From: a virus
Virus record (IMG/VR): IMGVR_UViG_3300032291_000100
Location: 1-32,217 of that record
Length of the DNA stretch: 32,217 nucleotides
Reading direction: 5' to 3' (one strand)
The notes under the pieces are model-generated. The model was given only the letters and a program-made list of their open reading frames with translations, was not told the DNA's origin and did no database searches. The position numbers were made by a program, and so were the translations under genes. The stretch's first letter is position 1. The number at the start of each line of letters is the position of its first letter. Below, piece after piece: positions 1 to 32,217 of this stretch.

Positions 1-30
1 AAATTAGCCGACATGAAAGGTAAAAAATGA
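1..30 (+). CDS. 3' end of an upstream gene (partial)
   Basis: The first 30 bases read as an open frame ending in KLADMKGKK and a TGA stop. The stop overlaps the ATG of the endolysin as ATGA, the junction used throughout this genome, which is the main reason to believe it. Too little is present to name it. By position it would be the gene before the endolysin, where phages often keep a holin or another membrane lysis protein. It may be the end of the gene that begins at 32115 if the genome is circularly permuted, but a direct join of the window ends does not keep that frame. Confidence 0.5.
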   Translation, partial: KLADMKGKK

Positions 31-458
31 GCCATCTAAGTAAACACTTTACCCTTGACGAATTGACCGTCACCGACCACCGCGAGTTTGACAACAGCCC
101 GACACAGGAAGAAATCAGCAACCTGCAACGCTTGGCGCAATTGCTGGAGCAGGTCAAGGAAACCCTTGGTGGCAAGCCTGTGATGATTAACTCTGCCTTC
201 CGCAGTAAGCAGGTCAATGATGCAGTTGGAAGTTCTGACAAGTCTCAGCATCGTAAGGGGTGCGCGGCTGACCTCCGAGTACCGGGCGTTACCCCAGATG
301 AGGTAGTCCGTGCGGTTATTGCTGCGGGTTTACCCTTTGACCAAATAATCCGTGAGTACGACCGCTGGACACACATCAGCATCCCGAATACTGAAGATGC
401 AGAACCCCGTGGCAATGCGCTGATTATTGACAAGGCTGGCACTCGTGCGTTTGTGTAG
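27..458 (+). CDS. Endolysin, peptidase M15 (D-Ala-D-Ala carboxypeptidase-like)
   Basis: This 143-residue protein has the zinc ligands of the M15 peptidase family: the block SQHRKGCAADLRV gives His75 and Asp82, and WTHIS gives His116. The upstream INSAFRS segment (about residues 54-60) matches the conserved SGYRS-like strand of M15_3 enzymes. Such enzymes cut peptide stems of peptidoglycan and serve as phage endolysins. There is no signal peptide or membrane segment, so it would need a holin to reach the wall. The start follows AAAGG and overlaps the previous stop. The next gene is convergent, only 12 bases downstream, and no clear terminator lies between them. The family is secure; the lysis role is inferred from phage context. 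Confidence 0.9.
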   Translation: MSHLSKHFTLDELTVTDHREFDNSPTQEEISNLQRLAQLLEQVKETLGGKPVMINSAFRSKQVNDAVGSSDKSQHRKGCAADLRVPGVTPDEVVRAVIAAGLPFDQIIREYDRWTHISIPNTEDAEPRGNALIIDKAGTRAFV

Positions 459-470
459 TTTAACCAGCAA

Positions 471-734
471 TCACGTTTTATAGCCTCGGCTTTGAACAAG
501 CATCGCATCGGTAGCACCAGCCCGTGCAGGAGGTGAATTGTCGGGCTTGTAGATTTGCCCGTCTTTCATGTGATTAAACGTCCTTGGTTCAGCCATGTCA
601 GGCGTGCGTACTATTGGCACGTAGACAGCGCTTTGCCCATAGCGGTAAGTGGTCTTCTCAGGCCGTGCAAACTCACCTAAAGTGGCTTGACGGTTTACGC
701 GCATGAGGTTTGGATTTCCTGCTGCCAGTTTCAT
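471..734 (-). CDS. Small hypothetical phage protein, last gene of the leftward operon
   Basis: An 87-residue soluble protein without recognisable domain. It is basic near its start and rich in Pro, Tyr and Arg. A longer frame begins at 755, but the start at 734 is better: AAAGGAG lies 8 bases upstream and the ATG overlaps the previous stop as ATGA. It is the terminal gene of the recombination operon and runs head-on into the endolysin gene. I do not recognise its function. Confidence 0.7.
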   Translation of the reverse strand: MKLAAGNPNLMRVNRQATLGEFARPEKTTYRYGQSAVYVPIVRTPDMAEPRTFNHMKDGQIYKPDNSPPARAGATDAMLVQSRGYKT

Positions 735-1291
735 GTGTTCTTCTCCTTTAGCCATTCTTGAATGCGAACAAATGCAACTAAATAATTACCATTCTCGGCA
801 AGCCGTGTGGCTTCCAAGAATTGCGCCTCCGTCAGCCCCACCCAAGGGCGTTGTTGCGGGGTGGTGTAGAGCTTGTCCCATGCCTTCAACTTCATTTGCT
901 GGTGAGGAATTAGGCGAACATAACCAATATCATCATCCTCGCAAAAGACACCCACAGGCTCTTGTGCTGGCTGTGCTGCGTCCGGCTCATATTCTCGCTT
1001 TGCTCTGTAGTAATTCGTTGTTGCAATCCACTGCTTCAACTGCTCTTTTTCACTTATGACGTGTGCTGGCTGTGCTGCGAGTTCTTTGCCTCGATGTACC
1101 CCACTCATGTACGCAATTGTCAATTCATCGCCGTGGTCAGGCTCTTGTACTGGCTGTGCCAAGGCTTCCAATGCAATCTCTGTTGCATCCACGCACCTTT
1201 GGATAACCTCTGAATGTTCAAAAGGCGTTCCGTCTGCAAGTGCTGCAACTGGCTCCAAAAGGTAAACGATTTGTTTCAATGCTTCTTTCAT
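731..1291 (-). CDS. Hypothetical phage protein with AQPxxEP linker repeats
   Basis: A 186-residue protein with three parts. The N-terminal helix (about 1-45) ends in ALAQPVQEP. The middle contains further copies of the same linker (AAQPAHV, AAQPAQEPVG). The C-terminal part contains YTTPQQRPWVGLTEAQFLEA, a motif I know from many phage hypotheticals, especially those of Burkholderiales. The linkers come from short direct repeats in the DNA (see findings). Length and module order vary between phages in this group, so it is probably mosaic. Its start overlaps the previous stop as ATGA. Function unknown. Confidence 0.75.
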   Translation of the reverse strand: MKEALKQIVYLLEPVAALADGTPFEHSEVIQRCVDATEIALEALAQPVQEPDHGDELTIAYMSGVHRGKELAAQPAHVISEKEQLKQWIATTNYYRAKREYEPDAAQPAQEPVGVFCEDDDIGYVRLIPHQQMKLKAWDKLYTTPQQRPWVGLTEAQFLEATRLAENGNYLVAFVRIQEWLKEKNT

Positions 1292-1500
1292 TCCACCACC
1301 TCTTGCTTGGCAAGCCGTGCCTCAAGGCGTTTAATCCGTGCGGAGTTATAGGCAACGATGGCTGCGTGGTACTCTTGTGCCGATTCGTGGCGCAACTTGC
1401 TGCGCTGTGCGTCAACTAGCTCATGGCTAATCATCTCCAGCGGTGTGGGCATCGTGTAGTGGTCTTTCAACCATTCCCATACGTTTTTTAAGTGGTTCAT
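1288..1500 (-). CDS. Small helical hypothetical protein
   Basis: A 70-residue, mostly helical protein with many charged residues and a C-terminal segment (about 46-68) compatible with a short coiled coil (NSARIKRLEARLAKQEVVE). No membrane segment or metal motif. It is joined to both neighbours by ATGA overlaps, which supports both its reality and its start. Function unknown. Confidence 0.7.
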   Translation of the reverse strand: MNHLKNVWEWLKDHYTMPTPLEMISHELVDAQRSKLRHESAQEYHAAIVAYNSARIKRLEARLAKQEVVE

Positions 1501-1691
1501 GCTTCCCTCGCTTTTATCATTGCGTCTGCCATTTTGTATGCACCTTCTGCAACTATGTCAAACCATCTTTGGTCAGCTCGACAACCAAGTTGATCTAAAA
1601 ATGGTTGCATAGCCTTGGCTGCAAAGTAATCACGCAGGGTCATGCTCACCGCATGGTCTTTGGTAAAGTATTGAAGTGGTGGTGGTGTCAT
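1497..1691 (-). CDS. Small phage protein of the MTLRDYFAAKAMQ type
   Basis: A 64-residue protein. The block MTLRDYFAAKAMQ followed by a C-terminal AYKMADAMIKARE is a pattern I recognise from many small phage and prophage hypotheticals. In those relatives the protein usually begins at the internal Met (here residue 17, ATG at 1643). The longer start at 1691 is chosen because it overlaps the previous stop as ATGA, but the internal start is possible. It is helical and soluble; function unknown. Confidence 0.7.
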   Translation of the reverse strand: MTPPPLQYFTKDHAVSMTLRDYFAAKAMQPFLDQLGCRADQRWFDIVAEGAYKMADAMIKAREA

Positions 1692-1897
1692 TTGAATATG
1701 CTCTTTGTTAATACGGTTTTAGTGGGTTCGCATTGCACAACACTTGAGGGCTGAATAGCAACAATGTACCCTGCAACAAAAGCGATTGTCGCCACCATGC
1801 CAAGTAATGTCATTAAATCAATAAAGCCATCCCACAGCCGTTCAAATATGGTGAGGGTTGCTATATCAGAGTCAATTGGGTCGGTGTAATTTGCCAT
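1688..1897 (-). CDS. Single-pass membrane protein, hypothetical
   Basis: A 69-residue protein with one hydrophobic stretch at about residues 31-49 (LLGMVATIAFVAGYIVAI), an acidic N-terminus and a polar C-terminus. A GGAG lies about 6 bases before the ATG at 1897, which fixes the start even though the gene then overlaps the end of the winged-helix gene by 37 bases. Its stop overlaps the next start as ATGA. Early phage membrane peptides can act in superinfection exclusion or host takeover, but nothing here shows which. Confidence 0.65.
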   Translation of the reverse strand: MANYTDPIDSDIATLTIFERLWDGFIDLMTLLGMVATIAFVAGYIVAIQPSSVVQCEPTKTVLTKSIFK

Positions 1898-2154
1898 TCT
1901 TGCTCCATTCTGTTTGAGTTACTGCGTACCGTTTGACCTGTTAAACATATCAGCCCGTCTCGTTCAATTTCTTTTACCCGTCTTGCGACTTGGTTGGAAT
2001 CAAGCCCTGTAAGGTTTGCAATTCCATCTTTGCCTAATTTGCCGTTCTTGCGTAGGCAATCCACAATAATTGTGGCGTGATGCTTTGCCAGTTCTTTGGC
2101 AGAATCGGCAGCCAGCCAACTGGTCAACGGGTCGGTGTTTCTTGCTCTAAACAT
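1861..2154 (-). CDS. Winged-helix DNA-binding protein (putative)
   Basis: A 97-residue protein with a recognisable winged helix-turn-helix at about residues 26-72. Two helices precede GKDGIANLTGLDSNQVARRVKEIERDGLI, where 'LTGLDSNQVARRVKEIERDGLI' follows the pattern of a recognition helix and wing in MarR- and ArsR-like folds. It lacks an effector or dimerisation domain. It lies directly after the SSB-like gene. A role as transcription regulator or replication accessory protein is possible; its target is unknown. Confidence 0.65.
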   Translation of the reverse strand: MFRARNTDPLTSWLAADSAKELAKHHATIIVDCLRKNGKLGKDGIANLTGLDSNQVARRVKEIERDGLICLTGQTVRSNSNRMEQEWQITPTQLTLI

Positions 2155-2171
2155 TTTGCACCGCCCTTTCT

Positions 2172-2426
2172 TTAGAATGGAATATCGTCTGCCATATCGT
2201 CAAACCCGCTGCCTCGGCGGGGCTGGTCTTCTCTAGGCTTTGGGTCGTTGAGGTAAGCCCAACCATCCCAACCGCCTTCTTTAAGCGGGATAACGTCAAT
2301 CTTTAGCATTTCCCCATTCTTTGTTTCAATGATTGAACCAATACGCTGATAGCGGTTCTTATTTTGCCCTTGAGCATTTGTGTATTGTCCAACAATACAA
2401 GACACTTCTTTTTTAATTTTTGCCAT
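2172..2426 (-). CDS. Single-stranded DNA-binding protein (SSB-like)
   Basis: An 84-residue protein. The first 55 residues are strand-rich and basic, as expected for a small OB fold. The C-terminus is a disordered linker with charged residues (PKPREDQPRRGSGF) ending in DDMADDIPF, the acidic tip by which bacterial SSB recruits partner proteins. It is shorter than bacterial SSB, but such short forms occur in phages. It sits beside the exonuclease and Erf genes, so it very likely protects single strands made during recombination. GGAG lies 9 bases before its ATG, inside the end of the exonuclease gene. Confidence 0.75.
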   Translation of the reverse strand: MAKIKKEVSCIVGQYTNAQGQNKNRYQRIGSIIETKNGEMLKIDVIPLKEGGWDGWAYLNDPKPREDQPRRGSGFDDMADDIPF

Positions 2427-2428
2427 TT

Positions 2429-3070
2429 TTATTCTCCAATGATTGATTTAAGGGATACAACTTTGGCATCTAATTCTGCCAAAAATATAGTTACTTCGTC
2501 TTCGGCTATCTTGAGCCAATCAGCATTTCGTTCAACACGGAAGACAAAAAGTTGAGCCTTGATTGGCATCCGTGGGTCAAAAACCACATAGTCGCACCAA
2601 GATCTATCAGCGCAACGCATTTGCCACTGCATCTGTGCGTAATATTTTGCGTCTACTGGATTGCCACCTTGTGCATTAATTAACCAACATTCCAAAGCAG
2701 TGCTGGATGATGGGCATTTAATTTCAATCATGCCATCATCACCCACCAACCCATCAGGCGAGGCTCCAGCGGCTTCAATGGTAGGGTGAGATATAAACCC
2801 AACCTCTTCAACCATTTGACCCGTATGCACCTCATACGCAGCTCTAGCAAAAGGTTCTTGTTCTGTACCCCACTGCATTGCTGCATTTGAATACGATTCA
2901 GCTCTAGTTTGAGTGATGCGTTCTAATACAAGTTGGGTCATGTAATTGGTGCGGCTGGTGCTGTAACCTGTTTTTGTTTTGGCAAGCACATCAGCCAATC
3001 GGCTGGCAGTCACTTTGCCAAGTCGAACAGAAAACCAATCTTCCGTACCTTGTTCCATCATTTCAATCAT
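2429..3070 (-). CDS. YqaJ/lambda-type alkaline exonuclease
   Basis: A 213-residue nuclease of the PD-(D/E)XK superfamily. Candidate catalytic residues are Glu72 (GTEQEPFARAAY), Asp106 (GASPDGLVG) and Glu116/Lys118 (EIKCP), followed by a Gln-rich helix (YYAQMQWQM). From memory the spacing 72-106-116-118 equals that of lambda exonuclease 85-119-129-131, which makes the assignment strong. The enzyme resects double-strand ends 5' to 3' and hands the 3' strand to an annealing protein, here the Erf protein encoded just upstream. GGAG stands 7 bases before the ATG, and the start overlaps the erf stop as ATGA. Confidence 0.92.
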   Translation of the reverse strand: MIEMMEQGTEDWFSVRLGKVTASRLADVLAKTKTGYSTSRTNYMTQLVLERITQTRAESYSNAAMQWGTEQEPFARAAYEVHTGQMVEEVGFISHPTIEAAGASPDGLVGDDGMIEIKCPSSSTALECWLINAQGGNPVDAKYYAQMQWQMRCADRSWCDYVVFDPRMPIKAQLFVFRVERNADWLKIAEDEVTIFLAELDAKVVSLKSIIGE

Positions 3071-3615
3071 TGAAATTCTCCTTTCTTTGCGTCCTTGGCC
3101 TTAATGATGGCGGTCTTGGAGTTTTGGTCGTTACCAGCCACTTTGATTGCCTCAAAATATGCAGCCTTCAATTCATCCTCGTTGGTACAGGCTGCAATGT
3201 CAGCAACAAGTGCTTTGACCGTGGCGGCTGATACCGTAGGGGCTTTGGTGGCTGCGTTGCCATCATCATCTTCAGGTGCAATCCCACACGCTGCCATTAG
3301 GCTGTAACGCCGTGCGTAGGTCAGTGCCGAGCCGTAACCCTGTGGGTCTTGCTTGCTGGCTGGAACGTGCAATTTGCCGCATTCCAGCATCTCGCCCGAT
3401 TCGTGGATAAACACGGTTTCTACGGTCACGCCTGTTGTGTCTTCGCTGGTGCGTTGAACAAGTGCTATCCCTGCGCCATTTAAGCCTTCAATCACAGCCT
3501 CAACACAAGCGGCAAGGTCGGCGTAGCGGCTTTTAAAGTGTGGGTTGGTGGATGACTTGAGGGCTGGACCAAAAGCCTTTTGAGCCTTGACTAAGGCGGT
3601 TGCGATATTTTTCAT
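3067..3615 (-). CDS. erf: Erf-family single-strand annealing recombinase
   Basis: A 182-residue protein of the ERF superfamily. Signature blocks are NPHFKSRYADLAACVEAV (about 24-41) and QDPQGYGSALTYARRYSLMAACGI followed by EDDDGNAA (about 89-120). Erf proteins form rings on single-stranded DNA and anneal complementary strands, in P22 for circularising and recombining the genome. The C-terminal third (about 125-182) is helical and lysine-rich and probably binds partners. It is the first of the Erf-exonuclease-SSB cassette. The start is preceded by GAGGA and overlaps the previous stop as ATGA. Confidence 0.92.
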   Translation of the reverse strand: MKNIATALVKAQKAFGPALKSSTNPHFKSRYADLAACVEAVIEGLNGAGIALVQRTSEDTTGVTVETVFIHESGEMLECGKLHVPASKQDPQGYGSALTYARRYSLMAACGIAPEDDDGNAATKAPTVSAATVKALVADIAACTNEDELKAAYFEAIKVAGNDQNSKTAIIKAKDAKKGEFQ

Positions 3616-3788
3616 GCTGATAATTCCTCGTTGATAAGTTCAAGTTGTGTTGTTTTGTCAAAATCTGAAAACTCAAGCCAATGATTTTCACCACAGCAAG
3701 AGCGTTGTTCTCCCTTTGGCTCGGTGCAATAAGCACAAAATTCAAGGTGTTGCATTTGCTCAAAATAAAGTTTAATAAGACCTTTCAT
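3612..3788 (-). CDS. Small Cys-rich phage protein
   Basis: A 58-residue protein with Cys18, Cys21, Cys31, Cys32 and His36, a likely zinc site (CAYC ... CCGENH). A longer frame starting at 3881 exists, but the correct start is the ATG at 3788: GGAG lies 6 bases upstream and the ATG shares its A with the stop of the 25-residue peptide (TAATG). I recognise the pattern from small early phage genes next to recombination genes, but no function is established for it. Confidence 0.7.
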   Translation of the reverse strand: MKGLIKLYFEQMQHLEFCAYCTEPKGEQRSCCGENHWLEFSDFDKTTQLELINEELSA

Positions 3789-3865
3789 TACATACTCCAA
3801 AAATAAAGCACAAAGGGAAGCCCAACCAGGGCGGCGAACAGAAAAGCGGTGGCAATGTCTTTCAT
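3788..3865 (-). CDS. 25-residue predicted membrane peptide
   Basis: A very short frame, MKDIATAFLF followed by AALVGLPFVLYFWSM. It has one charged pair at the N-terminus and then about 20 hydrophobic residues, enough for one membrane span. Its ATG overlaps the stop of the acidic protein as ATGA, and its TAA overlaps the next ATG as TAATG, so it fills exactly what would otherwise be a 73-base gap in a gap-free operon. That fit is the main evidence that it is translated. Function unknown. Confidence 0.6.
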   Translation of the reverse strand: MKDIATAFLFAALVGLPFVLYFWSM

Positions 3866-4071
3866 TCGTGTGACTCCACAATCATGGCTTCAAGAGCGTA
3901 GATGGTGTGAACATCAATGTGCTCATAAAGCTCAATGCCGTTGACGTAAATTTGGTCAATGGTGGCTATTGCGGGAATGGGTGGGTCAATGTCCGTCTCG
4001 GTCTGAGCGTCTTCCCATTCGTATGTAACTTCCCATACGATGTTGTCATAAGTGAGGGTGGCTGAGTGCAT
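3862..4071 (-). CDS. Highly acidic small protein, first gene of the leftward early operon
   Basis: A 69-residue protein with 15 Asp/Glu and no Lys or Arg. Alternating polar and hydrophobic residues in the N-terminal half suggest beta strands (ATLTYDNIVWEVTYEWED), and the C-terminus looks helical (YALEAMIVESHE). The start at 4071 follows AAGGA with 7 bases spacing; a longer frame to 4095 ignores that signal. It is the first gene behind operator/promoter copy A, so it should be made early. The charge resembles DNA-mimic inhibitors such as Ocr or Gam, but no homology is visible and this remains inference. Confidence 0.75.
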   Translation of the reverse strand: MHSATLTYDNIVWEVTYEWEDAQTETDIDPPIPAIATIDQIYVNGIELYEHIDVHTIYALEAMIVESHE

Positions 4072-4115
4072 TTTGATTTCCTTAAAAGACCCCAAGAAGT
4101 TCAGGGCATGAGTGC

Positions 4116-4144
4116 ATTATAATCACAATTGTGAACTATGCAAA
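4116..4144 (-). promoter_or_regulatory. Leftward early promoter A
   Basis: On the minus strand there is a perfect -10 box TATAAT (4116-4121) and, 17 bases upstream, TTTGCA (4139-4144), a 4/6 match to the -35 consensus. Transcription would start near 4109, about 38 bases before the first ATG at 4071. The operator palindrome lies between the two boxes. Confidence 0.65.
4123..4134. promoter_or_regulatory. Operator A: perfect palindrome TCACAATTGTGA
   Basis: A 12-bp perfect palindrome between the -35 and -10 boxes of promoter A, where a bound protein would block RNA polymerase. An identical copy lies at 5243-5254 and a degenerate one at 5330-5341. The best candidate ligand is the Cro-like protein encoded at 5355-5537. 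Confidence 0.65.
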
Positions 4145-4198
4145 CTATTTTTGGAACATTTTTTAATCATGTTTTCGTTGTTGATAGATTTTGTTAAT

Positions 4199-4217
4199 GG
4201 GGCCAAAGCCCCGTTTT
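4199..4217. terminator. GC hairpin after the DUF932 gene, possible terminator
   Basis: GGGGC-CAAA-GCCCC forms a 5-bp GC stem with a 4-base loop, 9 bases beyond the stop of the DUF932 gene. In the direction of that gene no run of T follows (ATTAAC), while on the plus strand GTTTT does. It may weaken read-through into the downstream operon, but it is not a clean intrinsic terminator. Confidence 0.35.
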
Positions 4218-4220
4218 CCC

Positions 4221-5189
4221 TTAAACAAGTAGGAGTGTTTCGGCTTCTGATTTAAGTCTGTTGCCATTGCCAAACCAAGCATTGTTCATGCGTGTGTCTA
4301 CATTGTGTCCACGCTCATGGTCGATGTATTGAGTCACCGCATTCAGCAAGCCCCATCGTGTACCGTAAACCCCGTGGTTTGATGCACCAATACCTGCACC
4401 ATCAAAGAGTTCTAAAACCCGTTTGAAGCCCTTGGACTCTTTCAACTTTTCGGTCTGTGGGTCAAAGATTGCAGGGAATAATTTGCTGGTGAAATTCTTT
4501 GCGTATTCAAGTGAAATACCTTGTCGAGCAAGTGACCTGTATTTATCCATCATTCCATCAAACCCACCAACAATGATGCCGAGGCGTTCTCGCATCAAAC
4601 TTGCATCAAAGTCTGCACCATGAGTTAAAATCACACGACTTGGTGAAAGTTCAGTATCAGCAGCTGAGAGGGTGTTATTGCAGACAACTCGAATACTGGT
4701 GAATTGACCGATGGTTGCAGTTAATCCATCAAAAGATGTGCTGAGAAGTAGATAGCCTTTAACAGCATCATCATTCAAAACTACCGCTTCTTTGTTAACA
4801 TTTGCCAATGCCCAGATTCGTTTACCGCCTTTGATAGCCCCTGCAACCTCAAGAGTAAAACCAACTGATTGCACCAAAGTATTAAAGAAGTCTAAAACTT
4901 CTGCAGGTTGGTGAATTTTGTATCGGTCCGAAACTACACCAAGTGGGATTTTGTTGTCGTTCCGAAAGATCACATTTTTGTTTTTGACTTCCTGAGGCGC
5001 AACCATACCTTCAGGCCAAAACATGACAGGGGAAACTTGTGCCTCCCAATCAAGTCCAGCCTCTTTGCGCCAAACATCAATGGGTGCATCTTGTGTCAAC
5101 TGTTGACCAAGACCGTGCCAAGGAATGCTGTTTGCAAAAGCAATTTCTGCTTTTCCTGTCTGTGTATTGTTTTCGATTAAATGTGCCAT
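4221..5189 (-). CDS. DUF932 family phage/plasmid-like protein
   Basis: A 322-residue protein of the DUF932 (TIGR03299 phage/plasmid-like) family. Typical blocks are the N-terminal WHGLG segment (about 24-28), IPLGVVSDRYKIHQPAEVLDFF (about 81-102), the GKRIWALA strand and FTSIRVVCNNTLSAA (about 163-177). The family is common in phages and plasmids near recombination genes, but its biochemical role is not established. It has its own copy of the promoter and operator and is separated from the downstream operon by a hairpin and promoter A, so it forms an independent unit. AAGGA stands 7 bases before the ATG, as in the acidic gene. Confidence 0.85.
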   Translation of the reverse strand: MAHLIENNTQTGKAEIAFANSIPWHGLGQQLTQDAPIDVWRKEAGLDWEAQVSPVMFWPEGMVAPQEVKNKNVIFRNDNKIPLGVVSDRYKIHQPAEVLDFFNTLVQSVGFTLEVAGAIKGGKRIWALANVNKEAVVLNDDAVKGYLLLSTSFDGLTATIGQFTSIRVVCNNTLSAADTELSPSRVILTHGADFDASLMRERLGIIVGGFDGMMDKYRSLARQGISLEYAKNFTSKLFPAIFDPQTEKLKESKGFKRVLELFDGAGIGASNHGVYGTRWGLLNAVTQYIDHERGHNVDTRMNNAWFGNGNRLKSEAETLLLV

Positions 5190-5235
5190 TTTGATTTCCT
5201 TAAAAGACCGCTACGAAATGTTGCGGCATGAGTAG

Positions 5236-5265
5236 ATTATAATCACAATTGTGAAGCCTTGTAAT
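5236..5265 (-). promoter_or_regulatory. Leftward promoter B, for the DUF932 gene
   Basis: On the minus strand the -10 box TATAAT (5236-5241) is perfect. The best -35 is ATTACA (5260-5265), a 4/6 match at 18 bases. Transcription would start near 5229, about 40 bases before the ATG at 5189. Confidence 0.6.
5243..5254. promoter_or_regulatory. Operator B: perfect palindrome TCACAATTGTGA
   Basis: Identical to operator A and in the same place relative to the -10 box, so the two leftward promoters should respond to the same protein. Confidence 0.65.
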
Positions 5266-5329
5266 TTCTTTTAACAAATAAACTTATCGGTTTATCATTG
5301 TTGATAAGTTTTTTTTATGGGTTATTGAT

Positions 5330-5348
5330 TCACAATGGTGTATATAAT
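5330..5348 (+). promoter_or_regulatory. Rightward promoter C with degenerate operator
   Basis: On the plus strand TTCACAATGGTGTA directly precedes TATAAT (5343-5348) and GC. It aligns without gaps to the minus-strand sequence of copy A at 19 of 22 positions. The palindrome is broken at one half-site (TCACAATGGTGT, 5330-5341), so binding may be weaker than at A and B. No good -35 is visible at 16-18 bases; the promoter may need an activator. A start near 5355 would coincide with the ATG of the regulator gene. Confidence 0.6.
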
Positions 5349-5354
5349 GCTGCA

Positions 5355-5537
5355 ATGAACATCTTAGAAATATCAATCAAATCGGCTGGTGGCACAGGGC
5401 GGTTGGCTTTTATGCTGGACTTAAAGCAGAACGTTGTGTCCAACTGGCGGCAGCGGGGCGTTCCTAAGTCATGGGAACAGGTGTTGAAGTACAAATTTAA
5501 GAAGCAGATTGCGGAAGCGCAAAAGGCTGTGGTATAG
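5355..5537 (+). CDS. Cro-like helix-turn-helix regulator
   Basis: A 60-residue protein. Residues about 11-40 form a helix-turn-helix of the Cro/YdaS kind: GGTGRLAFMLDLKQNVVSNW, then RQRGVPKSW, where VVSNWRQRGVP is the recognition helix and following turn. The length fits a Cro-like protein with no second domain. A longer frame begins at 5298 but would place the promoter inside the gene. The ATG at 5355 is 6 bases after the TATAAT and has no Shine-Dalgarno, so the mRNA is probably leaderless. It is the only Cro-like regulator near the three operators and is divergent from the leftward genes, as in lambdoid switches. Confidence 0.75.
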   Translation: MNILEISIKSAGGTGRLAFMLDLKQNVVSNWRQRGVPKSWEQVLKYKFKKQIAEAQKAVV

Positions 5538-5643
5538 TTTTTTTGAAACACGGCTAGGTTTGGCTTGATCTCCAAACTGAAAAGGGTTACACCTTCCCCT
5601 GCCGCAGTTTCTTTCAAAGGTGCGTTAAAAAGGTAAAAACTTG

Positions 5644-6420
5644 ATGCATTACTACCAATTCAACATTGGCGATTACAAGGCCGCCACTGCCCATTTAACC
5701 AATGAAGAAGATTTGGCATATCGGCGTTTGCTTGATATGTATTACGATTCTGAAACTAAAATCCCATTGGATACCCAGTGGGTTGCGAGGCGTATCCGAG
5801 TTGAGGCATCAGTCATCCGTGATGTGCTAAACGATATGTTTGACAAACACGATGACGGATGGTTTCACGCAAGATGCCAAGAGGTGATTGAGGCTTATCA
5901 CGCTATGGCTGAGAAAAATCGTGTTAACGGCAGGATGGGAGGGCGCAAAAAGAACCCAGTGGGTAGCCCAATGGCTACCGACACGCAACCCATCGCTAAG
6001 GCAACTATAAACTATGAACTAGAAACTATAAAACATAAACCAATAAAGAATACAGCCACTACCGTGGCAACGCCTAACGGCGTTTCAGAATTCGTTTGGC
6101 AAGAATTTGTTTCACACAGGAAATCCAAGAAAGCCAAAGTCACGCAGTTGGTAATTGACGGAATTGTCAAAGAGGCCAACAAAGCCGGATGGACACTTGA
6201 GAACGCATTAAAAGAAACCATTGTTCGCAACTGGCAGTCGTTTAAGGCTGATTGGGTTCTTGATAAACAAAACCACCAGCAGCAAAGTTTCGCCGAGCGT
6301 GACCAGCAAGCCCGACAAAAGCGTTGGGAAGCAATGACAGGGCGTAAATGGCCTACCGAAGAACCAGTAAACACAGCATTTTTGGAGATGGAAAATGAGC
6401 ATTTCATTAAAGGCAATTGA
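5644..6420 (+). CDS. DUF1376 phage replication-module protein
   Basis: A 258-residue protein. The N-terminal 90 residues are a DUF1376 domain: MHYYQFNIGDYKAATAHLT, then EEDLAYRRLLDMYYDSE, IPLDTQWVARRIRV and a helix with VIEAYHAMAEKNR. These domains resemble winged-helix initiator domains and occur at the place of lambda O in many phages. The middle is a low-complexity Thr/Asn/Pro linker, and the C-terminal part (about 145-225) resembles a DnaD/DnaT-like helical segment (WQEFVSHRKSKKAKVTQLVI). ATG at 5644 is preferred to the TTG one codon earlier; AAAAAGG lies about 10 bases upstream. The 100 bases before it hold no convincing gene. Confidence 0.8.
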   Translation: MHYYQFNIGDYKAATAHLTNEEDLAYRRLLDMYYDSETKIPLDTQWVARRIRVEASVIRDVLNDMFDKHDDGWFHARCQEVIEAYHAMAEKNRVNGRMGGRKKNPVGSPMATDTQPIAKATINYELETIKHKPIKNTATTVATPNGVSEFVWQEFVSHRKSKKAKVTQLVIDGIVKEANKAGWTLENALKETIVRNWQSFKADWVLDKQNHQQQSFAERDQQARQKRWEAMTGRKWPTEEPVNTAFLEMENEHFIKGN

Positions 6421-6838
6421 TAGACTTTTTGAGCGACTTGCCGCTACTTATCCTAATTGGTCACGCCAATGGCTTGATGTGCCTGAATCGGACATTAAAA
6501 CGGCTTGGGCGCACGAATTAAGCGGTTTTGAAAACAATTTGCAAGCATTGGCATGGGCGTTGGAGAACTTACCCGAACGATGCCCAAACGTCATCGAATT
6601 TCGCAACCTTGCTAGACGTGCGCCGGAGGCAGAAAAGCCTCGATTGCCCGAACCCAAAGCAGACCTCGCACGGTTAAAAACCGAACTTGCCAAACTTAGC
6701 GACATAAAGGCGCAAGTTAAAAATGCACCTATTGACCCGAAGGGCTGGGCAAAAGCAATCCTAAAACGCCACAAGGAAGGCTTAAAAATCAACATTACAA
6801 CTCTGTCAATGGCCCGATGCGCTGTAAATGAAGAATGA
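6395..6838 (+). CDS. Helicase-loader-like replication protein (lambda P-type, putative)
   Basis: A 147-residue protein that overlaps the DUF1376 gene by 26 bases. The N-terminus AIDRLFERLAATYPNWSRQW, the WAHELSGF segment and the block LENLPERCPNVIEFRNLARRAP (about 57-78) follow the pattern of phage P-like proteins that deliver the host helicase to the initiator. The C-terminal half is a charged helix (KADLARLKTELAKLSDIKAQ). Position directly after an O-like gene agrees with this. It is shorter than lambda P and I see no ATPase motif, so the assignment is by pattern and context. Confidence 0.6.
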   Translation: MSISLKAIDRLFERLAATYPNWSRQWLDVPESDIKTAWAHELSGFENNLQALAWALENLPERCPNVIEFRNLARRAPEAEKPRLPEPKADLARLKTELAKLSDIKAQVKNAPIDPKGWAKAILKRHKEGLKINITTLSMARCAVNEE

Positions 6839-7005
6839 TGCGACTAGCCCAACATTACGCCAAACTTGCAATGCAGCCGGGTTGGATAGACCACGCCCGG
6901 CACATGGTGAGGGAATACGAAAAGAATTCCCTTTGGCACGGGTTGGGGAAGTGCGTAGCCGAGCAAATCAAATTGTTGAAAAAACAGCAAAACACTGGGA
7001 AATAG
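6835..7005 (+). CDS. Small phage protein (YAKLA..PGW..HA type)
   Basis: A 56-residue helical protein, MMRLAQHYAKLAMQPGWIDH followed by ARHMVREYEKNSLWHGLG and a basic helix. It overlaps the previous stop as ATGATG. The pattern (YA.LA..PGW..HA, then LW.GL) recurs in small replication-module proteins of other phages. A competing frame at 6828-7010 is slightly longer but is rich in Arg and Pro, as frame shadows often are; both would end beside the next gene, so the choice rests on the family pattern. Function unknown. Confidence 0.65.
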   Translation: MMRLAQHYAKLAMQPGWIDHARHMVREYEKNSLWHGLGKCVAEQIKLLKKQQNTGK

Positions 7006-7006
7006 C

Positions 7007-7270
7007 ATGAGATACGCAGCGCGGACAGACGCAAACCAAACCGAAATTGTGATGGCGTTACGCAAAGCCGGGGCTTATGTTTGGGTAATTGGCCTACCAG
7101 TTGACCTTTTGGTGGGTTACAAAAATCACACATTCTTGGTTGAAGTCAAATCAACCTCTAGGAAGCGTTTAACGAGCCTACAAGCCGACTTTTTTAACAA
7201 TTGGTCGGGAAGTACCTTGGCACGGATTGACAGCGTAGAAGCCGCTTTAAACATGATTGGGGTTTTATGA
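7007..7270 (+). CDS. VRR-NUC-type nuclease
   Basis: An 87-residue protein that is a minimal VRR-NUC domain of the PD-(D/E)XK superfamily. Likely active residues are Glu13 (NQTEIVMALR), Asp33 (LPVDLLVGY), Glu46 and Lys48 (LVEVK) and Gln59 (LTSLQADFF). Stand-alone phage VRR-NUC proteins are thought to cut branched or flapped DNA, and some resemble Holliday-junction resolvases. It would act in replication or in resolving structures before packaging. GGGA precedes the start, and its stop overlaps the next ATG as ATGA. Confidence 0.85.
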   Translation: MRYAARTDANQTEIVMALRKAGAYVWVIGLPVDLLVGYKNHTFLVEVKSTSRKRLTSLQADFFNNWSGSTLARIDSVEAALNMIGVL

Positions 7271-8007
7271 GGATTGTTTGTTGGTTTAGTTGCGGTGCTG
7301 CCAGTGCGGTTGCTACCAAATTGGCAATTGCTGAAAACGCAGGTAAATTGCCTTTAATCATTGTTTACACGGAAATTGCAGAGGAGCACCCTGACAACAA
7401 ACGTTTTTTAAAAGAGTGTGAAACATGGTTTGGTCAAGAAATTCAAATACTGCGAAACGAAAAGTACGAAGGCAGCATTTACAACGTATTTGAAAAAAAA
7501 CGGTACATCGTAGGGGTTGCAGGTGCGCCATGCACAAAACTGCTTAAAAAAGAAGTGCGCCAAAAGTTTGAGCAATTGACAGACCGACAAGTGTTTGGCT
7601 ATACCGCCGAAGAACAACACCGCCTTGACCGATTTATAGACGCAAACAATGATGTGGACATTCAAACCCCATTGATTGACAAAGGGCTGTCAAAAGAAGA
7701 TTGTTTGGCAATGCTTGAAAACGCTGGAATTGAACTTCCTGCAATGTATCGGCTTGGCTATCACAACAACAATTGCATTGGGTGTGTGAAGGGGGGGGCT
7801 GGATATTGGAACAAAATCCGAGTGGACTTTCCGCAACACTTTGACCGCATGGCTAAACTTGAACGTGAAATTGGGGCAAGTATTACAAAATCAAAGGGCG
7901 AACGGGTTTACCTTGACGAATTGCCTACCAATGCCGGAGATTACCCAAAAGAACAAAACATTGAATGTTCTATTTTTTGCCACATGGCAGAGGAGGAATA
8001 TAAATGA
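7267..8007 (+). CDS. PAPS-reductase-like N-type ATP pyrophosphatase
   Basis: A 246-residue protein of the phosphoadenosine phosphosulfate reductase superfamily. The nucleotide loop is FSCGAASAVATKLA (about 7-20), in place of the usual SGGxDS. IIVYTEIAEEHPDNKRF (about 31-47) is the second conserved block. Cys89 (GAPCTK), Cys170/Cys173 (NNCIGC) and Cys234/Cys238 (CSIFC) could hold an iron-sulfur cluster, as in related ATP pyrophosphatases used for sulfur insertion. Phage members are common but their substrate is unknown. Sulfur metabolism, tRNA thiolation and DNA modification are all possible; no Dnd partner genes are present here. Confidence 0.8.
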   Translation: MRIVCWFSCGAASAVATKLAIAENAGKLPLIIVYTEIAEEHPDNKRFLKECETWFGQEIQILRNEKYEGSIYNVFEKKRYIVGVAGAPCTKLLKKEVRQKFEQLTDRQVFGYTAEEQHRLDRFIDANNDVDIQTPLIDKGLSKEDCLAMLENAGIELPAMYRLGYHNNNCIGCVKGGAGYWNKIRVDFPQHFDRMAKLEREIGASITKSKGERVYLDELPTNAGDYPKEQNIECSIFCHMAEEEYK

Positions 8008-8336
8008 GCAGCCTTGATAAAGCCGTTGACTACCTGCGTGACCACGCCGGGGACTATGCCGTAGCCGAGGCGCAATTGGTTTACATGACAGAACTCAGAA
8101 AGACCGTCAAAGCGCAGTTAATGAAAGACTTTGAGCTTCAAGGCCACAAAACCACAGCCGCCCAAGAACGGGAAGCCTATGCAGACCCAAAATATACACA
8201 GCACCTACTGGCATTACAAGCATCAGTAGAGCAAAGAGAGCGCACCCGCTGGCTTATGGTGGCAGCACAGGCAAGGATAGAAGCCGAAAAAGCCAACATT
8301 TATGCTGGCAACCGAACCGATAGGGCGATGCGATGA
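8004..8336 (+). CDS. Hypothetical helical phage protein
   Basis: A 110-residue all-helical protein with a central basic helix (ELRKTVKAQLMKDFELQ) and a C-terminal helix (RTRWLMVAAQARIEAEKANI). A strong AGGAGGAA precedes the ATG, which overlaps the previous stop as ATGA. I know similar proteins from replication regions of other phages, but none with a function. The next gene starts 4 bases before its end. Confidence 0.75.
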   Translation: MSSLDKAVDYLRDHAGDYAVAEAQLVYMTELRKTVKAQLMKDFELQGHKTTAAQEREAYADPKYTQHLLALQASVEQRERTRWLMVAAQARIEAEKANIYAGNRTDRAMR

Positions 8337-8518
8337 AGTGTCCAGTTTGCGAAGCATGGACAATAGTTAAAGAAACAAGGTTATCCACAGACAATACACG
8401 CAAGCGCAGACTTGAATGCGCAAATATGCACAGGTTTTCCACATTGGAGGTAATCATTGAGAACAAAACAAACTTACGTTCGCAGCAAGGAATTGCTAAA
8501 AAAGGTGTCAAGCCTTGA
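8333..8518 (+). CDS. Small zinc-ribbon protein (NrdR-N-like)
   Basis: A 61-residue protein. MKCPVC (Cys3, Cys6), then RKRRLECANMHRFSTLE (Cys29, His33) reads like the N-terminal zinc ribbon of NrdR, with the fourth cysteine replaced by histidine and without the ATP cone. Such stand-alone ribbons in phages may bind DNA or RNA. The last 20 residues overlap the next gene and look less conserved. Start overlaps the previous stop. Confidence 0.7.
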   Translation: MKCPVCEAWTIVKETRLSTDNTRKRRLECANMHRFSTLEVIIENKTNLRSQQGIAKKGVKP

Positions 8519-8786
8519 TTGTCAGATATGCGGTTCAGGCAACTTTGTACAGGCAGCACACTCAAACTGGGTTGACTTGGGCGGCAAAGGAAGGGGAATC
8601 AAGGCCAGCGATGAGTACACAGCAGCCCTTTGCATGAGTTGCCATTACGACATAGACCAAGGTTCTAAGTGGTCAAAAGATGAAAGAAAACTCGCATGGA
8701 AGGTGGCGCATTACAAAACCGTGCAACTTTTGGTTCACAGGGGTGAATGGCCTGTCAACATAACTGTACCAATTGCAGTAGAATGA
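8457..8786 (+). CDS. HNH-type nuclease, DUF1364-like
   Basis: A 109-residue protein. Cys22/Cys25 (CQIC), His35 (AAHSNW), the block GKGRGIKASDEYTAALCMSCHYDID (Cys59, Cys62, His63) match DUF1364, a putative HNH nuclease family of lambdoid phages. It starts at TTG: GGAGG lies exactly 6 bases upstream, which is the best ribosome site nearby, and no ATG fits. It overlaps the previous gene by 62 bases. A role in recombination or packaging is possible. The terminator at 8816 closes this operon. Confidence 0.75.
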   Translation: MRTKQTYVRSKELLKKVSSLDCQICGSGNFVQAAHSNWVDLGGKGRGIKASDEYTAALCMSCHYDIDQGSKWSKDERKLAWKVAHYKTVQLLVHRGEWPVNITVPIAVE

Positions 8787-8815
8787 AGACGCTGACTACC
8801 GCAGTTGCCAGCCTT

Positions 8816-8837
8816 GGGGCTTCGGCCCCTTTTTTTT
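8816..8837 (+). terminator. Strong intrinsic terminator between early and late genes
   Basis: GGGGC-TTCG-GCCCC followed by eight T. A 5-bp GC stem with a UUCG tetraloop and a long U-run is a textbook terminator. It separates the early rightward operon from the modification and virion genes 10 bases downstream, so late transcription must read through it or start close to it. Confidence 0.9.
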
Positions 8838-8846
8838 AAGGACGAT

Positions 8847-9362
8847 ATGAATCCAGCCGATAAAGTAGAAAAGTGGAAGATAAGCAAACTTATCCCCTAC
8901 GCCCGAAACGCCCGAACTCACAGCAATGAGCAGGTAGGCCAGATAGCGGCAAGCATTAAAGAATGGGGGTGGACAACCCCTGTTTTAGTAGACGAGACAG
9001 GCGGCATCATTGCGGGGCACGGTCGTACTTTAGCGGCGCAAAAGCTAGGCATGACTGAAATCCCTGTAATGGTAGCTAAAGGATGGTCTGATGCTAAAAA
9101 ACGGGCTTATGTCATTTCTGACAATAAACTTGCATTAAACGCTGGCTGGGACAACGAGATGCTTGCGCTTGAGCTAAGTGAGATCAAAGACCTTGGTTTT
9201 GACTTAGACCTAACTGGTTTTAGTGCAGGCGAAATTACTGGATTAACTTTTCAAGAAAAAGATTTATATCCTGATTCAAGTACAAAAGAAATTGACCCAG
9301 ATGACTACAACATGGGACATCAATGCCCAAAATGTGGATTTGAGTTTGACGATGATAAATAA
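8847..9362 (+). CDS. ParB-like nuclease-domain protein with C-terminal zinc knuckle
   Basis: A 171-residue protein. The ParB/sulfiredoxin-type domain spans about residues 8-95: KISKLIPYARNARTHSNEQV, SIKEWGWTTPVLVDE, and the core GGIIAGHGRTLAAQKLG. In many phages this domain is fused to an N4/N6 adenine methyltransferase; here that part is absent, and the protein ends in an acidic tail with CPKCGFEFDDDK. The start at 8847 follows AAGGA; a longer frame from 8805 would run through the terminator. The methyltransferase gene overlaps its end, so the two are probably translated and act together. Confidence 0.85.
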   Translation: MNPADKVEKWKISKLIPYARNARTHSNEQVGQIAASIKEWGWTTPVLVDETGGIIAGHGRTLAAQKLGMTEIPVMVAKGWSDAKKRAYVISDNKLALNAGWDNEMLALELSEIKDLGFDLDLTGFSAGEITGLTFQEKDLYPDSSTKEIDPDDYNMGHQCPKCGFEFDDDK

Positions 9363-10410
9363 ACCTGATTGCGCTTGGAATCTAGCAGACCTTGCAGCCA
9401 TACCCAAAAACGGATTGAAGGTGATGAGCACCTTTGCCTGTGGAGGTGGTTCTAGTATGGGTTATAAACGCGCAGGATGCGAGGTAATTGCAGCTAACGA
9501 CATTGACCCTGAGATGGCTTGGCATTACAAACTAAACATTAATCCCAAGCATTATTTTCTTTGTCCTATTGGTGAATTGATGGAAAAGGAATTGCCAGAA
9601 GAGCTTTATAACTTAGACATTCTTGATGGCTCTCCACCTTGTTCAACATTTAGCATGGCTGGCAGCCGAGAAAAAGCATGGGGTAAAGATAAGCACTTTC
9701 GAGAAGGACAAGCAAAACAAGTACTATCTGACCTGTTCTTTGACTATCTTGATCTAGTTGGAAAGCTAAAGCCCAAGGTAGCTATTGCCGAGAATGTTAA
9801 GGGAATGCTGATTGGCAATGCCAAAGGCTATACAAAGATGGTGATGGCTCGTTTCAAAGAGCTGGGTTATCGTCCGCAGTTATTCCTTTTAAATGGTGCA
9901 GATTGTGGTGTGCCACAAAGGCGTGAACGGGTTTTTTTTGTGGCCATTCGTAATGACGTTGACGTTCCACTTTTACAACTTGCACCTAAACATCGATGGA
10001 TTAGCGCAGGTGAAGCAACAGAAGACTTACAGATTTTAACTGTTAATGAAATAAAAGAAACTAAACCAGCAGAAACAGATATTAAATTTTGGCCGGGGAC
10101 TAAACCTGGCAATAGTTATGCTGATGAATGGTTAAGATTAAAAGGTAAGCCATCAGGTTTTAATACAATAAGATTAAACAAACAAAGACCAGCTTCAACA
10201 ATTACGGCAACAGATTGCAGTAGACATTGGGATCAATGCCGTAAATTAACTTACCGTGAATGGAAACGCTTAGGCTCATTCCCAGACGATTACCAAGCTA
10301 AATCAGACAAGATTGGCAAGTACATGATTGGAATGAGTGTTCCTCCTAAAATGACTGAACAAGTTGCTCGTGCAGTAATTGACCAGTGGCTTCTGCCAAA
10401 GGGAGAGTAA
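9352..10410 (+). CDS. C5 cytosine DNA methyltransferase
   Basis: A 352-residue methyltransferase with the motifs in order: I (STFACGGGSSMGYKRAG), IV with catalytic Cys97 (DGSPPCSTFSMAG), VI (AENVKGML), VIII (QRRERVFFVAIR), IX (RPASTITATD) and X (IGMSVPPKMTEQVARAV). It adds a methyl group to C5 of cytosine in a short recognition sequence that I cannot predict. The recognition region between VIII and IX is short. ATG at 9352 is chosen; frames from 9292 or 9301 add residues not expected in the family. Its likely role is protecting phage DNA from host restriction, as there is no companion restriction enzyme. Confidence 0.9.
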   Translation: MINKPDCAWNLADLAAIPKNGLKVMSTFACGGGSSMGYKRAGCEVIAANDIDPEMAWHYKLNINPKHYFLCPIGELMEKELPEELYNLDILDGSPPCSTFSMAGSREKAWGKDKHFREGQAKQVLSDLFFDYLDLVGKLKPKVAIAENVKGMLIGNAKGYTKMVMARFKELGYRPQLFLLNGADCGVPQRRERVFFVAIRNDVDVPLLQLAPKHRWISAGEATEDLQILTVNEIKETKPAETDIKFWPGTKPGNSYADEWLRLKGKPSGFNTIRLNKQRPASTITATDCSRHWDQCRKLTYREWKRLGSFPDDYQAKSDKIGKYMIGMSVPPKMTEQVARAVIDQWLLPKGE

Positions 10411-10856
10411 TGGCTAAACTTGAAAAACCAACTCTAAAAAACAAGAATACAAAAATCGTGCCAGAAAAAGCGCACGACCCGAACTATGGTGGCGCACGGG
10501 AAGGCGCAGGTAGACCAGCGTTTGAACCAACACCAGCCGAGCGTAAACAGGTTGAAGCACTCAGCGGTTACGGCTTGCCCATTGACCAGATAGGCGCATT
10601 GATACGTGATGGGATAAGCGTTGATACGTTACGGGCGCACTTTGCAGGTGAGATGCAGTCAGGCAAAGCCAAGGCAAATGCTCAAGTAGGGAAAACCCTA
10701 TTCCAAAAGGTAATGGCTGGCGACACGACAGCGGCTATTTGGTGGAGTAAGACACAGATGCGATGGGCAGAAACCCAAAAGCACGAACTGACTGGTGCTG
10801 ATGGTGCACCGCTTGAATTCACAAAGATTGAGCGTGTAGTAATAAAAAATGGGTAA
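10410..10856 (+). CDS. Terminase small subunit (putative)
   Basis: A 148-residue protein directly before the large terminase. It has a disordered basic N-terminus (KNKNTKIVPEKAHDPNYGGA), then GAREGAGRPAFEPTPAERKQ and a helix-turn-helix-like part (LSGYGLPIDQIGALIRDGIS, VDTLRAHFAGEM), followed by a helix for oligomerisation. This layout is common for small terminases, which bind the packaging site and regulate the motor. Its ATG shares an A with the methyltransferase stop (TAATG), with GGAG 4 bases before. Family assigned by domain pattern and place. Confidence 0.8.
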   Translation: MAKLEKPTLKNKNTKIVPEKAHDPNYGGAREGAGRPAFEPTPAERKQVEALSGYGLPIDQIGALIRDGISVDTLRAHFAGEMQSGKAKANAQVGKTLFQKVMAGDTTAAIWWSKTQMRWAETQKHELTGADGAPLEFTKIERVVIKNG

Positions 10857-12075
10857 AACCCTGCAAATACAAACCCCTGAGTGGGCAATCCCGCTGTTGG
10901 AAGGCAGTCGTTATAAGGGTGCATGGGGTGGGCGAGGTTCAGGCAAGTCGCACACCTTTGCCGAATTAATGATTGAGGGCCACATCCTTGACCAAAAGCG
11001 CAGAAGCGTTTGTGTCCGTGAGATACAGAAATCACTCAATCAATCGGTCAAACGGCTGCTAGAAACAAAGATTGAGGCCATGAACGCTGGCGCATACTTT
11101 GAAGTTCAGGATGCGGTGATTAAGTCCCGCAAGGGCGATGGCATGATTATTTTTCAAGGGATGCAGAACCACACTGCCGACTCAATTAAGTCGCTGGAAG
11201 GGTACGACTGCGCTTGGGTTGAGGAAGCCCAAAGCCTAAGTCAGACCAGCCTTGACCTGCTGCGCCCTACCATTCGCAAGCCTGATTCAGAATTGTGGTT
11301 TACTTGGAATCCAAGGCAGAACAGCGACCCAGTGGATTTTCTGTTGCGTGGGCCTGAACCGCCAACCGATGCCGCAGTGATTAAGGTCAACTTTGGTGAT
11401 AACCCTTGGTTCCCGCAAGTCTTGAAGGACGAGATGGAATACGACAAGCGGCGTGACCCTGACAAGTACCAGCACGTTTGGATGGGTCAATACCTGAGCA
11501 ACAGCAACAGCAGGGTATTCCGCAACTGGAAAATAGACGAGTTTGAAGCCCCGCTAGAGGCAATCCACCGACTTGGCGCAGACTGGGGTTTCTCAGTAGA
11601 CCCGACAGTATTGGTGCGCTGCCACATAATTGGGCGCACACTCTACATTGACTATGAGGCGTACATGGTGGGGTGCGAGATTGTCAATACGCCTGAATTA
11701 TTTATGCAAGTGCCAGAGGCCGAGAAGTGGCCTATCGTTGCAGACTCAGCCCGACCCGAGACCATCAGCCACATGAAGCGCAACGGCTTTCCTAAGATAA
11801 TGACAGCGGTCAAAGGGCCAAAGTCGGTAGAAGAAGGCATCGAGTTTCTTAAGAATTACGACATCGTGGTTCATCCTCGCTGCTTGCACACCATTGACGA
11901 ATTGAGCCTTTACAGTTACAAATCAGACCCGCTAACTGGACGAATCCTGCCCCAGCTTGAGGACAAAAAGAACCATGTAATTGATGCTTTGCGATATGCT
12001 TGCGAAGGCATTAGGCGAGCAGCGATTACAAAACCAGCTACATTTACGCCATTGCCTAATGTAAAACGCTGGTAG
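10849..12075 (+). CDS. terL: Terminase large subunit
   Basis: A 408-residue packaging motor of the Terminase_3/PBSX type. The ATPase has Walker A GGRGSGKS (27-34) and Walker B CAWVEEAQ with Glu125. The RNase H-like nuclease has Asp245 (GADWGFSVDPT), Asp299 (IVADSARPE) and Asp379 (NHVIDALRYA). It cuts concatemers and drives DNA into the prohead through the portal. It overlaps the small-subunit gene by 8 bases. Complete and of normal length. Confidence 0.96.
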   Translation: MGKTLQIQTPEWAIPLLEGSRYKGAWGGRGSGKSHTFAELMIEGHILDQKRRSVCVREIQKSLNQSVKRLLETKIEAMNAGAYFEVQDAVIKSRKGDGMIIFQGMQNHTADSIKSLEGYDCAWVEEAQSLSQTSLDLLRPTIRKPDSELWFTWNPRQNSDPVDFLLRGPEPPTDAAVIKVNFGDNPWFPQVLKDEMEYDKRRDPDKYQHVWMGQYLSNSNSRVFRNWKIDEFEAPLEAIHRLGADWGFSVDPTVLVRCHIIGRTLYIDYEAYMVGCEIVNTPELFMQVPEAEKWPIVADSARPETISHMKRNGFPKIMTAVKGPKSVEEGIEFLKNYDIVVHPRCLHTIDELSLYSYKSDPLTGRILPQLEDKKNHVIDALRYACEGIRRAAITKPATFTPLPNVKRW

Positions 12076-12097
12076 ATAATCGCCCTAAAGGACAAAT

Positions 12098-14161
12098 ATG
12101 GCACGAATACCCAACGACCAACGCCTTGCTAATCTGCACTCTGATGCGCTGCGGCAGTTTAACGACATCCAAACCGCACTGCGTGATGAACGGTTGCAAT
12201 GCTTGCAAGACCGCAGGTTTTACTCCCTGTGTGGTGCTCAGTGGGAAGGCCCACTCTATGACCAGTACGAAAACAAACCTCGGTTTGAAGTCAACAAAAT
12301 CATGCTGGCGGTTATTCGTATTGTTAACGAATACCGAAACAACCGCATTACAGTTGATTATGTAAGCAAGGATGGCACAGAGAACGACAAGCTGGCTGAA
12401 GTCTGCGATGGTCTATACCGTGCAGACGAGCAAGCATCCGTTGCCGATGAAGCCTACGACAACGCTTTTGAGGAAGCTGTGGGCGGTGGCATTGGGGCTT
12501 GGCGGTTACGGACAGTCTACGAAGACGAAGAGGATGACGAGAACGACAGGCAGCGGATTCGCTTTGAGCCTATCTACGATGCTGACAGCTCCGTGTTCTT
12601 TGACCTAAACGCCAAGCGGCAAGACAAGTCAGACGCAAATTATTGCTTTGTGGTCACCAGCATGACCCGTGAAAGCTACAAAGAAATCTACAACGATGAC
12701 CCGACCGATTGGCCTAAGATCATCCACCAATACGAGTTTGACTGGGCAACCCCTGATATTGTGTTTGTGGCTGAATACTACAAGCTAGAGGAAAAGACCG
12801 AGACTATCCGCATATTCCAAGCCATTGACGGAACTGAGGAACGCTACACTCAGACCGACTTTGTGAACGATGAGACCTTAGAGGAAACCCTACTGGCAAT
12901 CGGCACTCGTGAAGTGCGTCAAAAGCGTGTCAAGCGGATGCGTGTTCGCAAATACATTATGTCGGGCGGCAAGGTATTAGAGGATGCAGGTTATATCGCT
13001 GGCAAGTGCATTCCGATTGTGGTGGTGTACGGCAAACGTTGGTTTGTGGATAACATTGAGCGTTGCATGGGTGCGGTGCGTTTAGCCAAAGATGCCCAAC
13101 GCCTAAAGAATATGCAACTTTCCAAGCTGGGTGAGATAAGCGCACTATCCAGCATCGAAAAGCCCATCATGACACCCGAGCAGGTAGCAGGGCATCAAGT
13201 GATGTGGGCAGAGGACAATCTAAGGGATTACCCTTACCTGCTGATTAACCCTGTCACTGGGCCTGACGGTAATACCCAAATCTCTGGGCCTGTGGCTTAT
13301 ACCCGCAGCGCAGCAATTCCACCAGCAATGGCGGCACTCTTGCAGATTACCGAGCAGGATATGCAGGACATTTTAGGCAACCCACAGGGCGCAGACAAGA
13401 TGGTTTCGGGTATGTCAGGCAAGGCGGTGGAGATGATTCAAACCCGTGTGGATATGCAGACCTTCATTTACATGAGCAATTTTGCCAAGGGCATGAAGCG
13501 ATGCGGCGAAATCTGGTTGAGCATGGCAAAAGAAATCTACACCGAAGACAAGCGTAAGATGAAAACCATTGCGCCTACTGGTGAAGCTGGCATGGTTGAG
13601 CTGATGCAGCCAATGATTGACCAAGAGACGGGCGAAATGAAGATGGCAAACGACTTGAGCGATGCCACTTTTGATGTGATAGCAGAAGTCGGGCCATCTA
13701 GCAGCAGTAAACGTGCAGCAACGGTCAGGGCTTTGACAGGAATGCTTCAGATTACCACCGACCCAGAGACAGCCCAGGTTCTAACTGCAATGGCAATGAT
13801 GAACATGGAAGGCGAGGGCGTAGGCGATGCCAATGCTTATTTCCGTAAGAAACTCCTACGGATGGGCGTAGTTAAGCCTACCGATGACGAGGCACAAGAA
13901 CTTATGGCAGAAATGCAAGGCCAACCGCAAGACCCAAATTCGATGTACTTGCAAGCGGCGGCTGAGAATGAAACCGCTAAGGCAGCCAAAGCCCGAGCCG
14001 ATACTGTTGAAACCGTTGCTAGCGCAGAACTAAAACGTGCCCAAACGCTGGAAACACTAGGCAAAGTTGACGAGACTGCCCAGAACATGGCGATTGCCAA
14101 TGCAGACGCAGTGCAAGAAATATTGCGTGGTCAAATAGTACAACCTGTTGCAAACCAGTAA
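12098..14161 (+). CDS. Portal protein, P22 gp1-like
   Basis: A 687-residue protein, close to the 725 residues of P22 gp1. Recognisable parts are the N-terminal helix, QWEGPLYDQYENKPRFEVNKI (about 48-68), the long acidic wing (EDEEDDEND), RVRKYIMSGGKVLE, and a helical C-terminus rich in Ala and Glu (AAAENETAKAAKARADTVETV) that resembles the barrel or its remnant. It forms the dodecameric ring for DNA entry and binds gp4. AAAGGA precedes the ATG. Synteny with terminase, scaffold and coat is as in P22. Confidence 0.92.
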   Translation: MARIPNDQRLANLHSDALRQFNDIQTALRDERLQCLQDRRFYSLCGAQWEGPLYDQYENKPRFEVNKIMLAVIRIVNEYRNNRITVDYVSKDGTENDKLAEVCDGLYRADEQASVADEAYDNAFEEAVGGGIGAWRLRTVYEDEEDDENDRQRIRFEPIYDADSSVFFDLNAKRQDKSDANYCFVVTSMTRESYKEIYNDDPTDWPKIIHQYEFDWATPDIVFVAEYYKLEEKTETIRIFQAIDGTEERYTQTDFVNDETLEETLLAIGTREVRQKRVKRMRVRKYIMSGGKVLEDAGYIAGKCIPIVVVYGKRWFVDNIERCMGAVRLAKDAQRLKNMQLSKLGEISALSSIEKPIMTPEQVAGHQVMWAEDNLRDYPYLLINPVTGPDGNTQISGPVAYTRSAAIPPAMAALLQITEQDMQDILGNPQGADKMVSGMSGKAVEMIQTRVDMQTFIYMSNFAKGMKRCGEIWLSMAKEIYTEDKRKMKTIAPTGEAGMVELMQPMIDQETGEMKMANDLSDATFDVIAEVGPSSSSKRAATVRALTGMLQITTDPETAQVLTAMAMMNMEGEGVGDANAYFRKKLLRMGVVKPTDDEAQELMAEMQGQPQDPNSMYLQAAAENETAKAAKARADTVETVASAELKRAQTLETLGKVDETAQNMAIANADAVQEILRGQIVQPVANQ

Positions 14162-14191
14162 AAAACAAGCGACAATCAAAATAACGGTTAC

Positions 14192-14214
14192 CACCCAGCC
14201 GTTCAAAGTGGGTG
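14192..14214 (+). promoter_or_regulatory. Hairpin covering the scaffold ribosome site (putative)
   Basis: CACCCA (14192-14197) pairs with TGGGTG (14209-14214) around an 11-base loop. The 3' arm is part of the purine-rich GGGTGAG that precedes the scaffold ATG at 14221. If formed in the mRNA, it would hide the ribosome site. Confidence 0.35.
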
Positions 14215-14220
14215 AGTTGA

Positions 14221-15066
14221 ATGGGGTCAAAGATGAATCAAAAGGCAGTAATTGAAGACAACGAATTTGAAGTAGAAGAAGTCGAAACCGTAATCAGCGA
14301 AATCGTTGATGATGTTGAACCCGAAGATACCGAAGAAGTAGTTGTCAGCATTGGTGAGGAAGCGCCACCTCCCGAAGAACATACTCCTGCGCCTGAATGG
14401 GTTAAAGAGTTGCGTAAAACAAATCGAGAACTGCAACGGCAGAATCGTGAATTGCAGGGCAAGCTACAAGCCGCACCAACTGAGAACAAACCAGTGGTGA
14501 TAGGTAATAAGCCAAAGCTGGAAGATCACGACTATGACGCTGATAAGTACGAGGAAGCACTGACAAACTGGTTTGAGCGCAAGCGTCAAGCCGATGATGT
14601 CAACGCCAAGCAAGAAGCTGAAGTTATGAATCAGCAACAAGCATGGCAAGCCAAGTTGGATGGTTACGGCAAGGCGAAAGCCGAGCTAAGAGTAAAGGAC
14701 TTTGAGGATGCTGAAGAAGTTGCTCAACAAGTTTTTTCTATCACCCAGCAAGGCGTTTTGCTGCAAGGTGCAGATAACCCTGCGCTTGTTGTTTACGCAC
14801 TTGGAAAAAACCCTGCCAAGGCTAAAGAGTTGGCTGAAATCAAAGACCCCGTAAAGTTTGCCTTTGCGGTAGCAAAACTGGAGAAAGACTTGAAAGTTAC
14901 AAACCGTAGGCAAGCACCCGCACCCGAAAGAATTATCAGTGGAACTGGTCGTTCATCTGGTGCGGTGGACTCAACACTAGAACGGCTGAGAGAAGATGCG
15001 GCACGTACTGGCAACATGACCAAGGTCATTCAGTACAAAGCGCAAAAACGATCAGCACCCAAGTAA
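14221..15066 (+). CDS. Scaffolding protein
   Basis: A 281-residue protein between portal and coat genes. The N-terminal third is very acidic (VEEVETVISEIVDDVEPEDTE), followed by a Pro segment and heptad-like helix (TNRELQRQNRELQGKLQ, about 67-84). The C-terminal part is helical and basic (RLREDAARTGNMTKVIQYKA), where P22 gp8 binds the coat. Length is close to the 303 residues of P22 gp8. Two starts are possible: 14221 after GTGAG, and 14233 (MNQKAV). The role is inferred from position and composition, which are both typical. Confidence 0.85.
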   Translation: MGSKMNQKAVIEDNEFEVEEVETVISEIVDDVEPEDTEEVVVSIGEEAPPPEEHTPAPEWVKELRKTNRELQRQNRELQGKLQAAPTENKPVVIGNKPKLEDHDYDADKYEEALTNWFERKRQADDVNAKQEAEVMNQQQAWQAKLDGYGKAKAELRVKDFEDAEEVAQQVFSITQQGVLLQGADNPALVVYALGKNPAKAKELAEIKDPVKFAFAVAKLEKDLKVTNRRQAPAPERIISGTGRSSGAVDSTLERLREDAARTGNMTKVIQYKAQKRSAPK

Positions 15067-15084
15067 TTTATTTAGGAGCTTTTT

Positions 15085-16374
15085 ATGAGCAATTCATTTA
15101 GTAAAGAAGAGCGCGTTGCCTTTGAGGACATCCTCGAAGGTTTTAACGATGCTTTAGTTTTGTCCCGCAACGTGTCTATCTACAACACAGATAGCTCGAT
15201 GATGGAACGCACCAACAACGTTATCTACCGTCCACAGCCTTACATCGCGCAATCGTATGATGGCATGGATCAAACTAACAACTTCACCGCATTTACTCAG
15301 CTTTCAGTACCAGCGACACTCGGCTTTCAAAAGTCTGTGCCGTTCATTCTTGATGCTTTGGAATTGCGTGATGCGTTGCAAGAAGGTCGCCTTGGAGAAG
15401 CTGCAAAGCAGAAACTGGCATCCGACATCAACATCGCCATCATGAACACTGCGGCTAACCTCGGTTCGTTGGTAGTTACTGTCAGCACTGCTGCTGGTGA
15501 CTATGATGACGTGGCCCTGTGCGACAGCATCATGAACGAGCAGGGCGTACAAGCCTTTGACCGTTACTTGGCACTGTCCAGCCGTGACTACAACGGTATT
15601 GCTGGCAACATTGCTGGTGGAGCTGGTGGCGCATCTGTGTCACGTAGTTTTGCTGGTAACAAGTCAAACAATGCTTTTGAGCGTTCTTATGTCGGTATGG
15701 TCGCAGGTTTTGAGACCTACAAACTTGACTACGCAAACCGCATCGCAGCCGCTACTGGTGCTGACCCAACGATGAGCACTTTGGTTGGAGCTAGCAACTA
15801 CTACGTTCCCCTTGCAACCTCAACTGCTGTAACTGGTGAAACTGCCAACGTGGACAATCGTTTCCAAACGATTACCGTTTCTAGCACCACCGACCTGCCA
15901 GCAGGAACTGCAATCGAGATCGAAGGCGTTGAAGCTGTCCATCACATCACTAAGCAAGGTACTGGATTCTCCAAAACCTTCCGTGTGGTGTCTGTGACCA
16001 ATGCAACCACTTGCGTTATCACACCTCCCATTATTTCCGCACAAGGTGGAACTGATGCCGAGTTGCAGTATCAAAACTGTATCGTGACTGCCGCTGCTGG
16101 TCGTAGTATCAACCGCTTGAATACCGATGCCGCACCTATCAACTGCTTCTGGCAGAAAGATGCTCTCGAAATTCTGCCTGGTCGTTACGCTGTCCCGTCT
16201 GATGCTGGTGTCGCAGTAATGCGTGCCTCCACCGACCAAGGCATCGAGCTGGTCATGCAAAAGCAGTACGATGTAAACACCATGAAAACCAAGTATCGTT
16301 TAGATACCTTGTTTGGCGTGGTCAATAAGCAGCCAGAGATGTCCGGCATCCTGTTGTTCAACCAAACTCCTTAA
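15085..16374 (+). CDS. Major capsid (coat) protein, P22 gp5-like
   Basis: A 429-residue protein, one residue shorter than P22 gp5. The N-arm (EERVAFEDILEGFNDALVLS), FTQLSVPATLGFQKSVPFIL and helix LRDALQEGRLGEAAKQKLAS fit the HK97-fold coat of P22-like phages. Residues about 248-345 are strand-rich (TITVSSTTDLPAGTAIEIEG ...) and correspond to the inserted I-domain of P22. The C-terminal MRASTDQGIELVMQKQYDVN segment is conserved as well. AGGAGC lies upstream. It is likely the most abundant product of the genome, and its codons and clear ribosome site agree with that. Confidence 0.95.
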   Translation: MSNSFSKEERVAFEDILEGFNDALVLSRNVSIYNTDSSMMERTNNVIYRPQPYIAQSYDGMDQTNNFTAFTQLSVPATLGFQKSVPFILDALELRDALQEGRLGEAAKQKLASDINIAIMNTAANLGSLVVTVSTAAGDYDDVALCDSIMNEQGVQAFDRYLALSSRDYNGIAGNIAGGAGGASVSRSFAGNKSNNAFERSYVGMVAGFETYKLDYANRIAAATGADPTMSTLVGASNYYVPLATSTAVTGETANVDNRFQTITVSSTTDLPAGTAIEIEGVEAVHHITKQGTGFSKTFRVVSVTNATTCVITPPIISAQGGTDAELQYQNCIVTAAAGRSINRLNTDAAPINCFWQKDALEILPGRYAVPSDAGVAVMRASTDQGIELVMQKQYDVNTMKTKYRLDTLFGVVNKQPEMSGILLFNQTP

Positions 16375-16383
16375 GGAAAAATC

Positions 16384-16986
16384 ATGAGTTACAACGTAAT
16401 TTTCACACAAGGTACGGCTACCGTTACCGTGCCAGCGGGCGAGAAAATCGCCGTTCAAGCCTACTCACCAGCAAGCGTGTTTCAGGAAGTTGGTTATCCC
16501 AATTTTCCTGAATCGCAGGACTTGCTGACCGTAGTCGAGAACACCACCTACGTTTCTGCCGCTTTCACGAATGCCACGAATGTGACTATTCAGGCCGGCG
16601 CGTCGGGTGCAACTTACGCGGTTGGCACTGATCCGGTAGTTTCGGATGATGGGAAGTTTCAGCTTCAAGGAACGCCGGGCGTGCTCAACGCTACCGGTGC
16701 TTTGACCGCTGCGATGATCCTGTCGGGTATCGTTACCTCCACCACGGCTGCTGCTGTTGCTGGCACGCTGCCGACCGGTGCGGTATTGGACGCTGCCAGT
16801 GAGTTTGCAATTGGTGATTCCTTCGACTGGTCTGTAATCGCTACGGGCGCAAATGCCTTCACGGTTACAGCCGCCGCAACGGGTCACACGGTTGTTGGCA
16901 CTGGCGCAGTTGCCACCGTTACCTCTGGCGCATGGCGCACTCGCAAGACTGCTGCAGAAACCTTCGTGTCGTATCGGATCGGCTAA
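16384..16986 (+). CDS. Putative capsid-associated (decoration-like) protein
   Basis: A 200-residue Ala/Thr/Val-rich protein 10 bases after the coat gene. The N-terminal half (VIFTQGTATVTVPAGEKIAV) reads as short beta strands. The C-terminal half (GDSFDWSVIATGANAFTVTAA, SGAWRTRKTAAETFVSYRI) is a domain found in structural proteins of several phages. It shares the coat's transcript and is followed by a terminator, so it should be highly expressed. A decoration or head-fibre role is plausible, not shown. Confidence 0.65.
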   Translation: MSYNVIFTQGTATVTVPAGEKIAVQAYSPASVFQEVGYPNFPESQDLLTVVENTTYVSAAFTNATNVTIQAGASGATYAVGTDPVVSDDGKFQLQGTPGVLNATGALTAAMILSGIVTSTTAAAVAGTLPTGAVLDAASEFAIGDSFDWSVIATGANAFTVTAAATGHTVVGTGAVATVTSGAWRTRKTAAETFVSYRIG

Positions 16987-16995
16987 CCAACCAAG

Positions 16996-17026
16996 ACAGG
17001 CCGGCAGAGATGCTGGCCTGTTTTTT
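16996..17026 (+). terminator. Intrinsic terminator after the coat unit
   Basis: ACAGGCCGGC (16996-17005) pairs with GCTGGCCTGT (17012-17021) with one G-T pair and a 6-base loop, followed directly by a run of six T (17021-17026). This is a strong terminator lying inside the late region, after the coat and the decoration-like genes. Confidence 0.88.
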
Positions 17027-17039
17027 AATGGAGAAAGAT

Positions 17040-17210
17040 ATGCCAATGACCAAGGGTTACTCAAAGAAATCAATCGGCAAGAATATTGCTATGGAAATGA
17101 AATCAGGCAAGCCCCAAAAGCAAGCCGTTGCAATGGCTCTAGGCATGGCAACCAAAACGGCAAAAGCCGCTGGTAAGCCAAGCAAAGCACCAATGAAAAA
17201 GATGAAATGA
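17040..17210 (+). CDS. Small Lys-rich phage protein (DUF6496-like)
   Basis: A 56-residue protein with 14 Lys and a single acidic residue. The pattern GYSKKSIGKNIAMEMKSGKP followed by QKQAVAMALGMA resembles small DUF6496-type proteins near phage head genes. The start at 17040 has GGAG 6 bases upstream; an alternative frame from 16932 would read through the terminator. Charge suggests nucleic-acid binding, perhaps inside the head. Its stop overlaps the next ATG (ATGA). Confidence 0.7.
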   Translation: MPMTKGYSKKSIGKNIAMEMKSGKPQKQAVAMALGMATKTAKAAGKPSKAPMKKMK

Positions 17211-17542
17211 TTAAGTCAGCCGCAATTGTTAAGACTAGGGTTCTTGCCCCGTGGAAAGAGTTGCGGCTGCAAAAGCGCAAACTTAAAAAAGCGCAAACAG
17301 CAGAACGCAAAGCAACAAAACAAATCCGTCCATCGCCAATTGGCAAGCGTGAAGTCGTGGTAGTGTCTGAAGTTGTTGTTGAAGTTTTCGAAATCCCTGT
17401 AGAAGAAAGTCCAGCAACACGCGAAGAGATGTTGCAACAAGCTGAAGCAATTGGAATGAAGGTTGACAAACGCTGGTCTGATGCGACACTGCTGAAACAC
17501 ATCGAGGAGCTGGAATGGGCTACACAAAACGACAATTCATAA
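17207..17542 (+). CDS. Hypothetical protein with SAP/HeH-like C-terminus
   Basis: A 111-residue protein. The first 45 residues are very basic, the middle is a Val-rich stretch (VVVVSEVVVEVFEI), and residues about 70-103 (TREEMLQQAEAIGMKVDKRW, then LLKHIEELE) resemble a HeH/SAP-type helix-extension-helix that can bind DNA. It overlaps the gp4-like gene by 28 bases. The place between coat and gp4-like genes suggests a head-related role, otherwise unknown. Confidence 0.65.
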   Translation: MIKSAAIVKTRVLAPWKELRLQKRKLKKAQTAERKATKQIRPSPIGKREVVVVSEVVVEVFEIPVEESPATREEMLQQAEAIGMKVDKRWSDATLLKHIEELEWATQNDNS

Positions 17543-17997
17543 GCGCATCCTTTGAAGAGATTGGACTTGCCTCTTATGCGTTTGACCTTGCCCCTGAGCA
17601 ATTAAATTCTGCCCTGCGTAGATTAGATGCAATGATGGCAGATTGGAATGCCAAAGGCATCCGCTTGGCTTACCCTTTGCCATCCAGCCCACAGGACAGC
17701 GATTTAGACGAAGAAACCTTTGTGCCTGATTCGGCGTACGAAGCAATTATTTGCAGTCTGGCTATCAGGCTTGCACCGAGTTTTGGCAAGCAAGTAATGA
17801 TTGAAACCAAAACCACTGCCAAGCAGGGTTACGACATCTTGCTGCAAAGAGCCACATTCCCATTGGAACAGCAATTGCCTGGAACAATGCCTTCTGGTGC
17901 TGGCAACAAGCCTTGGCGTATGTACGATAATCCGTATGTCAGACCACCAGCAAATCCAGTTAACGCTGGCCCTGATGGGCCTCTTGAATATTACTAA
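17515..17997 (+). CDS. Head-completion / tail accessory factor, P22 gp4-like
   Basis: A 160-residue protein, close to the 166 residues of P22 gp4. Helical core GYTKRQFISASFEEIGLASY and LNSALRRLDAMMADWNAKGI (about 30-49), then AIICSLAIRLAPSFGKQV, are typical for the family. P22 gp4 binds under the portal ring after packaging, seals the head and provides the attachment for gp10. GGAG lies 8 bases before the ATG. Order portal, scaffold, coat, gp4 is that of P22. Confidence 0.88.
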   Translation: MGYTKRQFISASFEEIGLASYAFDLAPEQLNSALRRLDAMMADWNAKGIRLAYPLPSSPQDSDLDEETFVPDSAYEAIICSLAIRLAPSFGKQVMIETKTTAKQGYDILLQRATFPLEQQLPGTMPSGAGNKPWRMYDNPYVRPPANPVNAGPDGPLEYY

Positions 17998-18005
17998 GGA
18001 CAATC

Positions 18006-18986
18006 ATGCCTACAATTAACCAACTGCCCGTCTTAAACGTCATCTCCAGTGGAGATCAATTACCCGTTTATTCCCCAAACAACGGGGATGCAAGACGCAC
18101 CTCAATTGGCAGCTTGCTGACGTTTTTCCAGCAGAGTTTTGCATCGCCCACACTGTCGGTGAATCTTTACGTGCCAGGTTCTGGGTTCAATATTACCGTT
18201 CCAACCCCTGTCAGCCAAGATCAATGGATGCTTTTGCAACCCGCTGGAACACTGGCAACAGGCACGATTACTCTACCTTTGAACACTGGTGTGCCTGATG
18301 GCACTACGGTGCTGATTACAACCACGCAAGAGATTACCTCACTGACGATTGCGCTGAATGGTGCGACTGCCATCTATGGTGCAGTGACATTTTTAGGCGC
18401 AGGAACTGCAACTGCAATTAGGTTTTATCAGCCTACAAACTCTTGGTATCAGATAAATTCTGATGCAATTTATGCGGCTGGCGTACAGACTTTCTTGGCA
18501 ACTCCATCAAGTGCCAACCTACGGGCAGCAATGACCGATGAAACAGGCACAGGGTCATTGGTATTTGCAACCAGTCCCGCATTAGTGACACCAGCAATCG
18601 GGGTGGCTACTGGAACAAGCCTGGCAGTAACTGGCGCAGTCACTTCATCTGGAACTGCTGGCGTGGGCTATTCAACTGGCGCAGGTGGAACTGTAATCCA
18701 AGGGACAAGCCGAACCACAGGCGTGACACTTAACAAGACTTCTGGCGCAATCACGTTATTCAGTGCAGCAGGTTCTGCAACGGCAGCAACTTTTACAGTG
18801 ACCAACAGCACTGTGGCGGCAACCGATGTGATTATCTTGAACCAGAAATCAGGAACTGATTTGTATGACTTGATGGTTACTGCGGTGGCTGCTGGTAATT
18901 TCAACATTACTTTCCGCACCACTGGCGGCACGACAACTGAAACTCCAGTATTCAACTTTGCAGTGATTAAGGCTGTGAGTGCGTAA
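18006..18986 (+). CDS. Putative virion structural protein, Thr/Ala/Gly-rich
   Basis: A 326-residue protein. The N-terminus (NQLPVLNVISSGDQLPVYSP) resembles head-binding parts of aquatic phage fibres. Residues about 75-155 are strand-rich. LRAAMTDETGTGSLVFATSP and TPAIGVATGTSLAVTG (about 172-207) form a linker seen in many fibre proteins, and also in the fibre gene at 29662. The C-terminal 100 residues are beta-rich and end in FNFAVIKAVSA. It lies where P22 has no gene, between gp4 and gp10, so it may be a head or tail fibre. Confidence 0.65.
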   Translation: MPTINQLPVLNVISSGDQLPVYSPNNGDARRTSIGSLLTFFQQSFASPTLSVNLYVPGSGFNITVPTPVSQDQWMLLQPAGTLATGTITLPLNTGVPDGTTVLITTTQEITSLTIALNGATAIYGAVTFLGAGTATAIRFYQPTNSWYQINSDAIYAAGVQTFLATPSSANLRAAMTDETGTGSLVFATSPALVTPAIGVATGTSLAVTGAVTSSGTAGVGYSTGAGGTVIQGTSRTTGVTLNKTSGAITLFSAAGSATAATFTVTNSTVAATDVIILNQKSGTDLYDLMVTAVAAGNFNITFRTTGGTTTETPVFNFAVIKAVSA

Positions 18987-19162
18987 TGGCCACCAAATCA
19001 ACCGTTAATGCGGCTGGCAACTATACAAAGCCAACCATGCGGAAAGCCTTGTTTGAAAAAATCAAGGCAGGGACAAAAAGCGGCGACCCTGGCGAATGGT
19101 CAGCCCGTAAAGCACAACTGCTGGCGGTGGAGTACAAGAAAAAGGGCGGGGGTTATAAATGA
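18986..19162 (+). CDS. Small basic phage protein (YTKPTMRKxLF type)
   Basis: A 58-residue protein: GNYTKPTMRKALFEKIKAGT, then GDPGEWSARKAQLLAVEYKK and a C-terminal GGGYK. I recognise this pattern from many phage genomes, where it precedes DUF5872- and DUF6321-type genes, as here. Its ATG shares an A with the previous stop (TAATG), and its stop overlaps the next start (ATGA). A longer frame at 19008-19235 is a shadow. Function unknown; the charge suggests nucleic-acid or capsid binding. Confidence 0.8.
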   Translation: MATKSTVNAAGNYTKPTMRKALFEKIKAGTKSGDPGEWSARKAQLLAVEYKKKGGGYK

Positions 19163-19392
19163 AAGCCCCACAAAAAAGCCTCAAAGATTGGTCAAGTCAA
19201 AACTGGCGCACCAAGTCAGGCAAGCCATCGTCTGAGACAGGCGAAAGGTATCTACCTGCAAAGGCTATAAAAGCCTTGACTGCGGCTGAGTATGCGGCAA
19301 CCACAAAAGCAAAGCGTGAGGCTACAAAGGCAGGTAAGCAGTTTGCAAAGCAGCCTAAAAAGATTGCTGAAAAGATCAAGGACTTTAGATGA
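19159..19392 (+). CDS. DUF5872-like small basic protein
   Basis: A 77-residue Lys/Ala-rich protein. KAPQKSLKDWSSQNWRTKSG and GERYLPAKAIKALTAAEYAA are the family blocks, followed by a helical basic tail. It is the second of three overlapping genes for small basic proteins between the gp4- and gp10-like genes. No enzymatic motif. Similar proteins are widespread in phages and giant viruses without known function. Confidence 0.8.
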   Translation: MKAPQKSLKDWSSQNWRTKSGKPSSETGERYLPAKAIKALTAAEYAATTKAKREATKAGKQFAKQPKKIAEKIKDFR

Positions 19393-19682
19393 AAACTCCC
19401 GCCTATGCTCGCAAAGAAGGACAGAATCCCCGTGGCGGTCTTAACGCCAAGGGTCGGGCTGCTGCCAAGGCAGAAGGCATGAATCTGAAGCCTCCCGTCA
19501 AGTCTGGTGATAACCCACGCAGGGCATCGTTTCTAGCTCGCATGGGTGGCAACGCTGGCCCTGAATACAAAGACGGTGAACCTACTAGATTACTGTTAAG
19601 TTTGAGGGCATGGGGCGCATCGTCTAAGGCTGATGCACAAGTCAAAGCAAAGAAAATCTCAGCTAGAAACAAGGCGAAGTAG
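19389..19682 (+). CDS. DUF6321-like small basic protein
   Basis: A 97-residue protein with YARKEGQNPRGGLNAKGRAA, the block PPVKSGDNPRRASFLARMGG and a Lys/Ala tail. Recognised as DUF6321-like. It overlaps the previous gene as ATGA and is followed two bases later by the gp10-like gene. Many small basic residues and Gly suggest a flexible nucleic-acid binder. Function unknown. Confidence 0.8.
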   Translation: MKTPAYARKEGQNPRGGLNAKGRAAAKAEGMNLKPPVKSGDNPRRASFLARMGGNAGPEYKDGEPTRLLLSLRAWGASSKADAQVKAKKISARNKAK

Positions 19683-19684
19683 TA

Positions 19685-21088
19685 ATGCAAATACCTATCC
19701 TTAACGGTATTTACACCGACAACACTCCAGAGCTGCGTACATCGTATCCAGTGAACCTTGTGCCTGTGCCTAAGGTATCGGGCATCAGCAATGGCTTTTT
19801 AAGACCTGGTGACGGGATTGTTGCTAACGGGACAGGCCCAGGCATTGACCGTGGCGGGATTAACTGGCAGGACAATTTGTATCGGGTGATGGGTACAAAG
19901 CTGGTGGAAATAGACAGCGCAGGGACAGTCACTATATTGGGCGATGTGGGTGGGCCAACAGACCAACTTGTAACATTTGATTACAGCTTTGACCTATTGG
20001 CAATTGCCTCGGGTGGGCGGCTGTATTACTGGAGTGGCACAACCCTTACGCAAGTAACAGACCCTGACCTTGGCGTGGTGCTTGACTTCTGCTGGGTGGA
20101 TGGTTACTTTATGACCACCGATGGCGAGTTTTTGGTGGTCACTGAGCTGTCAGACCCCACCCAAGTTAACCCGCTGAAATACGGAAGTTCAGAGGTTGAC
20201 CCTGACCCCGTAGTGGCTTTGCTTAAGCTGCGAAACGAGGTCTATGCGCTAAACAGAAACACCATTGAAGTTTTTGACAATGTGGGCGGTGAGTTGTTCC
20301 CATTTGCAAGGGTTGATGGCGCACAATTGCAAAAGGGCGTAGTTGGAACACAGGCTTGTTGCGTTTTTATTGAACGCATTGCTTTTTTAGGCAGTGGGCG
20401 CAATGAAGCTCCTAGCGTTTATGTAGGCGCAGCCGCAACTAATCAGAAACTGAGTACACAAGAGATTGACAATATCTTGCTGCAATATACCGAAGCACAA
20501 TTAGCCTTGGTCAAGCTAGAAGCCAGAAACGACAAAAACCATCAGCACCTTTATGTGCATTTGCCTGACCAGACCCTAGTCTATGACGCATCCGCATCCG
20601 AGGCATTACAAACACCTGTTTGGTTTATCTTGGTAAGCACGTTAACGGGTCTTGCTCAATATCGTGCTCGCAACATGGTTTGGGTTTACGATAAGTGGCT
20701 GGTGGGCGACCCACAATCCAGCAATATTGGTTATTTGGTACAGGACACAGGCCATCACTGGGGCGAACAAGTGCGCTGGGAGTTTGGCACTTTGATTGTT
20801 TACAACGAAAGCAATGGTGCAATATTCAACGAGTTGGAATTAGTGAGCCTGACGGGTAATGTTGTTCTTGGCAAGAATCCACAAATCAGCACCAGTTATT
20901 CTTTAGATGGCAAAGCATACAGCCAAGAGAAGTTTATTGCAGTCGGCACAATCGGCAGTAACAAACGTCTAGCATGGTTTCAACAGGGACACATGAGGAA
21001 CTGGCGCATTCAGCGTTTCCGCGGCGATAGCGATGCCCATGTGTCCTTTATTCGACTTGAGGCTCAGATTGAGCCACTGGCTTATTAA
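19685..21088 (+). CDS. Tail hub / packaged-DNA stabilisation protein, P22 gp10-like
   Basis: A 467-residue beta-rich protein, close to the 472 residues of P22 gp10. The N-terminus IPILNGIYTDNTPELRTSYP and NLVPVPKVSGISNGFLRPGDG match the family, followed by propeller-like repeats (NLYRVMGTKLVEIDSAGTVT, GGRLYYWSGTTL). In P22 six copies of gp10 bind gp4 and carry the tailspikes and needle. Order and length support the call strongly. The next gene's ATG shares its stop (TAATG). Confidence 0.9.
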   Translation: MQIPILNGIYTDNTPELRTSYPVNLVPVPKVSGISNGFLRPGDGIVANGTGPGIDRGGINWQDNLYRVMGTKLVEIDSAGTVTILGDVGGPTDQLVTFDYSFDLLAIASGGRLYYWSGTTLTQVTDPDLGVVLDFCWVDGYFMTTDGEFLVVTELSDPTQVNPLKYGSSEVDPDPVVALLKLRNEVYALNRNTIEVFDNVGGELFPFARVDGAQLQKGVVGTQACCVFIERIAFLGSGRNEAPSVYVGAAATNQKLSTQEIDNILLQYTEAQLALVKLEARNDKNHQHLYVHLPDQTLVYDASASEALQTPVWFILVSTLTGLAQYRARNMVWVYDKWLVGDPQSSNIGYLVQDTGHHWGEQVRWEFGTLIVYNESNGAIFNELELVSLTGNVVLGKNPQISTSYSLDGKAYSQEKFIAVGTIGSNKRLAWFQQGHMRNWRIQRFRGDSDAHVSFIRLEAQIEPLAY

Positions 21089-21882
21089 TGGCGACCGCAC
21101 CTACTTCCCGCAAGTTAAATCTGACGCGAGACCAGCTTGCCCAGTTCTTAACTGACCAACAGCAAATTAGGCAGTTTGAACTTCTATTTTCTACCGTTGA
21201 CCAACTACAAGTCATTACTGGAACAGACTTTGAGTTTCAAGCTGATAATGCTGCGGCTGCCGCAAATGAAGCATTAGCTCAGATTTCGGCTTTAGCGCAA
21301 CAATCAGCAGTGAACGCAGCACTGGCAGAAAACAGGGCAAATCAGGCATTGGCATTAGTGGACAAACTGAACAAGGCTGTTGAAGGCTTGCAAATGACCC
21401 CGCCACCAAGAGAATTTAAGCGAGCAAGATATGGTCAGTTTTACGATACGACTACGCAAATTGCTACTGTAATCAATACACCAAAGGCGTTTACATTTAA
21501 CAACACAGATGAAAGTCAAGGCGTATATCTTGGTTCACCAACATCAAGAATTTATGTTGACACACCAAACATTTACAATTTTTTATTCAGCATCCAATTA
21601 GACAAAACCAGCGGCGGCGTTGGTATTTTTTGGGTGTGGATTCGCATCAATGGAGTTGATGTACCGGACAGCAATAGTCAAGTGCGCTTACAGGGTAATA
21701 ATGCCGAACAACTTGCTACGGTTGGATATTTTTTCAATCTGAAGGCAAACGATTATGTTGAAATTATGTTTGCAGTTGATGATCTCAGTGTGCAAGCCGA
21801 GGCATTTCCAGCATCTGCTTTTTACCCATCCGTTCCGTCTATCATTCTGACAGTTTCAGATAACGTACAAGGAGTTCAATAA
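21088..21882 (+). CDS. Candidate tail needle, gp26-like, with jelly-roll knob
   Basis: A 264-residue protein directly after the gp10-like gene, the place of gp26 in P22. The N-terminus LTRDQLAQFLTDQQQIRQFE (about 12-31) is a motif of phage tail proteins. Residues about 50-102 form an Ala-rich helix suited to a trimeric coiled coil (AAAAANEALAQISALAQQSA). Residues 115-260 are beta-rich and read like a C1q/TNF-type jelly roll (RYGQFYDTTTQIA, VWIRINGVDVPDSNSQVRLQ, YFFNLKANDYVEIMFAVDD). In P22 gp26 plugs the tail and pierces the membrane. The call is from layout, not clear sequence similarity; a fibre or receptor-binding protein is the alternative. Confidence 0.6.
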   Translation: MATAPTSRKLNLTRDQLAQFLTDQQQIRQFELLFSTVDQLQVITGTDFEFQADNAAAAANEALAQISALAQQSAVNAALAENRANQALALVDKLNKAVEGLQMTPPPREFKRARYGQFYDTTTQIATVINTPKAFTFNNTDESQGVYLGSPTSRIYVDTPNIYNFLFSIQLDKTSGGVGIFWVWIRINGVDVPDSNSQVRLQGNNAEQLATVGYFFNLKANDYVEIMFAVDDLSVQAEAFPASAFYPSVPSIILTVSDNVQGVQ

Positions 21883-22218
21883 ATGACCGTAACAGTAAAG
21901 GTGCTAATCCCTGCGAAACAGGCAGAAAACGCACAAACCACCCAATACACTGCAACGAATGTCAAGGCAATTATTGACAAGTTCACGGTGACCAACACCA
22001 GTGCCAACAATGTGACTTTCAGTTGCAACTTGGTCACTAGTGGCGGTTCAGCAGGGGCATCAAACCTGATTATTGATACTCGTACCATTGTGCCTGATGA
22101 GACCTACACTTGCCCTGAGCTAGTTGGTCAGGCATTAGACGTTGGTGGTTTTATTTCAACAATTGCAGGGACTGCAACATCCCTGACCATCCGTGCATCA
22201 GGCCGAGAAATTTCATAA
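21883..22218 (+). CDS. Small beta-rich structural protein
   Basis: A 111-residue protein of alternating hydrophobic and polar residues without Trp, ending SLTIRASGREIS. It looks like an Ig-like or small beta-sandwich fold (NVKAIIDKFTVTNTSANNVT). GGAG lies upstream. Similar short proteins stand among tail genes of aquatic phages. Likely virion-associated, function unknown. Confidence 0.65.
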   Translation: MTVTVKVLIPAKQAENAQTTQYTATNVKAIIDKFTVTNTSANNVTFSCNLVTSGGSAGASNLIIDTRTIVPDETYTCPELVGQALDVGGFISTIAGTATSLTIRASGREIS

Positions 22219-22228
22219 GGAGTAGAAA

Positions 22229-22627
22229 ATGAAAGATTTTATGGTTATCCCCAAGGGCTTCATGGGTTTGCCCAGTGAAGAAGAGTTTTTGACCGTTGCT
22301 GAAAATAAAGCCAATTTTCTGATTGCGGTTAAAGATTGGCACTATGGGCCAGAAGAACCCAGCAATGACCCAAAGTCAAACCCTGAGTTTTATGACTCAC
22401 TGGCAGAGGCCATGCAGTGTGATGCTAAAGACGCAAGGCGCAAACATTGCTCTAACTGTGAGTATTACGACAACAGCTTAATGACGCAAGTAAGAATCGA
22501 ACGCATACCAATGGCTGGCTATGACACGGGCTACGGTTATCGTGGTCACTGCGAAAAACTGAACTTTATCTGCAACGATATGCGGGTCTGTCAGTCATGG
22601 GAAGAGCGTGAATCCGAAATGGATTGA
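22229..22627 (+). CDS. Cys-rich protein, probably metal-binding
   Basis: A 132-residue protein. The C-terminal half has Cys74, Cys77 (HCSNCEYYD), Cys108 (GHCEKL), Cys115 and Cys121 (CNDMRVCQSWE), a pattern fit for zinc or an iron-sulfur cluster; it recalls small high-potential iron-sulfur-like proteins (CxxC, then C, C). The N-terminal half is soluble and acidic. AAGGAG precedes the ATG. I have seen relatives in tail regions of other phages but know no function. Confidence 0.65.
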   Translation: MKDFMVIPKGFMGLPSEEEFLTVAENKANFLIAVKDWHYGPEEPSNDPKSNPEFYDSLAEAMQCDAKDARRKHCSNCEYYDNSLMTQVRIERIPMAGYDTGYGYRGHCEKLNFICNDMRVCQSWEERESEMD

Positions 22628-22631
22628 CGAA

Positions 22632-22715
22632 ATGCCAAAATGTGCGAAAATAATCACCACTGAGCCGTTCGAGCCACCAGTAGCTCAAAAGCCCCTGCAA
22701 AGGAGTTCTCGATGA
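22632..22715 (+). CDS. 27-residue peptide before the cupin gene
   Basis: The frame MPKCAKIITTEPFEPPVAQK plus PLQRSSR fills the gap between two genes and ends as ATGA with the cupin start. The peptide is basic and Pro-rich. Its own ribosome site is weak, and the AAGGAG inside it serves the cupin gene. It may be a translated peptide or simply a coupling device. Moderate to low confidence. Confidence 0.4.
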   Translation: MPKCAKIITTEPFEPPVAQKPLQRSSR

Positions 22716-23167
22716 GTCATGTTGCGGTTCATGTAGTGAAAGATGTTCCAGTTGAACATCTGCCAATCTATCGCCTAGAGTCTGAGCTTCTTAAGCTGCC
22801 TCAGGTAGAGATGCCCGTAGTTCACGACTTCTGCAACGGCCTATATGCTCGCACAATGCACATCCCTGCTGGTACTGTTCTAACTGGTGCAATTCACCGA
22901 GAAGAATCATTTTTCTTAGTACGCAAGGGAGAACTGATTGTCAGCACAGACAGCGGTTCACGCACCATTGGCCCAGGTGATATGAGCGTTTCTAAGATCG
23001 GAACAAAACGTGCTGGCATTACTTTGACTGACGTTGAAGTAACTACATTTCACGCAAACCCAACCAACGAACAAGAACCACAGGCCTTGTGGGATTTGTT
23101 TACTATTCCAGCGCCAATGCCAGCTATAAAAGCTACGCAAACTGCGAACTTGGAGGAATCAAAATGA
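22712..23167 (+). CDS. Cupin-fold protein in the tail module
   Basis: A 151-residue protein with a single cupin: GLYARTMHIPAGTVLTGAIH (about 43-62, His62), RKGELIVSTDSGSRTIGPGD (about 71-90) and TTFHANP (His114). Only some of the usual metal ligands are present, so enzymatic function is uncertain. AAGGAG stands 6 bases before the ATG. Cupin-like proteins appear among structural genes in several aquatic phages. It could bind a sugar or metal in the tail, or act in the cell. Confidence 0.7.
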   Translation: MSHVAVHVVKDVPVEHLPIYRLESELLKLPQVEMPVVHDFCNGLYARTMHIPAGTVLTGAIHREESFFLVRKGELIVSTDSGSRTIGPGDMSVSKIGTKRAGITLTDVEVTTFHANPTNEQEPQALWDLFTIPAPMPAIKATQTANLEESK

Positions 23168-23811
23168 CATTCGGATTATCATCCGCAGCACTAGCTGCTA
23201 TTGCTGTAGGTGGCGCAACTGTTGTTTCTGGCTATATGCAGGGTGAAGCGGCTAAAGGTGCAGCAGAAACACAAGGCGCAGCCGCTGAAGCTGGAATTGC
23301 AGAACAACGCAGACAATTTGATGCAATTCAAAAACTACTAAATCCTTACGTCTCTGCTGGAGAACCTGCACTTGAAGCACAGCAAGCCTTTCTCGGTCTT
23401 AAAGGGCCAGAGGCAGAACGTGCGGCTATTGAGCGGATTAGTGGTGGAGAAACATTTCAAGCTCTTGCAGGTCAAGGCGAGGAAGCATTGCTTCAACGTG
23501 CATCTGCCACTGGCGGCTTGCGTGGCGGGAATATCCAAGGCGCACTGGCTCAGTTCCGACCAGCTCTTTTGTCCAGCCTCATTGAGAATCAATATAGCCG
23601 TTTGGGTGGCATGACATCTCTTGGGCAACAATCCGCAGTTGGTGTTGGTAATGCTGGAATGACAACAGGCACAAATGTGGCTAACTTATTAGGCCAACAA
23701 GGTGCAGCACAAGCTGGCGGTCAGATTGCCCAAGGAAAAGCATTTGCTTCAATCCCCGCAAGTATTGCTGGAAGTCTTGGTATTTATAGCGGCCTCGGAG
23801 GGAAATTCTAA
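23164..23811 (+). CDS. DNA ejection protein, P22 gp7-like
   Basis: A 215-residue protein. A hydrophobic N-terminal segment (SSAALAAIAVGGATVVSGYM) is followed by the family blocks QRRQFDAIQKLLNPYVSAGE, ALEAQQAFLGLKGPEAERAA and SATGGLRGGNIQGALAQFRP. Such proteins are packaged in the head and ejected into the cell envelope to help DNA entry. The start at 23164 overlaps the cupin stop as ATGA, while a longer frame from 23089 does not fit. The C-terminus is Gly/Ala-rich. Confidence 0.88.
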   Translation: MTFGLSSAALAAIAVGGATVVSGYMQGEAAKGAAETQGAAAEAGIAEQRRQFDAIQKLLNPYVSAGEPALEAQQAFLGLKGPEAERAAIERISGGETFQALAGQGEEALLQRASATGGLRGGNIQGALAQFRPALLSSLIENQYSRLGGMTSLGQQSAVGVGNAGMTTGTNVANLLGQQGAAQAGGQIAQGKAFASIPASIAGSLGIYSGLGGKF

Positions 23812-25160
23812 TGCCAGCACCAATTGATTACGGCGTTGAAGTCGTCGACCCAACAAAAGCCTTCTTAGGCGCTTTCCAAGCTGGAGCAAGCATTCAAGAA
23901 GCTCGATTTAAGCAGCAGAAACAAGAGAAGGAACAAGCAAATCAATTGCTTATCCAAGAAGGATTTAAGAAGCTGAGTGGGCCAAATGCAACTGCTGCCG
24001 ACTATGCCAACCTATCCATGATGCTGCCAGAACCGCAAGCAAAAGCTGTGCGTGAAAGTTTCAGCCTGTTATCAGGTGAGCGTCAGCAAACAGCATTGCA
24101 ACAATCAGGACAGATTTTTTCTGCATTCAAAGCTGGAAAGCCAGAGATTGCTATTAGTTTGCTTGAACAACAGATTGCAGCAAAGCGCAATTCTAAAGAT
24201 GAAGAAGGTGCTAAGTTTTTGGAGACTTGGCGCGATGTGGCAAAGGAAAACCCAAAGGCCACCGAAGATTTCTTTGGTTACACCATCTCACAAATGCCTG
24301 GTGGTGACAAAGTAATTACCAGTGCATTGGCACTGACTAAAGGACAACAGGATGAAAAACTGTTTCCAGATTTACTAGCGCAGAAAAAGGCCGAAATGCT
24401 CAAGGCTAAAACAGATGCAGACAAATCAGCAATTGAGGCTAAATATGCAGAAAAGTTTGCACTTGCAGATTTAAAGAAAAAAGCTGCTGACCTTGGTTTG
24501 ACACAAGCGCAAACTGGCTCGGCATTGGCTCAGACAAAAAAACTTAGTTTGGAAATTAAAAAATCTGCACTCGAGTTAGAAGCACTCAAAGCCAGTGGTG
24601 GACTCGACCCAGCCAAAGCATTTGAGCAAGAAGAAAAACTGCGTAAAGAATATCAAGGCAGAACCAAGGTATATGGTGAACTGGGTTCAACCTATCAAAA
24701 CATTAAGTCATCATCCGAGGCTAAGAATGGGCCAGGTGACATTGCTTTGATTACTGGTTTTATGAAAATGCTTGACCCAGGCTCAGTGGTGCGCGAAACT
24801 GAATTTGCGACTGCAAGAGATACGGCTGGTCTGTTTGAAAATTTAAAAAATCAATCACAAAAGTTACAAAGTGGTCAACTTTTTTCGCTTGATTCAAAAC
24901 AGCGCCAAGAGTATGTCAATCTGGCTAAGCAATATCTTGATTCTGCACAAAAGAAAGCAGGAGATGATAAGAAAGCACTTGGCGTAGTGGTCAAGAATTA
25001 CAAACTTAACCCTGAAAACGTGTTTGGCCCAGAGACAGCAGCACCTCCACCAACTCCATCACCAAATAGTGTGATAGTTAATGGTCAGACTTACACCCGT
25101 CCTGCAAACTTCACTGATGCTCAGTGGAACGCATATAAACAATCTATGGGGGTGCAATGA
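23811..25160 (+). CDS. DNA ejection protein, P22 gp20-like
   Basis: A 449-residue helical protein, close to P22 gp20 (471). The N-terminus has VDPTKAFLGAFQAGASIQEA and a helical region with Gln-rich coils (about 20-60). The central coiled coil (DLKKKAADLGLTQAQTGSAL) precedes the block GDIALITGFMKMLDPGSVVR with ETEFATARD, typical of this group. The C-terminus has a Pro linker and a short domain, PANFTDAQWNAYKQSMG. It would be ejected with the gp7- and gp16-like proteins into the periplasm. Confidence 0.85.
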   Translation: MPAPIDYGVEVVDPTKAFLGAFQAGASIQEARFKQQKQEKEQANQLLIQEGFKKLSGPNATAADYANLSMMLPEPQAKAVRESFSLLSGERQQTALQQSGQIFSAFKAGKPEIAISLLEQQIAAKRNSKDEEGAKFLETWRDVAKENPKATEDFFGYTISQMPGGDKVITSALALTKGQQDEKLFPDLLAQKKAEMLKAKTDADKSAIEAKYAEKFALADLKKKAADLGLTQAQTGSALAQTKKLSLEIKKSALELEALKASGGLDPAKAFEQEEKLRKEYQGRTKVYGELGSTYQNIKSSSEAKNGPGDIALITGFMKMLDPGSVVRETEFATARDTAGLFENLKNQSQKLQSGQLFSLDSKQRQEYVNLAKQYLDSAQKKAGDDKKALGVVVKNYKLNPENVFGPETAAPPPTPSPNSVIVNGQTYTRPANFTDAQWNAYKQSMGVQ

Positions 25161-27529
25161 GTCCGGAAGAATGGCTGGCATCCCAGACTAAGCAGGCAAC
25201 GCCAGCAGTGCCTGCGAATGCGGCCCCCATGTCGCCTGAACAATGGGCGGCATCACAGCCAAAGCCAATGGGCTTTTTGGAGAGCATTTCAGAATCAATT
25301 ACTGGCCGACAACGTGCAACCCCTGAGACGCAAGCACTTCCTGAGTGGGTAAATATGCCAGAACTTAACCAGTTAAGTGTGGCTGGTTTCAAAACCGCAT
25401 TGGGAACGCTTATGAGCGACCCAAAAGAAACCGTGCAAGTTTTGCAAGCAAACTTTCCTGGAGTTCAAGTCCGACAAGATGCTAAAGGCAACTACCTACT
25501 ACGGTCATCGGTTGACCAACAAGAGTACGCAATAACCCCAGGTTTAACTTTTGGTGATATTCCACGCATTGGCTCGGCACTAGCAGCCTTCACTCCAGCA
25601 GGTCGAGCAACAACTATTCCTAGCGCATTTATGAGAAGCGCAGGAACACAGGCCATCATTGAGACAAGCCAAGCGGCAACTGGTGGTGAATTCAACAAAG
25701 GCGAAGTGTTCACAGCCGCAGTCACAGGCCCAGCAGGGCAGATTTTGCAGAGAACTGTGCCTCCAGTTGTCCAAGCAGTTAAAAAGGGCATACAGCGTGT
25801 TACAGGCAAAGCACCTGCGCCAGCCGCAGCCGCACCAATGGGAACAGCAATAACCCCAGAAGCACCTCCAACAACGCCTGTTGCCGCAGCAATACCAGAG
25901 ACAGTTCCAGTTGCCGCAGAGATTCCGGTAGCAGCACCCGCAGCACCCACAGTAGCACCAGTTGTAGTAGAGATTACCGAAGAAGAGATTGGAAGTCTGG
26001 TCAAAAAAGCCTCAGGCACAGGATTTGGTTCGGCTGGCGCACGTGACCGCTTAGCAGACCTTGCTCAAGTTAATGTTACAGCTAAAGAAGCAGCAGACAG
26101 GCTTGGCATCCAACTACCTGCTGATGTGTTTAGTGACAACCCACAAGTCCGAGCAGCCGCAGGTTTGACAAGATCAGCCGCAGGTAGTGAGGCAGAGGCA
26201 GCATGGCGCAATACGGTTACTCAGGCCGTGGACAAGGCAGATGATGTAATCAAGCAATTTGATGCTACCTTTGTTGAAGGTGCAGTTGCACCTGGCGTAG
26301 TCTCGCAAAAGATTAAAGACTCACTCATCCAACAACAAAAAACAACGGCTCAAGAAGCAAAAGTTTTATATGAAGCAGTTGATTTAAAAGTACCAGAGCA
26401 AACATTGGTTACATTTCCAGCACTAAAAGCGAAACTAGCTGAAATAGCAACAAGATTAGGCGAAGAGGGCGTTGAGAAAAATTCAACCCTTAAAATGTTT
26501 AATAAAATGGTGAGTGATGCTGATGCAGGTAAAGTCCCGTATGGTCGTTTAAAAGAAGAAAAAACTCTGATTGGTGATTCAATCAAGTTTGGTCAGAATG
26601 ATTATTCAAAAAGCATATCTCAAGGCAGATTAAAAGAAATATATGGCGCATTAGCAAAAGACCAGCTTGACAATGTTGAAAAGTTGGCAGATGCAGAAAC
26701 ACGTCAACAATTACGTAGTGCCAACCTTTTAACTGCAAAAGAAAAAGCAATAGGTCAACGAATCATCAATGCGTTTGGTCAAGATATTGAAGGCAGTTTA
26801 GGTTCAAAATTAAGATCAGCAATTATCAGTGGTGGCAAGGGTGATACAGGCGACTTCAATCGTTTGCTCAAAATAGTGCCAGAGGAGTTTCGTAAAGAAA
26901 CGGTGGCAACGGCATTGGCGGCGGCTACAAGGTCTGCAAGGGGTGCAGAAAAGGGTGGCTTTGGGTTTTCGGAGTTTGCTGATTTATATCCCAAATTAAG
27001 AGCAAATCCACCTGTTTATAAGACTATTGTGGACACGCTTGGTAAAGACTCAACAGATGTGTTGCGTGACCTATACGTTGTTTCTAAGCGTGTCACAGAG
27101 GCTAGAGCTAATGTTTTGACCACAGGAAAAGCAAACCAAGCGTTGCTGCAAGGTATGCAAGCCGAAAGCCTGATTGGTAAGGTTATGGAAAGCACTTTAG
27201 CCAAAGGCGCATTAACTGGTGCTGCTGCAATGGGTGGCCCTATCGCAGCCGCAGCAACATCGGTGATAACTGGAGCAATGACCCAAGGTAACAAGGATTC
27301 ACTAAAAGCAGCAGGAAAACTTTTTGCTGATGAGGGATTCCAAAAACTTGCTGTTGAAGCTGCAACCACTGGAACACCAAGCACAGCTACTATTCGCCGT
27401 GTAGCCATGTCAGAAGCCTTCCAAAATTTTTCAGATGCAGCTAAACTGCCAAAAGCATTAGATGCAAGAATTCAATGGTTGCAGACAGCAACCCAAGCCG
27501 AGCGTCAATTTGACCAGGAGAACCAATAA
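25157..27529 (+). CDS. DNA ejection protein, P22 gp16-like (large)
   Basis: A 790-residue protein, longer than P22 gp16 (609). It starts with two copies of MSPExWxASQ (residues 1-10 and 25-34). A Pro/Ala linker follows at about 215-275. The rest is helical, with a Gly/Ala hydrophobic stretch near residues 676-712 (LTGAAAMGGPIAAAATSVIT) that could enter a membrane. No lysozyme or transglycosylase motif is visible. Third ejection gene in the order 7-20-16, as in P22, and just before the tailspike. Call by place and composition. Confidence 0.75.
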   Translation: MSPEEWLASQTKQATPAVPANAAPMSPEQWAASQPKPMGFLESISESITGRQRATPETQALPEWVNMPELNQLSVAGFKTALGTLMSDPKETVQVLQANFPGVQVRQDAKGNYLLRSSVDQQEYAITPGLTFGDIPRIGSALAAFTPAGRATTIPSAFMRSAGTQAIIETSQAATGGEFNKGEVFTAAVTGPAGQILQRTVPPVVQAVKKGIQRVTGKAPAPAAAAPMGTAITPEAPPTTPVAAAIPETVPVAAEIPVAAPAAPTVAPVVVEITEEEIGSLVKKASGTGFGSAGARDRLADLAQVNVTAKEAADRLGIQLPADVFSDNPQVRAAAGLTRSAAGSEAEAAWRNTVTQAVDKADDVIKQFDATFVEGAVAPGVVSQKIKDSLIQQQKTTAQEAKVLYEAVDLKVPEQTLVTFPALKAKLAEIATRLGEEGVEKNSTLKMFNKMVSDADAGKVPYGRLKEEKTLIGDSIKFGQNDYSKSISQGRLKEIYGALAKDQLDNVEKLADAETRQQLRSANLLTAKEKAIGQRIINAFGQDIEGSLGSKLRSAIISGGKGDTGDFNRLLKIVPEEFRKETVATALAAATRSARGAEKGGFGFSEFADLYPKLRANPPVYKTIVDTLGKDSTDVLRDLYVVSKRVTEARANVLTTGKANQALLQGMQAESLIGKVMESTLAKGALTGAAAMGGPIAAAATSVITGAMTQGNKDSLKAAGKLFADEGFQKLAVEAATTGTPSTATIRRVAMSEAFQNFSDAAKLPKALDARIQWLQTATQAERQFDQENQ

Positions 27530-29392
27530 ATGTCCGCACTCTCGATTCAAGTCCCTTTCCCGGTATTTCAAGACCGCGATGGTCAGCCGCTGGACAATGG
27601 TTACGTCTGGCTTGGCACTGCCAACCTAAACCCACAGACAAACCCTGTCGTGGCGTACTTTGACGCAGCCCTGACACTTGTTGCAGCACAGCCACTGCGC
27701 ACGCTCAACGGATACATCTCACGCGCAGGAACGCCAGCCCAGATCTACGTCGATGGCGTTAACTTCAGCATCTTGGTGCAAGACAGCAAAGGCTCGATGG
27801 TTTACAACTTCCCAGACGGCTCGGGCATCAGCCCAGACGCTTGTGGGATCACATACAACCCGCCATTTACTGACGCTGTCTCGTATCCTGTTTGCGAGAA
27901 GTTAGAGCAGACGGTCAGTGTCAAAGACTTTGGCGCTGTCGGTGATGGCGTGACAGACGACTACGATGCAATCAATGCGGCCTGGCTGTACTGCTATCCT
28001 ATCGGCGCGAGTCTCTATTTTCCATCTGGTACTTATTTGGTTGTCACCGAGAACTTTCCGTTCCGAAACACCCAATTGCCGGTCACATCGTTGCTTGATT
28101 GCAACAATATGACCATTTTTGGTGATGGCCCTAGCTCTATTCTTAAAACATCATCTGTACTTGGCGCTGACGTTTTGCAGTTGAACGGACTTAAAAACTT
28201 TCATGTCCGCAACCTACAAGTTCAATCGGTAATTAGCGGAACCGCAGCAGGAAGTAACGGAATGTCTGTTACTGGTGGTTTTGACAACATTACTGTAGAC
28301 AATTTCTGGGCAAAAAACTTGGCGTATGTTGACAAGACAACATACGTTGATGGTGGAAAAGCTGTGTCTATTCAGTCACCAACTGAAGCAAATTCAATCA
28401 CAATGGGTTCCTTCAAAGCCACCAACGTGTTTGCGGATGGTTGTGTATATGGTTTTGGATATGAACCCGACACTGACTTGGCGCTGACTCAACCAGTCAG
28501 TATTGATGTAAACATTGTTGTTTCTAACTCGCGCCAAGGTGTAGTTTTTTCCGCTGCTGGGTCAACATCGGCAGTTTCTGCAAATAGCACCAGCGGCGTT
28601 CGCATTCGTGGTCAGAGCATCAACTGTATGAACGACATTGCGGTTAGTCGCACTTTTGGTGTTGACATTGATATGCAAATCATTCAAACCAAAACTGCTG
28701 CTCAACTTTTACTTAGCTACAAAGGCACTCAATGGACAGTGGTTGACACTGTTGCTAATGTAATTGGTGTAATTTGCACGTATGCTAAAAACAGCCGAAT
28801 TGTGGCTTACGGAAACAAAAAAGATTGCCAACACAAAGCAAAAATTGGCGGTGCTCTTGACCCAAATACAGGATTAGGAAGCAACACAAACTACTGCGAT
28901 TTTTATTTAAACATCGCTGGCATATCCGTTGGTGTTGACGTTCAGTTCAGTGATGCTGGCGGCAACATTATGAACAATAGCCGTTTGTATTGCACATCAT
29001 CGACAGCACTTACGTTGCCAATTGAGTTTTACAATCCCGCTTTAGACAACACTTTGACAATTGGCCCTGACACCCGACTGCAAAATGTTGATGTAACAAC
29101 ACAAATTGGGTGGACTCAGCCAAACGGTAGAACCGTTAATAACAATACGTTTTTACAATCTAATGTTTTAACAACAAAACAAACAACATCATCAAGTGCT
29201 GATTTTTTAATTCAGCAATGGGTAAACCAAACTGGAGCACCCAGATTTGGCATTCGAAATGATGGTGCTCTTTCTACGGCATACGTTGCAACCGCAACAG
29301 CCGTTGCAACGGTTAAACAAGTATTGCCGCTCTATGATATGGCCGGCGCAACCGTTGGCTACATTCCAATTTATACAACTTACACTCCATAA
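27530..29392 (+). CDS. Tailspike with P22-type head-binding domain and beta-helix
   Basis: A 620-residue protein. Residues 6-95 match the P22 gp9 head-binding domain (VPFPVFQDRDGQPLDNGYVW, LNGYISRAGTPAQIYVDG), which fixes it to the tail hub. VKDFGAVGDGVTDDYDAINA (131-150) is the start of a pectate-lyase-type beta-helix that continues to about 520. The last 60 residues (GAPRFGIRNDGALSTAYVAT) form a separate end domain. It should bind and perhaps cut host surface polysaccharide; the substrate is not readable. AGGAG lies upstream and the ATG follows the gp16-like stop directly. Confidence 0.9.
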   Translation: MSALSIQVPFPVFQDRDGQPLDNGYVWLGTANLNPQTNPVVAYFDAALTLVAAQPLRTLNGYISRAGTPAQIYVDGVNFSILVQDSKGSMVYNFPDGSGISPDACGITYNPPFTDAVSYPVCEKLEQTVSVKDFGAVGDGVTDDYDAINAAWLYCYPIGASLYFPSGTYLVVTENFPFRNTQLPVTSLLDCNNMTIFGDGPSSILKTSSVLGADVLQLNGLKNFHVRNLQVQSVISGTAAGSNGMSVTGGFDNITVDNFWAKNLAYVDKTTYVDGGKAVSIQSPTEANSITMGSFKATNVFADGCVYGFGYEPDTDLALTQPVSIDVNIVVSNSRQGVVFSAAGSTSAVSANSTSGVRIRGQSINCMNDIAVSRTFGVDIDMQIIQTKTAAQLLLSYKGTQWTVVDTVANVIGVICTYAKNSRIVAYGNKKDCQHKAKIGGALDPNTGLGSNTNYCDFYLNIAGISVGVDVQFSDAGGNIMNNSRLYCTSSTALTLPIEFYNPALDNTLTIGPDTRLQNVDVTTQIGWTQPNGRTVNNNTFLQSNVLTTKQTTSSSADFLIQQWVNQTGAPRFGIRNDGALSTAYVATATAVATVKQVLPLYDMAGATVGYIPIYTTYTP

Positions 29393-29401
29393 GGATTAAA
29401 A

Positions 29402-29659
29402 ATGGCATTAAAAATGGACACTGTATCGCCACAAGGCTTTGATGCCGTTGATGCTTATCATCGTGTCAATGGCGTGGCATTGATCTCAAAAAACAAGATC
29501 AATTTTTCTGTGCAATCGTTCAAAAACAAAGATGCTTCTGTGGCTTTTGCTACTGAGCAACATTCCTGCTTGTATGATCTGACTGGAAATAACCCGATTG
29601 CTCAAGCGTACTACCACCTGAAAACACTGCCTGAGTTTGCAGGCGCAAAGGACTGCTAA
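29402..29659 (+). CDS. Small conserved phage protein
   Basis: An 85-residue protein. SVAFATEQHSCLYDLTGNNP and QAYYHLKTLPEFAGA are characteristic of a small protein found in fibre regions of many aquatic phages. It sits between tailspike and fibre genes, which suggests an adapter or chaperone for a fibre, but this is unproven. AAGGA precedes the ATG. Confidence 0.75.
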   Translation: MALKMDTVSPQGFDAVDAYHRVNGVALISKNKINFSVQSFKNKDASVAFATEQHSCLYDLTGNNPIAQAYYHLKTLPEFAGAKDC

Positions 29660-29661
29660 TC

Positions 29662-30894
29662 ATGTTGAAAACAATTTCATCCATCACCAATGCACTTGGT
29701 GCGTTGAACTACAAAGGCACTTGGAATGCCAGCACCAATAGTCCAACCTTGGCATCTGGTGTTGGTAGCAAGGGCGACTATTACGTTGTAAGTGTTGCTG
29801 GCTCTACATCACTTGATGGCATCAGCAATTGGGGCGTAGGCGATCTGGCAACCTTCAACGGTTCTGTTTGGCAGCGGGTCGAGGGCGGCGCTGACTTGAA
29901 TGGCGTGAATCTGTCTGTATCTGGCACAAGTACGCTGTCAGGCTTAACAGCATCCACTGCGCTGGCTCTGAACGCAAGCAAAGAGATCGTCAGCGTCACC
30001 AACACTGGCACGGGCAATAACGTACTCGATACTTCACCAACACTGACTACACCAAACATTGGCGCAGCTACTGGTTCGCAATTAAACATTGATAACATAC
30101 AAATTGATGCTAATACGATAAGTAGCACAGACAGCAATGGCAACATCAATTTGACCCCTAATGGAACTGGTTCCACTGTTCTTGGAAACAATTTTATTCA
30201 AGGTACTGGAAGTGCAACATCCCAAGCTTTTTTACGATCAAGTGCCGCTGGTGGACACGATATCAATTTGCAAACGGGGACTAGCCTTCGCTGGACGTTA
30301 AACAAAGGCGGTGCTGAAGCTGGCGCAAACCTTGGCAGTAATTTAACACTTTATCGATACAGCGATACCGGCAGTTTTCTTGGGACTACCTTAACTATTA
30401 ATCGTGCAACTGGCGCAGTTGTTATAACTGGCGCTTTGTCCAAAGGTTCTGGCACGTTTCGCATTGACCACCCACTGCCAGAAAAAGAAGCAACTCATCA
30501 ATTGGTGCATTCGTTCATCGAGGGGCCACAAGTTGATTTAATCTACCGTGGCAAAGTTGCGTTGGTCAATGGCACAGCTCAGATCAATATTGATGAGAAG
30601 TTTGGCATGACCGCTGGCACGTTTGTAGCGTTGTGCCGTGATACCCAATGTTTCACTACCAACGAGCAAGGTTGGCATCATGTTCGCGGTTCAGTAATCG
30701 GCGCTGTCCTCACCATAGAGTGTGAAGACGCAGCTTGCACCGACACTGTTTCATGGATGGTTATAGGTGAGCGCCAAGACAAGCACATCATGGAAACCGA
30801 CTGGACAGATGAGAATGGCAAGGTTGTCATCGAGCCAGTCAAACCAGCCGAGCGCCAGCCGTACTATTCACCAATCATCGAAGAAGGAGTCTGA
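29662..30894 (+). CDS. Tail fibre protein
   Basis: A 410-residue protein. The N-terminus (ALGALNYKGTWNASTNSPTL, GDYYVVSVAGS) is a fibre entry domain. Then come the DTSPTLTTPNIGAATGSQL linker and beta-strand repeats (about 120-260). Residues about 265-385 (GSGTFRIDHPLPEKEATHQL, FIEGPQVDLIYRGKVALVNG, WMVIGERQDKHI) form a terminal domain that I know from fibres of marine and freshwater phages. The end is Pro/Glu rich. Likely receptor-binding, in addition to the tailspike. Confidence 0.85.
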   Translation: MLKTISSITNALGALNYKGTWNASTNSPTLASGVGSKGDYYVVSVAGSTSLDGISNWGVGDLATFNGSVWQRVEGGADLNGVNLSVSGTSTLSGLTASTALALNASKEIVSVTNTGTGNNVLDTSPTLTTPNIGAATGSQLNIDNIQIDANTISSTDSNGNINLTPNGTGSTVLGNNFIQGTGSATSQAFLRSSAAGGHDINLQTGTSLRWTLNKGGAEAGANLGSNLTLYRYSDTGSFLGTTLTINRATGAVVITGALSKGSGTFRIDHPLPEKEATHQLVHSFIEGPQVDLIYRGKVALVNGTAQINIDEKFGMTAGTFVALCRDTQCFTTNEQGWHHVRGSVIGAVLTIECEDAACTDTVSWMVIGERQDKHIMETDWTDENGKVVIEPVKPAERQPYYSPIIEEGV

Positions 30895-30895
30895 T

Positions 30896-31249
30896 ATGTC
30901 CACCAATTCACAAATCGCATTTGCGCCTCTTGGCGAGACCGTAGTAGTCCCTGCGGCGGCTAGTGCGCCTACTGGCGTTCAGGCGCTGGTTAGCGGCAGG
31001 CTAGACGCACAGGGTACGGGTCAATATCGAATCATCAATAACAGCGTCTACACGGTGTTTCTAGGCGTTGGAACGACTGCGGCATTGGCTACGGCAAACG
31101 CTGTCGAACCGATAGCAGGAAACCCAAGTCCGGCCATTGTGCTAGTGCCTGGTGCGGTAGAGATTCTGCGCTTTGCACGTACATCGTACTTCAGCGGACT
31201 TGCATCAGCAGCGGCTACTGTTTACATTGTGCAGGGCGAAGGCATCTAA
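30896..31249 (+). CDS. Small beta-rich structural protein
   Basis: A 117-residue Ala/Val-rich protein with short strands and no charged core (QYRIINNSVYTVFLGVGTTA). GGAG stands 6 bases before the ATG at 30896; a longer frame from 30767 overlaps the fibre gene and lacks a signal. The sequence suggests a virion surface protein. The next gene begins directly after its stop. Confidence 0.75.
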   Translation: MSTNSQIAFAPLGETVVVPAAASAPTGVQALVSGRLDAQGTGQYRIINNSVYTVFLGVGTTAALATANAVEPIAGNPSPAIVLVPGAVEILRFARTSYFSGLASAAATVYIVQGEGI

Positions 31250-31480
31250 ATGTTGGAGACTGACGTTATGGCAGAAGGAAATGAGATCGACCTTGTAAAG
31301 TACGGCGTGCTCTGGCAGAAAGTACAGGACATGGATAAGAAAATGGACAAGGTTGAACGTCAACTTGATGAGCTGATGGCCTTGGCAAATAAAGGTCGTG
31401 GCGGTCTATGGTTTGGAATGACCATCGTTTCAGGTGTTTCTGCTGTTGTCGGTTACTTACTAAATTACTTTAAGCACTAA
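31250..31480 (+). CDS. XhlA-like membrane protein, possible holin component
   Basis: A 76-residue protein. Residues 17-48 form a coiled coil (LWQKVQDMDKKMDKVERQLD), and residues 53-74 are one membrane span (LWFGMTIVSGVSAVVGYLLN) with a short basic tail. This layout matches the XhlA hemolysin/holin-associated family. An alternative start is at 31268 (MAEGNE), with GGAG 9 bases upstream. Its place before other membrane genes suggests the lysis region, with the endolysin following if the genome is circular. Confidence 0.65.
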   Translation: MLETDVMAEGNEIDLVKYGVLWQKVQDMDKKMDKVERQLDELMALANKGRGGLWFGMTIVSGVSAVVGYLLNYFKH

Positions 31481-31490
31481 ATGAGGTCAA

Positions 31491-31661
31491 GTGGTAGATG
31501 TCGCATCAGCACAGATACCTTGGCCCAACACGGATACAAAAATCGTGTTGGTGTGCCGTGTTGTGTTGCCGAATGAAAAGTATGGGGCGAATGAGTTTTT
31601 AGACAAAGACGGGCGAGTGTGCCGTTGGGTGTTGGAGACTAAGAATGATCGACCCAATTAG
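31491..31661 (+). CDS. Small hypothetical protein with GTG start
   Basis: A 56-residue frame, VVDVASAQIPWPNTDTKIVL, then VLPNEKYGANEFLDKDGRVC and a C-terminus RWVLETKNDRPN. It has two Cys (one in each half). The GTG is preceded by GAGG with short spacing, and it overlaps the next gene by 17 bases. It fills the space between 31480 and 31645. A competing 31-codon ATG frame from 31481 has unlikely content. Function unknown. Confidence 0.6.
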   Translation: MVDVASAQIPWPNTDTKIVLVCRVVLPNEKYGANEFLDKDGRVCRWVLETKNDRPN

Positions 31662-32118
31662 CGCGTTTGCCATAGCACAGGGTGCTATAAAAGGAATCCA
31701 AGCCGCAATCAAAATGGGCAAGGATGTTCAAGGCATTACTGGCGATGTGATGAAGTTCTTTGATGCCAAGGACAAGGTAGCCAAGGAAGCGGTAAAAGAC
31801 CCAAAGAAAAAGTACTCCTCTGACACTAGTCAGGCCATGAGCACAGTGATGCAACTGCATGAACTGAATAAAGCCGAGGAAGAGTTGAAGTGGCACTTTA
31901 TCAACCAAGGCCACAGCCAGCTTTGGAGTCAGATTCTGCTGGAGCGCAACGCAATTGTGCAGCGCAGGCGAACGCAAGAGATATTAGATGCTAGGGCGGC
32001 AAAGAACCGCAAGCAAGAGATAGACGAAGCCATCACAATGGGGCTTTGCATACTGGTAGCCGCTGCCATATTTTTCTTGGTGGCTTGGGGTGTAATTGCA
32101 ATGAAAGGGAAGCTATGA
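31645..32118 (+). CDS. Membrane protein, hypothetical (aquatic phage type)
   Basis: A 157-residue protein. The N-terminal half has amphipathic helices (AIAQGAIKGIQAAIKMGKDV), the centre is charged (QLHELNKAEEELKWHFINQG), and residues 132-152 are a membrane span (LCILVAAAIFFLVAWGV). Similar proteins occur in tail or lysis regions of marine and freshwater phages without known role. GGAG stands before the ATG. It would be cytoplasmic at the N-terminus and anchored at the C-terminus. Confidence 0.7.
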   Translation: MIDPISAFAIAQGAIKGIQAAIKMGKDVQGITGDVMKFFDAKDKVAKEAVKDPKKKYSSDTSQAMSTVMQLHELNKAEEELKWHFINQGHSQLWSQILLERNAIVQRRRTQEILDARAAKNRKQEIDEAITMGLCILVAAAIFFLVAWGVIAMKGKL

Positions 32119-32217
32119 GCGAAGGAACGTTAAACGCTAATTCAACCCTTGACAAAGTTCTGGGGTATGTAGATTCGCCATTTAAACTTGCCGCCATCCT
32201 TGTCATGGGCGTAGTTG
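32115..32217 (+). CDS. Start of a gene, partial (possible holin-like)
   Basis: ATG overlaps the previous stop as ATGA. The visible 34 residues are MSEGTLNANSTLDKVLGYVD followed by SPFKLAAILVMGVV, where a hydrophobic segment begins at about residue 24 and runs into the window's end. A single span behind a short polar N-terminus suits a small holin or spanin-like protein. The rest is outside the window. Confidence 0.6.
   Translation, partial: MSEGTLNANSTLDKVLGYVDSPFKLAAILVMGVV

Follow-up and report, generated by a model that had tools for sequence, protein, structure and literature searches.

The control region described here belongs to a small, P22-like phage that is represented in metagenomes only, and whose sequence is the virus record IMGVR_UViG_3300032291_000100 of IMG/VR; "the window" below is the whole stretch analysed, 32,217 bp in length. 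The record encodes the virion genes of a P22-type podophage, namely portal, coat, connector and ejection proteins, and the portal has matches in 239 phage records, P22-like Salmonella phages among these. Two sets of early genes diverge from the control region (Table 1). The leftward set consists of DUF932, a 69-aa ORF and the recombination genes ERF and YqaJ, while the rightward set starts with a gene for a 60-residue Cro-like protein and continues with replication genes. At the end of the leftward operon lies a small winged-helix protein (1861-2154, minus strand; HTH_24, with a weak Ren-like match), a possible second regulator, and the rightward early region also contains a PAPS-reductase-like gene (7267-8007), a ParB-like nuclease (8820-9362) and a C5-type DNA methyltransferase (9340-10410). 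A DNA match to the Chlorobiaceae phage CV-1-33 was set aside, being restricted to the beginning of the replication gene. A role of the region as replication origin was considered, as the cumulative GC skew reaches its minimum nearby, and was dropped because no consistent DnaA box showed up in this Cro class.

Table 1. Genes and predicted control features of the early region (positions in the window).
Feature	Position	Strand	Sequence or basis
YqaJ, leftward recombination gene	2429-3070	-	family match
ERF, leftward recombination gene	3067-3615	-	family match
Leftward recombination genes together	2429..3615	-	
69-aa ORF behind promoter A	3862..4071	-	
Leader hairpin and U-run behind promoter A	4079..4110	-	
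Leftward promoter A	4116..4144	-	TTTGCA, 17 nt, TATAAT; consensus match only
Operator A	4123..4134		TCACAATTGTGA; in spacer of second leftward promoter; predicted from sequence
Upstream element of promoter A	4178..4202		TTGTTGATAGATTTTGTTAATGGGG; centre at about -82 from predicted leftward start
DUF932 protein, first leftward gene behind promoter B	4221..5189	-	
Leader hairpin and U-run behind promoter B	5197..5230	-	
Leftward promoter B	5236..5265	-	ATTACA, 18 nt, TATAAT (or TTACAA with 17 nt); consensus match only
Operator B	5243..5254		TCACAATTGTGA; in spacer of main leftward promoter; predicted from sequence
Shared upstream element between promoters B and C	5298..5322		TTGTTGATAAGTTTTTTTTATGGGT
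Upstream element, further sequence written for it			TATAGGKACTTTCCCTAATA
Operator C, degenerate	5330..5341		TCACAATGGTGT; at cro promoter; predicted from sequence
cro promoter, -10 box	5343..5348	+	TATAAT; recognisable -35 absent
Cro/YdaS-like repressor, 60 aa	5355..5537	+	predicted leaderless mRNA
DUF1376/O-like, rightward replication gene	5644-6420	+	family match
P-like, rightward replication gene	6395-6838	+	weak match
Rightward replication genes together	5644..6838	+	

Operators and the Cro-like protein

The initial annotation of this DNA had described a perfect palindrome beside TATAAT in two copies of a promoter region, a constant distance of 55 bases from each to an upstream block, and a third, degenerate and inverted copy at the Cro-like gene, and all of these hold. 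The 12-mer TCACAATTGTGA occurs only at sites A and B in the whole 32,217-base record, each time one base off a leftward TATAAT (4116-4121 and 5236-5241). In both copies TTGTTGATA starts (at 4178 and 5298) 55 bases from the operator start, and the C site, which reads TTCACAATGGTGTATATAATGC on the plus strand and lies one base ahead of the TATAAT of the 60-codon ORF, is identical to A in 19 of 22 bases in inverted orientation. That the promoter region is duplicated is also clear from the local alignment of the A and B copies from start codon through operator, which scores 96, the maximum among 500 resampled pairs being 31. If at most two mismatches are allowed, such palindromes are no rarer in the window than by chance (four found, 2.64 expected); the window alone is thus weak evidence, and relatives were therefore examined.

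Relatives of this Cro were collected from 67 viral loci, with a few more added by profile search; none was found in one genome per species for 84,980 bacterial and archaeal species, and none among 50,697 phage records. The palindrome, which had been proposed as something to look for next to Cro-like genes in related phages, is indeed there, as both the B and the C operators are present in 63 of the 65 distinct upstream regions, with one operator per promoter as in the window and not three as in the lambda type. Loci with this cro hold 103 instances of operator plus -10 box (92 near cro and 11 farther away, the latter all leftward), and the same DNA read backwards (686 kb) holds none. In most relatives the C operator is the full TCACAAWTGTGA, as good as B. 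The earlier suggestion that the regulator represses itself more weakly would consequently apply to the lineage of the window only, where C is degenerate. One related contig of 33 kb (IMGVR_UViG_3300020042_004684) carries two differing Cro-like loci, L030 and L152, on opposite strands, either as two copies or as a chimeric assembly.

Phages with other classes of Cro-like protein keep the layout, and their repeated hexamers differ, tracking the recognition helix. At least two copies of TCACAA stand upstream of cro in 82% of the loci with the helix [RK]QNxxSNW and in none of the other classes; the helix TRGAVxQW goes with CTATAC repeats, and SR[AP]AVTQY with ACTTAA/TGTTAA. Of all the evidence here, this co-change of helix and hexamer speaks most strongly for the Cro-like protein as the putative reader of the palindromes. 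Since the operator follows the helix class of the adjoining gene in this way, we regard it as very improbable that a host regulator binds the palindrome and that the Cro-like protein has another function, even though TCACAATTGTGA does resemble the half-sites of several host regulators.

On profile and predicted fold the 60-residue protein is best described as a remote Cro. Its sequence profile matches the Cro of Xfaso 1 (3bd1) with an E-value of 2e-7, and the same structure is the best match of the predicted fold (TM 0.73; model pLDDT 92), with YdaS and P22_Cro Pfam scores that stay under the curated cut-offs. The same Pfam family includes YdaS of CP-933P, for which footprints on divergent early promoters and their repression have been described and which was termed a Cro analogue (Table 1 for the present gene; PMC8630535 for YdaS). 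The ATG of cro at 5355 lies six bases past its TATAAT, so that the mRNA should be leaderless, and in every relative the ATG follows the first base of the -10 box at a distance of 11-14.

Helical phase and the upstream element

The distance from operator B to operator C falls into five classes of 56-57 (4 loci), 67-68 (17), 78-79 (4), 87-89 (37) and 99 bp (1), which are separated by gaps empty of loci and by steps of one helical turn. For a period of about 10.5 bp the mean resultant is 0.93 over the loci and 0.99 over the five classes, and the cro gene tree calls for at least 18 changes of spacing class, all of them in phase. Phasing from -10 to -10 was rejected as the worse fit, with a coherence at 10.5 bp (R 0.85) below that from operator to operator (R 0.93). 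This difference would favour a contact between the Cro dimers at B and C, made by a short loop or wrap of the DNA, which would fix the phase. We find such a contact improbable, because the two operators are offset by about 0.4 turn (5.4, 6.4, 7.4, 8.4 and 9.4 turns) and face different sides of the helix, and because the A copies hold the same operator-to-element distance with no C partner.

Another explanation, which we consider unlikely, is that the steps of 10-11 bp are a mutational habit (slippage or duplication of T-tracts) and the phase is unselected. The classes 57, 67 and 78 among type II spacers do differ by units such as CTTTTTTCAA, and many class changes resemble an exchange of spacers between lineages, some surely being exchanges of the whole spacer; with such exchanges and T-tract steps within one spacer type, mutational bias is a live rival. 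It fits poorly with the common phase of unrelated spacer sequences (type I, type II and the form in L006/L007), with the 18 in-phase class changes of the tree and with the count of zero loci between classes.

The spacer between the promoters contains an element made of an inverted repeat or a T-tract, of which there are two forms. The 55-base constancy had been left uninterpreted in the initial annotation; the constancy itself is real, and it reflects this element standing in helical register with the promoter. Relative to the predicted leftward start, the element is centred at -52 (2 loci), -62 to -65 (14), -73 to -76 (4), -81 to -83 (27) or -93 (1), and it lies at about -42 to -45 from the predicted cro start; starts are predicted 12 nt past the first base of each -10 box. 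Phages with different Cro proteins have it in common. It is found at -82 to -84 at the second leftward promoters of this Cro class, which have no rightward promoter, and at -62/-63 in both copies of another Cro class with other operators. The element is thus a helically spaced site upstream of the predicted start, as class I and class II activator sites are. For comparison, CRP activates from -61.5, -71.5/-72.5 and -81.5/-82.5, with a periodicity of 10.5 bp (PMC6301791).

Viral stretches with the TATWRGKACTTTCCCTAATA form of the element (TAGGKACTTTCCCTA) number 101. Cellular genomes totalling 257 Gb contain four exact matches to the upstream motif, which is near chance, and on this ground we rejected it as the site of a host regulon; one of the four, L261, matches the phage locus L197 and is therefore probably a phage contig itself. 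The TATWRGKACTTTCCCTAATA loci (L033-L087, L197, L214, L223 and others) lie next to Cro-like genes of several unrelated families and also occur in other settings, and in other phages some of the sites adjoin a DnaA-box-like TTATCCACTT.

A tentative reading, to which we give somewhat less than even odds, is that the element is bound by a phage or host activator or by the alpha subunit of RNA polymerase, with a class I action at the leftward promoter and a class II action at cro. It would extend a Cro brake and not replace it, early transcription being activator-driven and Cro-braked. Its positions near the CRP activation distances (PMC6301791) point this way, as do the element distance kept in A copies and in another Cro class, the cro promoter without a clear -35 box, and the contrast between viral stretches and chance-level cellular matches. 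Weighing against it, a candidate for the binder is absent, two sequence forms are lumped together, -52 is an unusual position for class I, and the element is missing at three distal promoters (L040, L055 and L064). The transcription starts are moreover predictions, for which a constant offset looks integral from some reference point, and the element was recognised post hoc in data already seen.

An intrinsic terminator between the promoters was also considered for the same spacers. Some type I spacers can form a hairpin followed by Ts (-7.4 kcal/mol in the window, -8.5 in L008 and -9.8 in L064); many spacers fold near zero, so that this is not a conserved terminator.

The duplicated unit and its leader hairpin

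The duplicated unit comprises the upstream element, the operator-promoter, a leader hairpin and a ribosome site. In the relatives where DUF932 was not found (L003-L005), promoter B is followed immediately by the 69-aa ORF. The window and seven further loci instead have other leftward genes, DUF932 among them, ahead of a second operator-promoter with its element. The simplest account of this arrangement would be that a copy of the control unit accompanies genes as they join the leftward operon. We propose that the second unit arose in this lineage as DUF932 took its place between promoter B and the 69-aa ORF, by which both leftward segments would have stayed under the same control. Just past the stop of DUF932 (4200-4213) there is a further hairpin, GGGGCCAAAGCCCC, and relatives have similar ones after the element of the A copy.

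The leader hairpin (CATGCC...GGTCTTTTAAGGA) has exactly two copies in the window. Among the leftward transcripts listed, all except that of L041 can form a hairpin at their beginning, with UCUUUU and usually a ribosome site after it. For five aligned pairs the pairing is 98.3%, with 12 double changes, and none of 500 shuffles matched the pairing or the covariation score. The hairpin is common to phages of other Cro classes, and Rfam gave no family match in the window. It looks like an attenuator or a 5′-end stabiliser, and its role may concern attenuation, stability or antitermination.

A proposed Cro brake and known early regions

Early control in this phage appears to be exerted by a single repressor of the lambda Cro type, without a lysogeny repressor. 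Neither the CI-type families S24 and HTH_3 (PF00717, PF01381) nor the tyrosine integrase and resolvase families (PF00589, PF00239) had a match in 16 records, namely that of the window and 15 related ones, many of the related contigs being fragments; the same searches were positive in named control genomes. This agrees with the first inspection of the DNA, which saw no CI-type partner, and the early control region is probably that of a virulent phage. The description of the locus as a compact switch is right as to the related operators and their Cro-like reader, but as no opposing regulator was found, a repressive, negative-feedback brake fits better than a bistable switch.

The best explanation as a whole, with a probability of roughly three in four, would be a CI-less Cro negative-feedback brake on divergent early promoters, with the unit duplicated. 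What can be read directly from the sequences is the conservation of the operators, their co-change with the recognition helix, the duplication, the phased element, the covarying hairpin and the absence of the tested CI and integrase families. According to this explanation the back-to-back promoters, each with one operator adjoining its -10 box, would drive DUF932 and recombination to the left and leaderless cro followed by replication to the right. On entry both would fire, presumably with help of the phased element to RNA polymerase. The Cro-like protein would then build up, bind the palindromes, presumably as a dimer, and block RNA polymerase at promoters B, C and A, the last being the second leftward copy, so that early transcription would be shut off through negative feedback, with no CI to maintain a lysogenic state.

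The phage could instead be temperate, its CI and integrase having escaped our searches, and the region an ordinary two-repressor switch. Many ORFs are without known function, the record is maybe incomplete and the searched families do not span every repressor type; a CI of an unsearched family, or one supplied by the host, may also act here. Yet the B and C promoters are 87 bp apart with no intervening gene, the 16 records lack any match to the integrase and repressor families, and the genomes of the 84,980 species contain no relative of this Cro. We hence judge a temperate switch to be rather improbable.

Combining the Cro brake with the putative activator gives a broader picture, which the sequences suggest only tentatively and which we hold to be possible but short of an even chance. 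In widespread freshwater, apparently virulent phages, one shared activator-like element would drive divergent early operons, as class II at cro and class I leftward, and would keep its helical register across whole-turn changes, with swappable Cro proteins and operators as the only brake. Element, operator-promoter and leader hairpin would be copied before new genes, and the element motif would be phage-specific. A lambda/P22-type early region that seemingly works with Cro alone bears on the role of Cro without a lysogenic decision. The approximately 60 natural variants of the promoter pair form a ready-made mutational series from which to learn about helical phasing, the recognition of operators and the swapping of repressor specificity, and the phase-locked element predicts a further transcription factor or a direct contact with RNA polymerase.

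Several known systems resemble parts of this one. As in lambda and P22, a small Cro faces a leftward recombination operon and precedes the replication genes, the operators overlap the promoters, and the virion genes are of the P22 type. Here, in contrast, there is no cI gene between the promoters and no integrase was found; each promoter has one operator instead of three, the promoters lie back to back at a distance of about 90 bp, and it is cro, not cI, that is predicted to be leaderless. In CP-933P a Cro analogue of the YdaS family acts on divergent early promoters, and binding by the protein of the same family is predicted here; a leaderless regulator gene (paaR2) occurs there too, but the CI analogue PaaR2 and the CII analogue YdaT share that region, unlike here, and its 18-bp palindromes differ in sequence from the present operators (PMC8630535). 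The closest match in profile and fold, Xfaso 1 Cro (PDB 3bd1), comes from a Xylella prophage. The element is placed similarly to the sites of CRP class I and II promoters, near -61.5, -72.5, -82.5 and about -41.5 with 10.5-bp periodicity (PMC6301791), with another motif, in phage promoters and with putative activation. Finally, the P22-like Caudoviricetes sp. ct3Oc712 (MW202867), whose portal is 69% identical, has a gene annotated as cro opposite a leftward early operon and an annotation without integrase or cI; its Cro-like protein is a different one, and the intergenic stretch read has no TCACAATTGTGA. We found no description of this Cro-only, phased-element system in the literature. A Cro-controlled divergent early region is thus of an already known kind, and what seems to be new, as far as our sequence tools show, is its CI-less form with a single operator per promoter, a leaderless cro and, above all, a shared element locked in phase.
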